Part shown: in pieces, positions 1 to 64,000 of the stretch
Numbering within the stretch: the stretch's first letter is position 1
How the letters are laid out: every line of letters begins with the position of its first letter
DNA from: Microbacterium sp. 1.5R
GTDB lineage: Bacteria; Actinomycetota; Actinomycetes; Actinomycetales; Microbacteriaceae
DNA length: 64,000 bases
Direction of reading: 5' to 3'
Assembly (NCBI RefSeq): GCF_001889265.1
Contig: NZ_CP018151.1
Span: 186,001 to 250,000 of the forward strand
Notes under the pieces: generated by a model
Told to the model about the DNA's origin: nothing
What the model saw: the letters and a program-made list of their open reading frames with translations, nothing else
Database searches by the model: none
Program-made: the position numbers and the translations under genes

Positions 1-89
1 GTCGAGGCGGTCCATCGATGGCCGTCCCACCAGCGCAGCTGATGCGGATTCTCCGGATCGGGATGCCAGGCGGCAGGCGGCTGTGACAT
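1..89 (-). CDS. DUF2510-domain protein, N-terminus only (cut by window edge)
   Basis: Reading leftward from an ATG at 89, the first 29 codons give MSQPPAA followed by WHPDPENPHQLRWWDGHRWT. This is the short Trp-rich motif of DUF2510, a roughly 35-residue domain that often sits at the N-terminus of actinobacterial membrane proteins. A purine-rich GGGGGAAC ribosome-binding site lies just upstream of the ATG. The rest of the protein is outside the window, so neither its membrane segments nor its function can be judged. Confidence 0.75.
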   Translation of the reverse strand, partial: MSQPPAAWHPDPENPHQLRWWDGHRWTAS

Positions 90-273
90 GAGAGTTCCCC
101 CCGACGATGAGGCGACGAATCGCCGGCGCCCCCAGAGCGCCTCGACCTGTATATCGGTTCAGATCGCCGGGCGGCAACAGCCGAATCTGAAACGTGACAA
201 TGGCCTGTCCGGGTAGGGCGCCGAGCAGCAACGGCACACAGGGGTTGGTCGCATCACAGCTCGAGAAGCCGTG

Positions 274-657
274 TCACGCCGTCGGGCGCTCCCAGCCCAC
301 CCAGTCCGGCCGGTCCACGACGCAGAACCGGTTCCCCTCGGGGTCCTCCATGATCACGTAGTCGGCATCGTCCGGCAGGTTGTCCCAGTGCACCTCCCGA
401 GCGCCGAGCTCGGTGAGGCGGTGCACCTCGGCATCCTGATCCTCGGCATAGATGTCGAGGTGGATGCGCGGAGGCAGCACCCGCTCGGAGTGGTGAGCGT
501 CGAGGGCGATGCAGGGAGCGTCGGCATCGCGCGGCTTGAGCACGACCCAGTCATCGGCTGCCGGGTCTCGCTCGACATAGTCGAGGGCCGCCTGCCAGAA
601 GCGGGACTGCGCCGGGAGGTCGTTCACGCGGATCACGATCGACACGATCTTCAACAT
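274..657 (-). CDS. VOC (glyoxalase/bleomycin-resistance fold) family protein
   Basis: This 127-residue protein has the length and pattern of a single vicinal-oxygen-chelate domain pair. The N-terminal strand is KIVSIVIRVNDLPAQSRFWQ, a mid-protein PRIHLDIYAEDQDAEV strand carries the expected second metal-ligand region, and the C-terminus has YVIMEDPEGNRFCVVDRP, the conserved DPEGNxFCv ending of the family. Members include glyoxalases, fosfomycin or bleomycin binding proteins and many unassigned ones. No substrate can be inferred. It is transcribed alone, convergent with nothing obvious, 109 bp downstream of an Lrp-type regulator on the same strand. Confidence 0.85.
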   Translation of the reverse strand: MLKIVSIVIRVNDLPAQSRFWQAALDYVERDPAADDWVVLKPRDADAPCIALDAHHSERVLPPRIHLDIYAEDQDAEVHRLTELGAREVHWDNLPDDADYVIMEDPEGNRFCVVDRPDWVGWERPTA

Positions 658-766
658 GCGGGTCAGGTTAAGGCCCGCGGCGGCGCCCGCGGAGGGGATT
701 GACCAGGGCCTGGTGCCCGTGGTGCCGACCTGGCTCGCGAGCCTCTGCAGACCAGGCCAGGTGCGC

Positions 767-1768
767 TCAGATGGTCAGCGGCACGACCTCGCCCGACGCC
801 CTCCCGTCGGCATGCAGCAGGTGCCCGAGGTGCTTCGTCGTCCGCAGCACGACAGACCGGTCGGCGATGCTGACGCCGGGCAGGCGCTCCTCGATGATCG
901 CCTCCATGCGTCCGACGTCCTGCAAGGTGCGCAGCCAGACGGCCATGATCACGTTGTACTCGCCGACCGTGTTCGCGACGAGGCGCACTTCTTCGATCCG
1001 CCCGAGCTGTGCGCCGATGCGCGACGCCATCGCCGCCGGCACCCGCAGGAAGTACCACGCGTAGATCGGCCAGGGCGTGTAGCGGCGGGCGACGTCGACG
1101 CGGATCGCCAGCCGACCGGATTCGCGCATCTCGGCGATAGCGTCGCGCACGCGCCGCGGAGCCATCCCCAGTCGCGAGGCGAGCTCGGTGATCCCGACGC
1201 GGCCGTCGTAGGCGAGCTCGGCGGCGATGGCGTTCCGCTGGTCGACCGACATGCGCACGGATGCCGCGGGCGCGCGTCGTTCCAGGCCTTCGATCTGCGT
1301 CACCTCCTGTGTCGTGAGCGCGCGGAGACGCCAACCCCGCGCGTCGCGGACCGTCTCCGACACGAGGTGGGTGCGCATGGAGCGGACGCCGGAGACCCCG
1401 CGGATGCGTTCCAGCGTCCACACGGCGAGCGCCTCGGCATCCGGCACCGCGAGCGTGACGAAGATGTCGCGCCCTCCCGCGGTGAGGTCGATCGTGAACG
1501 CCTCGGGGTCCTGTCCGAGGGTCTCGGCGACGGCGAGCGTCTCGCCTGGACTGCACTCGATCTCGATCAGCACGAGCGTCGACGGCGCCGCTGAGCCGTA
1601 TGCCGTGACGTAGACGATCCCCTGGTCGACGAGCCGTGTCCACCGGCGCGAGAGGGTGACCGGGTCGGCGCCGACGATCGGGGCGAGGGCGCTCCAGCTC
1701 GCGCGTGGGCTGACCTGCACGGCGTGGATCAGTCGCTGATCGAGGTCGTCCAGTCCGATTTCCTGCAT
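767..1768 (-). CDS. Lrp/AsnC-family transcriptional regulator, tandem-domain type
   Basis: The 333-residue protein carries two Lrp/AsnC units. Residues about 5-60 (LDDLDQRLIHAVQVSPRASW...) are the first winged HTH and are followed by an AsnC-type ligand-binding (RAM) domain. A second HTH begins around residue 175 (VDQRNAIAAELAYDGRVGIT) and a second RAM-like segment follows. Single-domain Lrp proteins are about 150 residues, so this is the doubled form common in Actinobacteria. It is transcribed divergently from the MFS-amidohydrolase-serine lyase operon with a 116-bp shared region, so it is the obvious candidate regulator, probably responding to an amino acid. That role is inferred from position. 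Confidence 0.9.
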   Translation of the reverse strand: MQEIGLDDLDQRLIHAVQVSPRASWSALAPIVGADPVTLSRRWTRLVDQGIVYVTAYGSAAPSTLVLIEIECSPGETLAVAETLGQDPEAFTIDLTAGGRDIFVTLAVPDAEALAVWTLERIRGVSGVRSMRTHLVSETVRDARGWRLRALTTQEVTQIEGLERRAPAASVRMSVDQRNAIAAELAYDGRVGITELASRLGMAPRRVRDAIAEMRESGRLAIRVDVARRYTPWPIYAWYFLRVPAAMASRIGAQLGRIEEVRLVANTVGEYNVIMAVWLRTLQDVGRMEAIIEERLPGVSIADRSVVLRTTKHLGHLLHADGRASGEVVPLTI

Positions 1769-1884
1769 TCGCTACACCTCTGCATCCGATTTCAGGCACC
1801 TGACCGCGATCGTACAGCCCCGTTCCTAGAGTCGCTGCAACCCGATCCGCTCTTGCTCCACCCGATCCCTCTCAAGGAGTCCTC
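1769..1884. promoter_or_regulatory. Divergent promoter region, Lrp-type regulator / MFS operon
   Basis: These 116 bp separate the two divergent start codons and must hold both promoters and any Lrp operator. An AAGGAG ribosome-binding site sits 5 nt before the ATG at 1885. I do not see a clean inverted repeat, which is not unusual for Lrp-family sites. Confidence 0.45.
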
Positions 1885-3381
1885 ATGGCCGTCCCCGCAC
1901 CGCCTGGCAAGACCATCTCCGGCCGCTCCGCTGTGCGCGGCGCCGTCGGCTTCCTCGTCATCATGGAGCTCGGCTCCGGCATGCTCCAGGGCTGGTACCC
2001 GGTTCTCCTCGCCGCGATCGGCGAGGAGTTCGGCGTGGGTGCCGCCCAGCTCAACTGGGTCAGCGCCGCCTACATGCTCGCGACCGTCGTCTGCGTGCCG
2101 ATCCTCGCCAAACTCGGCGACCGGTTCGGGCATAAGAAGCTGCTGCTGATCTCGACCGCGCTCGTGGCGCTCGGTTCGATCGTCGTCGCGATCGCTCCGA
2201 GCTACGAGCTCTTCCTCGTCGGTCGGGCCCTGCAGGCGCCGCTCGCCGCCTTCCTGCCGCTCGAGTTCGCGATCGTGCGCGACCGTGACGAGAAGTCGGC
2301 CGGCCGGTCGATCGGCAAGCTCGTCGGTGCGCTGACGTTCGGAGCGGCCCTCGGTGCCCTCGGCTCCGGCCTCCTCTTCGGAGCGCTCGGCGATCTCCGG
2401 GCGGTTCTGTGGATGCCCGCCATCTTCCTTCTCATCTGCGTGCCGGTCGTGGCGTTCCTCGTGCCCGAGACCACGGTCCGCGCCGCTGGAAAGACCGACT
2501 GGCTCGGCGCCGCGCTGCTCGGCATCGGACTCCTCGCCGCGCTGGGCGGCATCTCGAACGCATCCGCGTGGGGCTGGACGAACCCGATCACCTGGGTCGC
2601 GATCCTCGGCGGTGTCGCTCTGCTCGTCGTCTGGGTGATGGTCGAGAAGCGCGTCGCGCATCCGCTCGTCGACATCGCGCTGCTCACGAAGGGCGGCATC
2701 GGACTGCCGATCATCATCGCGTTCCTCTTCGGCGCCCAGCTCTTCGGAGGACAGACCGCGTCGAGCGTCTACGTGCTCAGCGATCCGGATGCCGTCGGCT
2801 TCGGCCTCGGGTTCAGCGCCGCCATGGTCGGAGTCATCTCGCTGGCCGCAGCGCTCTCGGCCTTCCTCGCGTCGATCGTCGGAGACCGCGTCGCCGGCCG
2901 CATCGGCGCGAAGGGCGCGATCGTCCTCGGCGGTGCCCTGGTCGCAGCGAGCTACCTCGCCTTCATCACCGCACCGACCGTCGTCGCGGTGTTCGTCGGG
3001 TCGATGGTGATGGGCGGCCTCGGCAACGGCTTGCTCATCTCGGTGCTGCCGACCATCGTCGTGCGCCGCGCCCCCGCCGACTCGGTCGGCATCGCCTCCG
3101 CCCTCTACAACACCTCTCGCACCGCGGCCGGAGCCGTGGCGGGTGCCGTGTTCGCTCTGGTGATGGGCAGCTTCCTCATGACTGTCGGCACGGGTGACGC
3201 CGCCGTGACCACCACCTCGTTCGACGGATATGTCGCGGTGTGGAGCATCTGCGCGGGCATCGGGGTCGCGATCGCCGTTCTCGCCCTGTTCCTCCGGGTG
3301 CCCCGCCCGGTCGCCGAGGCCCCCACCCCTGTCCCCGCCGTCACCACGGCCGACCCCGTTCTCGAAGGAGAAACCGCATGA
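1885..3381 (+). CDS. MFS transporter, DHA2-like drug/metabolite exporter
   Basis: A 498-residue integral membrane protein, long enough for about 14 transmembrane helices as in the DHA2 branch of the major facilitator superfamily. The segment LGDRFGHKKLLLISTALVAL (about residues 75-95) matches the conserved MFS loop 2-3 motif (GxLaDrxGrkxxl), and VPETTVRAAGKTDWLGA is the characteristic central loop after helix 6. The preceding AAGGAG supports this ATG. Its TGA overlaps the ATG of the amidohydrolase gene by 4 nt, so transport and hydrolysis are probably translationally coupled. Substrate is unknown. An amino-acid conjugate or peptide-like compound would fit the neighbours. Confidence 0.9.
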   Translation: MAVPAPPGKTISGRSAVRGAVGFLVIMELGSGMLQGWYPVLLAAIGEEFGVGAAQLNWVSAAYMLATVVCVPILAKLGDRFGHKKLLLISTALVALGSIVVAIAPSYELFLVGRALQAPLAAFLPLEFAIVRDRDEKSAGRSIGKLVGALTFGAALGALGSGLLFGALGDLRAVLWMPAIFLLICVPVVAFLVPETTVRAAGKTDWLGAALLGIGLLAALGGISNASAWGWTNPITWVAILGGVALLVVWVMVEKRVAHPLVDIALLTKGGIGLPIIIAFLFGAQLFGGQTASSVYVLSDPDAVGFGLGFSAAMVGVISLAAALSAFLASIVGDRVAGRIGAKGAIVLGGALVAASYLAFITAPTVVAVFVGSMVMGGLGNGLLISVLPTIVVRRAPADSVGIASALYNTSRTAAGAVAGAVFALVMGSFLMTVGTGDAAVTTTSFDGYVAVWSICAGIGVAIAVLALFLRVPRPVAEAPTPVPAVTTADPVLEGETA

Positions 3382-4622
3382 CCCTCGCAGACCCGACCCT
3401 CCGCACCCTGCTCGACCTCGCCGACGCGAAGCAGCGCAGCGCGGATGCCGTGCGCGACTGGGAGCAGCGTCTCATCGAGATCAGCCACGAGATCCACGCC
3501 GATCCCGAGATCGCGTTCGAGGAGGTGCGCGCGGCGAACCTGGTCGCGGCGGCTCTGCGCGATGCCGGCTTCACCGCCACGGTCGGCGCGTTCGGTGTCG
3601 ACACGGCCATCGACGCCAGTTTTGGTGACGGGGAGTTCGTGGTCGCGATCTGCGCCGAGTACGACGCTCTTCCCGGCATCGGCCACGCCTGCGGGCACAA
3701 CGTCATCGCGGCCGCCGGTCTCGGTGCGGCGATCGCGCTCGCGGCCATCGCCGACGACGCCGGACTCACTGTCAAGCTCCTCGGCACGCCTGCCGAGGAG
3801 CACGGCGGCGGCAAGGTGCTCATGCTCGAGGGCGGGGCATGGGAAGACGCCACGGTGTCGCTCATGGTGCACGGCGCCCCCGGCATCGATGTGCGCTGCG
3901 AGAGCTTCGCGACCCAGGCCGTCGACCGATTCCAGATCACGTATACGGGGCGGCCAGCGCACGCCGCGGCCGCTCCCGACAAGGGAGTGAACGCGCTGGA
4001 TGCCGCGACCGTGGCGCTCACGGCGATCGGACTCCTCCGTCAACAGCTGCCGGGCACCGTCCGCACGGCCGCCGTGATCACGCAGGGCGGCGAGGTGACG
4101 AACATCATCCCCGCGCGCACCGTGCTGCAGGCCGAGGTGCGCTCGTTCGATCTCGACGAGCTGCGTGACGCCAAACGGCGAGTGATGGCCTGTTTCGAAG
4201 CGGGAGCGCTCGCCGCGGGTTGCTCGTGGGAGCAGGTGCGCACCGAGCCGCGCTACGACCCGCTGGTGCAGGAGCCGCTGCTCGCCGACGCGTGGAACGA
4301 CGCGTTGACCGAGCTCGGCCGCGAGCCCATCGCCTTCTCTGGAATGGCCGGCGGATCGACCGACATGGGCAACGTCTCGCAGGTCGTGCCGTCGATCCAC
4401 CCCGGCATCGCGATCATCGGATCGACGTCGGCTCCGCACACCGAGGGATTCGCGGCGGATGCGGCGACGCCCGCCGCCGACCGCGCGGTCGTCGACGCGG
4501 CCATCGGCCTCGCGTGGGCCGCGGCCACGGCAGCGCTCACGCTGGAGTCCCGCTCCGATCTGCTCGGTCGACAGGCCGCGCGGCCGGTCGGTGCGACCAC
4601 TCACCCGCAGGGCGAGGAGTGA
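3378..4622 (+). CDS. M20-family amidohydrolase (AbgB/IAA-amino-acid hydrolase type)
   Basis: This 414-residue metallopeptidase-like protein has the M20 hallmarks: ISHEIHADPEIAFEE near residue 35, the metal-binding CAEYDALPGIGHACGHN segment, TPAEEHGGGKVLM with the catalytic Glu pair, a central dimerisation (lid) domain beginning ITYTGRPAHAAAAPDKGVNA, and a C-terminal GGSTDMGNVS plus HTEGFA ligand region. Relatives hydrolyse N-acyl amino acids or p-aminobenzoyl-glutamate. The start at 3378 overlaps the MFS stop (ATGA), and the gene ends in a GTGA overlap with the serine ammonia-lyase. Together the operon suggests release and breakdown of an amino-acid conjugate, which is inference. Confidence 0.9.
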   Translation: MTLADPTLRTLLDLADAKQRSADAVRDWEQRLIEISHEIHADPEIAFEEVRAANLVAAALRDAGFTATVGAFGVDTAIDASFGDGEFVVAICAEYDALPGIGHACGHNVIAAAGLGAAIALAAIADDAGLTVKLLGTPAEEHGGGKVLMLEGGAWEDATVSLMVHGAPGIDVRCESFATQAVDRFQITYTGRPAHAAAAPDKGVNALDAATVALTAIGLLRQQLPGTVRTAAVITQGGEVTNIIPARTVLQAEVRSFDLDELRDAKRRVMACFEAGALAAGCSWEQVRTEPRYDPLVQEPLLADAWNDALTELGREPIAFSGMAGGSTDMGNVSQVVPSIHPGIAIIGSTSAPHTEGFAADAATPAADRAVVDAAIGLAWAAATAALTLESRSDLLGRQAARPVGATTHPQGEE

Positions 4623-6010
4623 CGACGCTCACCTCTGAGACCGGCGCCCGCAGCAGCGTCTATGTCTCGGCGTTCGACCTGTTCTCGATCGGCATCGGCC
4701 CCTCCTCGTCGCACACGGTGGGGCCGATGCGTGCCGGGCGCGACTTCGCGCGGCGCGTGCTGGCGCAGCATCCGGAGGGTCCGAGTCGTGTGGAGGTGGT
4801 GCTGTACGGGTCACTCGCGGCGACCGGACTCGGGCACGGCACGCCGGATGCTGTCGTTGCCGGTCTCGCGGGTCTGGATCCTGAGACGTGTGATCCGGGA
4901 TCCGTCCGTGGTGCGTGGTCGGGGCATCCGGCGGGGTCGCCACTGCTGTTCGGTGGCGTCGTGCCTGTGGCGTTCGACAGCTCCGATGTCGTGCTCGATC
5001 CGTTCACCCGGCAGCCCGGGCACCCGAACACACTGGTGATCCGAGCGTTCGGTCCTGGCGGGGCGTCGATGGCGGCGGAGACGTACCTCTCGGTGGGCGG
5101 CGGATTCATCCAGCGCGTCGGTGACGTTGTCGAGAGCCCGGTCGTGGCTGACGGGATGCCGTCGTTCCGGACTGCGGCGGAGTTGCTCGCACTGTGCGTC
5201 GATGGCCTGTCGATCGCCGACGTCGCGCGGGTCGGCGAGGTCGCGGTCCGCGGGGCGGATGCCGTCGACGCGGGTCTCGACGCGATCTGGACCGCCATGC
5301 GCGACTGCGTCGAGGCGGGGCTGGGTGCTTCCGGCGTACTGCCGGGTGGTCTCGGTGTGCCGCGGCGGGCGCGGTCGATGCGCGACAGCATCCTCCGGGC
5401 AGAGGCTGCGGGGCAGCCGGTCACGTCCGACTGGCTGCAGGCGTTCGCGCTCGCCGTCAATGAGGAGAACGCCGGGGGTGGGCGGGTCGTCACAGCGCCC
5501 ACGAACGGTGCCGCCGGCATTCTGCCCGCCGTGCTCATGTACTACTCGCGGTTCGTGCCCGGCGCGGATGCTGCGGCTGTGCGGACCTTCTTGCTCACCG
5601 CAGCCGCGATCGGATCGCTGATCAAGGCGAACGCGTCGATCTCGGGCGCGGAGGGCGGATGCCAGGCCGAGGTCGGTTCCGCGTGCGCGATGGCGGCCGC
5701 CGGACTCTGCGCCGTTCTCGGCGGCACGCCGCAGCAGGTCGAGAACGCGGCCGAGATCGCGATGGAGCATCACCTCGGGCTCACCTGCGACCCGATCGCC
5801 GGGCTCGTGCAGATCCCCTGCATCGAGCGCAACGCGGTCGCCGCGTCGACCGCCGTCACGGCTGCCCGCCTCGCCCTGCACGGCGACGGCAGTCATGTGG
5901 TGTCGCTGGATGTCGTGATCGAGACGATGCGTCAGACCGGCGCCGACATGAGCGACAAGTACAAGGAGACCAGTCGGGGTGGGTTGGCGGTGAATGTCGT
6001 GGAGTGCTGA
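4619..6010 (+). CDS. sdaA: L-serine ammonia-lyase, iron-sulfur-dependent, single chain
   Basis: The 463-residue product converts L-serine to pyruvate and ammonia. It opens with VSAFDLFSIGIGPSSSHTVG, the signature start of the beta domain, and continues without a break into the alpha domain, as in single-chain SdaA. Cysteines in GAEGGCQAEVGSACAM, LTCDPIAGL and VQIPCIERN are the expected [4Fe-4S] ligand region, and NEENAGGGRVVTAPTNGAAG matches the substrate site. The only plausible start is a GTG at 4619 that overlaps the upstream stop (GTGA). As the last gene of the operon under a divergent Lrp-type regulator, it probably feeds serine released by the amidohydrolase into pyruvate. Confidence 0.93.
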   Translation: MTTLTSETGARSSVYVSAFDLFSIGIGPSSSHTVGPMRAGRDFARRVLAQHPEGPSRVEVVLYGSLAATGLGHGTPDAVVAGLAGLDPETCDPGSVRGAWSGHPAGSPLLFGGVVPVAFDSSDVVLDPFTRQPGHPNTLVIRAFGPGGASMAAETYLSVGGGFIQRVGDVVESPVVADGMPSFRTAAELLALCVDGLSIADVARVGEVAVRGADAVDAGLDAIWTAMRDCVEAGLGASGVLPGGLGVPRRARSMRDSILRAEAAGQPVTSDWLQAFALAVNEENAGGGRVVTAPTNGAAGILPAVLMYYSRFVPGADAAAVRTFLLTAAAIGSLIKANASISGAEGGCQAEVGSACAMAAAGLCAVLGGTPQQVENAAEIAMEHHLGLTCDPIAGLVQIPCIERNAVAASTAVTAARLALHGDGSHVVSLDVVIETMRQTGADMSDKYKETSRGGLAVNVVEC

Positions 6011-6409
6011 GGGTTAGGAGCGGAAGGATCTGCTCATGCCGGTTTCTGGAAACTGCCGAAGTCGCTGGCAAACGACGCGTCGATCGATGCGAACGTGAAC
6101 TCAGGGGTGAGTGCGCATCGAGCGAGGCTCTGGTTCATCTTCCGCTGCCCAGCAGGCGTAAGCAGGTGCGGTCGATCTTGGTGCCAGCCCGAGTCCATGA
6201 CCGCTACCGTGATGACGATGTCTACTGGGCGACGCGGCGGATGGGCCTCAACGAGCGCAGGTTGGTGAGGATCACGTCGGCTGTGGCGCGGAGCACAGCG
6301 GTTCACCGTCGGTCAAGTGCTTCAGTCATGAACATGTTGCAGTCAGGATGCAAGTGGTCAATCGTCTGGGGTACTTCCCTGTCAGGCGCATCAGCACTAG
6401 TTTGACCAC
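6011..6409. other. 399-bp intergenic stretch without a confident gene
   Basis: A reverse-strand frame of 90 codons (6034-6306) reads HQDRPHLLTPAGQRKMNQSL near its middle and ends SFASDFGSFQKPA. It looks protein-like but I cannot assign it, and it has no clear ribosome-binding site. Base use is more A/T-rich than in the serine lyase. This is the point where the core operon gives way to accessory genes, so it may be an old insertion scar. Promoter elements for the SIR2 gene must lie at its right end. Confidence 0.3.
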
Positions 6410-8050
6410 GTGCCTCGCTACCTTAATTCTCTCCCAGGTCCGCTTCTCGATGACCTCGTCGAGGGCGACTGGCTGCCGATCATTGGTGCGGGATTCTCGC
6501 GGAACGCAGAGTATCAAAATGGCGAGGTTCCGGCAGACTGGTCGGAACTCGGGAAAAAACTCGGGCAGAAGGTAGATGGGGCTCCAGCGGACGCTCCTCC
6601 GATCGAGTCGATATCTGCGTATGAGCAAGCGTTTGGCCGTGTGGCGCTCATCGATGCCGTCGGGACTCTGATCCGCGCACATCACGCGCACCCAGGTGAG
6701 GCGCACCTTGCATTTGCTCGAGTTGGCTTCACGAACGTGCTTACGACCAATTTCGATTTCCTGCTCGAAAAGGCGTACGACCAAATCTTGAAGAGTTGCT
6801 TGCCGATCATCGACGAGACACAGCTATCCGCTCCTAACCGCACTTCTGGTCCGCGCGTGATCAAGTTCCACGGGGATCTGCACCACCCGTCGAGGATGGT
6901 TTTAACCGAAGATGACTATGATCGGTTCCTCTCAGAGCATCCGCTTCTCGCCACGAGTATTTCGGCGATGATGGTGGATCATACGGGAGTGTTGATCGGG
7001 TACAGCCTCGACGACCCCGACACCCGGCAGTTGCTCACACTGCTGAAACTTCGTCTCGGAAGCATGAAGCGGCCGTTGTGGACGATCCAGTTTGACGCGC
7101 AGCCGCACACAGTGGCGAGGTTTGAACGCAGAGGGGTGAAAGTCGTCAATCTGAAACTGGCACCAGGGCACACTCGTTCCGAGGCGTTCGCCCTACTCTT
7201 CGACGAACTTGCGGAGTATTGGAAGTCAAAGCTCTTTGAGATCAGTGTCAGCTCGGACGATCGAGTTGCTGCCGACCTGCGTCTGCCGGGCGACGATGCT
7301 CGTCGGCTCTGCTACTTTGCGATCCCGCCGCGACTAGTGGGGTGGTACCGCGACAACGTGTTTCCCGAGGCTGAGGCTTTTGGTCTGGTGCCAGTTGTGC
7401 AACGGGAGGTTTTTAGCGCCCCCGGTACTGCGCCTACCAAGGTCGACGCGCTTGTGGAGCGATCCCTGATAGTCATCGCTGAACTCGACGCCGATTATGA
7501 ATCGTATGAAGCGTCCTTTGCTCTCGCTACCAAAGGCGCCCGGAACGTTCTTCTGGTTCGCGATGATCGTGAACTAAAAGGGAGGATGGAGCGCGCTCGG
7601 TCGCTGTCGGTTCGCCCATCCTTGAGTGAGGCGACGCTCCTCTATCGGCCTTCTCTTGACGGTGATCCGGCGGGGTTTGTAGATGAGATTAGACGATGGC
7701 TTACTGATGTCGTGCCTGCCGCTGAGAGCCACCGCGACGAACCGGCGCGTCTTCTGGCTTCTCGCCACTTCGGTCCCGCGCTCATTTCTGCGGTTTCCTT
7801 GCTTGAGGTTGCTCTCGGCCGCGCGTTCGTCGGCAAGGGGGAGGATCCCGCCCGCCCGAACTTGCGAAATTTGGTCAAGCATGCGCGCAGGGCTGGTCTG
7901 ATTGAGTCCGACGAGGAGCTGCACCGCATTGAACAGGCAATCACCAAACGCAACGAGGCTGTCCACCGCGTGGCTATCGTGACATCTCAGCAGGCGCGCG
8001 CTGGAATCGAAGCGATCATGCCTGTAGTTCAGCGCGCGGATCGCTGGTGA
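6410..8050 (+). CDS. Stand-alone SIR2-like / deoxyribosyltransferase-TIR-like / HEPN three-domain protein, putative anti-phage effector
   Basis: The 546-residue protein starts at a GTG with no clear ribosome-binding site, so it may be leaderless. Residues 20-270 form a SIR2-like NAD-binding domain: GAGFS at 26-30, TTNFD at 112-116, KFHGD at 152-156 and GYSLDDPD at 197-204. Residues about 298-430 (CYFAIPPRLV..., VDALVERSLIVIAELD, GARNVLLV) have the pattern of a nucleoside deoxyribosyltransferase or TIR-like fold. Residues about 445-540 are helical and contain RNEAVH at 514-519, the R-x4-H motif of HEPN ribonuclease-like domains. SIR2 defence proteins are known to deplete NAD+ during phage infection. 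The function here is inferred. Codon use is less GC-rich than in flanking core genes. Confidence 0.8.
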   Translation: MPRYLNSLPGPLLDDLVEGDWLPIIGAGFSRNAEYQNGEVPADWSELGKKLGQKVDGAPADAPPIESISAYEQAFGRVALIDAVGTLIRAHHAHPGEAHLAFARVGFTNVLTTNFDFLLEKAYDQILKSCLPIIDETQLSAPNRTSGPRVIKFHGDLHHPSRMVLTEDDYDRFLSEHPLLATSISAMMVDHTGVLIGYSLDDPDTRQLLTLLKLRLGSMKRPLWTIQFDAQPHTVARFERRGVKVVNLKLAPGHTRSEAFALLFDELAEYWKSKLFEISVSSDDRVAADLRLPGDDARRLCYFAIPPRLVGWYRDNVFPEAEAFGLVPVVQREVFSAPGTAPTKVDALVERSLIVIAELDADYESYEASFALATKGARNVLLVRDDRELKGRMERARSLSVRPSLSEATLLYRPSLDGDPAGFVDEIRRWLTDVVPAAESHRDEPARLLASRHFGPALISAVSLLEVALGRAFVGKGEDPARPNLRNLVKHARRAGLIESDEELHRIEQAITKRNEAVHRVAIVTSQQARAGIEAIMPVVQRADRW

Positions 8051-8182
8051 CGCTAGGCCGGAGAGAACCCACAGATAGCGGATATTAGGGGGCGCCCTCA
8101 GCGCCCTCACAGTGTGTCAGTACCCAGAGTTCCACTCTCACGTCCGGAACCGCCCACAGTCGCATCGAAGGAGATCGGCGAG

Positions 8183-8752
8183 ATGAGACCACTGCGCTAC
8201 GCGATCAACGTCACGCTCGACGGCTGCGCCCACCATGAGGCGGGCGTCGCTCCCGACGAGGAGCTGATGGGCTTCTGGACGGCTGAGATGCAGCGAGCGG
8301 ATGCCGTGATCTACGGCAGAAAGACGTACGAAATGATGGAGTCCGCCTGGCGGCGTCCGGAGTCGGGGGTGTGGCCGGACTGGATGAACGAGTGGGAGAT
8401 CCCGTTCGCCGAGGCGCTCGACCGTATGCCGAAGCACGTCGTCTCGAGCACGCTGGAGTCCGTCGACTGGAACGCCGAGATCCTGCAGGGTGACCTGGGT
8501 GTGGCCGTTAAGCAGCTCAAGCAGCAGCCGGGCGAGAGGCTGTCCGTCGGTGGGGTGACCCTTTCGCTGGCGCTCGCGGAGCTGGGGTTGATCGACGAGT
8601 ACATCTTCGTCGTGCATCCGATCATCGCCGGGCACGGACCGAGGCTGCTCGAGGGATTGAGCGAGCGCTTGAGTCTCGAGCTCGTGGACCGACGGGAGTT
8701 CGGGTCAGGGGCGGTCGCGAACCGCTATCGCCCGGTGCCCCTCGATCGGTGA
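8183..8752 (+). CDS. Dihydrofolate reductase family (RibD C-terminal-like) protein
   Basis: This 189-residue protein matches the stand-alone RibD C-terminal/DHFR-like family. It begins RPLRYAINVTLDGCAHHEAG, has the NADPH-fold segment DAVIYGRKTYEMM, and carries LSVGGVTLSLALAELGLIDE and EYIFVVHPIIAGHGPRLLEG near the C-terminus. Stand-alone members are often annotated as dihydrofolate reductases, but true DHFR activity is rarely shown. The ATG at 8183 is preceded by AAGGAG; the longer reading frame from 8114 lacks this and is rejected. A decayed second copy of the C-terminal third lies 170 bp downstream. Confidence 0.88.
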   Translation: MRPLRYAINVTLDGCAHHEAGVAPDEELMGFWTAEMQRADAVIYGRKTYEMMESAWRRPESGVWPDWMNEWEIPFAEALDRMPKHVVSSTLESVDWNAEILQGDLGVAVKQLKQQPGERLSVGGVTLSLALAELGLIDEYIFVVHPIIAGHGPRLLEGLSERLSLELVDRREFGSGAVANRYRPVPLDR

Positions 8753-8924
8753 GCGAGCGAAGCGAGTCCGAACGTGGTGGCTCAGCCGGCATCCGGATGC
8801 TGCGTGCCTGGCGACGGCTCCACAGCGCAACGAACCCTGCGTAGGCGCTGAACGTCACGATGTAACCGAGCACGAGGATCCACGACCCGGGTGCGTGCGG
8901 GTACAACGAGCTCGGGTAGAGCAG
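8753..8924 (-). other. Unassigned membrane-segment fragment on the reverse strand
   Basis: The reverse strand encodes a peptide containing APGSWILVLGYIVTFSAYAG and FVALWSRRQARSIR, which reads as one transmembrane helix followed by a basic cytoplasmic tail. The frame has no convincing start and runs on antisense into the DHFR-like gene without a nearby stop. It is most simply a leftover piece of a small membrane-protein gene. I would not annotate it as functional. Confidence 0.25.
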
Positions 8925-9040
8925 AAGAGGCTGCTTGACGGCCTGAGCAAGCGCCTCGCGTTTGAGCTCGTGGATCGGCACGAGTTCGGGTCAGGAGTGG
9001 TGGAGCAGCGGTGCCGACCAGCGCGCCTTCCTTATTCTCC
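8925..9040 (+). pseudogene. Remnant of a second DHFR-like gene (C-terminal third)
   Basis: The translation RLLDGLSKRLAFELVDRHEF followed by GSGVVEQRCRPARLP aligns closely with the end of the preceding gene, RLLEGLSERLSLELVDRREF then GSGAVANRYRPVPLDR. The upstream two thirds of the gene are missing. The similarity points to a tandem duplication or recombination between paralogues that left a truncated copy. No start codon or ribosome-binding site belongs to it. Confidence 0.7.
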
Positions 9041-9214
9041 GGGGCAGGGAATACTGCGACGCGGATGCCGAAGCGCGACTGTGTCATTGAACTCACTTGT
9101 CCTGAGTTACCTAACCATCACCCGACTGTTCCACGATTAGGCCATCAAAAGCTTGGTTCGAAAGGGGCCCGCGCGAACCTTGGCCTGTTGTCGCGGGCGC
9201 ACCCCGATGGCCGA

Positions 9215-9775
9215 TCACTCGAAGTCCGACAGATTCTCTCTTGTGTTATCCGCCTCTTCATTGACGAAACCATCCCATAGGAGATTTGCCACAAATATCA
9301 GAGACAGAGCAACGTAAGCGAGCGCGGCTGGCCCCGCCGCTCCAAGTGTGACGGCGATCCAGTGCGTAAGTGGCTCCACATCCTCTGTATCCATCAATGC
9401 AAGGATGAACACCGCGACGGCAGCTCCCACAGAGACGTGGATGCTCATGAGGATAAGTGCGCCGGCTTCGTTGAGAGCGCGAATGCGAACCGCGTCGACC
9501 TTTCGGCCGCGCGTGAGGATCCGTTCTCGCCATGCCGCCACCTGGGCAAACCCAGCCAGCAACGCACCAACTAGCAGCGCTGCTGCCGCGAGCATCATCT
9601 CAGCCTCGTTGGCGATCGTCTGAGTGGCTATCAGTGCAGTGGCCACAACGGCCGGGATGCCAAACAACGCGACGCGCGCACCCCAATCGGGCTTCTCGGC
9701 ACCGTTGGTCGATCGCCGCCGAAGTCCTGAGAGCACGCCTCCTAAGAGTGGGCGGGGGTTGAACCTGTCAAGCAT
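9215..9775 (-). CDS. Four-transmembrane-helix protein of unknown function, partner of the upstream gene
   Basis: The 186-residue product has four strongly hydrophobic segments, at about residues 34-55 (ALFGIPAVVATALIATQTIA), 60-80, 104-128 (AGALILMSIHVSVGAAVAVF) and 139-168, with a basic N-terminal tail and an acidic C-terminus (VNEEADNTRENLSDFE). Its ATG at 9775 lies inside the 3' end of the preceding gene (34-nt overlap) and is preceded by GAGGTGG, so the two are co-translated. A soluble protein coupled to a small membrane protein in an accessory region resembles the layout of several sensor plus membrane-effector defence systems. No family was recognised, so that role is only a hypothesis. 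Confidence 0.75.
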   Translation of the reverse strand: MLDRFNPRPLLGGVLSGLRRRSTNGAEKPDWGARVALFGIPAVVATALIATQTIANEAEMMLAAAALLVGALLAGFAQVAAWRERILTRGRKVDAVRIRALNEAGALILMSIHVSVGAAVAVFILALMDTEDVEPLTHWIAVTLGAAGPAALAYVALSLIFVANLLWDGFVNEEADNTRENLSDFE

Positions 9776-10854
9776 CGTGCCACCTCATGCGGATCGATCT
9801 CCTGGATCTCGACGCCCTCTTGATCTGCGATTTTCGCAAGACGCGAGGACACTTCTGAGTAGTGGGTATACGGATCCGGCTTGATGTCAGAGACGGGGTA
9901 CGTGAAGGCGTCCTTCAGAGTGTCCGCTGTGATGGTCGTGGTTGCCTCAGACGTACTCCGGACGCTGATCGCTGCTGTCTCATAGCGAGCTTGCTCGCCA
10001 TCGTCGATGAGATCCTGATCCTGAAGTAGATCAGAGACCTCGGACACTGCCTGATGAGCAGTCGTCGTTTCTCCGGCGCGCCAACGCTGAGTCCATCGCC
10101 TACCGAGAGTACGGCCGACATCGATGATGTTTTGATCTCGCAACTTGATCTGCAGAACCCGATCGACGTACGCCTTGCCGCCGCGAGCATCCATGCGCTT
10201 GCTCTTGAACACCACAGATGCGGAATCAGCGCCGGCGAGGATCTCGTCCAGATACGTATCGTCGGACGCCTGTTTATGGTCAAACATCAGGCGGGTCCTC
10301 TTCGGCGCAGCAGCTGGTCGGTTCCCTTTAGCTTTCGATGCGTCCCGAGCTTGTTTGTCGCGTGCCTGAAGCTCGCTACGGTGTTTCGTGCTCTCTTCCC
10401 GGAGAATCTTCAGGAGCCGAAGCAGAGGGTCGCGTCGGTGGATGGTCTGCGTAACCACAAAAAAATGGGAGTCGCGCTCAGACGGAAAAAGGAAGGTCAC
10501 GGCATGTTCAGCTTCGGGTGACCAATTCTCAAGGTTCTTTGCCTTCTTGTTGAGCTTCGTAGCTTTCGAGTGACTTCCCGTCTCACCAATCGAGATACCA
10601 ACGTGCAGCAAGTGTGCGTTGACGTCCTCCACGGTGTTAACCGTCGCTGTTCGCACCGGCTTTCCCGTCTCGCTCCCATCCGGCCGAGTGGATGGCAGGA
10701 ACCGAACGGTTCCATTACGTTGCAGGCGCCCAAGCAGGAGTGCGATCTCATGCCGCAGGGGCGAATCGTGTGCTGCGTTCAAGGGCTCGTTGCCCGACTT
10801 GCGATTTGGGTACGCCTCGACGATGAAGACCCTGAATCCGTATGTGCGTGCCAT
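9742..10854 (-). CDS. Unknown 370-residue soluble protein, first gene of a two-gene module
   Basis: The protein begins MARTYGFRVFIVEAYPNRKS and shows no signal peptide or membrane segment. Residues about 70-150 (TVNTVEDVNAHLLHVGISIG, FLFPSERDSHFFVVTQTIHR) look like a beta-rich domain. A highly charged lysine/arginine linker follows (about 155-185, RDKQARDASKAKGNRPAAAP), then a mixed alpha/beta C-terminal half containing DDTYLDEILAGADSASVVFK. I do not recognise the family. The gene ends within the start of the four-helix membrane protein, so they form one unit. It starts far from other genes and has lower GC than core neighbours, consistent with horizontal transfer. Confidence 0.75.
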   Translation of the reverse strand: MARTYGFRVFIVEAYPNRKSGNEPLNAAHDSPLRHEIALLLGRLQRNGTVRFLPSTRPDGSETGKPVRTATVNTVEDVNAHLLHVGISIGETGSHSKATKLNKKAKNLENWSPEAEHAVTFLFPSERDSHFFVVTQTIHRRDPLLRLLKILREESTKHRSELQARDKQARDASKAKGNRPAAAPKRTRLMFDHKQASDDTYLDEILAGADSASVVFKSKRMDARGGKAYVDRVLQIKLRDQNIIDVGRTLGRRWTQRWRAGETTTAHQAVSEVSDLLQDQDLIDDGEQARYETAAISVRSTSEATTTITADTLKDAFTYPVSDIKPDPYTHYSEVSSRLAKIADQEGVEIQEIDPHEVARCLTGSTPAHS

Positions 10855-11085
10855 TCGGTCAATATATCGGCACAGGCGTCATGGTTCACAATACTGCGGT
10901 GGCGTGACGAGCGGCTCGACGCCCCTCTTGATGGTCTTACACCGACCAGGATTGGAGCGGGAGACCAACTCCCTTCGCTCCGACCAACTGGGAGCTCGCG
11001 ATGGTTGGGTCGCTCCTCGCACGTCGGTTTCGAACGTAGTCGTGGTGCAAGGCAAGTCGCGTCGATCCCTGAGTAGCCTGTTCTA

Positions 11086-11655
11086 GTGCCCCGTCCCCGA
11101 AGTGAAGCCGCGCGCCAGTCCGTGCTCGAGGCAATGCGCACTGCCGTCGTGGCCGGTGAGTACGAGGCAGTGACAATCGAGGGACTCGCGGAGTCTGCGG
11201 CAGTCTCCAAACAGACGATCTACCGCTGGTGGCCGTCGAAGGCGGCGATCCTCGGCGAGGCGCTGCTCGAGGGAGAGGTGCCACTCGCGGATGCGACCGT
11301 CGCGATGAGCGACGATATCGGGGCCGACCTGCACGCCTGGTTCTCCGCGATGTCCGCCGGCATGGAGAGGCCCGAAGGCGTCGCACTCGCCAGAGCGCTC
11401 ATCGCGGTGACGGCCACCGATCACGAACTCGGACTCGCGCTCAACGAGCGGCTCGCGGCGCCGATCCGCTCGTGGGTTGCCGAGTGGATCGCGCGCGGAC
11501 AGTCGGCGGGCGAGATCCGCGCGGACGTGGATGCTGCCGCCATCGCCGACCAGCTCATCGCCATGGCGTCATATGCTGCGCTCATCGGTCAGCCGTTGAG
11601 CGTAGAGCGCGTCGAGGAGACGGTGACGCGGCTGCTGCGAGGCATTGCGCGGTAG
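11086..11655 (+). CDS. TetR/AcrR-family transcriptional regulator
   Basis: A 189-residue regulator with the TetR N-terminal HTH at about residues 10-57: ...YEAVTIEGLAESAAVSKQTI then YRWWPSKAAILGEALL, including the conserved YxxWxxKxxLxxE recognition region. The remaining helices form the ligand and dimer domain. The start is a GTG only a few bases after a TAGCCT-like hexamer, suggesting a leaderless transcript, common for actinobacterial TetR genes. No obvious target lies in divergent orientation. The downstream DUF1428 gene is on the same strand 80 bp away and could be co-regulated. Confidence 0.9.
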   Translation: MPRPRSEAARQSVLEAMRTAVVAGEYEAVTIEGLAESAAVSKQTIYRWWPSKAAILGEALLEGEVPLADATVAMSDDIGADLHAWFSAMSAGMERPEGVALARALIAVTATDHELGLALNERLAAPIRSWVAEWIARGQSAGEIRADVDAAAIADQLIAMASYAALIGQPLSVERVEETVTRLLRGIAR

Positions 11656-11735
11656 GAATCGTCCAGCCAGGGTGGAGGGGAACGGCGGCGGATATCCGCG
11701 CGATCAACAGGTGAAGCCGAGGACTGGAGCCGAGC

Positions 11736-12146
11736 ATGGTCATCGCTGACATCACCGTCGTTCCGGTGCCGACCGAACACAAAGCCGCCTATCTGGAGTT
11801 CTCGAAGCGGATGGCAGACGTGTACCGCCACCACGGTGCGATCAGCGTCGTCGACTACTGGCAGTCGAGTGATTCAGCGGATCAGGCCGACTTTCACGCC
11901 GACGGGGCGTCGTATGAAGCAAGCGAGCTCAAGAGCATCGCCGAGCTTGCGGGAGCGATCGCCGGAGAGTCCGTCGTGGTCTCGGTGATCACGTGGCCGT
12001 CGCGCGAGGCTCGCGACCGTGGGACGGCTGCCGCCACGCAGGACGCTCGTGTCCTCGAGACGCTCGACGAAGATCCCGTGTTCGACGGAGGTCGCGTGAT
12101 CGGTGACAGCTTCGAGATCGCGATGAGCGTTCAGCCCGACGAGTAA
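11736..12146 (+). CDS. DUF1428 family protein
   Basis: The 136-residue protein has the DUF1428 pattern of a dimeric alpha/beta barrel: ADITVVPVPTEHKAAYLEFS at the N-terminus, DVYRHHGAISVVDYW, and SVITWPSREARDRGTAAATQ in the second half, where most relatives read W.SKaaRD. Function of the family is unknown. The last 158 bp of the gene are overlapped on the other strand by the reading frame of a lipoprotein gene, a convergent antisense overlap that is unusual here. Confidence 0.85.
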   Translation: MVIADITVVPVPTEHKAAYLEFSKRMADVYRHHGAISVVDYWQSSDSADQADFHADGASYEASELKSIAELAGAIAGESVVVSVITWPSREARDRGTAAATQDARVLETLDEDPVFDGGRVIGDSFEIAMSVQPDE

Positions 12147-12537
12147 CCGGCGCCGGTTGCTTGGTGCAGTAGGCGAGCATCGCGTCGGTCGCTGCGCGCA
12201 TCTGGGTCGACGCTGCATCCAGCCCTGTGACGTCTCCGGTGATGGCCTTCTCGCCCTCGGCGACGAACGCGTCGATGCTCGTCGTCCACGAGTCGCGGAG
12301 CGTGACGAACTCGTCGGGTCCGTCGACACCGCGGATGTTCTCGGCGACGACCTTGACCTCATCGAGCGCCGCCTGCGCGGCCTCGGGGGTTGGTGAGCTG
12401 ACGCTCTCGATCACACCCGTCACCTGCACGGCCTGAGCAGCGACCTGACCGCAGGCCGCGAGGGTCGACGCCTGAGAGCATCCGGACAGCAGCAGGATGC
12501 CGACGGCCAGCGTCGCGAGCGCGGGGAGCTTCTTCAT
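11989..12537 (-). CDS. Small lipoprotein of unknown function, 3' end overlapping DUF1428 gene
   Basis: The start at 12537 gives MKKLPALATLAVGILLLSGC, a classic lipoprotein signal with a lipobox LLSGC at residues 16-20. The mature part (about residues 21-128) is a helical domain with paired cysteines (ACGQVAAQ, LAYCTKQ). The frame then continues for 52 more codons in Arg/Ser-rich sequence that lies antisense to the DUF1428 gene, until a stop at 11989. The plausible domain ends near residue 128, so the ancestral stop was probably lost and the tail is low-quality read-through. The upstream ATG at 12573 is rejected because it would bury the signal peptide. Confidence 0.75.
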   Translation of the reverse strand: MKKLPALATLAVGILLLSGCSQASTLAACGQVAAQAVQVTGVIESVSSPTPEAAQAALDEVKVVAENIRGVDGPDEFVTLRDSWTTSIDAFVAEGEKAITGDVTGLDAASTQMRAATDAMLAYCTKQPAPVTRRAERSSRSRSCHRSRDLRRTRDLRRASRGHERPAWRQPSHGREPRATAT

Positions 12538-12569
12538 GCGAGTCACTGTAGGCGGGGGAGATGTGAGGT

Positions 12570-12881
12570 TCACGCCGAGCCCCAGGCGGGGCCGGCGAAG
12601 GTCACCGGCTTGCCCGCGGCTTCTGCGTAGACGATCTCGCGGAACGTCGGTTCGCCGAAGCGCCCGCCCTGGTTCAGGACGACCACTCGATCGGCGAGGT
12701 CGATCCTGCGCAGGTGCAGCTCGTCGAGCGCGGCCTTCTGCTCTGCGGTGATCGGGGTGTCGATCTCGGCAGGCATGAGGACGATGACGCCGGCGAGCGT
12801 CAAGGACTGGCTCAGGGCTCTCATATCTTCGGCGAACCGCATGGAGCCGCAGATGCAGACAATCTCGGGACGCTCGGGCAC
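12570..12881 (-). CDS. Nucleoside 2-deoxyribosyltransferase-like protein
   Basis: This 103-residue protein starts MPERPEIVCICGSMRFAEDM, the ICGSMRF motif of the small deoxyribosyltransferase-like (TIR-related) family. It has a central strand VIVLMPAEIDTPIT and a C-terminal RIDLADRVVVLNQGGRFGEP followed by TFREIVYAEAAGKPV, where the Glu of YAEA-type motifs would sit. Relatives are annotated as nucleoside 2-deoxyribosyltransferases or DUF4406-like proteins and are mostly unstudied. It overlaps nothing and lies 32 bp upstream of the lipoprotein start on the same strand. Confidence 0.75.
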   Translation of the reverse strand: MPERPEIVCICGSMRFAEDMRALSQSLTLAGVIVLMPAEIDTPITAEQKAALDELHLRRIDLADRVVVLNQGGRFGEPTFREIVYAEAAGKPVTFAGPAWGSA

Positions 12882-12971
12882 GCGCTCAGCCTCTCACCCG
12901 GTGTGCAACGGGGCGATGAACGGGGAGCGCCGCCAGGCTACTTTGTCAATTGCTTGTCTCGCGACGTGCAC

Positions 12972-14108
12972 TTAATACAACCCCCGGGGGTGCTTCGAGT
13001 GTTGCAGGCAGGCGGGTCCCGTCGCCGAACGTGGGCGTCGGAAGCTCGCCCCTCGATCAACTACCGGACCCGACAGCTTCAACCATTCGCCCCAGTCTTC
13101 GTTGAGCATTCCTCGCTGGAATGCGGCAAGCTGCTGACGCTCCGCCGCGAAGTAATTGGCGAAGGCGTCCGCGACGGCCGGCCTCTTACCCTCAAGAACA
13201 TCAGCGGCTCTGCTGACGTATTCGATCGTGTCCCAGAGTAGATCCTGAACATCGACGAAGGCGCCGTCGATTCTCGCTGCGAGTGTCGCCGGAATATCCT
13301 CCGGTCCGATGCTCATCATCGGGCGTTTGGTGCGCCGCACGACGAGCTCGACCCCTGCCGCGAGGGGCGGATTCGGCTTCGCGAAATCGATCCACGATTC
13401 GTCGGGGCCAGCGGGGTGATCCTGAACGTGATCGAAGACCATCGGAAACTGGGGGTCTGCGATAAGGAACAGCGACAAGGGGTCGCGGTGCTTGTCGAAC
13501 CGATGAAGGTCGTTCAGCAGCACCGGTAGCCGAGCGCCAGTGACGAACGGTTGTATCGCGCGCAGTTTCGCGATCCGCTTGGCCCCGAGCGCAACAACGT
13601 GCTTGCGCCCCACGAGTGCGTCCCAGGCCTCCTCCGTCGATGCGATGGGGAAGGAAGTCTGAACATCCTCACCCTTCGTCCAGGTCAACGCAGGATCCGC
13701 GTGTGAGGCGAGGAACATCGCTCGATCCAGCGTTGCTCGCGCCTGGAAAAGGATGTTGCTCAGCTTGTACTCGAGCTCGACGGGCACGAGTTCGCCGCGG
13801 ACGCGAACTACGTATATTGCTCGCGTTCGATCGGGGTCGAAGCGCGGCACCGCGAGCACCCGAATTCGCTTGCGGTGGTAATCGGCAGCCTCGTGAAGGT
13901 AGTCAAACGACTCCTGCATCAGGATGCCGATTCCTTTGAACAGTCGGCTTGGCTCAGCGGGTTTGCTCACGATGTCATCATGGCGGGGGATTCGTCGTTC
14001 GCCTAGGTCTGCCACCACCTCGACTGCAGACTCGCTCGCTACGTCAGCCGTCAGCATGCACGAGCCTGTGCGGCCTGTGCGCAGCGAGCGAGGCTGAGAC
14101 AGTCGCAC
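12972..14108 (-). CDS. Hypothetical protein, orphan
   Basis: Up to 378 residues, no recognised domain. A coherent region begins near MQESFDYLHEAADYHRKRIR and continues through VRGELVPVELEYKLSNILFQ and FPMVFDHVQDHPAGPDESWI. It is soluble, with no signal or membrane helix. The true start is uncertain: candidates are the ATG at 14108, an ATG at 14057 and a GTG at 13970, none with a strong ribosome-binding site, and the first 45 residues read like non-coding sequence. Codon use is less biased than in the SDR gene next to it. Nothing in the context reveals a function. Confidence 0.6.
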   Translation of the reverse strand: MRLSQPRSLRTGRTGSCMLTADVASESAVEVVADLGERRIPRHDDIVSKPAEPSRLFKGIGILMQESFDYLHEAADYHRKRIRVLAVPRFDPDRTRAIYVVRVRGELVPVELEYKLSNILFQARATLDRAMFLASHADPALTWTKGEDVQTSFPIASTEEAWDALVGRKHVVALGAKRIAKLRAIQPFVTGARLPVLLNDLHRFDKHRDPLSLFLIADPQFPMVFDHVQDHPAGPDESWIDFAKPNPPLAAGVELVVRRTKRPMMSIGPEDIPATLAARIDGAFVDVQDLLWDTIEYVSRAADVLEGKRPAVADAFANYFAAERQQLAAFQRGMLNEDWGEWLKLSGPVVDRGASFRRPRSATGPACLQHSKHPRGLY

Positions 14109-14148
14109 GTCGGTTCGCGCCTACCGGCTCGAGGTCAACCTCCACCGC

Positions 14149-15150
14149 TTACTGCACCGACCATCCACCGTCGGACGCCAGCACGGCACCGTTGATGTTC
14201 ACGGCGTCGTCCGACAGCAGGAACGTGATCGACGCGGCGAGGTGCTCGGCGGTCGCGACCGTCGGGATCGCCTGCTGGAACGGGGCCAGGCGACCGGAGC
14301 CGTACTCCGACATGTTCGGGGGCATCGGAATGCCGGTGGCGACGCCGCCGGGAGCGACCGAGTTCACTCGGATGCCCTTCGGCCCGTACATGAACGCCGC
14401 GGACTTCGTGACGCCGATGATGCCGTGCTTGCTGGCCGTGTAGGCGTTGCCCGACGAGTTGCCACGCAGGCCCGCTTCGCTGGAGACGTTGAGGATCGAG
14501 CCGCGGCCGGCCTTCTCCATGATCGGCAGCACCGCGCGCATGAGCTTGAACGGGGCGGTGAGGTTGATGGCGATGACGCGGTCCCAGACGGCATCCGAGG
14601 TCTCGCCAGCGGGGGAGAAGTCGTCGTTGATGCCGGCGACGTTCGCGAGGGCGTCGATGCGGTCGCCCGCGGCGGCGATGACGGCGTCGATCGCGTCCTG
14701 CTTGGTGAGGTCTCCGGCGACGGTGGTGATGTCGGCATCCGGCAGCTCGGCCTTCAGAGCGTCGAGCTTGTCGGCGGCGATGTCGGAGGCGATGACGCGT
14801 CCTCCTTCACGGGCGATGCGGGATGCCGTGGCCTTACCGATTCCGGATGCTGCGCCCGTGACGATCACGGTCTTGCCCGCGAAACGTCCGGTGGTGGGCT
14901 TCTCCGTCCAGCCCTCGGACTCGTCGGCCTCGGGGATCTCGCCGCCGTTGGCTGCGCGCACTAGGTCATCGACGACCGACTGCGGGAGCGCACCCTGGCT
15001 CATCGCGACGAGCTGCTGCAGCGGGAGTCCGAGCACGGGGGTGAGGAGCTCGGGGTCGGCGCCCGTCTGCTCGAAGAGTGCGCGGATGAGTGGCCCGCCG
15101 GTCGGGTCGTTCATCCAGTCGCCGATGGTGGAGTGTGCTGTGAGGGCCAT
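14149..15150 (-). CDS. SDR-family oxidoreductase with an N-terminal helical extension
   Basis: Residues about 87-333 are a classical short-chain dehydrogenase: GKTVIVTGAASGIGKATASR (Rossmann TGxxxGIG), the NVAG segment in IDALANVAGINDD, the catalytic Ser in SILNVSSEAGLRG, and the YxxxK pair in NAYTASKHGIIGV. The first 85 residues are an extra domain (STIGDWMNDPTGGPLIRALF, ALPQSVVDDLVRAANGGEIP) not present in ordinary 250-residue SDRs. I do not know its role. AAGGAG lies 7 nt upstream of the ATG at 15150. Substrate unknown. Confidence 0.88.
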   Translation of the reverse strand: MALTAHSTIGDWMNDPTGGPLIRALFEQTGADPELLTPVLGLPLQQLVAMSQGALPQSVVDDLVRAANGGEIPEADESEGWTEKPTTGRFAGKTVIVTGAASGIGKATASRIAREGGRVIASDIAADKLDALKAELPDADITTVAGDLTKQDAIDAVIAAAGDRIDALANVAGINDDFSPAGETSDAVWDRVIAINLTAPFKLMRAVLPIMEKAGRGSILNVSSEAGLRGNSSGNAYTASKHGIIGVTKSAAFMYGPKGIRVNSVAPGGVATGIPMPPNMSEYGSGRLAPFQQAIPTVATAEHLAASITFLLSDDAVNINGAVLASDGGWSVQ

Positions 15151-15193
15151 GGTCGAGCTCCTTGAGGCTTGGGTTTCGCAACGGTGCGTCTAC

Positions 15194-15469
15194 TTACCAG
15201 ACTAGCGCTGCAAGCATTGCTTCGCTCCATGCGAAGATGCGGGGGGTTCGCCCTCCGGGGATGCAGTCTTTTTCCCTATGACCAAGACATGCGTTTCCAG
15301 TGAGACCGCACAAGCCGCGATCTTGGCTATTTTGATAAAGCTGCGCCTCCCGCATCGTCGTGAAGCCGCGCTTCGGAGGCTCGGAGCGATACGCCTTGCG
15401 ATAGCGCACACGGTAGCGGCTACCGTTCTCCGATTCGTGTGGGCGATGGCATGAATCGATGGTCGGCAC
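15194..15469 (-). pseudogene. Truncated tyrosine-recombinase (phage integrase) N-terminal fragment
   Basis: Residues about 13-48 of this frame read ENGSRYRVRYRKAYRSEPPK and RGFTTMREAQLYQNS, which match the N-terminal arm-type DNA-binding domain of actinobacterial integrases (RYRVRYRxPDxxxxxKRGFxTKREAExF). The match stops after about 50 codons and the remaining frame is unrelated, so the core-binding and catalytic domains are missing. It lies between an ordinary SDR gene and the run of accessory genes leading to the restriction locus, so it is probably a scar of an element that integrated here. Confidence 0.65.
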
Positions 15470-15533
15470 CGAGGGCCCCGGCGCGCGCGGGAACGATCGG
15501 CGCGCTGATCGAGCGGCTCGGTGGTGAGCTGGG

Positions 15534-16301
15534 ATGCTGGCATCTATGGACGCATATGCTCAGTACGCCCGATCCAGACGAAGCCGTCCTATGGGACTCA
15601 ATAACAGGCGCTTGGCCGCCCTGCTTGGGGACTTCGTGTACGAGGCATCAAGCGCAGAAGATGAGTCGCGTCGGTACCTGGAGATGCTGTACGACGCGGG
15701 CACGCGAGTTCTCGCCGGCTCAGACCTCAAATCTCTGGAGGCTTTCACCAGCGAGCACAATAGAGACCAACGCAGAGCCGAGGGCATCAAGGAGAAGTAC
15801 GTCGCGTGGGACCGTGTCGATGGTCTCTCCCAGAAAATTATCCACACCCTCTCGCAAACTGGCGTCCGCACAGAACCCGATTTCGCCGAGAACTCGGCCG
15901 CGCTGGATCGGATGTTCCTCACGACGAAAGCCCTACGCGTTTTCCGGAATCAGGTTGCCCACCGCACTCCGAGTGATGGAGGCGGGCAACTGCACTTCTA
16001 CCGCGAGAACGACGGTTCTGTCACCCCGCGCGACATCTGGGGCTGGACCGAGGTAGCCGCTAGCTACTGGTCCAACTTGGCGTCGATCATGAACGCACTA
16101 ACCATGGCGACGGGAGTTGCCACAGTCCCGGCGGCGGTGACCAGGGATTCCCGTCCGCTGCAGTGGCCGCCAGCCAGTATTTCTGTCCATGGCCTGAGGG
16201 TGATCGAACGAAGCGGCATTCCGGTGCCAGGTCAGAGACTCAGAGACGCCCAAGCGGAGTGGGCCGGACTGACGCGCCGGTGGAAGCGTCAACGTCGCTG
16301 A
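15534..16301 (+). CDS. Hypothetical protein with a HEPN-like R-x4-H motif
   Basis: A helical 255-residue protein. Residues 134-145 read LRVFRNQVAHRT, and RNQVAH at 138-143 fits the R-x4-H motif of HEPN domains, common in toxin and defence RNases and in non-catalytic nucleotide-binding proteins. The N-terminal half (FVYEASSAEDESRRYLEMLY) is also helical. The start may be the ATG at 15534, 15546 or 15591; none has a good ribosome-binding site. It converges on hsdR, with a perfect inverted repeat between them. A role in defence is suggested only by the motif and by the neighbouring restriction genes. Confidence 0.65.
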   Translation: MLASMDAYAQYARSRRSRPMGLNNRRLAALLGDFVYEASSAEDESRRYLEMLYDAGTRVLAGSDLKSLEAFTSEHNRDQRRAEGIKEKYVAWDRVDGLSQKIIHTLSQTGVRTEPDFAENSAALDRMFLTTKALRVFRNQVAHRTPSDGGGQLHFYRENDGSVTPRDIWGWTEVAASYWSNLASIMNALTMATGVATVPAAVTRDSRPLQWPPASISVHGLRVIERSGIPVPGQRLRDAQAEWAGLTRRWKRQRR

Positions 16302-16312
16302 CCCTCACCTGC

Positions 16313-16365
16313 GACTGCTGACGGTTCGATGACACGTCAACGAGTGAACCGAACCGTCAGCAGTC
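16313..16365. terminator. Bidirectional hairpin between convergent genes
   Basis: A perfect 16-bp inverted repeat, GACTGCTGACGGTTCG at 16313-16328 and its complement at 16350-16365, with a 21-nt loop. It lies just after the stop of the HEPN-like gene and upstream of the end of hsdR on the other strand, the expected place for a shared terminator. There is no T-tract on either side. Confidence 0.7.
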
Positions 16366-16418
16366 CCGTGAGATAACCACTGTGCTAGCTGCGTCTGTTC
16401 TTCATAGCGGTGTGGCGC

Positions 16419-19400
16419 TCATAACGACGATGCCCCAGCAGCTCTTTCCGCTTCGCCGCGGGTCTTCTCATATAGCCCCATCGACAACAGCACTTGCACA
16501 ACCGCGGCAAAGTCGCTCTTCTGCAGGAGAGCCTTCATCGCCTTGCTGTGCCCCGCGGCCGATGCGTACATCACATCCTCCAGTTCGGCGGCGATCGTCG
16601 GCGATGTCTGGAAGTCGACAGGACCGTTCGCCATCGCCTCCGCCTGAATGCGTGGGTTGTCAACGACATGGCGCAGAATTGTTTCCGCCGCGCTGACGCC
16701 ATTGATCTCATCCACGTCAGTCCCAGCAAAGAGGCCATTGATCTTGTCGATCACGTCCTGCAGAAGTCCGTACTTCGCCTCGCGCGGCTGAGCCGAGCCG
16801 GCCGCGGTGATGCCGCTCAGCTCGCCGGGCTTACCGGAGGTGAGACCGAGGTTCTTTGCGTCGAGCTTGCGCAGCCGGTAGTGAGTTAGCACGATATCGT
16901 CGGTGTTGACTGCGGCGGGGTCCGCGTCCTCGCGTTCGATCACCCGGCGGTACACCCGCAGGAAGATCGCCCACTTCTCGATGTCGGTGTCGCCGTAGTC
17001 CATGATCTGCGACAGGAAGTCGTAGGAGCGCACGAAGGCGAAAACCGTGCCCCGGAACTCTTCGAGGCGCGCCTTCTCAAGGTCGTCCACGGCATCGACG
17101 GCAAGGCGCCACCGATCCCAGAAGACGTCGCGTGAGGCTTTGACCTGCGAGTACAGCTTGTTGTGGCTGGTCTTGTTCAGCCACGCGTCCACCACGGCGT
17201 CAACGTCGTGCGGGTCGATGATGTGCGTGCTGCGGAGTTTGCCGAGCATGTCGTGGATGATGTTCGGGTCGGACGGTCGTGTCAGCTCAGCGTCTTCGTA
17301 GTAGTCCTGGAACGCCGCGAGGATGACATCAGGGTCATTGACGAAGTCGAGAGCGTAGGTGTTCTCCTTGCCGGGAATGACGCGGTTAAGCCGCGACAGT
17401 GTCTGCACTGCCGTGATCCCGGACAGCTTCTTATCGACGTACATCCCGACGAGTAACGGCTGATCGAATCCGGTCTGGAACTTGTTGGCAACGATCATCA
17501 CCTGAAACTCGTCACCGGCGAACGCTTTCTCGAGTGACCGTCCCTTGAGCCCCGGGTTGAGCGTGGCTTCGGTGAACTCGTCGGCGCCGGATTCCAGATC
17601 GGTGACGCTGCCCGAGAATGCGACGAGCGCGCCGAGCTGACCGTCGAGCTCGTGCTCCTTCAGGTAAGTGTCGATGGCGAGCTTGTAGCGCACGGCTTCC
17701 TTGCGGGACCCGGTCACGACCATCGCCTTCGCCCGCCCGCCTAGTTCACTGCGCACGTTCGTGCGGAAGTGCTCGACGATGATCGCGACCTTCTGAGAGA
17801 TGTTGGTTGGGTGTAGACGCACCCAGCGCATCACTTCGCTGCTCGCCTTGGAGGTGTCGACCTCGACATTCACACTCGTCGCGGTGTCTTTGTGGGCGAG
17901 GCTGAAAGCGAGGTCGTAGGGAAGGTAGTTCTTTAGGACGTCGAGGATGAAGCCCTCCTCGATCGCCTGCTTCATCGAGTAGAGATCGAAGGCTCGCTTG
18001 GTGCCGGTCTCGTCTTCGCGTCCGAAGAGCTCGACGGTCTTGCCCTTGGGTGTGGCGGTGAAGGCGAGGAACGAGATCGCCCCAATCCCGACCTTGCGGG
18101 CCATGATGTCTGCCAGGACGTCCTCCGCATCAGGGGCTGTCCCATCCTCCGGCTCGGCGCCCGCCGTGAGAACCTGCTTGAGTGAAGCGGCAGCTTCGCC
18201 GCTCTGGGAAGAGTGAGCTTCATCCGCGATAACGGCGTAGTGCCGCCCCGCCAGCCCGGTGTTCTCTTCGATGACTTTGAGGGCATGGGGGAACGTCTGC
18301 AACGTCACGCCGATGATCTGCTTGCCCGCGAGTAGCGCCTGCGCGAGCTGAGCAGACTTGGATGCATCGCCGCCACTCGTGATGGGCTGGAAGACCCCTG
18401 CGGTCGTTTCGAGCTGCTCCACCGCGCGGCGAAGCTGACCGTCGAGTACCTGCCGGTCGGAGACGACGATCACCCCGTCGAAAGCCTTGTCTCCGTTGGG
18501 CGAGTGGAGTTGGGCCATCCGATGTGCCGCCCAGGCGATGGAATCCGTCTTGCCCGAGCCGGCAGAGTGCTGGATCAGGTAGTTGTGCCCCGGGCCCTCC
18601 TCCAGGACCGTGTGTTCCAGCTTCGAGACTGCCCGCCACTGGTGGTAGCGCGGGAAGCGGAGAGATCTGTCGTAGGTTCTCTTGCCGTCGATCGGATCAG
18701 TCTTCTCTTCAAAGCGGTAGTGCAGGAAACGGCCGAGGAGATCAAGCCAGGTGTCGCGTTCAAGGATCTCCTGCCAGAAGTAGGCGGTCGGGCTAGTGCC
18801 GGGGATCGCTTCGTTGCCTGCACCGTTGTTCTTTCCCCTGTTGAACGGCAGGAACCGTGTGTTGGGGCCGTCGAGCTTGGTGGTCATGTGGACTTCTTCG
18901 TTGGTGACGACGAAGTGGACTAGGACGCCGCGCCCGAAGGTGAGCAGCGGTTCGGCCTCCGGCTTGCGATCGTTTGCGTACTGCTTGAGGCCGGCCGCGA
19001 GGTTTTGCGTGAGGTTCGTCTTGAGCTCGATGGTCGAGACCGGGATGCCGTTGACGAACAGCACCAGGTCAATGCGGTTCTGGTTCTTGGCGGAATAAGT
19101 GACCTGGCGCATTACGCGGATTCGGTTCGCGGCGAAGCGGGCGAGTGTCGTGGGGTTTAGTGAGATTGCAGGGCGGGCTTGGAAGAGCGAAAACTTTGCG
19201 TTGAGGACGCCGATCGGCGCCTTCAACGTATTGAGCGTTCCGCCGCCATTCATCGGGTCGTTGGTTTGCGCGGCAACGATGCGATCGAGGATCTGCTTGC
19301 GACCGAGGTCGTGCGCGGCCGGCGTGGCGCCAGGCTTGAGGAGCTTGTCCACCTGATCGGGCTGGGTCGCCTCCAGCCAGGCGAAGACATCGGCGGGGAA

Positions 19401-19511
19401 GAGTGCACGGTCGCGGTCGTAGCCGTCATCGTTCGGGGAGTACTCCCAGCCGTGCGCTCCGAGGTATTCGCAGATTTCGGTCTCAAACGCGTCTTCGTGC
19501 TGAATTCCCAA
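16419..19511 (-). CDS. hsdR: Type I restriction endonuclease, R (translocase/nuclease) subunit
   Basis: The 1030-residue subunit cleaves and translocates DNA lacking the cognate methylation. Its N-terminal nuclease domain has the PD-(D/E)xK pattern RIDLVLFVNGIPVSTIELKT (Asp148, Glu162-x-Lys164). The SF2 helicase core follows with Walker A SAGSGKT at 316-322 and a DEAH box at 430-433. The C-terminal helical region binds the methylase complex. The start is a TTG at 19511, which is rare. The gene is last in an hsdM-hsdS-hsdR order and all subunits look intact. Confidence 0.95.
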   Translation of the reverse strand: MGIQHEDAFETEICEYLGAHGWEYSPNDDGYDRDRALFPADVFAWLEATQPDQVDKLLKPGATPAAHDLGRKQILDRIVAAQTNDPMNGGGTLNTLKAPIGVLNAKFSLFQARPAISLNPTTLARFAANRIRVMRQVTYSAKNQNRIDLVLFVNGIPVSTIELKTNLTQNLAAGLKQYANDRKPEAEPLLTFGRGVLVHFVVTNEEVHMTTKLDGPNTRFLPFNRGKNNGAGNEAIPGTSPTAYFWQEILERDTWLDLLGRFLHYRFEEKTDPIDGKRTYDRSLRFPRYHQWRAVSKLEHTVLEEGPGHNYLIQHSAGSGKTDSIAWAAHRMAQLHSPNGDKAFDGVIVVSDRQVLDGQLRRAVEQLETTAGVFQPITSGGDASKSAQLAQALLAGKQIIGVTLQTFPHALKVIEENTGLAGRHYAVIADEAHSSQSGEAAASLKQVLTAGAEPEDGTAPDAEDVLADIMARKVGIGAISFLAFTATPKGKTVELFGREDETGTKRAFDLYSMKQAIEEGFILDVLKNYLPYDLAFSLAHKDTATSVNVEVDTSKASSEVMRWVRLHPTNISQKVAIIVEHFRTNVRSELGGRAKAMVVTGSRKEAVRYKLAIDTYLKEHELDGQLGALVAFSGSVTDLESGADEFTEATLNPGLKGRSLEKAFAGDEFQVMIVANKFQTGFDQPLLVGMYVDKKLSGITAVQTLSRLNRVIPGKENTYALDFVNDPDVILAAFQDYYEDAELTRPSDPNIIHDMLGKLRSTHIIDPHDVDAVVDAWLNKTSHNKLYSQVKASRDVFWDRWRLAVDAVDDLEKARLEEFRGTVFAFVRSYDFLSQIMDYGDTDIEKWAIFLRVYRRVIEREDADPAAVNTDDIVLTHYRLRKLDAKNLGLTSGKPGELSGITAAGSAQPREAKYGLLQDVIDKINGLFAGTDVDEINGVSAAETILRHVVDNPRIQAEAMANGPVDFQTSPTIAAELEDVMYASAAGHSKAMKALLQKSDFAAVVQVLLSMGLYEKTRGEAERAAGASSL

Positions 19512-19541
19512 AGTGGTATCCCCCAGTCGGTGTCGTGCGAG

Positions 19542-20815
19542 TTACGCGGCGCCGCGTATGTCGATCTTGCCAGTCACCGCCGCTGAGATGAGCGCAGCGC
19601 GGCGCTCGCGGGAGAGGGCAATTGATTCGCGAGCGTCGGCGATGGCCGCGTCGAGTTCGGCGGTCTCGCGTTGGAGGTACTCGGCTATTTTCACCTGTTC
19701 AGTCAGCGGCGGAATAGGAATGGTCATGGACTTGAGGGCCGACATTGGCAGGTTGTTGGCCAGACCCTCCGCGCCGCTGATCGCGCCGAGAACTTGGGTG
19801 CGGTACGGGGCTGAGTTCAAGAACAGTTCAAGGAAGTCGGGCGCGAGTGAATCGGCGGGAGATAAGCGGAAGGTCTTGTCGGACAGGATGAGGTTGTAGG
19901 AAAGCGAACGCACGCGGGCGGCAGAACCTACGAGCTTTGGGCTGCCGCTTGCGCGATTCACGATGACATCGCCAAGGCGGACTCGGATTGAGTCGTCGAA
20001 GCCGAAGCTCGTACTAAGCCGCTTATGGTCTAGCTCGTTGAACGTACCGCCATTGACACAACCGGCGCGAAGCACGCCAATAGAGTGCGCGTCTGCCAGG
20101 CCGCCTTCCGCCTGCGGGCTCACCCCCTGGACGAACTCGCTTACGACTCTGCGCATGGCGGCGGGCTTCCAATGCGATGGAATGTCGCCCAATGCGGAAC
20201 TTCCGCTGTCCTTCATGGAAGCGGAGGTGTCGAGGCCCTTGGTAACGGCGTAGCTAATTGTTGCGCCGCGCCGCTCGGTGAGCAGCCCGATGAGTACTTC
20301 CTGATCCGCGATGAACGCGTCGATCTCCGCCGCCTCCCGGTCGAGGTATGCGACGGTCCCTATCTGTTCTCTCTTCGGTGGCATGTCGACCTTGATCGAG
20401 CCGAGCTCCCGCCGTCCGATACGGGGCGTCCGAACGTTTGAGCCTTCGGTGGAACCAATACCTCGCACGAGTCGACTCATCTCGCCCACAAACCATGGAG
20501 TCTTGATGAGATGCACTAGGAAGTCAGGGGATACATCCGGTCGGGGGCGCATGACAAGGTAGTCCGGACTGACGAGCCCTGCGAACCGGGAAACACCGAC
20601 GGCACCCTTGTAAGCACTCATCCGGTTCAGAATGACGTCGCCCGGGATGCACGTTTTGTATATCCGCAGGTCGTCTGCGCGGGGGGCGCTGTCGTCGATC
20701 TCGGCACGTGGAATTACGCCGCGGTACTGAGACACGGAGAGGAGGGGGAGGCTTTCCCACGCGTCGCCAGCCCGCGCATCGACCTCGTCGAACGTTGCCC
20801 ACATGGGTAGCAGAG

Positions 20816-20819
<4 letters not shown>
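19542..20819 (-). CDS. hsdS: Type I restriction-modification specificity subunit
   Basis: A 425-residue HsdS with two target-recognition domains separated by a central conserved helix. The first half ends with PPKREQIGTVAYLDREAAEI then DAFIADQEVLIGLLTERRGA, and the second with PPLTEQVKIAEYLQRETAEL then DAAIADARESIALSRERRAA, the paired conserved regions that set the spacing of the bipartite target. The likely start is a GTG at 20819 whose GTGA overlaps the hsdM stop. An ATG five codons later is possible. The recognition sequence cannot be read from the protein. Confidence 0.93.
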
Positions 20820-22759
<1,940 letters not shown>

Positions 22760-22883
22760 AGTGGTCTTGCTCTCCTCGATGGATCTGTGTTGAAGTCTAG
22801 ATCGCGCCGTCCGTGGCCCAGGTAATTTCTGTTCCGGGTCAGGATGTGGGACGCCTCGGGAAGTCGGTGCCGAACGGACCTTC

Positions 22884-24671
22884 CTATAGTGAGGCGTAGT
22901 AGTCCCGGATATACCGTGCCATCAGTGTGCGCCGCTCGGCCAGGAACGTGGCGTAAGACGTCGCCGTCGTTGAAGTGAGGCTCGTCGGAACCGCGTTCAT
23001 CGCGAAGTTCGCCTCAAGCTCTTCCAGCGAAGTGATCTCACCGAGCCGAAGCTCACCGGAGGTGAGCTGTGCGTCCACGAGCCCCATATACTCAGACGGA
23101 GCTCGATCCTTGATTGCGATATTGATCGGGGTCTCGGTCAGCGCGTAGTTCGCGATCTGGTTGTAGTCACCGCGGTCGTTGATGCCGCTCTTGATCAGAT
23201 AGTTCTTCGGCACGACGTGATGAATGTCGCCAACCTCTTCGATCATGCTCGAGATCGTCACGTTCTTTGAGAGGAAGCCCTTCGCGCCGGTGTGGGCCTG
23301 AGCCGCCAGGAAGGTGAGGAAGTACGGGCTGCGCACGCTCGACGACTTCATGTCCATCGGCAGAGCCACGTCCCAGAAGTTTGACGCGAGCTGCGAGGCC
23401 TCGATATCCTCCAGAGCGCGACGCGCGCCGACGTCGTCGATCCTTTTGATATCCGCTTCGAACGCCGTCTCGAAGCTCCCCGTGTACCGTCCGGTGAGGA
23501 TCGACATCACGAACCACTTACGGACTACGTACTTGATGTCTGCTTCGTTCGGTGCGCCTTCCGAACGCAGCTTCAGATACAGCGCGTAGGCGAAGTTCAA
23601 CGCGTTCTTCGAGCTGATCAATCGGGGTGCGATGAACCCGGCAGAGCGAATGGTAAGCGTGAACTGTTGGAAGTTCCGCTGGTTGACGATCTCGAGGAGA
23701 ACCCGCTCGAGGCGCTCGAACGATTCGATGGCGAGCTGTTCGTCGAAGGAGCGCGTCTCGAAGTCTCGGCCGGAGAGCACGCTCACCAGCGCCGCGACCT
23801 TGCCGCGGCCGAACTCTTTAATCCCAGCGACGCGGATAACGTCGGTGTAGCTCGGATCGTAAAGGTCGGACGAGTCATTCTTGAGCCAACTGATCGCTTT
23901 CAGGTACGGGGATGCCGCGAACTCCGAATCGTTCGTTGCGATGTCGTCGTACACATGGGGCGCAACCGATAGATGGCAGAAATAGTCGATGAGCTTGCGA
24001 AGGTTCGCACCGAACTGACCGTGGCTAGCGATCTTGCTCATAGCGAAATCGGCGCTGCTGAGGGGAACGCCCTTGGAGTTGATGCGGATGAAGATCTCCG
24101 TGACGGTCTCGATGTCGAGATCCTCGGCCAGCGTGATGATCCCGACCTGCGCCTGCTTGATGGAAGTAAGGCGCTCGAGTGACCGCTGTGCGGTTTCAGC
24201 ATCCACCCCGGGGTTGGCGTCGAGGTAGGCCTTGGTCGCCGAGAAGTTCGGTGCGTTCACGAACTCCGCGACGTCGGAAATCCATGCCGGGTCTCGATCA
24301 ACGACCGGAGTGTGCGTCGCGAACTTCTCCGTCGCCGGGTTGAATGCGATCTTGATGCGCTTCTTCCGATACGACTTATCAACAACCTGCTGCCCCACGA
24401 GCGCAGCTGTCATTGCTGTGATGCGCTGCTGTCCGTCGATCAGGATCTGTCTGAACGCTGACTTCGATCCGTCTTTCAATCCGACATCTGCGCTCTGCCA
24501 CGTGATGAGATACCCGATGGGGAAGCCGTTGTAGAGCGAATCAAGTAGGTCGCGAACCTTCGTCGAGTCCCAGACGAACGGCCGCTGCATCTCAGGAATC
24601 GCGACCTGACCGGACTTTACCCATGTGAGGAGAGTATCGACGGGCTGCTGGTGGACAGAGTACTTGGCCAT
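22884..24671 (-). CDS. DUF262/DUF1524 (GmrSD-like) protein, probable type IV restriction or nuclease component
   Basis: The 595-residue protein starts with a DUF262 ParB-like nucleotidase domain: VAIPEMQRPFVWDSTKVRDL, YNGFPIGYLITW, and the diagnostic DGQQR at 79-83. The C-terminal third has a DUF1524-like HNH segment, EVGDIHHVVPKNYLI followed by YNQIANYALTETPINIAIKD. GmrSD family enzymes cut glucosyl-hydroxymethylcytosine DNA in a nucleotide-dependent way, and relatives act against modified phage DNA. It lies directly upstream of hsdM and may be co-transcribed, so the locus would pair restriction of unmodified and modified DNA. Substrate specificity is unproven. Confidence 0.88.
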   Translation of the reverse strand: MAKYSVHQQPVDTLLTWVKSGQVAIPEMQRPFVWDSTKVRDLLDSLYNGFPIGYLITWQSADVGLKDGSKSAFRQILIDGQQRITAMTAALVGQQVVDKSYRKKRIKIAFNPATEKFATHTPVVDRDPAWISDVAEFVNAPNFSATKAYLDANPGVDAETAQRSLERLTSIKQAQVGIITLAEDLDIETVTEIFIRINSKGVPLSSADFAMSKIASHGQFGANLRKLIDYFCHLSVAPHVYDDIATNDSEFAASPYLKAISWLKNDSSDLYDPSYTDVIRVAGIKEFGRGKVAALVSVLSGRDFETRSFDEQLAIESFERLERVLLEIVNQRNFQQFTLTIRSAGFIAPRLISSKNALNFAYALYLKLRSEGAPNEADIKYVVRKWFVMSILTGRYTGSFETAFEADIKRIDDVGARRALEDIEASQLASNFWDVALPMDMKSSSVRSPYFLTFLAAQAHTGAKGFLSKNVTISSMIEEVGDIHHVVPKNYLIKSGINDRGDYNQIANYALTETPINIAIKDRAPSEYMGLVDAQLTSGELRLGEITSLEELEANFAMNAVPTSLTSTTATSYATFLAERRTLMARYIRDYYASL

Positions 24672-25399
24672 GCTCTACCTAGTCTTCACGAGTGAGTGCA
24701 GGGGGCGATGGTGAACTTCCGGTGTCATGCCTCGATCGTGGCAGATGCTCGCGATGATGGCCGCCAACGCCACGTGCGTTCGCCGCCCGGGATTGTCGAC
24801 GGAAAGTCGCCGGGCCCGCCGCCGGAGAGTGCTTATCCGCGCCCTCGGCGCCGGCGCGCGGCGGCCCCGACGCCCTCCGCGCCGATACGGCGAGCCGCAA
24901 CCATGCCATCGCCGCTCACCTTGCCGATGCCGTCGCGTGTCCGCCACCGCCGCTGCCCAGCATCGAGACTCCCATCGTCTGCTGCGTAGCGACTTGCGCC
25001 ATGATCCCTGCGACATCTGCGAGCATCGCGAGCGTAGTGACCATTGACCCTGGCACTCTTGAGCAACGGACGGTTCTTCGTGAACTGCCCGAGCGGGGCG
25101 CGGAGAATCGCGCAATGAGTCCCAGTGGACGAGCTCGTCACCTTGGGTGATCTCTGCGCGGCCGCCACGGCTCCTCGGTCAGCTTCATCCAACGAGCGGA
25201 GTTTGCGTTGACCTCGGTGCCGCTCTCAGAGCGGGCGCACCGCTACGGAAAGCGGTGCCGAGTTCCCATAGACCGCGCCTGAGTGCCCGCAGGGAACCAC
25301 CGCACAGCGGTAGCCGGCCTTTTTATGCAGCGGCCGAGAGGGAGCCGCGACCGTGGGCCAGTGGCACGCGCAAGCGCTGCCCGAACGCCGGCGGGATCA
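24672..25399. other. 728-bp stretch without an assignable gene
   Basis: Several overlapping Arg/Ala-rich frames occur on both strands but none has a believable composition. One short reverse frame (around 25043-24915) reads MVTTLAMLADVAGIMAQVAT and then a Gly-rich stretch, and could be a decayed N-terminus, but I cannot identify it. There is an 8-bp hairpin GCACCGCT/AGCGGTGC at 25237-25258 and a terminator-like hairpin at 25299-25325. The stretch looks like degraded accessory DNA upstream of the DUF262 gene. Confidence 0.35.
25299..25325 (+). terminator. Possible rho-independent terminator
   Basis: ACCGC-ACA-GCGGT forms a short perfect stem at 25299-25311, followed by AGCCGGCC and five T residues. 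The stem is short and no gene on the plus strand is seen ending here, so it may belong to a lost gene of the degraded region. Confidence 0.35.
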
Positions 25400-25924
25400 T
25401 CACGCGCGCGTCACGAGCCGGCTCGACTCGTAACGCCGCTTCGTCATGAGAGCTCGCATAGCGCCGCTAATGGGGGCCTCGATGAAGAAATCACCGAAGG
25501 CCTCATCGAGGAGGTCAAACACGGCATCGACGAGCCTGGTCCGGCGTTCCCATGGGTGCAGCCAGATCCATGTAAGGACCCATCCCTCGCTAGCGCGCTG
25601 GAGTCCAACCGCACCGGCGATGATGGGAACTGTTGTAGTAATGCGCATCGATCGCACGAGGTACACGAGACGATCTTCGTTCTCATCTCCGGCTGTGTAT
25701 GGGGGGAAGTCCAAGTGCGTTTCACGATGGAAGTATCGGGCAAGGCTCTCCGCGACTTCACGTCGTTGTGGCGAGTTGACCGGGTAGAGCATCCAGCTGA
25801 TTCCGTATGCGGTATCGGAGATCCGGTGGTAGTGGATGACATCCCGTTCAAGGAAGTGTTCAGTCTCCGTAACGACCTCTTCCTCGGTTGGTAGGTCGTT
25901 CTTGTCGACGGGCTGTTCAATCAC
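25400..25924 (-). CDS. Hypothetical protein with GNAT-like C-terminal pattern
   Basis: The 174-residue protein has an acidic N-terminus (MIEQPVDKNDLPTEEEVVTE) and a C-terminal part, IIAGAVGLQRASEGWVLTWI followed by WLHPWERRTRLVDAVFDLLD, whose strand-helix order resembles the acetyl-CoA-binding core of GNAT acetyltransferases (a hydrophobic strand, then a helix after a basic turn). It ends SGAMRALMTKRRY, as in GNAT C-termini. The similarity is weak and the fold call is tentative. It is divergent from the TIGR02391-like pseudogene, 33 bp apart. Confidence 0.6.
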   Translation of the reverse strand: MIEQPVDKNDLPTEEEVVTETEHFLERDVIHYHRISDTAYGISWMLYPVNSPQRREVAESLARYFHRETHLDFPPYTAGDENEDRLVYLVRSMRITTTVPIIAGAVGLQRASEGWVLTWIWLHPWERRTRLVDAVFDLLDEAFGDFFIEAPISGAMRALMTKRRYESSRLVTRA

Positions 25925-25957
25925 GAGGCGATCTTAGCTCTGTCGGAGCTATCCGCC

Positions 25958-26363
25958 GTGGCAGCGCACGAAGAGGTCGCGATGCGCCTGCATGCTGACC
26001 TTCATCCCGCGCTGTCCGAAGCTCGACCGAGCTTCGAACGAGGCAGCTACCAGGCCGCCATATTCGACGCCACGCACCAAGTAGAGATTCGCGTGCGCGA
26101 CCTGGCCCATCTCGGCCCGGACACCTACGGTGTCACGCTGATGCACACGGCCCAATCCTGAGAACGGTCCAATAGCCACCGGGGAAGGCGCCGCAGAGAG
26201 GAAGGCTCCTGCCGCGCTCCTCGCTGGCTCGATCGGAGCATTCAAGAACGCCTCTGGACGACGAGTCGTGCACTTCGACGACCCCAGCGAAGCCGCCAAT
26301 ATCATCCACCTCGACGACCTTCTCTTCCGCATCGCAGAGCGCTCAGCCGGCGAGGCTCTATGA
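25958..26363 (+). pseudogene. Frameshifted TIGR02391 (Ymh-like, HEPN-related) gene
   Basis: The first frame reads LHADLHPALSEARPSFERGS then YQAAIFDATHQVEIRVRDLA and GVTLMHTA, the TIGR02391 pattern (LHPrv...lFedGhYaeAvfeAfkavEvrVR...G..Lm..AF). It hits a stop at 26159-26161. The next frame (+1) continues the same family: NPENGPIATGEGAAERKA, LLAGSIGAFKNASGRRVVHF and DDPSEAANIIHLDDLLFRIA to a TGA at 26361. Losing about two bases near 26151, where homologues read AFNP, explains the break. In-frame codons also extend upstream of the GTG at 25958 into the neighbouring gene, so the N-terminus is probably truncated too. Relatives occur near defence loci. Confidence 0.7.
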
Positions 26364-26423
26364 GTGGTATCGGCCTCGCTAATGTTGGTGGTCCCGTGGC
26401 GTGCTGATCGGTCTACGACGCCA

Positions 26424-27020
26424 CTAGGGCTTATCGGAGGGACGGTGTCGTGAGGTGTCGTCTATCTGCTCGACGACGAATCGGACAGCCGACGCCTCAA
26501 ACTCGCTGAGACCCTTTTCGTAAGTCTGAAAGTAGTGGAACACGGCGTTCACGTGCGCCGAGGTGATGCGGTCAGCGCCCGTACGGCCGTCGAGCAGCGC
26601 TTCAAAGATAGGAGACATCACGGTCGTCACCGATTCCGCTGAGTTCTTGAGTTCAACAACTTGCGAACGTAGATCGTCGTCGCCGACGAACATACGAATC
26701 TTGGTGCTCATCTGTACGTGACCAAGCCGCGCCTCGTTGTACTCCTCTAGGAGAGCTCGGGGAGGATCGTCTGACACGGTGGCACCGCCCTTCACCGCAG
26801 TAATGGCACTCATCGTGCTCGTGATACCGAGATGCGACCATCGTTCTCCTGTCTGGATGAACTCGAAGAACATCTCCCGCGCCGCCGATCGGGTATCTCG
26901 CAACGCTTTGGTGCGCTCGATCGTTGCCGCGTGTCGATTGGTGAGGGCGACACCTCCCAGGGCGCCGATGATCCCGGACGCCGGAGCGATAAGCCCTCCA
27001 AGAAACTCCCACAGATCCAC
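26424..27020 (-). CDS. Membrane-anchored hypothetical protein
   Basis: The 198-residue protein starts at a GTG (27020) with a Gly/Ala-rich hydrophobic helix, FLGGLIAPASGIIGALGGVA, that should span or anchor in the membrane. The rest is a helical cytoplasmic domain (ERTKALRDTRSAAREMFFEF, YEKGLSEFEASAVRFVVEQI). No family was recognised. Similar one-helix plus four-helix-bundle proteins are common in accessory DNA. It is the last intact gene before the truncated HAD gene. Confidence 0.65.
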   Translation of the reverse strand: MDLWEFLGGLIAPASGIIGALGGVALTNRHAATIERTKALRDTRSAAREMFFEFIQTGERWSHLGITSTMSAITAVKGGATVSDDPPRALLEEYNEARLGHVQMSTKIRMFVGDDDLRSQVVELKNSAESVTTVMSPIFEALLDGRTGADRITSAHVNAVFHYFQTYEKGLSEFEASAVRFVVEQIDDTSRHRPSDKP

Positions 27021-27047
27021 ACGCCTATCCTGTCAGCTCAGTCGGGG

Positions 27048-27311
27048 ATGAGCCTCGAGGCGATCCCTGTCGAGCCCACGTCGACAAAACTCGGCTCCAA
27101 CTTCGAGGCGGTCTTCGACTCCGCCGAGATCGGATGGACGAAGCCCAACGCACGCGCGTTCCAGCACGTCCTCGATTCGCTGCAGCTCGCACCGCGCGAG
27201 GTGTTCTTCACCGACGACTCCGCCAGGAAGCTCATCGGCGCAGAAACCCTCGGCATTCCGATCCATCACTTCACGGTAGTTACCGCACTCCGCGACGCCC
27301 TGACGCAGTGA
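27048..27311 (+). pseudogene. C-terminal fragment of a HAD-superfamily hydrolase
   Basis: From about 27099 the frame reads NFEAVFDSAEIGWTKPNARA, FQHVLDSLQLAPREVFFTDD and SARKLIGAETLGIPIHHFTV, matching HAD motif III (the Lys in WTKP) and motif IV (the Asp pair in FFTDDS). The N-terminal half with the nucleophile DxD is absent, and the upstream sequence is the start of an unrelated opposite-strand gene. The break probably marks the right edge of an insertion into a former HAD gene. Confidence 0.7.
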
Positions 27312-27330
27312 ACGTACTGGCCTGAACCGG

Positions 27331-28215
27331 CTACACCCGCTCCCGCCAAGAAATCCCCCGCCCAGCAATCCGCCGCCCGGCCTCATCTGCCGCAACCGGC
27401 TCCCCGACATCCGCCCCGACCTCGAGCCCGACGACCGAGTGCACGATCGTCCCGTCGTACACGTGCACGAGGTTGTACCCCTGCGCAGCATCCTGCCCAC
27501 GCGTAGCTCCAACCGGCTGCGCGAGATCCTGCCCGTACGCACTCGACGACGCGGCCGCCACGGGAATCCCGGCGAAGGTCCCGAAGGACGGGTGATGCAC
27601 GTGTCCCGACAGGATCCCCCGCACATCCGAACCACGCAACACCTCAGCAAGGGAAGCCTGCTCACGCAGCTCGACCGTCACCGCGAGGTCGAGCACCGTG
27701 GGCAGCGGCGGGTGATGGATCAACAGCAGCGAACCCTCCGGCGCAGGCGCCGACAGTTCCGCAGACAGCCACTCCAACTGCGCCTCATCGACCCGACCCC
27801 AGTGCTGCCCGGGAACCGTCGAGTCCAGCACGATCACCCGCATCCCGCCGAACCAGCGCACCTCGACCACGGCATCTGAAGAGCCCCCGGGCAACCCCAG
27901 CTCCGCCCGCATCGCCCCGCGCTCGTCGTGGTTGCCCATGGCCCACACGACCTCACACCCCAACGCCTCAACCGCCGGCTCCACCAGCTCCCGCAACCGC
28001 CGATACGACGACGCATCTCCCCGATCCGCGAGATCCCCCGTGAACAACAGCGCATCAGGCTTCAAGCCAGAAGACACCAACCGCGACAGCACCGAAGCCA
28101 GGTTCGCATCGGCATCCGCCCCACTGCCATACAGCGGCGCGCGTTCACCGGGAAGGTGCGTATCGGAGATGTGCACGAAGGTGTGCGATGGGCGAGAGTG
28201 CTCGGTGAGGATCAT
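27331..28215 (-). CDS. Metallophosphoesterase (CpdA/Icc-like phosphodiesterase)
   Basis: The 294-residue enzyme has the full binuclear metallophosphoesterase set: D-x-H in VHISDTHLPG (Asp18, His20), GD in LFTGDLADRGD (Asp61), GNHD at 94-97, a His pair in LLLIHHPPLP and GHVHH near residue 209. Relatives hydrolyse cyclic nucleotides or glycerophosphodiesters. It lies 40 bp downstream of the LacI regulator at the end of the ABC operon, so it may process the imported substrate, for instance a phosphodiester. That link is inference from position. Confidence 0.88.
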   Translation of the reverse strand: MILTEHSRPSHTFVHISDTHLPGERAPLYGSGADADANLASVLSRLVSSGLKPDALLFTGDLADRGDASSYRRLRELVEPAVEALGCEVVWAMGNHDERGAMRAELGLPGGSSDAVVEVRWFGGMRVIVLDSTVPGQHWGRVDEAQLEWLSAELSAPAPEGSLLLIHHPPLPTVLDLAVTVELREQASLAEVLRGSDVRGILSGHVHHPSFGTFAGIPVAAASSSAYGQDLAQPVGATRGQDAAQGYNLVHVYDGTIVHSVVGLEVGADVGEPVAADEAGRRIAGRGISWRERV

Positions 28216-28255
28216 TTCTCTTCCAGTGAGACGACGAACAAGTACAAGACAGAAG

Positions 28256-29293
28256 TCAGACGGCGGCGGCAGTCGACCCGGGCACGAGAGTTCCGACGAA
28301 CGGCTGCCGCACGGTCTCCGCAGAATCCGACTCAGCCCCCGATCCCGAGAGCAACCGCTGCATCGTCTCTACAGCCGCGGCGGCAACGGCCTCGACGGGA
28401 ATCCGCAGCGTCGTGAGCCCCAGCAGGTCGGCACCGGGAAGGATGCCGTCGCACCCCGTCACGCTCACGTCGCCGGGCACAGACAACCCCGCAGCACGCA
28501 ACGCCCGCATGACCGCGAGCTGCCGATAGTCCGACGCACACATCACAGCCGTCGCCCCAGCTCGCACGGCATCCAGCGCCTCATCCACTCCATCGGTCGG
28601 CGCAGCGCCCGCCGACACCCGAGTCACCGACGCCCCGCCGGCGACCAACGTCGATTCCATCGCCGAAGCCCGCAGATGCTCAGCGAACGACACATCCTCC
28701 GCTCCGGAGAGCACCACCACCCGCCGATGCCCCAGGGACAAGACATGCGACGCCAAGAGACGCCCGTGCTCCGGATCGTCGTAGTGCGCGGTGTGAATCC
28801 CCTCGGCCGTCTCGACCCGCCCCGCGCGCACGATCGGCACCTGGTCGGCGAACGGCTCGAGCTGCGCGGCCGTGATGCCACCGGTCGCGACGATCAGTCC
28901 GGCGACGCGCATGCCGAGCAGCCGGTGCAGCGCGTTGACCTGCTCGGCTCCCTGCTCGTCGGCGCCGATCGTCACGGTCACGAGGTCGAGCCCACGCCTG
29001 TGCGCCTCATCCTGCAACCGCGAGAACAGCAGACCGTAGGCCGGGTTGCTCGCATCGCGCAGCATCAGTCCGACGGTTCCGGTGCGCCCGGCGGCGAGCT
29101 CGGCGGCCATCGTGTTGCGCACGTATCCGAGGCGCTCGGCCTCGGCGAGGATCCGCTCCTGGGTCTCGGGAGCGAAGCGGCCCTCGCCCTTGAGTGCCCT
29201 CGTCGCGGTGGCACGGGAGACCCCGGCGGCCGCCGCGACATCGCTGACCGTGACACGCAGCCCCGGAGCATCCGAAGGCGATGCACCACTCAC
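28256..29293 (-). CDS. LacI-family transcriptional regulator
   Basis: The 345-residue regulator begins with the LacI HTH and hinge, VTVSDVAAAAGVSRATATRA then LKGEGRFAPETQERILAEAE, followed by the periplasmic-binding-protein-like effector domain (GTVGLMLRDASNPAYGLLFS). The start is a GTG overlapping the permease stop (GTGA). The reading frame is open far upstream, but that part is a shadow of the permease gene. Being the fourth gene in the transporter operon, it probably autoregulates it. A TACGTA-centred half-palindrome upstream of the first gene is a candidate operator. Confidence 0.92.
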   Translation of the reverse strand: MSGASPSDAPGLRVTVSDVAAAAGVSRATATRALKGEGRFAPETQERILAEAERLGYVRNTMAAELAAGRTGTVGLMLRDASNPAYGLLFSRLQDEAHRRGLDLVTVTIGADEQGAEQVNALHRLLGMRVAGLIVATGGITAAQLEPFADQVPIVRAGRVETAEGIHTAHYDDPEHGRLLASHVLSLGHRRVVVLSGAEDVSFAEHLRASAMESTLVAGGASVTRVSAGAAPTDGVDEALDAVRAGATAVMCASDYRQLAVMRALRAAGLSVPGDVSVTGCDGILPGADLLGLTTLRIPVEAVAAAAVETMQRLLSGSGAESDSAETVRQPFVGTLVPGSTAAAV

Positions 29294-31164
29294 GCGCGCG
29301 CCTTCTTGGCCTTGCGGGGCGCTCCGGCGCGCGAACCTCGTCCATACACGAGATACATGGTGACACCCATGATGATCATGAGCAGAACTGTGTAGACGAA
29401 CGTGATCGGCATCGCGTCGAGATTGTTCTCGCCGCGCGTGCTCTCTTGAATCGCCACACCGAGCGGCTTGAACAGCGGGTGGTAGAGGAAGATCGCCGCG
29501 TCGTAGTCGTCGAGCAGGCTGTTGAAGTTCAGTGCCGTGATCGCCGCGGCCGTCGGCAGCACCAGCGGCACCAGCACCTTGCGGAACGTCGTCAGCGACT
29601 TCGCACCGAGGATCCGCGAGGCGTCTTCGAGCGAATCGGGCACCGACGCGAACCCGGCCTTGAGCAGGCGCAGCGTGAACGGGATCTTCACGCAGATGTA
29701 GGCGATGAGCAGCAGGATCGGCGTGCCGGTGAGCACGAAGCCGCCCACGATCGCCCGCGGTTCGTCGAACGCGGTCACCAGGGCGAGCGCGATCAGCACG
29801 ATCGGCAGGATCCACGGGATGTGCAGCATGTACTCGATCGCGGTGGTCAGCAGGTTGCGGTGCTTCTGCAGCATCCGTGCCACGAACAGCAGACCGCCGA
29901 CCACGACGATCGACGCCACGGCGCTGTAGACGACGCTGACGATGAACGGACGGATCGCCTCGGCGCTCGAGAACACGGTGACGTAGTTGTCGAGCGTGAA
30001 GCTGTCGAGCGTGATGGATCCGGCGAGGATGCTGCGCGCATCGACGAACGAGAAGATCACGATCAGCACGACCGGGATCAGGTAGATCACCCACAGGAGG
30101 TACGCGATGACGTGCACGACGACGTTCGCGAACGGGGTGCGGATCTTCTGCTTCTGGATCGGCGTCGCCACCTTCGCGACCGAGAAGTACACACCCGACT
30201 TCTCGAAGCGGTTCATGATCGCGAGCAGGATGATCGTCGCGATGCCGAGCACGATCGCCAGCAGGGCCGCGATGTCACGCGTGATGGGGCTGCGCGAGAG
30301 GTCGATGATCAGCGGCGCGACCGTCTGGAAGTCGGGCCCGCCGAGCACGAGCGGAGCCGTCAGCGCCCCGAGCCCGATGAGGAATGTGAGCACCGTGACG
30401 GCGAACAGCATCGGCTTCATCACCGGCAGCACGATGCGGCGGAGGATCGTCCAGGTCGACGCCCCCATGAGCTTCGCCGCCTCGATCGACGCGTAGTCGA
30501 CTTTGCCGAGCGATGACGAGAGGAACAGCATGTGGTTGGTGGTGGTCGCGAACGTCATCACGAAGACGACCGCGAAGTATCCCGAGAACCAGTCGCGGTC
30601 CATGTCGGGCCACCAGTTGACCATCATGTTCGTGAAGAACCCGAACCGGCCGTAGATGAAGTTGTAACCGGCGGCCAGCACGATGCCGCCGTAGATCAGG
30701 GTCGTGGCATAGCCGAGCCAGAGGATCTTCGCTCCGCGCACCTGGAAGTACTTCGTCACCAGCACGATGAACACACCGACCACGTTGACCGTGATCGACA
30801 GCGTGACCGCGAGCAGGAAGCTGTTGCCGAGCGTCTTCAGCGCACGCTCGCTGCCGAACAGCTTCTCGACGGCACGGATGCTGAACTGCCCGTCGGGGAA
30901 GAACGTGACCCCGAGCAGGGCGGCGTTGGGAAGCACGAGGAACGCCGCGGCGAACCAGATCACGATGATGCCCGTGATCCAGGCGAGGGGCGAGCGGAGC
31001 ATCGCCTTCACGCTGCCGGGGCGCCCTCTCTTGTTGAGCCGCGGTCCCGCCGTCTGACCCTCGACGACAGCTTCGGTCGTCAAGGAGCCGGCTTCTCCGG
31101 TCACGGCCGCTGAGGGCGGGACCGCGGGGTGTGAGGGGTTCTGGGGGTTCCGAGCATCCGACAT
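29290..31164 (-). CDS. ABC transporter permease, fused double domain (Fe3+/2-aminoethylphosphonate type)
   Basis: A 624-residue protein with two permease halves, each of about six helices and an EAA-type cytoplasmic loop: YASIEAAKLMGASTWTILRR in the first half and DSLEDASRILGAKSLTTFRK in the second. Double-length permeases of this kind belong to the ferric iron (FbpB/SfuB) and phosphonate-related group. The N-terminal 70 residues are a Pro/Ser-rich cytoplasmic tail. I chose the ATG at 31164, one base after the ATPase stop; the frame upstream is a shadow. It forms the channel for the binding protein and ATPase encoded upstream. Confidence 0.92.
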   Translation of the reverse strand: MSDARNPQNPSHPAVPPSAAVTGEAGSLTTEAVVEGQTAGPRLNKRGRPGSVKAMLRSPLAWITGIIVIWFAAAFLVLPNAALLGVTFFPDGQFSIRAVEKLFGSERALKTLGNSFLLAVTLSITVNVVGVFIVLVTKYFQVRGAKILWLGYATTLIYGGIVLAAGYNFIYGRFGFFTNMMVNWWPDMDRDWFSGYFAVVFVMTFATTTNHMLFLSSSLGKVDYASIEAAKLMGASTWTILRRIVLPVMKPMLFAVTVLTFLIGLGALTAPLVLGGPDFQTVAPLIIDLSRSPITRDIAALLAIVLGIATIILLAIMNRFEKSGVYFSVAKVATPIQKQKIRTPFANVVVHVIAYLLWVIYLIPVVLIVIFSFVDARSILAGSITLDSFTLDNYVTVFSSAEAIRPFIVSVVYSAVASIVVVGGLLFVARMLQKHRNLLTTAIEYMLHIPWILPIVLIALALVTAFDEPRAIVGGFVLTGTPILLLIAYICVKIPFTLRLLKAGFASVPDSLEDASRILGAKSLTTFRKVLVPLVLPTAAAITALNFNSLLDDYDAAIFLYHPLFKPLGVAIQESTRGENNLDAMPITFVYTVLLMIIMGVTMYLVYGRGSRAGAPRKAKKARA

Positions 31165-31165
31165 G

Positions 31166-32182
31166 TCACGCCGCCGGATACTGCAGGATCCAGCGCGGGT
31201 CCACGTCGACGCGCACCGCGTCGCCGGGGTTCCACTGGCGCGCGCTCGCCGCAGCGGGAACGCTGACGCGCAGCGCAGCATCCTCTGCCGTCACCGTGTA
31301 GACGCTGTGGCTGCCGTGGTACGTGCGGTCGACGATCGTGCCATCGAGCGACGCGGATGCCGTCGAGCTGTCGCCCGCCTCGGCGAGGTGCAGCTTCTCG
31401 GGCCGCACGTAGCTCTCGGCCGTGGCATCCAGCCCGCCACCGAGGCTCGTGATCTGCGCCGGACTGAGGCGGTTGTTCTCGCCGATGAACCGGCAGACGA
31501 ACGGCGTCGCGCTGCGGTCGTAGATCTCCTCGGGGGTGCCGACCTGCTGCAGCGTGCCGGCGTCGAGCACGGCGATGCGGTCGCTGAGGGTCAGTGCCTC
31601 TTCCTGATCGTGCGTCACGTAGACCGTGGTCACACCGACCTCGTGCTGCAGGTCTTTCAGCTGCTCGCGCAGCTGCACGCGCAGCTTGGCGTCGAGGTTC
31701 GACAGCGGCTCATCGAGCAGCAGGATGCTGGGGGTCAGCGCGAGCGCGCGGGCGATCGCCACACGCTGCTGCTGCCCGCCCGAGAGCTCCGAGACGTTCT
31801 TCTCGAGCTGCGACGGCGCGAGGCCCGTGCGGTCGGCGATCTCGTCGACGCGGCGGCGCTGCTCGGCCTTCGACGTCTTCTGGATCGACAACCCGAACGC
31901 GATGTTCTCGCGCACGTTCATGCTGGGGAAGAGAGCGTAGTTCTGGAACACCATCCCGACGCCGCGCTTCTCACTGGGCACGCGAGTGACGTCACGGCCG
32001 TTGATGTGGATGCGACCGCCCGTCGGCTCGACGAACCCGGCGAGTGTGCGGAGGGCGGTGGTCTTGCCGCATCCGGACGGACCCAGGAGGGTGAAGAACT
32101 CACCCTCCTGGATCTCCAGATCGAGGTGCGAGACCGCGCGGTGATCGCCGAACGCGACCTCGACATCTTCGAAACGGATCAT
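31166..32182 (-). CDS. ABC transporter ATP-binding protein (Fe3+/polyamine/phosphonate type, with TOBE domain)
   Basis: The 338-residue ATPase has Walker A GPSGCGKTT near residue 35, the Q-loop VFQNYALFP, the signature LSGGQQQRVAIARAL and Walker B ILLLDEPLSNLDAKLR, followed by a switch His in VYVTHDQEEAL. The last 90 residues are a TOBE-like regulatory domain (ESYVRPEKLHLAE). It energises the downstream fused permease. Its start lies 47 bp from the stop of the binding protein. Confidence 0.94.
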   Translation of the reverse strand: MIRFEDVEVAFGDHRAVSHLDLEIQEGEFFTLLGPSGCGKTTALRTLAGFVEPTGGRIHINGRDVTRVPSEKRGVGMVFQNYALFPSMNVRENIAFGLSIQKTSKAEQRRRVDEIADRTGLAPSQLEKNVSELSGGQQQRVAIARALALTPSILLLDEPLSNLDAKLRVQLREQLKDLQHEVGVTTVYVTHDQEEALTLSDRIAVLDAGTLQQVGTPEEIYDRSATPFVCRFIGENNRLSPAQITSLGGGLDATAESYVRPEKLHLAEAGDSSTASASLDGTIVDRTYHGSHSVYTVTAEDAALRVSVPAAASARQWNPGDAVRVDVDPRWILQYPAA

Positions 32183-32229
32183 GGTGTCTTTCCGACTAGT
32201 GCGAGAGGGGGTGGTGGTGTCGGGCTCGA

Positions 32230-33306
32230 TCAGCCGATGTACTCGAGCGTGACCTTCTCGACCCAGGCACCGAGGTTCTCGCTCACGAAGCCGAAGTCGA
32301 TGTCCTGACGGTCGAGGGTGCCCATGAGTTCGACGACCTCGGGGTTGGCCTGCTCGACCGCACCCTCGTTGACGGGCATCGAGTTGAACTCGGCCGCGAA
32401 CTCGCCCTGCACCTCGGCGCTGCCGAACCAGTCGATGAACTCCTGGGCCTTCTCCTCATTGCCGGTGCCGTTGATCTGCGCGATCTGCTCGGTGACATAC
32501 GGCACGCCGTAGTCGGGCACGATCATGCCGGTCTTCGTGCCGTACTCCTCGTCGCGCGCCGCGATGCCGCTCGAGGGCAGCACGCCGTAGTCGATCTCGC
32601 CACGCGTGATGCGGGCGTAGAGGTCGGTGCCCTCGACGGCCGGCGATCCATTGGCGTAGTAGGACTTCACGAGATCCCAGCCCTCGTCGCTGACGCCGAG
32701 GTCGCCGTCCTCGTCGAGGTGACGCGACAGGATGCTGGCGAGCACGAGCTGCGGGGTGGCCTGGCCGAGCGCCGGGTTGACCTCGTAGCGGCCCGCGTAC
32801 TCCTCGTCGGTCCAGAGGTCCTCCTCGTCGGAGGGGGCGTCGGTGATGGTGTTCTCGTCATAGACCGTGACGATGGCCTGCTCGACGAGCGGCCAGAACG
32901 CTCCGTCAGCGGGGTCGCCCGCATCGGCCGGAACCTCGCCGCTCCACTCGGGCTCGTAGGCGGTGATCGCCTCTTCGGCCTTGAGCTGCTCGAAGAACAT
33001 GTTGTTCAGACCGAACACCACGTCGCCGACGGGGTTGTTCTTCTCGGCGATGATGCGGTTGGTGAGGTCGGCGCCGCCGAGACCCACGATCTCGATGTCG
33101 ATGCCGGCATCCGCGGCCTTCTCGGTGATCCACTCGCCACGGCCGTCGCTGTTCGAGTTCGTGTAGACGATGAGGGTCGCATCCGACCCGCCGTCGCTCG
33201 AACCGCCGTCGGACTCGGTGCTGCCGCCTGCGCAGCCGGTCAGGGTCACGGCCGCCACCGCAGCGATTCCCAGGAGAGACCAGCGCTTCTTTCGGATGTC
33301 GACCAT
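32230..33306 (-). CDS. ABC transporter substrate-binding lipoprotein (Fe3+/phosphonate type)
   Basis: With the start at 33306 the 358-residue product has a lipoprotein signal (KKRWSLLGIAAVAAVTLTGC, lipobox LTGC) and an acidic Ser/Gly linker, then the binding domain DATLIVYTNSNSDGRGEWIT, as in class II solute-binding proteins of the ferric/phosphonate group. GDVVFGLNNMFFEQL and ARITRGEIDYGVLPSSG are typical. An ATG six codons earlier (33324) is possible, but AAAGGCG fits 33306 better. The ligand is unknown. The last-gene phosphodiesterase hints at a phosphorylated compound. Confidence 0.9.
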   Translation of the reverse strand: MVDIRKKRWSLLGIAAVAAVTLTGCAGGSTESDGGSSDGGSDATLIVYTNSNSDGRGEWITEKAADAGIDIEIVGLGGADLTNRIIAEKNNPVGDVVFGLNNMFFEQLKAEEAITAYEPEWSGEVPADAGDPADGAFWPLVEQAIVTVYDENTITDAPSDEEDLWTDEEYAGRYEVNPALGQATPQLVLASILSRHLDEDGDLGVSDEGWDLVKSYYANGSPAVEGTDLYARITRGEIDYGVLPSSGIAARDEEYGTKTGMIVPDYGVPYVTEQIAQINGTGNEEKAQEFIDWFGSAEVQGEFAAEFNSMPVNEGAVEQANPEVVELMGTLDRQDIDFGFVSENLGAWVEKVTLEYIG

Positions 33307-33359
33307 GGTCGCCTTTCTCGTCATCGAGGTGTGTCTGATCCGACCTTACCGCGATGTTG

Positions 33360-33375
33360 TGGTTTACGTACAACG
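33360..33375. promoter_or_regulatory. Candidate LacI-type operator
   Basis: A TACGTA core at 33365-33370 is flanked by partly symmetric bases (GGTTTACGTACAACG) about 60 bp upstream of the start of the binding-protein gene. LacI-family sites are commonly palindromes with a central CG. The symmetry is incomplete, so this is only a candidate. Confidence 0.3.
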
Positions 33376-33507
33376 ATCTGTCTGATTCTTAGCCGCGTTC
33401 GCGCGACCGCACTCAAGATAAGCCTCCGAGGTGAACGCACGGGGAGTGCGAGGTGAACTGTCGACGCTGTGCCTCGCCCGACGCCCGACGCCTGACGCCT
33501 GACGCCT

Positions 33508-33647
33508 GTGCGGTGGGTGGTCAGTAATGCACCTGAAGTGGCCGCGAGGGGTGCGAAAGTGGCCACTCACGCGAGGGGCGTGCGGTGGGTGGTCAGTAAT
33601 GCACCTGAAATGGCCGTGAGGGATGCGAAAGTGACCACTCACGCGCG
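33508..33647. repeat. Two tandem copies of a 72-bp intergenic repeat
   Basis: Copy 1 starts at 33508 and copy 2 at 33580, each beginning GTGCGGTGGGTGGTCAGTAA and ending in an ACTCACGCG block, with only scattered differences. Within each copy, GGTGGGTGGTCA near the left end is a near-complement of TGACCACTCACG or TGGCCACTCACG near the right end, so each can fold. Immediately to the left, 33476-33507 holds four GACGCCY heptads. It lies between the start of the binding-protein operon and the end of the fused ATPase gene. The rest of the 360-bp interval holds only the promoter and operator of the operon. Confidence 0.85.
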
Positions 33648-33666
33648 GTCGAACCGAGGGCGAGCG

Positions 33667-35373
33667 TCAGGCGGAGAACGCCGGAACGGCCTCGATCAGC
33701 ATCCGGGTGTACTCCTCCTGCGGGCTCGTGAAGATCTGCGCGGCATCGCCGCACTCCACGAGCTTGCCGTGCTTGAGCACGGCGACGCGGTCGGCGGTCT
33801 CGGCGACGACACCGAGGTCGTGCGTGATGAAGAGGTAGCTCAGTTCGCGCTCGCGCTGCAGTTCGTCGAGCAGCGCGAGGATCTGCGCCTGCACCGACAC
33901 GTCGAGCGCCGAGACGGCCTCGTCGAGCACGAGGAACTCCGGGTCGAGCGCGAGGGCACGGGCGATGGCCACGCGCTGCCGCTGACCGCCCGACAGCTCG
34001 TCGGGGAACCGACCCAGCATCCCGTCGGGAAGGGCGACCTGCTCCGACAGCTCGACGGCGCGCTTCGACCTCGACGACCGATCGCCCTCGCCGAACGACA
34101 GCAGCGGCTCGGTGATGAGCTGCTCGATCGTCATGCGCGGATTCAGGGAGTCGAACGGGCTCTGGTAGACCATCTGGAACCGCCGCCGCAGCTGACGCAG
34201 CTTCTCGCCCTTCAGGTGCGTGATGTCCTCGCCGGCGAAGGAGATCGACCCAGAGGTCGGCTCCTCCAGCCGCAGCACGAGTCGCGCGAGCGTGCTCTTG
34301 CCCGACCCCGACTCGCCCACGACGGCGAGTGTCTCGCCGCGGCGCACCTCGAGTGAGACGGCGTCGACGGCGGTCAGCGAGCGGCGCTCGCCCTCGCCCT
34401 TGGGCAGCGGGAAGACCTTGGTGAGCTCGGAGACCCGGACGATCGGCTCGCCGCCGAACTCGATGCGTGCCTGGGTGGATGCCGTCCGCCGCTCATGCGC
34501 GCTCAGCCGCGGTGCGGCGGCGATGAGCTTGCGGGTGTATTCGTGCGTCGGCGCGGTCATCACCCGCGCCGCCGGACCGGAGTCCACGATCTCGCCCTGC
34601 TTCATGACGACGACCCGGTCGGCCCGCTCGGCCGCCATGCCCAGGTCGTGGGTGATGAGCAGGATCGCGGTGCCCAGCTCCTGCGTGAGGTTCGCGAGGT
34701 GGTCGAGGATCTGCTTCTGCACGGTGACGTCGAGGGCGCTCGTCGGCTCGTCGGCGATGATCAGGCTCGGCTGCGCGGCCAGCGCTCCCGCGATCAGCGC
34801 GCGCTGCTTCATGCCGCCCGAGAACTGGTGCGGATACTGCTTCGCCCGCTCGGCCGGATACGTCAGTCCTGCCATCTCGAGCAGTTCGACGGCACGATCA
34901 TGCGCGTCGTGCTTGGTCGCGAGTCCGTGCACGAGCAGCGGCTCCGCCACCTGCACGCCCACGCGCCGCACCGGGTTGAGAGAGAGTGCGGGGTCCTGGG
35001 GGACCAGTCCGATCAGACGGCCCCGGATGCTGCGCCAGCGGCGTTCGCTCAGCGGGATCAGGTCTTCGCCGTCGAATTCGATGCGCCCGCCGGTGACCTC
35101 GGCGTTCGGCGCGAGGAGATTCATGATCGACTGCGCGACCGTGCTCTTGCCGGATCCGGATTCGCCGACGATCGCGACCACTTCTCCGCGGCCCACGCTG
35201 AGGTTCACCCCGCGCACCGCATCGACCTCGCGGTCGCCGATCCGATAGGCGACGCGCAGATCCTCGACGCGCAGAATGTCGTCACGCGCGGCGGGTCGGC
35301 CGCCGGGTGTCGGGTTCACGGCCTCACCGAGTCGGGCGGACTCATCGGCGGTCGCGGCGATGTCCTTCGGCAT
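33667..35373 (-). CDS. Fused Opp/Dpp-type ABC transporter ATPase (DppD-DppF in one chain)
   Basis: A 568-residue protein with two complete ABC domains. Each has GESGSGKST (Walker A), a signature (QFSGGMKQRALIAGAL in the first, ELSGGQRQRVAIARALALDP in the second), a Walker B and an H-loop (LLITHDLGM, LFITHDLGVVAE). Fused double ATPases serve oligopeptide/nickel-type transporters in many Actinobacteria. I chose the ATG at 35373 because GAGGAGG precedes it; the longer start at 35430 lacks a site. The matching permeases and binding protein are encoded 4-8 kb away in the same locus, so this is their likely motor. Confidence 0.92.
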   Translation of the reverse strand: MPKDIAATADESARLGEAVNPTPGGRPAARDDILRVEDLRVAYRIGDREVDAVRGVNLSVGRGEVVAIVGESGSGKSTVAQSIMNLLAPNAEVTGGRIEFDGEDLIPLSERRWRSIRGRLIGLVPQDPALSLNPVRRVGVQVAEPLLVHGLATKHDAHDRAVELLEMAGLTYPAERAKQYPHQFSGGMKQRALIAGALAAQPSLIIADEPTSALDVTVQKQILDHLANLTQELGTAILLITHDLGMAAERADRVVVMKQGEIVDSGPAARVMTAPTHEYTRKLIAAAPRLSAHERRTASTQARIEFGGEPIVRVSELTKVFPLPKGEGERRSLTAVDAVSLEVRRGETLAVVGESGSGKSTLARLVLRLEEPTSGSISFAGEDITHLKGEKLRQLRRRFQMVYQSPFDSLNPRMTIEQLITEPLLSFGEGDRSSRSKRAVELSEQVALPDGMLGRFPDELSGGQRQRVAIARALALDPEFLVLDEAVSALDVSVQAQILALLDELQRERELSYLFITHDLGVVAETADRVAVLKHGKLVECGDAAQIFTSPQEEYTRMLIEAVPAFSA

Positions 35374-35473
35374 GCGTCCTCCTCGTCGAGCACGGGTCGT
35401 GTCATCAGCACTGATCATCTTCTCGTTCACGCTAGGCGTGGGGATTCATCCCGATCAAGCACTACATCGGCAT

Positions 35474-35488
35474 TGGGCAATGCGCCCA
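35474..35488. promoter_or_regulatory. Inverted repeat upstream of the fused ATPase gene, candidate LysR operator
   Basis: TGGGC-AATGC-GCCCA is a perfect 5-bp arm inverted repeat of 15 bp total, matching the T-N13-A / partial dyad form of LysR-type boxes. On the minus strand it contains GGGCGCATT, similar to the GCGCAT core found upstream of two other transcription units of the locus. It sits in the 124-bp gap between the LysR gene and the ATPase gene. Confidence 0.45.
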
Positions 35489-35497
35489 CTGCATAGA

Positions 35498-36406
35498 TCA
35501 GCCGTCGTGATCCACGTCGTCGATCAGATTCAGCAGACGCTCGACGAGGGGATTGTGCGACTCGGAGTTCCACGCGATGTCGAGCTCGACGCTGTTCACC
35601 CGCGACGACGGATCGGCCTCGCTGATCGGCAGCAGCGTCACGGTGTCGGGAGAGATCCGCTCGGCGGACTGCGGCACGAGCGTGAACCCGATGCCGGCGC
35701 TGACCATCGCCAGCAGGGCGGGCACCTGCCCGGCGTACTGCACGATGTGCGGGTGCACCCCGCTCGCCACGAACATCGACAGCAGCAGGTCGTGGAAGTA
35801 GCGCGCGCCGCTCGGGGAGTACATGAGCAGCGACTCGTCCTTGAGGTCGATGAGCTTCACGGGCTCGGCGCGCTGCGCCAGTGCCGAGTCGCTGGGCAGC
35901 GCCACCGCCAGCCGCTCGCGGTAGACCGCACGGCTGCTGATCTGCGGTCGGGCGAGCAGTGGCCGCATCAGGCCGATGTCGACCGTGCCCTTCTCGAGCT
36001 CCTCCACCTGGTCGAGCGAGACGAGTTCGCGCAGCAGCAGGGTGACGCCGGGCAGCTCGGCCGACGCGCGACGCAGCAGATCGGGCACGACGGCCTGCCC
36101 GGCCATCGCGGTGTAGGCGATCGTGACGGTTCCGGCGGCGCCCTCGCCGACCGAGCGCACGTCCGAGACCGCCTTCGCCGCGAGGTCGATCAGGCGCCGC
36201 GCGTTGGGGAGCAGCGCGCGCCCGGCCTGAGTCAGCGCGACGCGACGGCTGGTGCGATCGAAGAGCCTCGTCGACAGCTCGCGCTCGAGCTGCTGGATCT
36301 GCCGACTGAGCGGCGGCTGCGTCATCTTGAGCCGGGTCGCGGCCGCACCGAAGTGTAGTTCCTCCGCGACGGCGATGAAGCATTCGAGCTGTACCAGCGA
36401 GATCAT
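35498..36406 (-). CDS. LysR-family transcriptional regulator of the aldarate locus
   Basis: The 302-residue regulator has the LysR HTH at the N-terminus, LVQLECFIAVAEELHFGAAA followed by TRLKMTQPPLSRQIQQLERE, and the effector-binding domain after about residue 90 (GTVTIAYTAMAGQAVVPDLL). The long upstream frame is a shadow of the enolase gene; the ATG at 36406 with GGGAGTGG upstream is the start. It is divergent from the glucarate-dehydratase-related gene and lies next to the transporter ATPase, so it most likely controls aldarate uptake and catabolism. Confidence 0.92.
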   Translation of the reverse strand: MISLVQLECFIAVAEELHFGAAATRLKMTQPPLSRQIQQLERELSTRLFDRTSRRVALTQAGRALLPNARRLIDLAAKAVSDVRSVGEGAAGTVTIAYTAMAGQAVVPDLLRRASAELPGVTLLLRELVSLDQVEELEKGTVDIGLMRPLLARPQISSRAVYRERLAVALPSDSALAQRAEPVKLIDLKDESLLMYSPSGARYFHDLLLSMFVASGVHPHIVQYAGQVPALLAMVSAGIGFTLVPQSAERISPDTVTLLPISEADPSSRVNSVELDIAWNSESHNPLVERLLNLIDDVDHDG

Positions 36407-36436
36407 CGATCCACTCCCGACATCAATCAGTGCGAG

Positions 36437-36471
36437 TTTTGGTTTGTCCGCGCATCTGTCCCCACCATAGT
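36437..36471 (+). promoter_or_regulatory. Promoter/operator motif shared with the kdgD promoter
   Basis: TTTTGGTTTGTCCGCGCATC begins at 36437 and is followed by CATAGTG about 11 nt later. Nearly the same block occurs at 44410 upstream of the dehydratase operon. TTGTCC and CATAGT spaced 16 bp apart could be -35 and -10 elements, with GCGCAT as part of a LysR site. Confidence 0.45.
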
Positions 36472-36538
36472 GTCGGAGAAACTCGATGACGCGGAATCCG
36501 TCGAAGCGGAGTCCCGGAGTCTCACCAACGGAGGCGTG

Positions 36539-37852
36539 ATGTCCGAAGAGTTCCTGCTGTCTGTCCCGGCTGCCACGCGGTTGTCCGAGAACGCGGTGCG
36601 GTCCGTCCGCATCACACCGGTCGCATTCCACGACCCACCCCTGCTCAACACCGTCGGCGTGCACGAGCCGCTCGCGCTGCGCGCCATCGTGCAGGTGACC
36701 ACCGAATCGGGCGTCGTCGGACTCGGCGAGACCTACGGCGACAGCGCGCACCTGCAGCGATTGCGGGTCGCCGCCGACGCCGTGCTTGGCTGCGACGTGT
36801 TCGCCACGAACGACCTGCGAGCGCGGGTCGAGCGCAGTGTGGCCGGCGACGGCGTGCAGGGCGGACACGGCATGTCGGGCATGGTCACCGGCACGAGCAC
36901 CGGCGACCGTGTGCTCTCGCCGTTCGACGTGGCCGCCATCGACATCCGCGGCAAGCTGCTCGGCATGCCCGCCAGCGAGCTGCTGGGCGGACGGGTGCGG
37001 GATGCGGTGCCGTTCAGCGGCTACCTCTTCTACAAGTGGGCAGGCCACCCGGGCGGATCCGACGACGAATGGGGCGAGGCGCTGACGCCGGACGGCATCG
37101 TCAGACAGGCGCGTCGCATCGTCGACGCCTACGGATTCACAGCGCTCAAGCTCAAGGCCGGTGTCTTCGCGCCCGACGACGAGATCGCCGCGATCCTCGC
37201 GCTGCGCGAGGAGTTCCCCGACCACCCCCTGCGCATCGATCCGAACGGCGCCTGGACCGTCGAGACCTCGCTGCGGGTCGCCGATGCGCTGAAGGACGTG
37301 CTCGAATACCTCGAAGACCCCACCCCGGGTCTCGAGGGCATGGCCGAGGTGCGCCGCCACACCGACCTGCCGCTCGCCACCAACATGTGCGTCGTCGCGT
37401 TCTCGCACATCGCAGATGCCGTGCGCCTCGGCGCGATCGACATCGTGCTCTCCGACCACCACTTCTGGGGAGGTCTCGAACGATCCCGGCTGCTCGCCGG
37501 CTTCGCCGAGACGCTCGGGTGGGGGCTTTCCATGCACTCGAACTCGCACCTCGGCATCAGCCTCGCCGCGATGACCCACCTCGCCGGTGCCACCCCCGGC
37601 GTCGGCTACGCGTGCGACACGCACTGGCCGTGGAAGCGCGAGGACGAAGACGTCATCGCCCCCGGCGCCCTGACCTTCAGGGACGGATCGCTGGCGGTGC
37701 CGACCGCGCCCGGACTCGGCGTCGAGCTCGACCCGGAGGCGCTCGCGCGGCTGCACAGGCAGTACCTCGACGGCGGCATCCGGGAGCGCGACGACACCGG
37801 CTACATGCAGCGGGTCGACCCCGGATACGTGCTCGAGAGCCCCCGCTGGTGA
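36539..37852 (+). CDS. Enolase-superfamily enzyme, glucarate dehydratase-related
   Basis: The 437-residue protein has the glucarate dehydratase-like residues: FTALKLKAGVF (catalytic KxK), LRIDPNGAW (metal Asp), LEYLEDPTPG (metal Glu), TNMCVVAF (Asn), LSDHHFWGG and the catalytic His region SMHSNSHLGISLAAMTHLAG. It differs from the second copy at 47054, which fits canonical GudD better, so this one may act on another aldarate or be the low-activity related protein (GudX type). The start at 36539 has GGAGG upstream; the frame from 36470 is rejected. It overlaps the next gene by 4 nt. Confidence 0.88.
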   Translation: MSEEFLLSVPAATRLSENAVRSVRITPVAFHDPPLLNTVGVHEPLALRAIVQVTTESGVVGLGETYGDSAHLQRLRVAADAVLGCDVFATNDLRARVERSVAGDGVQGGHGMSGMVTGTSTGDRVLSPFDVAAIDIRGKLLGMPASELLGGRVRDAVPFSGYLFYKWAGHPGGSDDEWGEALTPDGIVRQARRIVDAYGFTALKLKAGVFAPDDEIAAILALREEFPDHPLRIDPNGAWTVETSLRVADALKDVLEYLEDPTPGLEGMAEVRRHTDLPLATNMCVVAFSHIADAVRLGAIDIVLSDHHFWGGLERSRLLAGFAETLGWGLSMHSNSHLGISLAAMTHLAGATPGVGYACDTHWPWKREDEDVIAPGALTFRDGSLAVPTAPGLGVELDPEALARLHRQYLDGGIRERDDTGYMQRVDPGYVLESPRW

Positions 37853-38829
37853 ACGCGCCGCTGCGCATCGCGGTCACCGATCCGATCATGTCGGCGTTCG
37901 CCGACGATCTGCGCCGCACCGCGCGCCCGCACGAGTGGGTGTTCGCCGACCTCGACGTGCCCGGTTCGACACGAGCCGCGATCGAGGGCGCCGACGTGGT
38001 GATCTGCTCGCGGCTCACGGTCGCAGAGATGGCCGGCGCCGATCACGTGCGACTCGTGCATGCGACGGGTGCGGGAGTCGACAGGGTGGAAGGCGGTGCC
38101 GTGCCCGAGGGTGTGCCGCTGTGCAACACCGGTCATCACGGCGCTGCGATCGCCGAGCACGTGCTCATGACCGCACTCATGCTGCGCCGTCGCGCGATCG
38201 ACGCCGATGCCGAGATGCGTCGGGGGGAGTGGCGGACGATCGCGACGGCCGGCGCCCCGTACCACCGCTCTCTCGCTGGCAGCACCCTCGGACTGGTCGG
38301 CTACGGCGAGATCGGCCGCTCCGTCGCCCGCCTCGCGAAGGCCTTCGGCATGCGCGTGGTCGCGATGCGCCGGCATCCTGATGCGGGCGGCCCCGGAACC
38401 GAGCTGCTCGATCAGGTGTACGGCGAGGATCAGTTGCATCCGCTGCTGCGGGAGAGCGATGTCGTCGTCATCACCGCGCCCCTCACCGAGAGCACGCGAG
38501 GGATGATCGATGCGGACGCGCTCGCGCAGCTGAACGCCGACGCTCTGGTCATCAACGTCGCCCGCGGGGCGCTCATCGACGAGGACGCACTGTTCTCGGC
38601 CCTCAGTGAGGGACGCATCGGGGGAGCGGCGATCGACGTGTGGTGGGAGGCGCCGCAGGGCGCGCAGGCTCCCCCCGTCGTGCAGAGGTTCGCCACGCTC
38701 GATCGGGTCGTGCTCACCCCGCACCACTCCGGCCATGCCCGCGAGGTCTTCACGGCGCGGGCCGCCGACATCGCCCGCAACATCGACCTGCTCGACGCGG
38801 GCCTCCCGCTCGAGCGTCAGGTGCGCTGA
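37849..38829 (+). CDS. D-2-hydroxyacid dehydrogenase family protein
   Basis: The 326-residue protein has the NAD-binding motif STLGLVGYGEIGRSV, the catalytic Arg region VINVARGALIDEDAL, a Glu in DVWWEAP and a His in VVLTPHHSGHA, as in D-2-hydroxyacid dehydrogenases (SerA/LdhA-like). The GTG at 37849 overlaps the stop of the enolase gene. Such enzymes reduce 2-oxoacids such as hydroxypyruvate or glyoxylate. The actual substrate within aldarate breakdown is unknown. It converges with the TauE-like gene. Confidence 0.9.
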   Translation: MNAPLRIAVTDPIMSAFADDLRRTARPHEWVFADLDVPGSTRAAIEGADVVICSRLTVAEMAGADHVRLVHATGAGVDRVEGGAVPEGVPLCNTGHHGAAIAEHVLMTALMLRRRAIDADAEMRRGEWRTIATAGAPYHRSLAGSTLGLVGYGEIGRSVARLAKAFGMRVVAMRRHPDAGGPGTELLDQVYGEDQLHPLLRESDVVVITAPLTESTRGMIDADALAQLNADALVINVARGALIDEDALFSALSEGRIGGAAIDVWWEAPQGAQAPPVVQRFATLDRVVLTPHHSGHAREVFTARAADIARNIDLLDAGLPLERQVR

Positions 38830-38865
38830 GGCGGCTGGCCGTGGGCGGGTCGCTCCGGCATCCGC

Positions 38866-39591
38866 TCAGCCGAGCTCGAACAGGCGGGTGACGATCAGCG
38901 TCACCGCACCGAGAGCGGATGCTCCGAGAGCGATCGCGCGCGTGCGCCGGCGGTTGAGGAACCTGTTCACGAACCGCGACAGCACCACCCCCGCGACCGC
39001 GAACGGCGCCATCCAGGCCGCCGTGGCGAGCGCGTGCGTCGGCACCGCGCCCCACAGGAACAGCGCGACGAGCGACAGCGATGATCCGACGAGGAAGAAC
39101 GCCGACATCGTGCCGCGCAGCCGCGGCCCGTCGGAGCCCTGCCAGATGATCGCCATCGGCGCCCCTCCGACCGACGTGGTCGTGCCCATGACGCCAGACA
39201 GCGCCCCGGCCACCGCCTGCGTCGTCCTCGTCACTCTCGGGCGCCAGCCCCGCAGCGAGACGACGACTCCGAGCAGCACGACGACCGCGACCGCCCAGGA
39301 GAGCGCGGTCGTCGACATCACGGTGACGAGACCCGCGCCGACGACGGTCCCGGGCACCCGCCCCGCCAACGCCCAGCCGGCCCCGCGCAGATCGAGCGCC
39401 GCGCGATCCATCACCGCCACGATCAGCGTCACGACCATGGCCAGCATGATCACGAGCACCGGCAGCAGCGTCGTGTCGATCAGGGCGATGAACGGTGCGG
39501 CCAGCATCCCCATTCCGAAGCCGATCGAGCCCTGCAGGCAGCCGGCGACGAGGATGACGGCCCCCAGCATCATGAACTCGAGCGGCGTCAC
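38866..39591 (-). CDS. TauE/SafE-family membrane protein (probable organic anion exporter)
   Basis: A 241-residue membrane protein with about seven hydrophobic helices and the TauE/SafE glycine-rich repeats: AGCLQGSIGFGMGMLAAPFI in the first half and LSGVMGTTTSVGGAPMAIIW in the second. The family is linked to export of sulfite, sulfonates or other organic anions. It begins at a GTG 7 nt after the DppC stop, so it is the last gene of the transporter operon. It may relieve accumulation of an intermediate, which is speculation. Confidence 0.88.
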   Translation of the reverse strand: MTPLEFMMLGAVILVAGCLQGSIGFGMGMLAAPFIALIDTTLLPVLVIMLAMVVTLIVAVMDRAALDLRGAGWALAGRVPGTVVGAGLVTVMSTTALSWAVAVVVLLGVVVSLRGWRPRVTRTTQAVAGALSGVMGTTTSVGGAPMAIIWQGSDGPRLRGTMSAFFLVGSSLSLVALFLWGAVPTHALATAAWMAPFAVAGVVLSRFVNRFLNRRRTRAIALGASALGAVTLIVTRLFELG

Positions 39592-39598
39592 CGCGGAC

Positions 39599-40564
39599 TC
39601 AGCGACGCGGGGCGATCGAGCCGATCACACGACGGCGCTTCTTGCTCTGCAGACGCCAGCGCTGACCGGGATCGGTCGCGAGACGCAGCCACGCGGCCAG
39701 GACGTTCGCGCACACCGTGGTGATGACGATCGCGAGACCGGGGAGCACCGACTGCCACCACGCCTCGGCGAGGTACTGGCGTCCCTGCGAGACCATGAGG
39801 CCCCAGCTGACATCGGGCGGTTGGATGCCGATGCCGAGGAAGCTCAGCGACGACTCGGCCAGCATCACGTAGCAGAACTCCAGCGTCGCCAGCGTGACCA
39901 GCGTGGGCAGGACGTTCGGGACGATGTGCCGGAAGACGATGGCCTTGTTCGTGGCTCCGAAGTTCGTCGCGGCGTCGACGAACATCCTCGAGCGCAGCTC
40001 GGCGGCATCCGCTCGCGCCGTGCGCAGGTACAGAGGGATGCGGGTGATCGCGAGCACGAGCACGATGTTGGCCGCACTCGGGTTGAACACGTACAGGATC
40101 ACCACGGCGAGCAGCAGCGAGGGGAAGCTCATGATGACGTCGGCGATGCGCATCGACACCGACTCGCGCCATCCGCGGTGGAATCCGGCCCACATGCCCC
40201 AGATCGAGCCGACGACCGCCGAGACGACCACGGCGGCCGCCGCGACACCGAGCGTGGTTCCCGCGGCGGTGATGATGCGGGCGAGCAGGCTGCGACCCAG
40301 CGAGTCGCTGCCGAGGACGTACTCCCAGCCGAGCTGGAAGCTGAACGGCGGCATGTTGCGTGCGCCGAGGTCCTGTCGCTGCGCCATCTCGCCGAACAGC
40401 GGCGGACCGATGATCGCGGTGAGCACGATGAACGACAGCACGATGGCGGCGGCGGTGGCGACCTTGTCCTTCAGCAGCAGCTGCCAGAGGTTGGCGCGAC
40501 CCGACGAGCGGGCTCCGCGCGCCTTCTGCGTGAGGACGGTGACGGTCGATGCGTTGTCAGACAT
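39599..40564 (-). CDS. Opp/Dpp-type ABC transporter permease, DppC-like
   Basis: The 321-residue permease has an N-terminal OppC leader region, LGSDSLGRSLLARIITAAGT (the family LGTDxxGRD-like motif), and the EAA-type loop DAATNFGATNKAIVFRHIVP. It pairs with the DppB-like protein encoded upstream. Its start overlaps the dppB stop by 8 nt. Confidence 0.93.
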   Translation of the reverse strand: MSDNASTVTVLTQKARGARSSGRANLWQLLLKDKVATAAAIVLSFIVLTAIIGPPLFGEMAQRQDLGARNMPPFSFQLGWEYVLGSDSLGRSLLARIITAAGTTLGVAAAAVVVSAVVGSIWGMWAGFHRGWRESVSMRIADVIMSFPSLLLAVVILYVFNPSAANIVLVLAITRIPLYLRTARADAAELRSRMFVDAATNFGATNKAIVFRHIVPNVLPTLVTLATLEFCYVMLAESSLSFLGIGIQPPDVSWGLMVSQGRQYLAEAWWQSVLPGLAIVITTVCANVLAAWLRLATDPGQRWRLQSKKRRRVIGSIAPRR

Positions 40565-41546
40565 TCGTCAGCACCTCTGCCTTCGTGTCGGAGAGTGCCC
40601 CGGGACCGCGGCGGCGGGCCTTGGCTCCCGAGGTCGGCCGCACGCGGGGATCCAGCAGCGCGTAACCGAGGTCGATGATGATGTTGAGGGCGAAGATCGC
40701 CAGAGCGGTGATCAGAACCGCGGCCTGCAGCACCGCGAAATCGCGCTGCAGGATCGAGTCGATCATGAGCTTGCCGATGCCCGGCCAGCCGAAGATCGAC
40801 TCCACCACGACCGCGCCGTTGATGAGGCCGACGGTCAGGTCGCCGGCGACGGTCAGGGCAGGTGCTGCGGCGTTGCGCAGCGCGTGCTTCGAGACGATGT
40901 GCATCTGGCCGGCGCCGCGACTGCGGGCGACCTGGATGTACGGCTGCCCGAGCACGGTCACCATCGACCCGCGGATCACCTGGGCGAGCACCCCGACCGG
41001 TCGCAGCATGAGCGTCGCGACCGGCAGGATCCAGACGAGAGCGCCGGAGGTTCCGGAGGTCGGCAGCCAGCCGAGGGTGATCGCGAAGATCCAGATGCCG
41101 AGGATCGCCACCCAGAAATCGGGCACGCTCGCCGCCGTCATCGAGAAGAAGCTCACGATGCGGTCGGCGATGCCGTTCGGCTTCAGCGACGCCCAGCTGC
41201 CGAGCACGATGGCGATGACGATCGCGAGGATCATCGTCACCGCGGCGAGCTGCAGGGTGGCGGGGAAGGCGCGCAGCGCCATCTCGGCGGCAGGTTCCCC
41301 GGTGCGCAGCGACTGACCGAAGTCCAGCTGCAGGACACCGAGGAAGTAGTCGCCCATCTGCTTCCACAGCGGCTGGTCGAAGCCGTTGCGGGCGGCGAAG
41401 TCCTCGCGCATCTGGTCGGTGGCGTTCAGCGGAAGGTACAGCTGCGACGGATCGCCGGTGAGACGGGCGAGCACGAAGACACCCAGTACGACGGCGATCA
41501 GCGGCAGCGCGCTCTGCAGGATCCGTTTTCTCAGGTAGGTCCACAT
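40557..41546 (-). CDS. Opp/Dpp-type ABC transporter permease, DppB-like
   Basis: A 329-residue permease beginning MWTYLRKRILQSALPLIAVV, the standard DppB first helix, with FGQSLRTGEPAAEMALRAFP and the EAA-type loop PYIQVARSRGAGQMHIVSKH. It forms the translocation pore with the DppC-like protein. The gene lies 29 bp downstream of the binding-protein gene, in the order A-B-C. Confidence 0.93.
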   Translation of the reverse strand: MWTYLRKRILQSALPLIAVVLGVFVLARLTGDPSQLYLPLNATDQMREDFAARNGFDQPLWKQMGDYFLGVLQLDFGQSLRTGEPAAEMALRAFPATLQLAAVTMILAIVIAIVLGSWASLKPNGIADRIVSFFSMTAASVPDFWVAILGIWIFAITLGWLPTSGTSGALVWILPVATLMLRPVGVLAQVIRGSMVTVLGQPYIQVARSRGAGQMHIVSKHALRNAAAPALTVAGDLTVGLINGAVVVESIFGWPGIGKLMIDSILQRDFAVLQAAVLITALAIFALNIIIDLGYALLDPRVRPTSGAKARRRGPGALSDTKAEVLTNV

Positions 41547-41575
41547 GGTCGCCCGCCTCTCACTCTCGCTCGCGG

Positions 41576-43144
41576 TCAGCCCGCGAGCGAGACCTCCTTG
41601 ATGCGCAGCTCGTCGCCGGTCGACGAGTTGGGCTCGTACGTCACGCGGTCGGCGAGACCGAGCATGACCGTCTGGTGCGCGATCGGGGCGAGGGCCACGA
41701 CGTTCTCGCGCTCGTAGGCGAACACGTCCTCGTAGGCCGCCTGACGCTCATCGCCGGTCAGAGTGCGTGCCGTGTTGATGAGCTCGTCCAGACCCGGGTC
41801 GCCGAACTCGGCCTGCGCACCGCCCGTGAGCATGTACTGCTCGACCGTGAACTGCGCGTCACCCGCCTGGTTGCCGTGCTGGATGAGCATCGAGATGGGG
41901 CCCTCGTTCGTGACGAACGGGCTCAGTTGGTACTGCAGGTGCTGCGTGGTGTCGACCATGCGGAGCTCGACGTTGAGGCCGGCGGCGGCGAGCTGCTCGC
42001 GCAGGACCTCGCCGAGCTCGCTGACCTTCGGGAACTGCGCGGTGCGCACCGGCATGAGGATCTTCGTGTCCGTCGGGACGCCGTCAGCCGCAGCCTCCTC
42101 GACGAGGGCCTTCGCCTTCTCGGGGTCGTACTCCCAGGGCTCGAGATCGGAGTTGAAGCCGACGATGCCCTCGGGGATCAGCTGCGCGGCGACCACGTCG
42201 CCGTCGGGGTAGAGGGAGGAGACGATGCCCTCGCGGTCGATCGCGTAGTTGATCGCCTGGCGGATGCGGATGTCGTCGAGCGGCGCCGTCTGCCCGGAGA
42301 AGCGCAGTGCGATCGTCTCGTTGTTCGGGTAGCTCACGCCGAAGTCGCCGATGCCGTCCTCGGCGCTGAGGCCGAGGGCGATGTCTGCCTCGCCGCTGGT
42401 GATCATCGCGGCACGGACGGTGCCCTCCGACCGCCACTGGTACTCGACCTCGGCGAACTGCGGAGCGTCGCCCCAGTAGTCGTCGTTGCGGTCGAGGGTG
42501 AGCTTCGTGCCGGCCTGCCAGTCGCCGATCGCGTAGGGGCCGGTGCCGATGGGCTCGCGCACGAACTCGGTGTTCGAGGTCTCGGGGGAGACGATCTCGA
42601 TGAACGAGAGCTTCAGCGGGAGGATCGGGTCGGGGCTCGGGGTGGTCACGGTGAGGGTGGTGGCATCGGTGGCGGCGACCTCGAGGTCGTCGTCACCGAA
42701 GATGTAGCCCTCGACGTTGCAGCCGAGGTCACCGTTCACGGCGCGGTCGATCGAGTAGGCGGCCGCTTCGGCGTCGAAGGGGGTGCCGTCCTGGAATGTG
42801 ACGTCATCGCGGACGGTGAACGTCCACTCGGTGTCGCCGGTCTGCTCCCACTCGGTGGCGAGCAGCGGCTCGAGCTCTCCGGTCGACGGGTTGCGCTCGA
42901 CGAGCGGTTCGGTCACCGTGCTGCGCACGACCACACCGGTCGAGGTGAGGTTCGCGTCGCACGCCTCGAGCGTGGGCGGCTCCTGCGTGAGCACGACGCG
43001 GAGGGTGTCTTCGGTGCCACCCTCGCCGCCGCCTTGCGACTCCGAGTTCGCGACCGAGCAGGATGCGAGCAGTGCGATCGACGCGATTCCAGCGGTGACG
43101 GCGGATGCGCGGGCCGCTCTGCGTCGGGGGGAAGAAAGCTTCAT
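41576..43144 (-). CDS. Opp/Dpp-type ABC transporter substrate-binding lipoprotein
   Basis: The 522-residue class C binding protein has a lipoprotein signal (GIASIALLASCSVANSES, lipobox LASC) and typical family segments: PLLATEWEQTGDTEWTFTVR, DDVTFQDGTPFDAEAAAYSI, IGTGPYAIGDWQAGTKLTLD and IRQAINYAIDREGI. GGAGG precedes the ATG. Although the family is named for peptides, members also bind nickel, opines and sugars. Lying between genes for glucarate breakdown, it probably captures an aldarate or its conjugate. Confidence 0.92.
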   Translation of the reverse strand: MKLSSPRRRAARASAVTAGIASIALLASCSVANSESQGGGEGGTEDTLRVVLTQEPPTLEACDANLTSTGVVVRSTVTEPLVERNPSTGELEPLLATEWEQTGDTEWTFTVRDDVTFQDGTPFDAEAAAYSIDRAVNGDLGCNVEGYIFGDDDLEVAATDATTLTVTTPSPDPILPLKLSFIEIVSPETSNTEFVREPIGTGPYAIGDWQAGTKLTLDRNDDYWGDAPQFAEVEYQWRSEGTVRAAMITSGEADIALGLSAEDGIGDFGVSYPNNETIALRFSGQTAPLDDIRIRQAINYAIDREGIVSSLYPDGDVVAAQLIPEGIVGFNSDLEPWEYDPEKAKALVEEAAADGVPTDTKILMPVRTAQFPKVSELGEVLREQLAAAGLNVELRMVDTTQHLQYQLSPFVTNEGPISMLIQHGNQAGDAQFTVEQYMLTGGAQAEFGDPGLDELINTARTLTGDERQAAYEDVFAYERENVVALAPIAHQTVMLGLADRVTYEPNSSTGDELRIKEVSLAG

Positions 43145-43403
43145 CGGTTCCTCCAGGTAGGGGACGGCCGAGGCCCAGAGTGGTCGTCGGCTCGTTCAGA
43201 ATGTCGCAGACCGCTTCCCGAGCGTCAACCGATGCGCGGCACGCATCGGCGGGCGGAACCGGGGCTCGGCGCCCGGCAGCGGTGGAGCGACATGCGGCGA
43301 TCCGCGGGATTCCGGCGTTCTCGCCCGATGAATACAGCGGACGCATCAATCCATGCAACTTCGCTTATGGAACTGCATCGTTGACGGGTCGTAGTCTCGC
43401 GCC

Positions 43404-44381
43404 ATGACGAACATCATCGATGCCCCCTCGCCCGTCGCCCCCGGCTCCGTCGCCCAGGCGGGGCCACTGCTCGACTCTCTCGAGCGGACGCTTCAGGACG
43501 AGTACTCCGTGGTGCGTCTTCCCGACGACCTCTCGACCCTCGATCCCGCGGATGCCGCGAAGGTGCGCGCTGTCGTCACGAGCGGTCGCAACGGTGTCCC
43601 GTCCGCTCTGATGGCCGCGCTCCCGAACCTCGAGATCGTGACCAACTTCGGGGTGGGCTACGACACGACCGATGTGGCCCAGGCGGTCGCACGTGGCATC
43701 CAGGTCACCCACACGCCCGATGTGCTCACCGACTGCGTCGCCGATACGGCGCTCGGGCTCATGCTCGACGTGTTCCGACGGTTCGGGGCATCCGAGAGGT
43801 TCCTGCGCGAGGGCCGCTGGGAGTCCGGCGGCTTCCCGCTGACGCGTCGGTTCTCGGGCAGCACGGTCGGCGTGCTCGGCCTCGGCCGCATCGGGCAGGC
43901 GATCGCCCGGCGCGCGGCAGCATTCGACGCGACGATCCTCTACACGACCCGACGGCCCGTCGAGGAGGTGCCGTGGGAGCACGTGGCCTCCGCCGTCGAA
44001 CTCGCACGCCGATCGGACGTGCTCGTCATCGCGGTTCCCGGCGGCGCGGCGACCGAGGGGCTCGTGGATGCCGAGGTCATCCGGGCGCTGGGGCCGGAGG
44101 GGTTCCTGGTCAACATCGCCCGCGGCTCGGTCGTCGACGAGGACGCGCTGATCGCCGTTCTCGAGGCCGGTGAGATCGCGGGGGCGGGTCTCGACGTGTT
44201 CGCTCATGAGCCGCACGTGCCCGAGCGGTTGATCCGCGACGATGTCACGCTGCTGCCCCACGTCGGCAGCGGAACGCACGAGACCCGGCGCGACATGCGA
44301 GACCTCACGCTGGCGAACCTGCGGGCGTACCTCGCAGGCGAGCCGCTCCCGACGCCGGTGCCGGAGATGTCTGCGCTTTGA
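43404..44381 (+). CDS. D-2-hydroxyacid dehydrogenase family protein (second copy)
   Basis: A 325-residue protein with the NAD-binding site TVGVLGLGRIGQAI, catalytic Arg in VNIARGSVVDEDALI, Glu in DVFAHEP and His in LLPHVGSGTHETR. This pattern is close to glyoxylate/hydroxypyruvate reductases of the GhrB type. Divergent from the binding-protein gene and 117 bp upstream of the dehydratase operon. It may reduce a 2-oxoacid by-product. It is clearly different in sequence from the dehydrogenase at 37849. Confidence 0.9.
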   Translation: MTNIIDAPSPVAPGSVAQAGPLLDSLERTLQDEYSVVRLPDDLSTLDPADAAKVRAVVTSGRNGVPSALMAALPNLEIVTNFGVGYDTTDVAQAVARGIQVTHTPDVLTDCVADTALGLMLDVFRRFGASERFLREGRWESGGFPLTRRFSGSTVGVLGLGRIGQAIARRAAAFDATILYTTRRPVEEVPWEHVASAVELARRSDVLVIAVPGGAATEGLVDAEVIRALGPEGFLVNIARGSVVDEDALIAVLEAGEIAGAGLDVFAHEPHVPERLIRDDVTLLPHVGSGTHETRRDMRDLTLANLRAYLAGEPLPTPVPEMSAL

Positions 44382-44409
44382 TGCAGGCGGCGCATTGATC
44401 TATCCACCA

Positions 44410-44444
44410 TTTGGTTTGTAGGCGCATCGTTTCCCGCATAGCGT
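44410..44444 (+). promoter_or_regulatory. Promoter/operator motif upstream of the 5-dehydro-4-deoxyglucarate dehydratase operon
   Basis: TTTGGTTTGTAGGCGCATCG at 44410-44429, then CATAGCG at about 44437. It shares the blocks TTTGGTTTGT, GCGCATC and CATAG with the site at 36437. A further GGCGCATTGAT lies 20 bp upstream. Shared promoters within one pathway fit control by the single LysR protein. Confidence 0.45.
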
Positions 44445-44497
44445 GACGATTGTTCAGATCCGAGCCGGACACCGGCGCGACACCCCAGGAGTGCACC

Positions 44498-45433
44498 GTG
44501 GCACGATTCACGCCCACCGAGCTGGCCGACCACCTTCGCGAAGGTCTCCTCTCGTTCCCCGCGACGGCATTCACGCCGGAGCTCGAGTTCGATGAGAAGC
44601 GCTACCGCGAGCACGTCGAGTGGCAGGCCGGATTCGGCGTCGCCGGTCTGTTCGCCGCCGGCGGCACCGGCGAGGGCTTCAGTCTCGATGCCGCAGAGTC
44701 GGCCGCGGTCGTCCGCGCGGCCGTGCAGGCATCCCGACCCGAGGTGCCGGTGCTCGCGTCGGCCGGAGGCTGGACCCGCAACGCGATCGCGAACGCTCGC
44801 GCAGCCGAGGAGGCCGGTGCCGAGGGCATCCTCGTGCTGCCCCCGTATCTCACCGAGTGCGACCAGCCGGGTCTCGTCGAGCATGTCTCGGCGATCGCCG
44901 CAGCGACCCGTCTCGCGATCATCGTCTACAACCGGGGCAACGCGATCTACTCGGCCGAGACGATGGCGATCCTCGCCGACCGACACGAGAACGTCATCGG
45001 CTTCAAGGATGCGACGGCCGACATCGAGCACCTCGCCTCGGTCTACGTCCGCAACGGCGAGCGGCTGTTCTACCTGGGCGGGCTGCCGACGGCGGAGACG
45101 TATGCGCTGCCGCTGCTGCAGATGGGCATGAGCACCTATTCGTCCGCGATGTTCAACTTCGTTCCCGAGTTCGCCCTCGAGTTCTACCGTGACGTGCGTG
45201 CCCAGGACCGAGTCGCGGTGACCGAGAAGCTGGGACGCTTCGTGCTGCCGTACATCGCGATCCGCGATCGGGGCCGCGGCTTCGGCGTCTCGATCGTCAA
45301 GGCTGGGCTGCGTCTCACCGGACACGGCGTCGGACCGGTCCGCCCGCCGCTGCACGACCTGTCGGAGCAGGATGACGCCGACCTCCTGCAGCTTCTCGAC
45401 CGCGCCGGGCTGCTCGAGTCCGTCCCCGTCTGA
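44498..45433 (+). CDS. kdgD: 5-dehydro-4-deoxyglucarate dehydratase
   Basis: The 311-residue protein belongs to the DHDPS/NAL aldolase superfamily. It converts 5-dehydro-4-deoxy-D-glucarate to 2,5-dioxopentanoate (ketoglutarate semialdehyde), water and CO2. Key parts are LLSFPATAFTPELEFDEKRY at the start, AAGGTGEGFSL, a Tyr in IIVYNRGNAIY and the Schiff-base Lys in VIGFKDATADIEHL. The start is a GTG at 44498 with CAGGAG upstream; the ATG at 44450 is rejected. It lies 37 bp upstream of the aldehyde dehydrogenase gene, and the two steps are consecutive. Confidence 0.92.
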   Translation: MARFTPTELADHLREGLLSFPATAFTPELEFDEKRYREHVEWQAGFGVAGLFAAGGTGEGFSLDAAESAAVVRAAVQASRPEVPVLASAGGWTRNAIANARAAEEAGAEGILVLPPYLTECDQPGLVEHVSAIAAATRLAIIVYNRGNAIYSAETMAILADRHENVIGFKDATADIEHLASVYVRNGERLFYLGGLPTAETYALPLLQMGMSTYSSAMFNFVPEFALEFYRDVRAQDRVAVTEKLGRFVLPYIAIRDRGRGFGVSIVKAGLRLTGHGVGPVRPPLHDLSEQDDADLLQLLDRAGLLESVPV

Positions 45434-45470
45434 TCCTCACCATCCCGACCCTCGACTCAAGGAGAGTGAC

Positions 45471-47057
45471 ATGACCGTTCCCGTCCTCACCGGGCATTCC
45501 TCGATCGCCGGGCGCTCCGTCGCCGGCACCGGCTCGGCACTGCACGCCATCGCGCCCGACACCGACGAGCAGCTCGATCCGCCCTACTCGCAGATCGACG
45601 TCGACCAGCTCCGCGAGGCGACGGCGGCCGCCGCAGAGGCGTTCGTGACGTTCTCGCGCCTCGAGCCCGAGGCCCACGCGGCCTTCCTCGAGACGGTTGC
45701 GGAGGAGATCGAGGCGATCGGCGACACACTGATCGAACGGGCGATGCAGGAGACCGGGTTGCCGCAGGCGCGTCTTCTCGGCGAGCGTGCGCGCACCACC
45801 GGGCAGCTGCGGCTGTTCGCCGAGGTCATCCGAGCCGGCGAGCACCGAGGCGTGCGCATCGATCCGGCGCAGCCCGACCGCACGCCGGTGCCCCGCGTCG
45901 ACATCCGTCAGCGCAAGATCCCTCTCGGGCCGGTGGCGGTGTTCGGGGCGTCGAACTTCCCGTTCGCGTTCTCCACCGCCGGGGGAGACACCGCATCCGC
46001 CCTCGCAGCCGGCTGCCCGGTCGTGTTCAAGGCGCACAGCTCGCACCCCGGCACGAGCGAGCTCGTGGCGACGGCGATCGCGCGTGCCATCGACGCCCAT
46101 GGACTCCACCCGGGAGTGTTCTCGCACATCTTCGGCCCGGGCCGCAGCGTCGGACAGGCGCTCGTCTCCGACCCCGAGATCCAGGCCGTCGGGTTCACCG
46201 GCTCCCGCGAAGGCGGTCTCGCCCTCGTGCGCGCCTCGCAGGCGCGGCCGGTGCCGATCCCCGTCTACGCCGAGATGAGCTCGGTGAACCCCGTGTTCAT
46301 CCTGCCCGGCGCTCTGCGCGGCGATGTCGGAGCACTCGCCGCGGGGTACGTGCAGAGCGCGACCGGATCCAGCGGGCAGCTGTGCACGCAGCCCGGAATC
46401 GTCTTCGTCCCGCGGGGCGAGCAGGGCGACGCCTTCCTGCAGGCCGTATCCGAGGCGCTGCGCGCGGCCACAGGGCAGACCATGCTCTCGCCGAGCATCG
46501 CCGCCGCGTGGCGCGAGGGCGTCGAGACGAGGGACGCCAACGCCGAGATCCTCGCGCGGGGATCCGACGGAGAGGGTCCGCATGCTCCCGCGCCGGTGAT
46601 CCACGCCGCCGACCTCGGATCGTTCGAGGAGAACCACGTGCTGCACGAGGAGATCTTCGGTGCGGCATCGCTGGTGGTGCGGTACGGCGATGTCGCCGAG
46701 CTGGTGCAGGCGGCGTCGCGTCTCGAGGGGCAGCTGACGGCCACGCTGCAGCTCAGCGCGGACGACAAGGAGCTCGCCGCGGCGCTGCTGCCGGTGCTCG
46801 AGCGCAAGGTCGGACGCATCCTCGCGAACGGCTGGCCGACCGGGGTCGAGGTCGGGCACGCCATGGTTCATGGCGGACCGTTCCCGGCGACGAGCGACTC
46901 GCGCACCACGAGCGTCGGGACCCTCGCGATCGAGCGCTTCCTGCGGCCCGTCGCCTATCAGAACATCCCCGACGAGCTGCTGCCCGAGGCGCTGCGCGAC
47001 GCCAACCCGTGGCACGTCCCGCGCTTCATCGACGGGCGGCGCGAGGCGTCCGCATGA
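45471..47057 (+). CDS. 2,5-dioxovalerate (ketoglutarate semialdehyde) dehydrogenase, NADP-type aldehyde dehydrogenase
   Basis: A 528-residue aldehyde dehydrogenase. It has the Rossmann-side segment [20 protein letters not shown] with the catalytic Asn, [12 protein letters not shown], the general-base Glu in [15 protein letters not shown] and the nucleophilic Cys in [10 protein letters not shown]. The ASNFPFAFS and SSVNPVF forms are typical of the ketoglutarate-semialdehyde subgroup, and the position after kdgD gives the substrate. Product is 2-oxoglutarate for the TCA cycle. AAGGAG lies 6-7 nt upstream of the ATG. The stop overlaps the next start (ATGA). Confidence 0.93.
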
Positions 47058-48376
47058 GCGCCGTTCCCACCGTCGACAGAGTCGAGGTCGTTCCGGTCGC
47101 CGGCCACGACTCGATGTTGTTGAACCTCTCGGGCGCGCACGGGCCGTTCTTCACCCGCAACATCGTCATCGTGACGGATTCGGACGGACGCGAGGGTCTC
47201 GGCGAGGTCCCCGGCGGAGAGCCGATCCGCCGCACCATCACCGAGGCCGGCGAGATGCTCTCGGGTCAGCCGGTCGGCCGATACCGTTCGCTGCTGCGGT
47301 CGATCGCTACGCGCTTCGCCGATCGCGACGCCGGTGGCCGCGGGCTGCAGACATTCGACCTGCGCACCACCGTGCACGCCGTCACCGGCATCGAGTCGGC
47401 GCTTCTCGACCTCCATGCGCAGCACCTCGGCGTGCCGGTCGCCGAACTGCTCGGCGACGGTCAGCAGCGCGACAGCGTGCCGATGCTGGGCTATCTGTTC
47501 TTCGTCGGCGATGCCGACAGGACCGACCTCCCCTATCTGCGCGAGAGCGGCGACAGCTGGGAGAGCGTGCGACGCGAAGAGGCGATGACGGCCGAGGGCG
47601 TCGTGCGCCTGGCCGAAGCCGCCCAGCAGCGCTACGGATTCTCGGACTTCAAGCTCAAGGGCGGCGTGCTCGACGGAGAGATCGAGGCCGACGTCGTGAC
47701 CGCCCTCTCCCAGCGCTTTCCCGAGGCGCGCATCACGCTCGACCCGAACGGCGGGTGGTTGCTGGAGGATGCGGTGCGCATCGGTCGACGACTGCGCGAC
47801 GTGCTCGCCTACGCCGAGGACCCCTGCGGTGCCGAGGGCCGGTTCTCGGGCCGCGAGGTGATGGCGGAGTTCCGGCGGCGCACCGGACTGCGGACCGCGA
47901 CGAACATGATCGCGACCGACTGGCGCGAGATGGCGCACGCGATCCGATCGGACGCCGTCGACATCCCGCTCGCTGACCCGCACTTCTGGACGATGGCAGG
48001 GTCGGTGCGCGTCGCGCAGCTGTGCAACGACTTCGACCTCACATGGGGCTCGCACTCGAACAACCACTTCGACATCTCGCTGGCGATGTTCACGCAGGTC
48101 GGTGCGGCCGCGCCCGGCGAGATCACGGCACTCGACACGCACTGGATCTGGCAGGACGGTCAGCAGCTGACGGTCGATGCGCCGCAGATCCGCGACGGCG
48201 CGGTGCGCGTGCCCGACCGGCCGGGGCTCGGTGTGACGATCGACCGCGTGCGGCTCGCCGAGGCCCACGAGCTGTATGTCGAGCACGGGCTCGGCGCCCG
48301 TGACGACGCGATCGGCATGCAGTACCTCGTGCCCGACTGGCAGTTCGACAGCAAGCGGCCCGCCCTCGTGCGCTGA
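47054..48376 (+). CDS. gudD: Glucarate dehydratase
   Basis: This 440-residue enolase-superfamily enzyme dehydrates D-glucarate (or L-idarate) to 5-dehydro-4-deoxy-D-glucarate. The residues match the well-studied enzyme: [14 protein letters not shown] (KxK), [54 protein letters not shown] (Asp) and [20 protein letters not shown] (catalytic His). It is last in the kdgD - dehydrogenase - gudD operon, which completes conversion of glucarate to 2-oxoglutarate. Confidence 0.95.
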
Positions 48377-48395
48377 GGCGCGTCCGGGTGGATCG

Positions 48396-49904
48396 CTACT
48401 CGAACCCGCCGGTCAACCGTCCCCGCATCCGCTGACTGCTCTCGTTCATCCCGACGATCTCGACGCTCTTGCCGAGCGCTGCGTACTTCGTCTCGATCGC
48501 ATCCAGGGCGGCGACGGTCGACGCATCCCAGATGTGCGATCCCGAGAGGTCGATCACGACATGCTCGGGGTCGTCGGGGTACTCGAAGAGGGTGGTCAGG
48601 TCATTGCTCGAGGCGAAGAACAGCTCGCCGTTCACAACGTAGCGCGCGACGTCGCCCGAGACCGAGCGGTCGACCGAGCGCTCGACCGACACGAAGTGCG
48701 CCACCCGCCGCACGAACAGCACGGATGCGACCAGCACCCCGCCGACGACGCCGACCGCGAGGTTGTGGGTGAGGAGCACGAGCACGACGGTCGCCACCAT
48801 CACGAAGGTCTCGCTCTTCGGCATCCGCTTGAGGGTCGACGGCTTCACGCTGTGCCAGTCGAAGGCGCCGATCGCGACCATGATCATCACGGCGACGAGG
48901 GCGGCCATGGGGATCGTGCCGACGAAGTCGCCGAACACGACGACCAGCAGGAACAGGAAGATGCCGGCGCAGAACGTCGAGATGCGGGTGCGCGCCCCGG
49001 ACGCCTTGACGCCGATCATGGTCTGGCCGATCACCGCGCATCCGCCCATGCCTCCGAAGATTCCGGAGAGCATGTTCGCCACGCCCTGCGCCCACGACTC
49101 GCGCGTCTTGTTCGAGTGGGTGTCGGTGATCTCGTCGACGAGCTTGGCGGTGAGCAGTGACTCCATGAGCCCGACCAGCGCGACCCCGAGGGCGAACGGA
49201 GCGATGATCGTGAACGTCTCCCAGGTGAGCGGCACGTTCGGGATGAACAGCTCGGGAAGGCTCTTCGGCAGCTCGCCCTGATCGCCGACCGTCGGCACGG
49301 TGATCGCGAACGCCAGCACGACACCGGTCACGATGATCACCGACACGAGCGGCGCGGGCACGACCCTGGTGATCCTCGGCATCACGATCATCACGACGAT
49401 CCCCAGTGCGACCAGCGGATACACCAGCCACGGCACGTCGATCAGCTGCGGGAACTGCGAGCTGAACACGAAGATCGCGAGCGCGTTCACGAACCCGACC
49501 ATGACGCTGCGTGGGATGAATCGCATCAGCTTCGCGACGCCCAGCACCCCGAGGAGCACCTGGAAGATGCCCGCGAGGATCACGGTCGCGATGAAGTAGT
49601 CCATCCCGTAGGTCGGAGCGACCGGTGCGATCACGAGCGCGACGGCTCCGGTCGCCGCGGTCACCATCGCGGGGCGCCCGCCGAGGAACGCGATCGACAC
49701 CGCCATGATGAACGACGAGAACAGCCCGACCTTCGGGTCGACGCCCGCGATCACCGAGAACGCGATCGCCTCGGGGATCAGCGCGAGACCCACGACCAGG
49801 CCCGCGAGCACCTCGCGCGTCAGCATCCGCGGACTCTTCAGCGCCTGGAGGACAGTGGGATTCGCCCGATAGCGGGCGCGATCGTCGACCGCGAGTGCAG
49901 ACAT
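48396..49904 (-). CDS. SulP-family anion transporter with STAS domain
   Basis: The 502-residue protein has the SulP core with the conserved GLVVGLALIPEAIAFSVIAG segment near residue 35 and VGLFSSFIMAVSIAFLGGRP, about 12-14 hydrophobic helices in all, and a C-terminal STAS domain (ERSVDRSVSGDVARYVVNGE, HVVIDLSGSHIWDASTVAAL). Members move sulfate, bicarbonate or other anions. It converges on gudD with a 19-bp gap and is separately transcribed, so it is not clearly part of the aldarate pathway. Confidence 0.92.
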   Translation of the reverse strand: MSALAVDDRARYRANPTVLQALKSPRMLTREVLAGLVVGLALIPEAIAFSVIAGVDPKVGLFSSFIMAVSIAFLGGRPAMVTAATGAVALVIAPVAPTYGMDYFIATVILAGIFQVLLGVLGVAKLMRFIPRSVMVGFVNALAIFVFSSQFPQLIDVPWLVYPLVALGIVVMIVMPRITRVVPAPLVSVIIVTGVVLAFAITVPTVGDQGELPKSLPELFIPNVPLTWETFTIIAPFALGVALVGLMESLLTAKLVDEITDTHSNKTRESWAQGVANMLSGIFGGMGGCAVIGQTMIGVKASGARTRISTFCAGIFLFLLVVVFGDFVGTIPMAALVAVMIMVAIGAFDWHSVKPSTLKRMPKSETFVMVATVVLVLLTHNLAVGVVGGVLVASVLFVRRVAHFVSVERSVDRSVSGDVARYVVNGELFFASSNDLTTLFEYPDDPEHVVIDLSGSHIWDASTVAALDAIETKYAALGKSVEIVGMNESSQRMRGRLTGGFE

Positions 49905-49967
49905 GGGGATGCTCCAGAGAAGGTGCCCGGGGATGGGGCAGACGTTCCAGCGTAAGACCTCGGTCTC

Positions 49968-50059
49968 GATGCGGAGGATTTCTGCAGTACGGAGGGCGGA
50001 TGCCGGGAATCGGCCCTCCGTATCGAGGATCCCCTCCCGACGGTGGTGTCGCGGGAGGG
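49968..50059. repeat. Intergenic double-hairpin element (single copy)
   Basis: Within the 323-bp gap upstream of the SulP gene, GATGCGGAGGATTTCTGCAG precedes a perfect 10-bp inverted repeat, TACGGAGGGC at 49988-49997 and GCCCTCCGTA at 50013-50022. A second perfect 8-bp stem, CCCTCCCG/CGGGAGGG, lies at 50032-50059. The left part matches the repeats at 52754 and 54025. The remainder of the gap holds the divergent promoters of SulP and the DUF2520 gene and nothing else I can name. Confidence 0.7.
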
Positions 50060-50227
50060 TGGCGAGATCGAGAGGTCATTGCGAGCAGGGTTCTGCCTGT
50101 TCTGCGCAGCAGAGTGACAAGGGCTGGGCGCGTTCGGATTGTCAGTATGCTCCGAGATTTTGCGCGTACCCGGTCTCGGGCGGATACTCATCCCATCCGC
50201 GCCGCCCTTCTCGGCCGGGGAATCGAC

Positions 50228-50953
50228 ATGCACAGCACCCCTGTTCTCGCCCCTGACACGACCATCGCCATCGTCGGCGCCGGTCGTCTCGGCGGCGTTC
50301 TCGCCCGGGCCCTGCGTGCAGCGGGCTTCGGCGTCCTCGGCCCGCTTCGTCGCGACGACCGGATGCCGGATGCCGATCTCGCGCTGCTCTGCGTTCCCGA
50401 TTCGGCGATCGCAGCCGTGGCCTTCGCCGCGCGACCGCATGCTCGACTCGTCGCGCATGTCTCAGGTGCGACGCCGCTCGCCGACGTCGACTTCAGCATC
50501 CACCCGCTGCAGACCTTCACCGGCACCGAGACGCCCGAGGTCTTCCGCGGAATCGGCGTCGCGGTCGACGCCCGCACACCAGAGGCGCTCGCGGTGGCCG
50601 AGCAGCTCGCCACAGCGCTCGGTGCGACACCCTTCCGCGTCGACGACGCCCACCGCGCGGCGTATCACGCGGCCGCATCCTTCGCCTCGAACTTCGTGCT
50701 CACGGTGCTCGACGCCGCCGAGCGCCTCGCGGCTCCCTCCGGGCTGGATCGCGCCCACCTCGCACCGCTCGTGCAGCAGACGGTCGACAACTGGGTGGCG
50801 TCCGGCGCGGCATCCGCCCTCACCGGTCCGATCGCTCGCGGCGACGAGGCGACCGTCGCGCGGCAGCGCGCAGCATCCGCCGACGTCGCCGACCTCTTCG
50901 ATGCACTCGCCACCGCCACCCGAGCGGTCGCCGACAGAAAGCCCCGGTCATGA
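50228..50953 (+). CDS. Rossmann-like / DUF2520 domain protein, pantothenate-operon partner
   Basis: The 241-residue protein has an NAD(P)-binding start, TTIAIVGAGRLGGVLARALR, and the DUF2520 C-terminal helical domain (AYHAAASFASNFVLTVLDAA). Such proteins are often encoded with panC in Actinobacteria and are suspected to act in pantothenate synthesis, where a ketopantoate-reductase-like step is needed, but the reaction is not settled. The start at 50228 is chosen because the frame upstream is implausible. The stop overlaps the panC start (ATGA). Confidence 0.88.
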   Translation: MHSTPVLAPDTTIAIVGAGRLGGVLARALRAAGFGVLGPLRRDDRMPDADLALLCVPDSAIAAVAFAARPHARLVAHVSGATPLADVDFSIHPLQTFTGTETPEVFRGIGVAVDARTPEALAVAEQLATALGATPFRVDDAHRAAYHAAASFASNFVLTVLDAAERLAAPSGLDRAHLAPLVQQTVDNWVASGAASALTGPIARGDEATVARQRAASADVADLFDALATATRAVADRKPRS

Positions 50954-51816
50954 GAATCCTCCGTACGATCGCCGAGGTGCGCACCGCGGTTCGAGACGCC
51001 CGCGCTGACGGCGGGACTGTCGGGCTCGTCCCGACCATGGGCGCCTTCCACGAGGGGCACCTCTCGCTCATGCGCGCGGCGAGGGCGCAGAACGACCTCG
51101 TCGTCGTCTCGCTCTTCGTCAATCCGACCCAGTTCGCCGCGAACGAAGACCTCAGCACCTACCCGCGCGACGAAGCGCGTGACGCCGCGCTCGCCGAAGC
51201 CGAGGGTGTCGACATCCTCTTCGCCCCCGAGCCGGCCGAGATCTACCCCGACGGCTTCGCCACGAACATTCACGTGGCGGGCATCACCGAGGTGCTCGAC
51301 GGCGCGAGCCGCGGCCCCCACCACTTCGACGGCGTCGCGACCGTCGTCACGAAGCTGTTCGGCATCGTGCAGCCCGACGTCGCGTACTTCGGGCAGAAGG
51401 ATGCGCAGCAGGTGCTCGTCGTCCGCCGGGTCGTGCGTGACCTGAACCTCGATGTGCGCATCGAGGCGTGCCCCATCGTCCGCGAACCCGACGGACTCGC
51501 CATGAGCTCGCGCAACGTGTACCTCGACGCGGATGCACGCGCCCAGGCGACCGCGCTGAACCGCGCGCTCGACGCGGCGGATGCCGCGCACCGTTCGGGC
51601 GACGGCGATGGCGACGGCGATGGCGATGGCATCCTGTCCGCTGCCCGGGATGTTCTCGCCGAGGCGGGAATCGACGTCGAGTACCTGGAACTCCGGGATG
51701 CCGAGACGCTTCAGCCCGTCACCCGCATCGACCGCGACGCCCTGCTGCTCGTCGCCGCCCGTGTCGGCGCCGCCCGATTGATCGACAACCATCTGCTGAG
51801 AGGGTTCACGCCATGA
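50950..51816 (+). CDS. panC: Pantothenate synthetase
   Basis: The 288-residue enzyme joins pantoate and beta-alanine with ATP hydrolysis to AMP. It shows GLVPTMGAFHEGHLSLMRAA (HxGH ATP site), VVVSLFVNPTQFAANEDLST, FDGVATVVTKLFGIVQPDVA and YFGQKDAQQ, and MSSRNVYL with the KMSKS-like loop. A run of five GDGDGDGDGDG residues at about 217-227 comes from a six-base tandem repeat and lies in a surface-loop region. It sits between the DUF2520 gene and panB with overlapping ends. Confidence 0.96.
   Translation: MRILRTIAEVRTAVRDARADGGTVGLVPTMGAFHEGHLSLMRAARAQNDLVVVSLFVNPTQFAANEDLSTYPRDEARDAALAEAEGVDILFAPEPAEIYPDGFATNIHVAGITEVLDGASRGPHHFDGVATVVTKLFGIVQPDVAYFGQKDAQQVLVVRRVVRDLNLDVRIEACPIVREPDGLAMSSRNVYLDADARAQATALNRALDAADAAHRSGDGDGDGDGDGILSAARDVLAEAGIDVEYLELRDAETLQPVTRIDRDALLLVAARVGAARLIDNHLLRGFTP
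51598..51627 (+). repeat. GGCGAY hexamer microsatellite inside panC
   Basis: Five consecutive GGCGAY hexamers encode alternating Gly-Asp residues. Each added or lost unit changes the protein by two residues and keeps the frame. Most PanC proteins lack this run. Confidence 0.9.
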
Positions 51817-52682
51817 GCGCCCACGCCGCCCCGACGAAGCGACTGACCCTGCGCGATCTCGACGCCAAGAAGCATGCCGGCGAGCCGATCGTCATGGTCA
51901 CCGCGTACGACTTCCCGAGTGCGCAGATCGTCGAGGAGGCCAGCGTCGACCTGGTGCTCGTCGGCGATTCGGCCGCGATGACCGTGCTCGGCTACGACAG
52001 CACCGTGCCCGTCACGATCGACGAGATGCTGATGCTGACGAAAGCCGTGCGGCGCGGACTCACGAAGCCACTGCTCGTCGGCGACCTGCCCTTCGGTTCG
52101 TACGAGGCGTCGGATGAGCTCGCCCTCGCGACCGCGCAGCGCTTCATCAAGGAGGCCGGCGTCGACCTGGTCAAGATCGAGCGCGGCGGCACCACGGTCG
52201 ACCGTGCTCGAGCGCTCGTGAATGCCGGCATCCCCGTCGTCGGCCATGTCGGACTCACGCCGCAGACTGCGACCTCGCTCGGCGGATACCGCGCCCAGGG
52301 ACGCACCGCCGAGGCGGCGCTCGCCGTGATCGACGACGCCCTCGCGCTGCAGGATGCCGGAGTCTCGCTGCTCGTGATCGAAGCAGTGCCGTCCGAGGTC
52401 GCCGCCGCTCTCGCGCCCCTGCTGCGCATTCCGCTGATCGGCATCGGAGCCGGAGCGGATGCCGACGGCCAGGTGCTCGTCTTCCACGACCTGCTCGGCA
52501 TCTACGCCGGCGGGGCCGCCAAGTTCGTCAAGCGCTACGCCGATGTGCGCGGTGTGTCCATCGCGGGGGTCGCGGCCTATGCCGACGAGGTGCGAGGCGG
52601 GCAGTACCCGGCGCCCGAGCACGGCTACGGGATGCCCGAGGGCGAGGCCGCGCGACTGCGCGACCTGCTCGCGCGGCGGTAG
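51813..52682 (+). CDS. panB: 3-methyl-2-oxobutanoate hydroxymethyltransferase
   Basis: The 289-residue enzyme adds a formaldehyde unit from methylene-tetrahydrofolate to 2-oxoisovalerate, giving ketopantoate. It has IVMVTAYDFPSAQIVEEASV, LVLVGDSAAMTVLGYDST (Mg-binding Asp), VDLVKIERGGTTVD (substrate Lys and Glu), VVGHVGLTPQTATSLGGYRA and IPLIGIGAGADADGQVLVFH. The ATG overlaps the panC stop. It is the last gene of the operon. Confidence 0.96.
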   Translation: MSAHAAPTKRLTLRDLDAKKHAGEPIVMVTAYDFPSAQIVEEASVDLVLVGDSAAMTVLGYDSTVPVTIDEMLMLTKAVRRGLTKPLLVGDLPFGSYEASDELALATAQRFIKEAGVDLVKIERGGTTVDRARALVNAGIPVVGHVGLTPQTATSLGGYRAQGRTAEAALAVIDDALALQDAGVSLLVIEAVPSEVAAALAPLLRIPLIGIGAGADADGQVLVFHDLLGIYAGGAAKFVKRYADVRGVSIAGVAAYADEVRGGQYPAPEHGYGMPEGEAARLRDLLARR

Positions 52683-52753
52683 GCGTCGGCCTCCCGGGGC
52701 TCGGCGTCCGGGGCTCGGCATCAGGCACTGCTGTCCTTCTCTTGCTGACCTCG

Positions 52754-53190
52754 TCGATGCGGAGGAGATCTGCGATGCGGAGGGCCGAATCGACGATCCC
52801 ATCCTCCGGTGCGCTGTTCTCCTCCGCACCGTAGGAGTGCGATGGCTGCCGTGTCGAGGTCTCGAAGCGCGCGCATCACGCATTGTGAAGGAGAAATGCG
52901 CTTCCGAAGGAGAGAATCCCGGGATCAGGCCTTCCGAAGCGCAGAACTCCTCCGTTGCGTGCGCATCCGGCTCTGCTGTCTTTCTCGTGCTGGCCATCGT
53001 CGATGCGGAGGGCCCTATCGACGATCCCATCCTCCGGTGCGCTGTTCTCCTCCGCACCGCAGGTGCGCTGCGGCCGTCGTGGCGGGGTGCCGCAGCCGTG
53101 CGGCCCGCGCGCTGCGAAGGAGAAATGCGCTTCCGAAGGAGGGAATCCCGGGATCAGGCCTTCCGAGGCGCAGAACTCCTCCGTTGGGTG
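52754..53190. repeat. 229-bp tandem duplication of a double-hairpin element
   Basis: Two copies fill the 572-bp gap after panB. The block ATCGACGATCCC...CACCG is identical over 43 bp at 52789-52831 and 53017-53059. A second block of 73 bp beginning GAAGGAGAAATGCGCTTCCG occurs at 52885-52957 and 53114-53186 with three differences. Each copy holds two nested hairpins: GGAGGAG...CTCCTCC and GAAGGAG...CTCCTCCG outer arms with CCGAAGGAG/CCTTCCGA-type inner arms. The spacer between the two blocks diverged strongly, so the arms are conserved and the linker is not. Confidence 0.85.
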
Positions 53191-53235
53191 GGTGCGTGGT
53201 TGCGTGGGTGTGTGGGTGTGTGGGTGCGTGGGTGC
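53184..53235 (+). repeat. G-rich low-complexity tract
   Basis: About 50 bp of GGGTG and GTGTGTGGG units (six or more runs of three G) directly after the second hairpin copy and before the end of the HTH gene. The pattern has quadruplex-forming potential on the plus strand and is prone to slippage. Confidence 0.7.
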
Positions 53236-53254
53236 CGCGACGAAAGAGGTCCCC

Positions 53255-53458
53255 TCACGCCTCCCAGCGCAGGATGTCGCCAGGCTGGCATTCCAGCACT
53301 TCGCACAGTGCGTCGAGGGTCGAGAACCGCACGGCTTTCGCCCGCCCGTTCTTCAGCACGGCCAGGTTCGTCGGCGTGATCCCGATGCGCTCGGCCAGCT
53401 CGCCGACACCCATCTTGCGTCGCGCCATCATCACGTCGATGTCGACGACGACGGGCAT
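53255..53458 (-). CDS. Small Cro/CI-type HTH regulator (YozG-like)
   Basis: The 67-residue protein is one HTH domain: VVVDIDVMMARRKMGVGELA, ERIGITPTNLAVLKNGRAKA, then FSTLDALCEVLECQPGDIL. This is the pattern of the small YozG-like regulators that pair with DUF2975 membrane proteins. Its ATG overlaps the stop of the DUF2975 gene by one base (TGATG), so the two are coupled. Confidence 0.92.
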   Translation of the reverse strand: MPVVVDIDVMMARRKMGVGELAERIGITPTNLAVLKNGRAKAVRFSTLDALCEVLECQPGDILRWEA

Positions 53459-53946
53459 CAGATGACCTCGTTGTCGAGCTCGGACCGCAGCGCCTGCGCC
53501 TCGACATCGCGGTCGATCGCCTGCCGCAGCAGCGCCTTCATCACCACGACCAGCAGGGCGACGCCGGCGAGCACCACGCCGGCTCCGCCGATGAGCGCGA
53601 CGAGACCCGGAGCTGCCGAGCCCGGAGCGAGGATCGCCGCGAGGATCCACAGGAGAGCCGCGGCCACGAGGATCGCGCCGATGATCACGTCGATGTAGCG
53701 GAACGACGAGGTCGAGAAGATCGATCCGCGACGCACCTTCGTGAGCAGCAGCCACACGCAGATGCCGAAGACCTGCAGAGTGCCGACCCCGAGGACGACG
53801 ATCGACACGAAGGCGATCCGTCCCCACAGCTCTTCGTCGGCGAGGTCGAGCCACAGCAGCGGCACGATGAGCGCCTGCACGGCCACGGATCCGACCAGCG
53901 CCAGCGCGATCACGACCCGCAGCACGATGATCGTCGACTTCGCCAT
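53458..53946 (-). CDS. DUF2975 membrane protein
   Basis: A 162-residue membrane protein with four hydrophobic helices (LRVVIALALVGSVAVQALIV, FVSIVVLGVGTLQVFGICVW, IDVIIGAILVAAALLWILAA, AGVVLAGVALLVVVMKALLR) and a C-terminal acidic tail. The loop KVRRGSIFSTSSFRYID fits the DUF2975 consensus. Family role is unknown; it is nearly always paired with a YozG-like HTH. GAGGTGGAG precedes the ATG. The upstream ATCGTTAATCGTTCGAT stretch may be the HTH operator. Confidence 0.9.
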   Translation of the reverse strand: MAKSTIIVLRVVIALALVGSVAVQALIVPLLWLDLADEELWGRIAFVSIVVLGVGTLQVFGICVWLLLTKVRRGSIFSTSSFRYIDVIIGAILVAAALLWILAAILAPGSAAPGLVALIGGAGVVLAGVALLVVVMKALLRQAIDRDVEAQALRSELDNEVI

Positions 53947-54024
53947 GACTCCACCTCTCATCGAACAACAGCAGAAATCTATCGTTAATCGTTCGATTGA
54001 GCAAGGTGGATGTGCGGGGCGCGT

Positions 54025-54117
54025 TCGATGCGGAGGAGATCTGCGGAAGGGAGGATCAACTTCGCGAGTTCGTCCTCCGGTGCGCAGATCTCCTCCGTTA
54101 CGCAGATCTGCTCCGGA
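54025..54117. repeat. Double-hairpin element with a perfect 15-bp outer stem
   Basis: CGGAGGAGATCTGCG at 54031-54045 and its exact complement at 54083-54097 enclose an inner GGAGGA/TCCTCC stem (54050-54055 and 54073-54078). A partial third arm, CGCAGATCTGCTCCGG, follows at 54101. The left end shares GATGCGGAGGAGATCTGCG with the element at 52754. It opens the 739-bp gap upstream of the DUF2975 gene. Confidence 0.85.
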
Positions 54118-54129
54118 TGCCGGGGCCGG

Positions 54130-54680
54130 GCGCGCTCGGAAGGAGATCGCGCCTAGCGAAGGAGATATCGGCGACATCCCTCCTTCGAGGCGAGAGATTT
54201 CCCTCGCAGTGGGGGTGGGTGCCGGCGCCGCGCGCTCGGAAGGAGATCGCGCATAACGAAGGAGGTGTCGGCGGCATCCGTCCTTCGGGGCGAGAGATCT
54301 CCTTCGTACTGGGGGTGGATGCGGGAGGGCAGCGCGCGCTCGGAAGGAGATCGCGGCTACCGAAGGAGGTGTCGCCGTCATACCTCCTTCGAGGCAAGAG
54401 ATTTCGCTCGCGGTGGGGGTGGATGCCGGAGGGCAGCACGCGCTCGGAAGGAGATCGCGTCTACCGAAGGAGGTGTCGGCGGTATCTCTCCTTCGGAGTG
54501 AGAGATCTCCTTCGCAGGCACTGTGATGCCGGAGGCAGCGCGCGCTCGGAAGGAGATCGCGTCTACCGAAGGAGGTGTCGGCGGCATCTGTCCTTCGGCG
54601 CGAGAGATCCCCTTCGGCGCGAGAGATCCCCTTCGCAGTGAGAGACCTCCTCCGGCGCGAGAGATCTCCTCCACACAGAG
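54130..54680. repeat. Five-unit tandem array of 100-104 bp hairpin repeats
   Basis: Units begin GCGCGCTCGGAAGGAGATCG (or a variant) at 54130, 54230, 54334, 54438 and 54540. Each unit has an outer pair GAAGGAGATC...GAGATCTCCTTC (decayed to GATTT in two units) and an inner pair CCGAAGGAGG...CTCCTTCGG around a GTGTCGGCGGCAT apex. A G-rich linker GTGGGGGTGGATGC separates the first four. The fifth is followed by three more right-arm copies (54611-54680). It lies between the end of the MFS gene and the DUF2975 gene. No open reading frame here looks real and no cas genes are near. Confidence 0.9.
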
Positions 54681-54685
54681 AGCAG

Positions 54686-55900
54686 CTACTCCGCCCGACG
54701 CACCCGCAGCACCAGTGCGATGAGCGCGAGCGCGATGACCGCGACGCCGTACCCGACGCACACGGCGCCGAGTCCGAAGACTCCGACGAGGATCCCTGCG
54801 ACGACTGCGGGCACGCCGAAGGCGAGGTAGGCGAGCAGGTAGATCACGGCGAACGTGTCGGCGCGGTCGGTCGGGGGGATGCGGGGTGCGAGTGAGGCGA
54901 CGACTCCCGAGAAGGCGGTGCCGAATCCCATGCCGGTCACGGCGGTCGCGGCGAGGTAGAACGGAAGCGACCCGGTCGCGAGCGCCCAGAGCGACAGCGC
55001 GGTGCCGACGGCGAGGGCCGCGGTGCCGAAGATCACCGAGGTGCGTGGGCGCCGGTTGCGGAAGAGGAATGCGGTGACCGCGCCGACGCCGGCCAGCATC
55101 GCGACCGCGAGTCCCTGCCAGACGTGCGCCTCACCGCCGAGCTGGGTGCGCACGATGTTCGCGCCGAGTGAGAGGAAGAGCCCACCCGTCGCCCAGCCGG
55201 CGATGATCGCGGGGGCTCCGCGCCAGAAGTCCGAGCGGATGCCGGCCGGCACCGACAGTCGGAAGCTCAGCGACGCGAGTGCTCCCGGCCGCAGCGGAGC
55301 GGTCTCGGGTGCCAGGAAGAAGAGCCCCGCGAGCACGATGTGCACGGCGGTCAGGGGTGCGAAGACGTCGAGCAGCGGCTGTCCGGTCACGTCCAGTGCG
55401 ATGCCCGAGACGAGCGCGCCGAGGGCGAGGCCGATTCCGGGGCTGAGCGCGTTCCACAGTGCGGCGACCCTCGAACGGCCACCGGGGGCGAGGTCGAGCG
55501 CGGCGGCCGAGAGGGCTGCGATGAGCACGCCACTCGCCGCACCCTGCAGGATGCGGGCGAGCATGAGCGTGGCGACCGTATCGGCATGCCAGAACAGCAC
55601 CATGCTCGCGGCGAGCACCAGGAGACCGCCGATCGCGACCGGTCGCCGCCCGACATGGTCGGAGAGCGAGCCTGCGGTGAGCAGGGCGAGCAGCAGGGCG
55701 ACCGCGTAGACGGCGAAGACGGCGCTGATGACGATCGCGTCGAATCCGATCTCTGCGGCGAGCACGGGGTAGAACGGCGATGGCGCACTCGCGCCCATCA
55801 TCATCGCGATCTGCGTCACGACGGCCAGCGCGAAGCCGAAACGCGGGCGACGGATCCGAGATGCGGTCGCGGTCGTGTCGATCGGTGACGTGGTGGTCAT
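54686..55900 (-). CDS. MFS transporter
   Basis: The 404-residue protein has about 12 hydrophobic helices and the MFS loop motif LTAGSLSDHVGRRPVAIGGL near residue 80. GAASGVLIAALSAAALDLAP fits the fourth-helix motif of drug:proton antiporters. It is divergent from an ArsR-type regulator 85 bp away, a common arrangement for efflux genes under local repression. Substrate unknown. The GGGAG site lies upstream of the ATG. Confidence 0.9.
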   Translation of the reverse strand: MTTTSPIDTTATASRIRRPRFGFALAVVTQIAMMMGASAPSPFYPVLAAEIGFDAIVISAVFAVYAVALLLALLTAGSLSDHVGRRPVAIGGLLVLAASMVLFWHADTVATLMLARILQGAASGVLIAALSAAALDLAPGGRSRVAALWNALSPGIGLALGALVSGIALDVTGQPLLDVFAPLTAVHIVLAGLFFLAPETAPLRPGALASLSFRLSVPAGIRSDFWRGAPAIIAGWATGGLFLSLGANIVRTQLGGEAHVWQGLAVAMLAGVGAVTAFLFRNRRPRTSVIFGTAALAVGTALSLWALATGSLPFYLAATAVTGMGFGTAFSGVVASLAPRIPPTDRADTFAVIYLLAYLAFGVPAVVAGILVGVFGLGAVCVGYGVAVIALALIALVLRVRRAE

Positions 55901-55918
55901 GAGTGCTCCCGCGGTATC

Positions 55919-55985
55919 GGTTCGAGATTCATCGAACTATCGGAGCGTACTCGCGATCCCGCGATTGTTCAACTATTCTCGAACC
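55919..55985. promoter_or_regulatory. Divergent operator region of the MFS/ArsR pair
   Basis: GGTTCGAG at 55919-55926 and CTCGAACC at 55978-55985 are exact complements near the ends of the 85-bp intergenic region. Two direct repeats, TCGAACTAT and TTCAACTAT, lie between. These fit an ArsR-type repressor binding both promoters. Confidence 0.5.
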
Positions 55986-56291
55986 ATGCCTGGCGAACTC
56001 CCGCACCCCGAGCGATCCGAGATCCAGCTCACCGACGTGCTCTTCGCCCTCAGCGACCCCGAGCGTCTGGCGATCGCGCGACAGCTCGCCGACGGCCCGC
56101 TCGACATGGCGGAATGCCACGCGACCGACCCGAACCTGCCGAAGTCCACCAAGTCGCATTTCATGAAGGTGCTGCGCGAAGCGGGCGTGATCCGCAACGA
56201 GCCCAACGGCCGGCGACGGATGCTGACGCTGCGCCGCGCAGAGCTCGACGAGCTGTTCCCCGGCCTGCTGGAGTCCGTGCTGCGTTCGTGA
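55986..56291 (+). CDS. ArsR-family winged-helix transcriptional regulator
   Basis: The 101-residue protein has the ArsR fold: LTDVLFALSDPERLAIARQL at the start, LPKSTKSHFMKVLREAGVIR as recognition helix, then NGRRRMLTLRRAEL for the wing. It lacks the CxC metal motif, so it probably senses an organic ligand. Divergent from the MFS gene, which it most likely represses. The frame before 55986 is not coding. Confidence 0.92.
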   Translation: MPGELPHPERSEIQLTDVLFALSDPERLAIARQLADGPLDMAECHATDPNLPKSTKSHFMKVLREAGVIRNEPNGRRRMLTLRRAELDELFPGLLESVLRS

Positions 56292-56322
56292 CCCGCAACA
56301 GCCCAGGCGAGAGCCCACCGCC

Positions 56323-57081
56323 TCAGCGGAAGTGCGACGCGCCGTTCAGGTCGAGCACCGTGCCCGATGCCCACACCGCGGTCGGCGAGGTGAGATAGGC
56401 GACGGCATCCGCGACCTCTTCGGGCGTGCCCACCCGGCCGAACGGACTCTGACCGCGGATGCTGTCGCCCTGCTCTCCCTCGAGCTTCGCCGTCTGCCGG
56501 TCTGTCGCCACCATTCCCGGAGCGACCGAGGTGACCGAGATGCCGTGGGGTGCGAGCACCAGCGCCATCGACTGCCCGAACGCCTGCAGTCCTGCCTTGG
56601 TCGCGGCGTACGCGGGGTGGTCGGCCTCTCCGCGGAACGCGCCGCGTGACCCGATGTTGACGATCGATCCGCCGCTGCCCCGCTCGATCATGTGCTGAGC
56701 GACGAGCATCGTGACGTTCGAAGCGCCGAGCAGGTTCACCGAGGCCATGGCAGACCAGGCGCGCTGCCACTCGGCATACGTCGTCGAGTCGACGCGATGC
56801 TCGTTCGCCGCGCTCGGGGCCACGGCTGCATTGTTCACCAGGATGTCGAGTGAACCCAGGGCTGTGATGCCCTCCTCGACCACGCGCTGCGCCTCCGCCG
56901 GATCCCCGAGGTCGCCGCCCACGATCGCATGGTCCGAGCCTTCGAGTGAGGCGAGGGTCTCTTCCGCGGACGCGCGATCACGGCCGTAGTGCACGACGAC
57001 CCGGTCGCCCCGTCGGGCGAAGGCCTGCGCCACTGCGCGGCCGATGCCGCGCGAGCTGCCCGTGATCAGCGCATGCGCCAT
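56323..57081 (-). CDS. SDR-family oxidoreductase (3-oxoacyl-ACP reductase-like)
   Basis: A 252-residue short-chain dehydrogenase: ALITGSSRGIGRAVAQAFAR (TGxxxGIG), LDILVNNAAVAPSAA, a Ser in SIVNIGSRGAFRGEADH, and YxxxK in PAYAATKAGLQAFGQS. The C-terminus GTVLDLNGASHFR is typical. I chose the ATG at 57081 because it lies one base after the stop of the HTH gene. Probably co-transcribed with that regulator. Substrate unknown. Confidence 0.92.
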   Translation of the reverse strand: MAHALITGSSRGIGRAVAQAFARRGDRVVVHYGRDRASAEETLASLEGSDHAIVGGDLGDPAEAQRVVEEGITALGSLDILVNNAAVAPSAANEHRVDSTTYAEWQRAWSAMASVNLLGASNVTMLVAQHMIERGSGGSIVNIGSRGAFRGEADHPAYAATKAGLQAFGQSMALVLAPHGISVTSVAPGMVATDRQTAKLEGEQGDSIRGQSPFGRVGTPEEVADAVAYLTSPTAVWASGTVLDLNGASHFR

Positions 57082-57082
57082 C

Positions 57083-57364
57083 TCAGGACGCGACCCGCGT
57101 GCGACCGACCGCATGCACCGCCGGCTCGATCTCGGACCACACCGAATCCAGCGAGAGGTGCAGCACGCCGGCGATCGCGGCGATGGTCGAGAAGGCGGGG
57201 GTCGCCACGCGACCCGACTCGATCTTGCGCAGGGTCTCGGGCGAGACTCCCGCCTCGAGGGCGACGCTCAGCATCGATCGCTCACCGCGCGCTCGCCGCA
57301 GCAGCGCGCCGAGGCGCTCGCCCCGCTCGACCTCGGCGGGAGTCAGGGGCATCCGAACCATCAT
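57083..57364 (-). CDS. XRE-family HTH transcriptional regulator
   Basis: The 93-residue protein has the XRE HTH: RLGALLRRARGERSMLSVAL, EAGVSPETLRKIESGRVATP and IAAIAGVLHLSLDSVWSEIE. Only one base separates its stop from the SDR start, so the two are an operon. The long frame upstream is antisense to the methionine aminopeptidase gene and not real. A repeat-rich operator lies just upstream. Confidence 0.88.
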   Translation of the reverse strand: MMVRMPLTPAEVERGERLGALLRRARGERSMLSVALEAGVSPETLRKIESGRVATPAFSTIAAIAGVLHLSLDSVWSEIEPAVHAVGRTRVAS

Positions 57365-57373
57365 GTGCCCATT

Positions 57374-57407
57374 GTAATACCGGGATAGTATTACCGGGAT
57401 AGTTATT
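57374..57407. promoter_or_regulatory. Operator with inverted and direct repeats between XRE gene and methionine aminopeptidase
   Basis: GTAATAC at 57374 and GTATTAC at 57388 are perfect complements seven bases apart. The 12-bp direct repeat TACCGGGATAGT occurs at 57378 and 57392, 14 bp apart. The sequence is far more A/T-rich than its surroundings. It lies between two divergent starts (57364 and 57440), so it is a good candidate site for the XRE protein. Confidence 0.55.
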
Positions 57408-57439
57408 GGAACGACTGACGGCGAGCTGTGGAGAACCCC

Positions 57440-58210
57440 ATGATCGAGATCCTGAACCGCGACGAACTGGCTCGTGCACGAGACGCGGGCGCCCTCGTCG
57501 GCGGCATCCTCCAGTCCCTCAAGGAGCGAGCCGCGGTCGGGGTGAACCTGCTCGACCTCGACCGCTGGACGAAGCAGATGATCGAGGATGCCGGTGCGCA
57601 GTCCTGCTACGTCGATTACGCCCCCTCCTTCGGCCGGGGGCCCTTCGGCCACTACGTCTGCACTGCCGTGAACGACGCGGTGCTGCACGGGATGCCGCAC
57701 GACTACGCCCTCCTCGACGGCGACCTTCTCACTCTCGACCTCGCCGTCACGCTCCGGGGGATCTCAGCGGATGCCGCCGTCAGCTTCGTGGTCGGCGACG
57801 GTGCGGCATCCGCCGACCTCGACATGATCGACGCGACCGAGCGTGCGCTGGCCGCCGCGATCGCCGCAGCCCGACCCGGCGCGCGCATCGGCGACCTCTC
57901 CCACGCGATCGGCACGGTGCTCGGCGACGCGGGCTACCCGATCAATCTCGAGTTCGGCGGCCATGGCATCGGTTCGACGATGCACCAGGATCCGCACGTC
58001 GCGAACGACGGACGCCCCGGCCGCGGCTACAGACTGCGCCCCGGCCTGCTGCTCGCACTGGAACCGTGGGTGATGGCCGACACCGACCGGCTGGTCACCG
58101 ACGACGACGGCTGGACGCTGCGCAGTGCGACCGGATGCCGCACAGCCCACACCGAGCACACCATCGCCATCACCGAGACCGGGGCCGAGGTGCTCACGCT
58201 GCCGCGCTGA
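57440..58210 (+). CDS. map: Methionine aminopeptidase, type I
   Basis: The 256-residue enzyme removes N-terminal methionine. Metal and active-site residues appear in order: His in VLHGMPHD, Asp in LLTLDLAVTL, Asp in SADAAVSFVVGD, His in GGHGIGSTMHQDPHV, Glu in LLALEPWVM and Glu in AHTEHTIAI. The start at 57440 follows GGAGA; an in-frame GTG at 57428 is possible but less likely. Being divergent from an XRE/SDR pair, it is probably a second copy rather than the ribosomal-operon enzyme. Confidence 0.93.
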   Translation: MIEILNRDELARARDAGALVGGILQSLKERAAVGVNLLDLDRWTKQMIEDAGAQSCYVDYAPSFGRGPFGHYVCTAVNDAVLHGMPHDYALLDGDLLTLDLAVTLRGISADAAVSFVVGDGAASADLDMIDATERALAAAIAAARPGARIGDLSHAIGTVLGDAGYPINLEFGGHGIGSTMHQDPHVANDGRPGRGYRLRPGLLLALEPWVMADTDRLVTDDDGWTLRSATGCRTAHTEHTIAITETGAEVLTLPR

Positions 58211-58216
58211 CCCTCG

Positions 58217-59791
58217 TCACTTCGTGCGCGAGCCGCTCCGCACCCGACGCACAGCGCGGCCGGCCAGGTCCTTGAGCCGGCCGCCGGGGTACTGCCTGCG
58301 CAGCTCGACGGCGCCGCCGCGTCCCGCGACCGGCGTGCACGTGCGCCCGGCGAGCAGGGGAGAGCGTCCCGCGGCGGCGAGCGTCGCAGCATCCGCTCGG
58401 AGGGGGACGTCGAAGGTCCACCCCGCCCGTCGCACGGTCACGAAGAGCTTCGCCCCGCGCGACTCGTCGTCGGGTCGGAACACCTTCAGCGGGTCGATCG
58501 CGATGCGGAGGGAGTCGAGGCTGCGCGGGTGCAGGTTCGCCACACGACGCTCGATCGCCGCGGCCTTGTCGCGCCACACCAGCTCGACGTGATCGTTGGA
58601 CATCTCCCGCTTGGCTTCGAGAAGACCGGTCGGAAGGCCGTCCATCGCGATCGGCAGTGACGTCATGACGCCCGTGCCCGGCTCGAACTCGAGTGCGTCC
58701 TGCCCGTCGCGGGTGATCGAGACATCGACGGTGAGATACAGTCCGCCGCCCCGCGACCACCGTGCCGACGTCACCACCGCCCGGCAGGTGAGCTCGGCCT
58801 CGAACCGCGCGAACGTCAGCAGGTCGGCGCGTCGATCGGCTCGCAGCAGTGCGGCCCGGATGCGGTTCGGAAAGGCCAGCCCCCCGTCGACGCCGGGTCC
58901 GAAGCGCCGTCGCGCGAGCGGGATGACGACGTCGAGCAGGCGCTGGCGATACTCCTCGGGGTACCCGGCGTACTTCTTGCCCGACACCCGCTTGAGGATC
59001 TTGCCGCGGAACCAGTGCCGCAGCAGCCGGTCGCGCAGTCGCCCCGGTTCGGTGTACCGCTCGACGAGATCGAGCACGGCCTCGAGATGCGGGAAGTACG
59101 TCTCGGGTTCGATCCGCGACGAACTGGCACTGCCCGCGTGCTTGACCCACGCGTAGCAGGGGCGGCTGGCGAGGATCGAGATCGTCGACGCCTCGAAGTA
59201 CGCCCTCATCACGAACAGATGGTCTTCGAGGCGCACCTTGCCGTCGGGGAATCGGATGCGCTTCTCGCGCAGGAACGAGGTGCGGAACATCTTGTGCGGC
59301 GTCAGCATCTCGAGCAGCGGATCCTCGCCGAGGCGCGCACGGGGGATGTCGCGGCGGAAGATGCGACTCGGAAGCCGCCGGCCGATGCCGACCTCCCTGC
59401 CGACCACGACATCGGATGCATGCTCGTCGGCGTAGTCGCAGAGCGCCTCGAGGGCGCCGTCGTAGAGCCAGTCGTCCTGATCGACGAACTGGATGTACGT
59501 GCCGCGCGCATCGTCGATCCCGTGGTTGCGCGGCGTTCCCGGCCACCCCGAATGCGGCAGATACGCGACGCGCACGTAGGGACGATCACGCGCGATCTCG
59601 ACCAGTCGAGCCGCCGTCTCTTCACCGGAGCCGTCGTCGCAGAGCAGCACCTCGAACCGGCCGTGATCGAGCGTCTGCCGATCGAGAGACGCGATGAGCT
59701 CGTCGAATGCCGCTCCCGGACGGAACACGGGAACGACGACGCTCACTCTGATCGAAGTGGACGGTGGGGAAACGGCAGGGGAAGACGACAT
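58217..59791 (-). CDS. Glycosyltransferase, family 2 type
   Basis: A 524-residue protein with a GT-A fold in the first 230 residues: VSVVVPVFRPGAAFDELIAS, VLLCDDGSGEETAARL, PGTPRNHGIDDARGTYIQFV and DQDDWLYDGALEAL (the D-x-D region). The rest (about 230-524) is an extra C-terminal region of unknown fold with a basic end. Similar two-part enzymes add sugars to cell-wall teichoic acid or polysaccharide. No signal or membrane helix. It lies convergent with map. Confidence 0.9.
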   Translation of the reverse strand: MSSSPAVSPPSTSIRVSVVVPVFRPGAAFDELIASLDRQTLDHGRFEVLLCDDGSGEETAARLVEIARDRPYVRVAYLPHSGWPGTPRNHGIDDARGTYIQFVDQDDWLYDGALEALCDYADEHASDVVVGREVGIGRRLPSRIFRRDIPRARLGEDPLLEMLTPHKMFRTSFLREKRIRFPDGKVRLEDHLFVMRAYFEASTISILASRPCYAWVKHAGSASSSRIEPETYFPHLEAVLDLVERYTEPGRLRDRLLRHWFRGKILKRVSGKKYAGYPEEYRQRLLDVVIPLARRRFGPGVDGGLAFPNRIRAALLRADRRADLLTFARFEAELTCRAVVTSARWSRGGGLYLTVDVSITRDGQDALEFEPGTGVMTSLPIAMDGLPTGLLEAKREMSNDHVELVWRDKAAAIERRVANLHPRSLDSLRIAIDPLKVFRPDDESRGAKLFVTVRRAGWTFDVPLRADAATLAAAGRSPLLAGRTCTPVAGRGGAVELRRQYPGGRLKDLAGRAVRRVRSGSRTK

Positions 59792-59886
59792 CGACGGCAG
59801 TCAAACATCGTCGGCTATGGAGCGCACGGGGCTTGCTTTCAGCGCCGTGTGCGTGCAGTGCGTGCGGCGTGTGCGTGCTGTGCGTG

Positions 59887-61073
59887 TCAGTGGGATCGTG
59901 CGTGGACCGCCGCGCGGCCACGGAGGAAGCCGATGACGCCGTCGTCGTCGGCGAGCGCGATCGCCCGCGCGTAGGCCTCACCGGCATCCTGTCCGGCCTC
60001 GGCGAGCAGCCCCGCTCGAGCCGCCCAGTACGGCTGGAATCCCTCTGCATGGGCCGGGAGCGCGGCGAGGCCCGCCTCCGCTCCGTCGATGCGCGCGGTG
60101 ACGACGGCGGCCGCGACCCGGGCACCGAGGGTCGGAGCGACCGCGAGAAGCGCGGCGTACAGCATCCGCAGCGAGTCCCAATCGGTTGCCCCGTGCGCAG
60201 CCGGTCGCAGTGCACCGCCTGGATCGCCGCCTCGAGTTGGAATCGTCCCGGCGCACCGGTCGGCCGCGCTCGCCGCAGGTACGCCTCGCCCTCGGCGATC
60301 AGGGCCGCATCCCAGGTCTGAGGATCCTGCTCGTCGAGGGGGATGAACTCGCGAGAGCGCCGCGCGAGAGTCAGCGTCGTGAGGGCGGCCAGCCCCCACG
60401 CCTCGGGCTCGTCCTCGAGAAGACCCGCCAGAGTGGCGGCCAGGTACTGCGCCTCGCCCGCCATCGACTCGGCGTCGCCGCGCCAGGTGAGCGCGGCGCA
60501 TCCGTAGACCGCCTCCAGCACAGCGGGCAATCGTTCGGGCATCGAGCGGCGGTCCGGAATCGCGAACGGGATGCGGGCATCTCTGATGCGTCGCTTCGCC
60601 CGCACCAGGCGCTGTGCCATCGCCGTCGCCGGAACGGCGAACGCGCGCGCGACCTCGGCCGCCTCGAATCCGAGCACGGTCTGGAGCATGAGCGGGGCGC
60701 GCACGGCCGGGTCGATCGCCGGATGCGCGCACACGAACAGCAGCTCGAGTCGCTTGTCGCCGATCGCGAGCGGATCGTGGTCGGCGAGCGGATCGACGCG
60801 AGCGCTCTCCTCGGCGAGGGGAGCGGATGCCGTCGCCGCGGCCGACTTCCACATATCGCGCAGCCTGTTCCTCGCCACGGTCATCAACCACCCTTCCGGG
60901 TTGTCGGGCACTCCGGCATCCGGCCAGCGCCGCAGCGCCTCTTCGAACGCTCCCGCAAGGGAGTCCTCGGCGAGTGCGAGGTCGCCGGACCGCGCCGCGA
61001 GCAGCGCGACCAGCCGGCCGTAGGAGGTCCGCGCCGCACTCTCTGCAGCGGCCCGGACCCCCTCGGGGATCAT
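59887..61073 (-). pseudogene. ECF-type RNA polymerase sigma factor, frameshifted in a G-run
   Basis: The first frame from the ATG at 61073 gives a sigma factor (GRLVALLAARSGDLALAEDS, region 2 DNPEGWLMTVARNRLRDMWK, region 4 GFEAAEVARAFAVPATAMAQ) and the start of its SnoaL/DUF6596-type C-terminal domain, up to QAVHCDRLRTG. It then runs off into junk to 59622. The next frame continues the true protein, ATDWDSLRMLYAALLAVAPT and AAHEGFQPYW-type sequence (AHAEGFQPYWAARAGLLAEA), to a stop at 59887. One missing C in the CCCC at 60189-60192 (G-run on the coding strand) restores a 395-residue protein. It may be an assembly error or a real loss. Its ATGA overlap with the YCII gene marks the usual pair. 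Confidence 0.85.
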
Positions 61074-61447
61074 CGGTTCGGAGTCCAGACGCCGTCGACC
61101 GTGAACACGGCACCCGGGCGGATCTCGACCGCACCCCAGAACGCCGGCGGGGCCTGGCGGGCGAATCCGATCGCGGCATCCAGGTCGGGCACGTCGATGA
61201 CGACCGTGCCGCCGAGCTGCTCTTTCGTGTCGGCGAACGGGCCGTCCTGCACCTGCAGCGCGTCATCGCGCACGCGAACGGTGGTGCTGACGGCCGACGG
61301 CTGCAGGACCTCGGCCGAGACGAGCACCCCTGCCGACTGCAGGGTGGTGGCGTAGCTCGCGAATGCGGCCTGGCCCTCTGCGAGCGCCTCGGCGCCCAGA
61401 GTCTCGGCATCGAGCTCTTCGTAGTGCAACAGCAGTGTGTAGCGCAT
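61070..61447 (-). CDS. YCII-related domain protein
   Basis: The 125-residue protein begins MRYTLLLHYEELDAETLGAE and has VRDDALQVQDGPFADTKEQL followed by GGTVVIDVPDLDAAIGFARQ, the YCII/DGPF domain pattern (dimeric alpha/beta barrel with a conserved DGPF). DGPF proteins are regularly encoded upstream of this sigma-factor type and are believed to act with it, though how is unknown. The stop overlaps the sigma start. Confidence 0.92.
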   Translation of the reverse strand: MRYTLLLHYEELDAETLGAEALAEGQAAFASYATTLQSAGVLVSAEVLQPSAVSTTVRVRDDALQVQDGPFADTKEQLGGTVVIDVPDLDAAIGFARQAPPAFWGAVEIRPGAVFTVDGVWTPNR

Positions 61448-61567
61448 GTCTCTTCCTCACTGTTCGACGGTCAGCGTACAGAGAGATGACGATCGAGCAG
61501 CAGGTCGATCGACACATCCGCCGAAGTTCGCCTTCCGCGCCGAGACTCCCACCCCACATTCAGCCTT

Positions 61568-61581
61568 AACGATATATCGTT
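61568..61581. promoter_or_regulatory. Perfect palindrome, candidate PadR operator
   Basis: AACGATATATCGTT is a perfect 14-bp palindrome 32 bp upstream of the padR-type start and 120 bp from the YCII start. AT-rich TATCGATA-like dyads are typical of PadR sites in high-GC hosts. Probable autoregulation. Confidence 0.6.
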
Positions 61582-61612
61582 GACTATCGCTCACCACTTC
61601 CGGGAGGTCATC

Positions 61613-62200
61613 ATGAACAACGCATTCCCCTCGAACCCGTTCGGCGGATCCGGCTTCGGCTCGGGCCAGGGCGGACCCGCATCCGCGATCTTCGATGCCA
61701 TGGAGCAGCTCCGCAAGTCCTTCGAGCAGCGCCCCAGCGGCGGCTCGCGCATGGCGAAGGGCGACGTCCGCACCGCGGTGCTGTCGCTGCTCACCGAGAA
61801 GCCGATGCACGGCTACCAGATCATCAACGAGATCGCCGATCGCAGCGGCGGATCGTGGAAGCCGAGCGCAGGCTCGGTCTACCCCACCCTGCAGCTGCTG
61901 GCCGACGAGGGCCTGATCGAGGCTCAGGAGCAGAACGGTCGCAAGACCTACTCGCTCACCGAGGCCGGCCGCGCCGTCGCCGCCGAGCACACCGAGACCC
62001 CCGCTCCGTGGGAGTCGCAGTCGAAGAGCGAGGGCTCGCACGACAACCCCCGCTACAGCGCACTGCCCAAGGCGGGCGTCGACCTCGCGGCGGCAGCCGC
62101 GGCCGTCGGTCGCAGCGGCAGCACCGAGCAGGTGCAGCAGGCGGTCGAGATCCTCGACGAGGCCCGCCGTAGGCTGTACTCGATCCTCGCTCAGGACTGA
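61613..62200 (+). CDS. PadR-family transcriptional regulator
   Basis: The 195-residue regulator has a Gly/Ser-rich N-terminus and the PadR winged helix at about residues 48-125: KGDVRTAVLSLLTEKPMHGY, QIINEIADRSGGSWKPSAGS, VYPTLQLLADEGLIEAQEQN. A C-terminal helical part (EQVQQAVEILDEARRRLYSI) mediates dimerisation. GGGAGG lies 6 nt upstream of the ATG. It precedes the ABC1 kinase gene by 24 bp and is probably co-transcribed with it. Confidence 0.93.
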   Translation: MNNAFPSNPFGGSGFGSGQGGPASAIFDAMEQLRKSFEQRPSGGSRMAKGDVRTAVLSLLTEKPMHGYQIINEIADRSGGSWKPSAGSVYPTLQLLADEGLIEAQEQNGRKTYSLTEAGRAVAAEHTETPAPWESQSKSEGSHDNPRYSALPKAGVDLAAAAAAVGRSGSTEQVQQAVEILDEARRRLYSILAQD

Positions 62201-62224
62201 TCGCACACGACACAGGGACGACAC

Positions 62225-63913
62225 ATGACGGATGCTGCGGCGCAGGGCGCCCATCGTGCCCGGTACCGCCGCATCCTGTCGTTCGCGGCGCGCGAGTTCC
62301 TCAAGGTCTGGTGGTTCGAGCTCGTGCTGCCGCGCTTCGGCATGAGCTCGATCGCCGAGCGCACCCGGGCGCCGCGCATGCAGCGCTTCGCGAAGCGGTT
62401 CCACGTGCTCGCGGTCGAACTCGGCGGCCTCATGATCAAGGTCGGGCAGTTCATGTCGTCACGCCTCGACGTGCTGCCGCCCGAGATCACGAAGGAGCTC
62501 GAGGGACTGCAGGACGAGGTCCCGGCCGTGCCGTTCGCCGACATCCGCGCGGCCGCCGAGGCCGAACTCGGCCGTCCGCTCGCGGAGGCCTACGCCTGGT
62601 TCGATGAGACGCCGGTGGCTGCGGCATCCCTCGGCCAGGCGCACCGGGCCCGCCTCTCCGCACAGGATGCCGTCGACACCGGTCTCGGCGACGTCGTCGT
62701 CAAGGTGCAGCGCCCCGGCATCGACGAGATCGTCGCGGTCGACCTCGCGGCACTCCGCCGCGTCGCCCGCTGGGCGATGCGCGTCCGACTGGTCGCCGAT
62801 CGGGTCGACGCTCCCGGCCTCGTCGAGGAGTTCGCGCAGACCAGCCTCGAGGAGATCGACTACCTGCACGAGGCCGCCAGCGCCGAGCGCTTTCGTGAGA
62901 ACTTCGCCGGCGACCCGCGCGTCAGCGCCCCCGAGATCGTCTGGGAGCGGTCGACCCGGCGCGTGCTCACGCTCTCGGACGTCACCGCGATCAAGATCAA
63001 CGACACGGATGCTCTGCGGGCAGCCGGCATCGATCCGGCCGAGGTCGCCGATGTGTTCGCCGAGGTCATGTTCGACCAGGTGTTCACGCACAGCTTCGTG
63101 CACGCCGACCCGCACCCGGGCAACATCTTCGTGACACCGGAGGCCGACTCGACGACCGGCCGCAACTTCCGCCTCACCTTCATCGACTTCGGGATGATGG
63201 CCGAGGTGCCCGACAACCTCCGCGACGGTCTGCGCACCCTGCTGATCGCGGTCGCCGGTCGCGACAGTCGAGGCCTGGTCACAGCGGCCCAGGAGATCGG
63301 CGTGCTGCTGCCCTCCGCCGACACCGCCGAGCTCGAGCGGGCGCTCCGCGCGCTGTTCGCCCGCTTCGGCGGCATGGGCTTCGCAGAGCTCAGCAAGGTC
63401 GACCCTCGGGAGTTCACCGACTTCGCCGACGAGTTCGGCGACATGGTGCGCTCGCTTCCGCTCCAGCTGCCCGAGAACATGCTGCTGCTCATCCGTGCGG
63501 TGTCGCTGACTTCGGGCATGTGCTCGAGCCTCGACCCGTCGTTCAACGTGTGGGACGCCGCCGAGCCCTACGCCGGCCGCCTGCTGCGCGACGAGTCGGG
63601 CAACCTCATGCAGGACATGGCGCAGCAGGCCATGGAGACCGCCGCCGTCACCTACCGCCTGCCGAAGCGGATCGACGCGATCATCACCCGCGTCGACGAC
63701 GGCAACGTCACCTTCGACACCTCGGCCCTCGAGCGCCGCCTCGACCGGCTCGAGGGCATCGCCCGCCGCATCGGATCGGGCGTGCTGTTCGCCGCGATGC
63801 TCGTCGGAGGCGCGCTGCTCGTCACGCCGCTGCCGCCGCTCGGCATCACCCTCATCTGCGTCTCGGCGCTGCCCCTGCTGCACTCGGTGTTCGGCGGTCG
63901 TCGCTCGCGCTGA
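62225..63913 (+). CDS. ABC1/UbiB-family atypical protein kinase-like protein
   Basis: The 562-residue protein has the ABC1 features: KxGQ motif LGGLMIKVGQFMSSRLDVLP, the Ala-rich loop VAAASLGQAHRA, the ATP Lys in DVVVKVQRPGIDE, the HADPHPGN catalytic motif and the metal Asp in TFIDFGMMAEVP. The C-terminus carries two hydrophobic segments (IGSGVLFAAMLVGGALLVTP, LGITLICVSALPLLHSVFGG), so it is membrane-bound. Relatives act in isoprenoid-quinone metabolism; the role in Actinobacteria is open. Its stop lies in the first unit of a tandem repeat. Confidence 0.92.
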   Translation: MTDAAAQGAHRARYRRILSFAAREFLKVWWFELVLPRFGMSSIAERTRAPRMQRFAKRFHVLAVELGGLMIKVGQFMSSRLDVLPPEITKELEGLQDEVPAVPFADIRAAAEAELGRPLAEAYAWFDETPVAAASLGQAHRARLSAQDAVDTGLGDVVVKVQRPGIDEIVAVDLAALRRVARWAMRVRLVADRVDAPGLVEEFAQTSLEEIDYLHEAASAERFRENFAGDPRVSAPEIVWERSTRRVLTLSDVTAIKINDTDALRAAGIDPAEVADVFAEVMFDQVFTHSFVHADPHPGNIFVTPEADSTTGRNFRLTFIDFGMMAEVPDNLRDGLRTLLIAVAGRDSRGLVTAAQEIGVLLPSADTAELERALRALFARFGGMGFAELSKVDPREFTDFADEFGDMVRSLPLQLPENMLLLIRAVSLTSGMCSSLDPSFNVWDAAEPYAGRLLRDESGNLMQDMAQQAMETAAVTYRLPKRIDAIITRVDDGNVTFDTSALERRLDRLEGIARRIGSGVLFAAMLVGGALLVTPLPPLGITLICVSALPLLHSVFGGRRSR

Positions 63914-63991
63914 TGCGCCCGGAGTGCTCGCGCTGATGCGCCCTGGTGCTCGCGCTGACGCGTCCTGGTGCTCGCGCTGATGCGCCCGGAG
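63903..63991. repeat. Four tandem copies of a 22-23 bp repeat at the 3' end of the ABC1 gene
   Basis: The unit GCTCGCGCTGATGCGCCC plus four to five bases occurs at 63903, 63926, 63948 and 63970, with few changes. The first unit contains the stop codon of the ABC1-family gene, so the array grew from its 3' end. It may continue beyond the window. Confidence 0.85.
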
Positions 63992-64000
63992 AACCCGGAG

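Follow-up and report, generated by a model that had tools for sequence, protein, structure and literature searches.

The window analysed here is a stretch of 64,000 nucleotides from the genome of Microbacterium sp. 1.5R (G000; contig NZ_CP018151.1, positions 186,001 to 250,000). The locus of interest within it runs from panB (+) through a first array of palindromic modules (array A), the genes of an HTH_26 and a DUF2975 protein (both −) and a second array (array B) to the gene of an MFS transporter (−). The features are listed below in window coordinates, the modules having no strand assigned. R1 is a covariance model built from 50 copies, and versions of the module that share its geometry and use other words are called dialects.

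49961–50049: weak module in a divergent gap (28 bits)
51813–52682, + strand: panB (ketopantoate hydroxymethyltransferase), 3' end toward array A
52749–52837: GGAGGAG-type module, start of array A (R1 model match)
52875–52965: GAAGGAGAAATG-type module of array A (positional scan and R1)
53104–53194: second GAAGGAGAAATG-type module of array A, about 229-bp tandem (TRF, scan and R1)
53255–53458, − strand: small HTH_26 protein, 3' end toward array A
53458–53946, − strand: DUF2975 membrane protein, array B upstream of the gene
54020–54108: GGAGGAG-type module, 65-bp core 54032–54096 (z −6.27 as ssDNA hairpin)
54127–54627: array B, five tandem dialect-a units, cores 54139–54205, 54239–54305, 54343–54409, 54447–54513 and 54549–54615
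54591–54670: 19-bp tandem tail of array B (TRF, 4.2 copies of the word unit)
54686–55900, − strand: MFS transporter, array B starting directly past its stop codon

The initial annotation had placed a tandem array of five nested-hairpin units at 54130–54680. Both the array and its coordinates are confirmed by the positional scan and by TRF, which reports 54115–54616 with a period of 104, 4.9 copies and a score of 638. Five units follow one another in tandem at 54127–54680, each containing a rigid nested palindrome of 67 bp, and nested outer and inner stems were found in all five cores, whose starts lie 100, 104, 104 and 102 bp apart. Each core consists of the outer word GAAGGAGATC, the inner word CGAAGGA and then both words reversed. 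Within each arm the outer and inner word form a 19-bp direct repeat, which the initial annotation had missed together with the dispersed copies described below. The tail of the array is no more than a 19-bp tandem repeat, so the smallest building block is the word unit. Units 2 and 4 have the right outer word without mismatch; unit 5 has one mismatch in it, unit 1 two and unit 3 three. With 9 mismatches allowed over all four words, the positional scan gave 38 matches in the examined DNA, some places being matched twice, against 0 in the reversed control. Three array B units folded as ssDNA had z values of −3.84, −3.41 and −1.73.

No Rfam match at the gathering score and no tRNA was found in the window, and a known RNA family or tRNA was set aside as the identity of its elements. 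Neither array contains a canonical U-tract terminator; one canonical terminator site was found at 52716–52733, ahead of array A. The HTH_26/DUF2975 pair (53255–53946) lies between the arrays, with A past its 3' end and B upstream of it, and was considered as a candidate partner of the element and provisionally set aside when the DUF559 link described below was found. Elsewhere in the window, TRF reported a 72-bp tandem repeat of 1.9 copies with 93 % matches (33508–33645) and a 22-bp tandem repeat of 3.8 copies (63903–63987).

A dispersed family of nested palindromes

The array is confirmed and the finding widened: in array B, a small hairpin element that is scattered through Microbacterium genomes has expanded locally in tandem. 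In the 1.5R genome GAAGGAGATC occurs 72 times, compared to once for the reversed word. The full pattern, with N42–52 allowed, was found at 7 places in 1.5R, all with N47, and in 4 of the 38 genomes searched, 1.5R included; outside the genus it was found in none of the 15 genomes tested. The R1 searches, in which 111–150 of up to 3483 first-look candidates were scored per genome, gave 32 places in 1.5R at E ≤ 0.01 among the candidates scored and, among the matches listed, reached E ≤ 1e-5 in 27 of the 39 genomes of the genus, 1.5R included. When a one-arm pattern was searched against GTDB species genomes, 38 of the 40 stretches obtained were in records named Microbacterium or Microbacteriaceae. 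A lack of copies in other genomes, which the initial annotation had named as counting against its proposal, is not what is seen.

Where 1.5R has array B, one clear copy each is present in G001 and in Microbacterium sp. ISL-103, accompanied in ISL-103 by a weak further palindrome, and the fivefold tandem is therefore local to 1.5R or its close kin. Spread of the element on viruses or plasmids was rejected, as no viral contig had the dialect-a pattern and the nuclease discussed below had few matches in mobile DNA, three distant ones in plasmids and a partial one in a phage. A pair of similar intergenic CGCAGTTCGTGCCGC-type hairpins was also seen in 1.5R (L152, 15789 and L157, 2894).

Conserved base pairing, suggested in the initial annotation, is supported by covariation, namely by an excess of pairing in the linker of independent copies and by paired word switches at orthologous sites. 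In 21 copies less than 70 % identical, with the register not checked copy by copy (in L043 the left outer word is shifted), linker positions 12–18 were paired in 90 of 147 cells compared to 74.2 after shuffling, 3 of 2000 shuffles being as high. For positions 13–18, none of which is fixed by the search pattern, the count was 70/126 compared to 56.2 (6 of 2000 shuffles). The flanks from −9 to 0, conserved in composition, had no pairing excess (90/210, shuffled 92.7). As the linker covaries and the flanks have no excess, the outer word marks the limit of the covarying hairpin. Between species, both arms can change their words jointly at orthologous sites: L089 and L103 have GGAGG in 1.5R where other species have GAAGG, and L100 has GGAGG in G004 and G049 where 1.5R has GAAGG.

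The geometry recurs in the dialects with a core of 65–68 bp. Dialect c, the GCAGGA family of 1.5R, has the same geometry and likewise lies mostly near the origin (13 merged loci, KS 7e-5). When four unpaired rows with 2–3 mismatches were added, 13 of 17 loci were in the origin half (KS 0.0099), the pattern search behind these calls being near control level at 3 mismatches. A scan of 1.5R for the architecture only favoured a spacing of 19, with 5 terminus and 21 origin-set matches compared to 0–3 and 0–9, respectively, at eight other spacings; four of the five terminus matches came from one locus, and most of the origin-set matches were the window arrays or known R1 places. G007 had no R1 match; it contains nested palindromes of the words CATAAACGCG and GTTTGGGGC with the 19-bp geometry, as well as 62-bp hairpins without the 19-bp word repeat, at the following places:

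L202 1857 and 5030, L206 3284 and 9462, L208 405, L193 4020, L190 1081, L197 7837: CATAAACGCG/GTTTGGGGC palindromes
L191 3140, L196 13602, L197 4536, L200 4682: GTTGAGTGTCC...GGACACTCAAC hairpins

In G007 CATAAACGCG was not limited to the origin, with 4 places in the terminus set and 1 in the origin set. The likeness of the words to a Shine-Dalgarno sequence, pointed out in the initial annotation, holds for some dialects and fails for others (the GCAGGA, CATAAACGCG and GTTTGGGGC words), and because of the latter a Shine-Dalgarno meaning was dropped.

DUF559 nuclease genes and their flanking repeats

In 1.5R the gene of the top DUF559 match (about 3476.7 kb) lies between dialect-a copies at 3476.6 and 3477.6 kb, and a DUF559 gene at 2428.9–2430.2 kb lies between two dialect-c arrays. 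The partner protein is predicted to consist of an AbiEi-like DNA-binding domain joined to a nuclease domain of the I-Bth0305I/Vsr type. The dialect-a protein matched PF04480 with 32.1 bits (cut-off 20.6) and AbiEi models of PADLOC at 1.6e-5 and weaker; NCBIfam gave no match above a cut-off. A PDB sequence search with the single protein found nothing significant (best 0.058), and a search with a profile found 3hrl at 0.0011 and 3r3p at 0.039. The partner is predicted to have a Vsr-type fold, and E180, D206, D218, H222, D230 and D234, unchanged across 69 relatives, are candidate active-site residues. DUF559 proteins are present in 73 of 99 genomes of the order, representing 40 of 52 genera.

The association of DUF559 genes with repeats is well supported. 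A repeat shared between the left and right 600-bp flanks, scored at thresholds of at least 34 and at least 45, was found in Microbacterium at 44 of 56 DUF559 loci compared to 19 of 382 control genes at the lower threshold (Fisher 3e-34), and at 33 of 56 compared to 3 of 382 at the stricter one (Fisher 4e-31). Loci of different species among the 56 can be orthologous, so not all are independent. At the lower threshold the loci were 4/5 in 1.5R, 25/30 plus 0/1 in other Microbacterium and 15/20 in a later set (20 of the 30 DUF559 matches that had first lacked loci); at the stricter one they were 1/5, 21/30 plus 0/1 and 11/20, respectively. L252 (score 30), listed among 28 loci of the order, was counted with Microbacterium, hence the totals of 56 and the values of 16/27 and 10/27 for other genera of the order, a smaller excess than in Microbacterium. 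The start of a DUF559 gene was set by rule, taking the longest start no more than 960 nt from the stop; the control genes, from 1.5R and G007, were called by a home-made gene finder. An earlier version of the test with poorer gene ends gave 12/35 at a threshold of at least 57, the 99 % level of the controls being 56. Weakly coding control genes had 5/96 and 3/96 at the two thresholds, and the repeat of one high-scoring control (L194, score 110) resembles coding sequence that is repeated, not a palindrome.

The flank repeats of Microbacterium DUF559 genes peak at lags of 19 and 18, and the nested architecture was commonest at spacings of 18 and 19 in a survey of these flanks in which L251 was scored on a run of N; in other genera of the order no lag-19 peak was found. 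Different versions of the element flank their own homing-type nucleases and appear to have evolved with them, the correlation being modest. Over 21 hand-picked loci, one of them from a sister genus and all with automatically chosen elements, protein identity and element similarity had a Spearman correlation of 0.228 (16 of 5000 permutations), and pairs below 60 % identity 0.207 (17 of 3000). The 18/19 spacing class matched that of the nearest protein neighbour in 18 of the 21 loci (53 of 5000 permutations).

DUF559 genes lie between copies of GCACGACCCGGGAACGGATGCACGA in G049, of a GGACGACC-type dialect in G001 and of GTTGAGTGTCC in G007 (L275). For the 1.5R genes at 963.6, 2129.8 and 2590.8 kb the flanking repeats were seen partly by eye, and two of the three words were not found elsewhere in the DNA examined. 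No DUF559 partner was found for the 65-bp GGAGGAG family of 1.5R, the CATAAACGCG and GTTTGGGGC words were absent from the six DUF559 loci checked in G007, and the G001 relative of the dialect-a nuclease is not flanked by a shared repeat (L276, score 26). In G004 a DUF559 gene between two GGAGGAG elements is seemingly split into two reading frames (L121, 3204–4025). A protein-binding array and a non-autonomous mobile repeat, two of the roles suggested in the initial annotation, point the right way, and the DUF559 nuclease is the candidate partner.

Genomic placement and a possible host function

Copies sit mostly at gene 3' ends. In nine genomes 73 copies occupied 61 distinct gaps, 29 convergent, 27 tandem and 5 divergent, compared to 39, 90 and 53, respectively, among all gaps of 75 bp or more in the same loci, which were chosen for holding copies. 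Of 26 copies in tandem gaps outside the window, 22 were nearer to the stop codon upstream. In an earlier set of 53 copies, 30 were convergent, 17 tandem and 1 divergent, with 5 at an edge. Sites are also conserved between species: 33 of 35 mappable copies from other species correspond to a gap with an R1 element in 1.5R and one of the remaining two to a gap with a dialect-c element, 49 of the 84 copies compared being not mappable by both flanks to the examined 1.5R loci. With dnaA as the reference, 48 of 53 merged loci, from six genomes and among the matches listed, lie in the origin half, compared to 21 of 43 lone GAAGGAGATC words as a control. A pattern search over all candidates agrees, with 11 CGAAGGA-type places of 1.5R in the origin half; two CGGAGGA-type places, at 684 and 2650 kb, appear to be chance matches. 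Taken singly, G008 (3 loci) had no origin bias. Function, gene dosage or history may lie behind the clustering.

The 3'-end positions, the conserved sites and the origin bias all speak for elements that serve the host, as a bidirectional transcription end, an mRNA stabiliser or a binding site of the origin domain, with DUF559 being at most a domesticated binder and not a mobility factor. We nevertheless regard this as unlikely: the arrays have no U-tract terminator, restriction to the origin half misfits a general terminator, words have turned over wholesale, and the flanking of nuclease genes is left unexplained. Empty orthologous sites also exist. In 52 site-by-locus pairs, in which array units are counted repeatedly, 26 were R1-like, 13 held another palindrome and 13 were empty; with element ends not fixed to the base, no target-site duplication was defined from the empty sites. 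It is improbable that the flanking copies are operators by which an AbiEi-like protein controls its own gene, and the dispersed copies operators of a regulon, as the nuclease gene has copies on its downstream side too and so few element gaps are divergent. Passive palindromes from replication slippage or template switching, with the DUF559 link a by-product of a shared gap type, would fit the slippage-like 19-bp tails and the array growth local to 1.5R, and are very improbable given that only 2 of 47 control genes flanked on either side by gaps of 100 bp or more had shared repeats at both thresholds, that proteins and elements correlate and that the 18/19-bp class tracks the protein.

Relation to REP/RAYT pairs and proposed mechanism

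REP/RAYT may serve as the closest working model. In passages of PMC3733652, PMC8266576 and PMC8049555, REPs and REPINs are described as species-specific intergenic palindromes downstream of genes, with copies flanking the gene of the partner enzyme, and RAYT (TnpA_REP) and REPs as co-evolving and staying at old sites, a 'REPtron'. The Microbacterium copies are likewise found between convergent or tandem genes and flank an enzyme gene, which is DUF559 and not RAYT. RAYT is a Y1/HUH protein, whereas the Microbacterium partner would be a PD-(D/E)XK/Vsr-type nuclease; RAYT itself was rejected as the partner, as the Y1 transposase domain (PF01797) had 0 matches in 1.5R in a search that was positive in 5 of 14 control genomes. 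REP palindromes have 20–40 bp, whereas the core here has 65–68 bp with words repeated at 18/19 bp. Any of the four GTAG/CGTC tag words was found in the 12-nt flank of 9 of 50 aligned copies, at no consistent position. As no Y1 enzyme was found in 1.5R and no consistent tag is present, the elements were not filed as REPs. CGTC-tagged REPs, according to a passage of PMC3733652, are palindromic intergenic repeats said to have no dedicated transposase; they carry the tag, whereas here CGTC or its complement was found in at most 8 flanks among the 50 rows.

Two related nucleases differ in their context. I-Bth0305I, an EDxHD/Vsr-like homing endonuclease, is a mobile intron protein according to the PDB, whereas the protein here has an AbiEi-like domain and no intron was seen. 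Caulobacter VsrA also has a DUF559 domain and a Vsr fold, and is tied to a cytosine methyltransferase in the portion of PMC12907096 that deals with it, where palindromic repeats are unmentioned. In the literature searched by title and abstract, with subscription papers outside the coverage, none joined DUF559 or Vsr-like proteins to palindromic repeats.

We consider it probable, although by no means certain, that array B is a tandem expansion of a dispersed nested palindrome whose partner is an AbiEi-DUF559 nuclease encoded elsewhere, working in the manner of REP/RAYT. We infer binding, cleavage and copying of the elements by this nuclease. The N-terminal domain would read the word that recurs at 18/19 bp within each arm, the Vsr/homing-type domain would nick or cut at the element, and repair from another copy would spread or convert elements. 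Cutting and conversion by repair would explain the persistence of copies at old sites despite the turnover of their words. At gene 3' ends, copies would be tolerated or put to use, and tandem arrays such as array B could arise by slippage or unequal exchange.

More tentatively, and with slightly less than even confidence, we propose that AbiEi-DUF559 nucleases and 18/19-bp nested palindromes form a distinct chromosomal class, selfish or domesticated, in Microbacterium and possibly other genera of the order. One protein would read and cut one dialect, and elements would home into or convert existing sites, with a concentration in the origin half in several species; this would be an independent second REPtron, built on a homing-endonuclease fold.

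The results suggest an undescribed enzyme-and-repeat system, similar to REP/RAYT pairs but based on an unrelated enzyme. DUF559 proteins are common and functionally obscure, and their link to a readable DNA target makes specificity testable from sequence. If the proposal is true, many genes at present annotated as DUF559 or endonuclease domain-containing protein would gain a role. The system offers an independent comparison for the persistence of REP-like repeat populations in bacteria, and poses the concrete question of what keeps a repeat family close to the replication origin.
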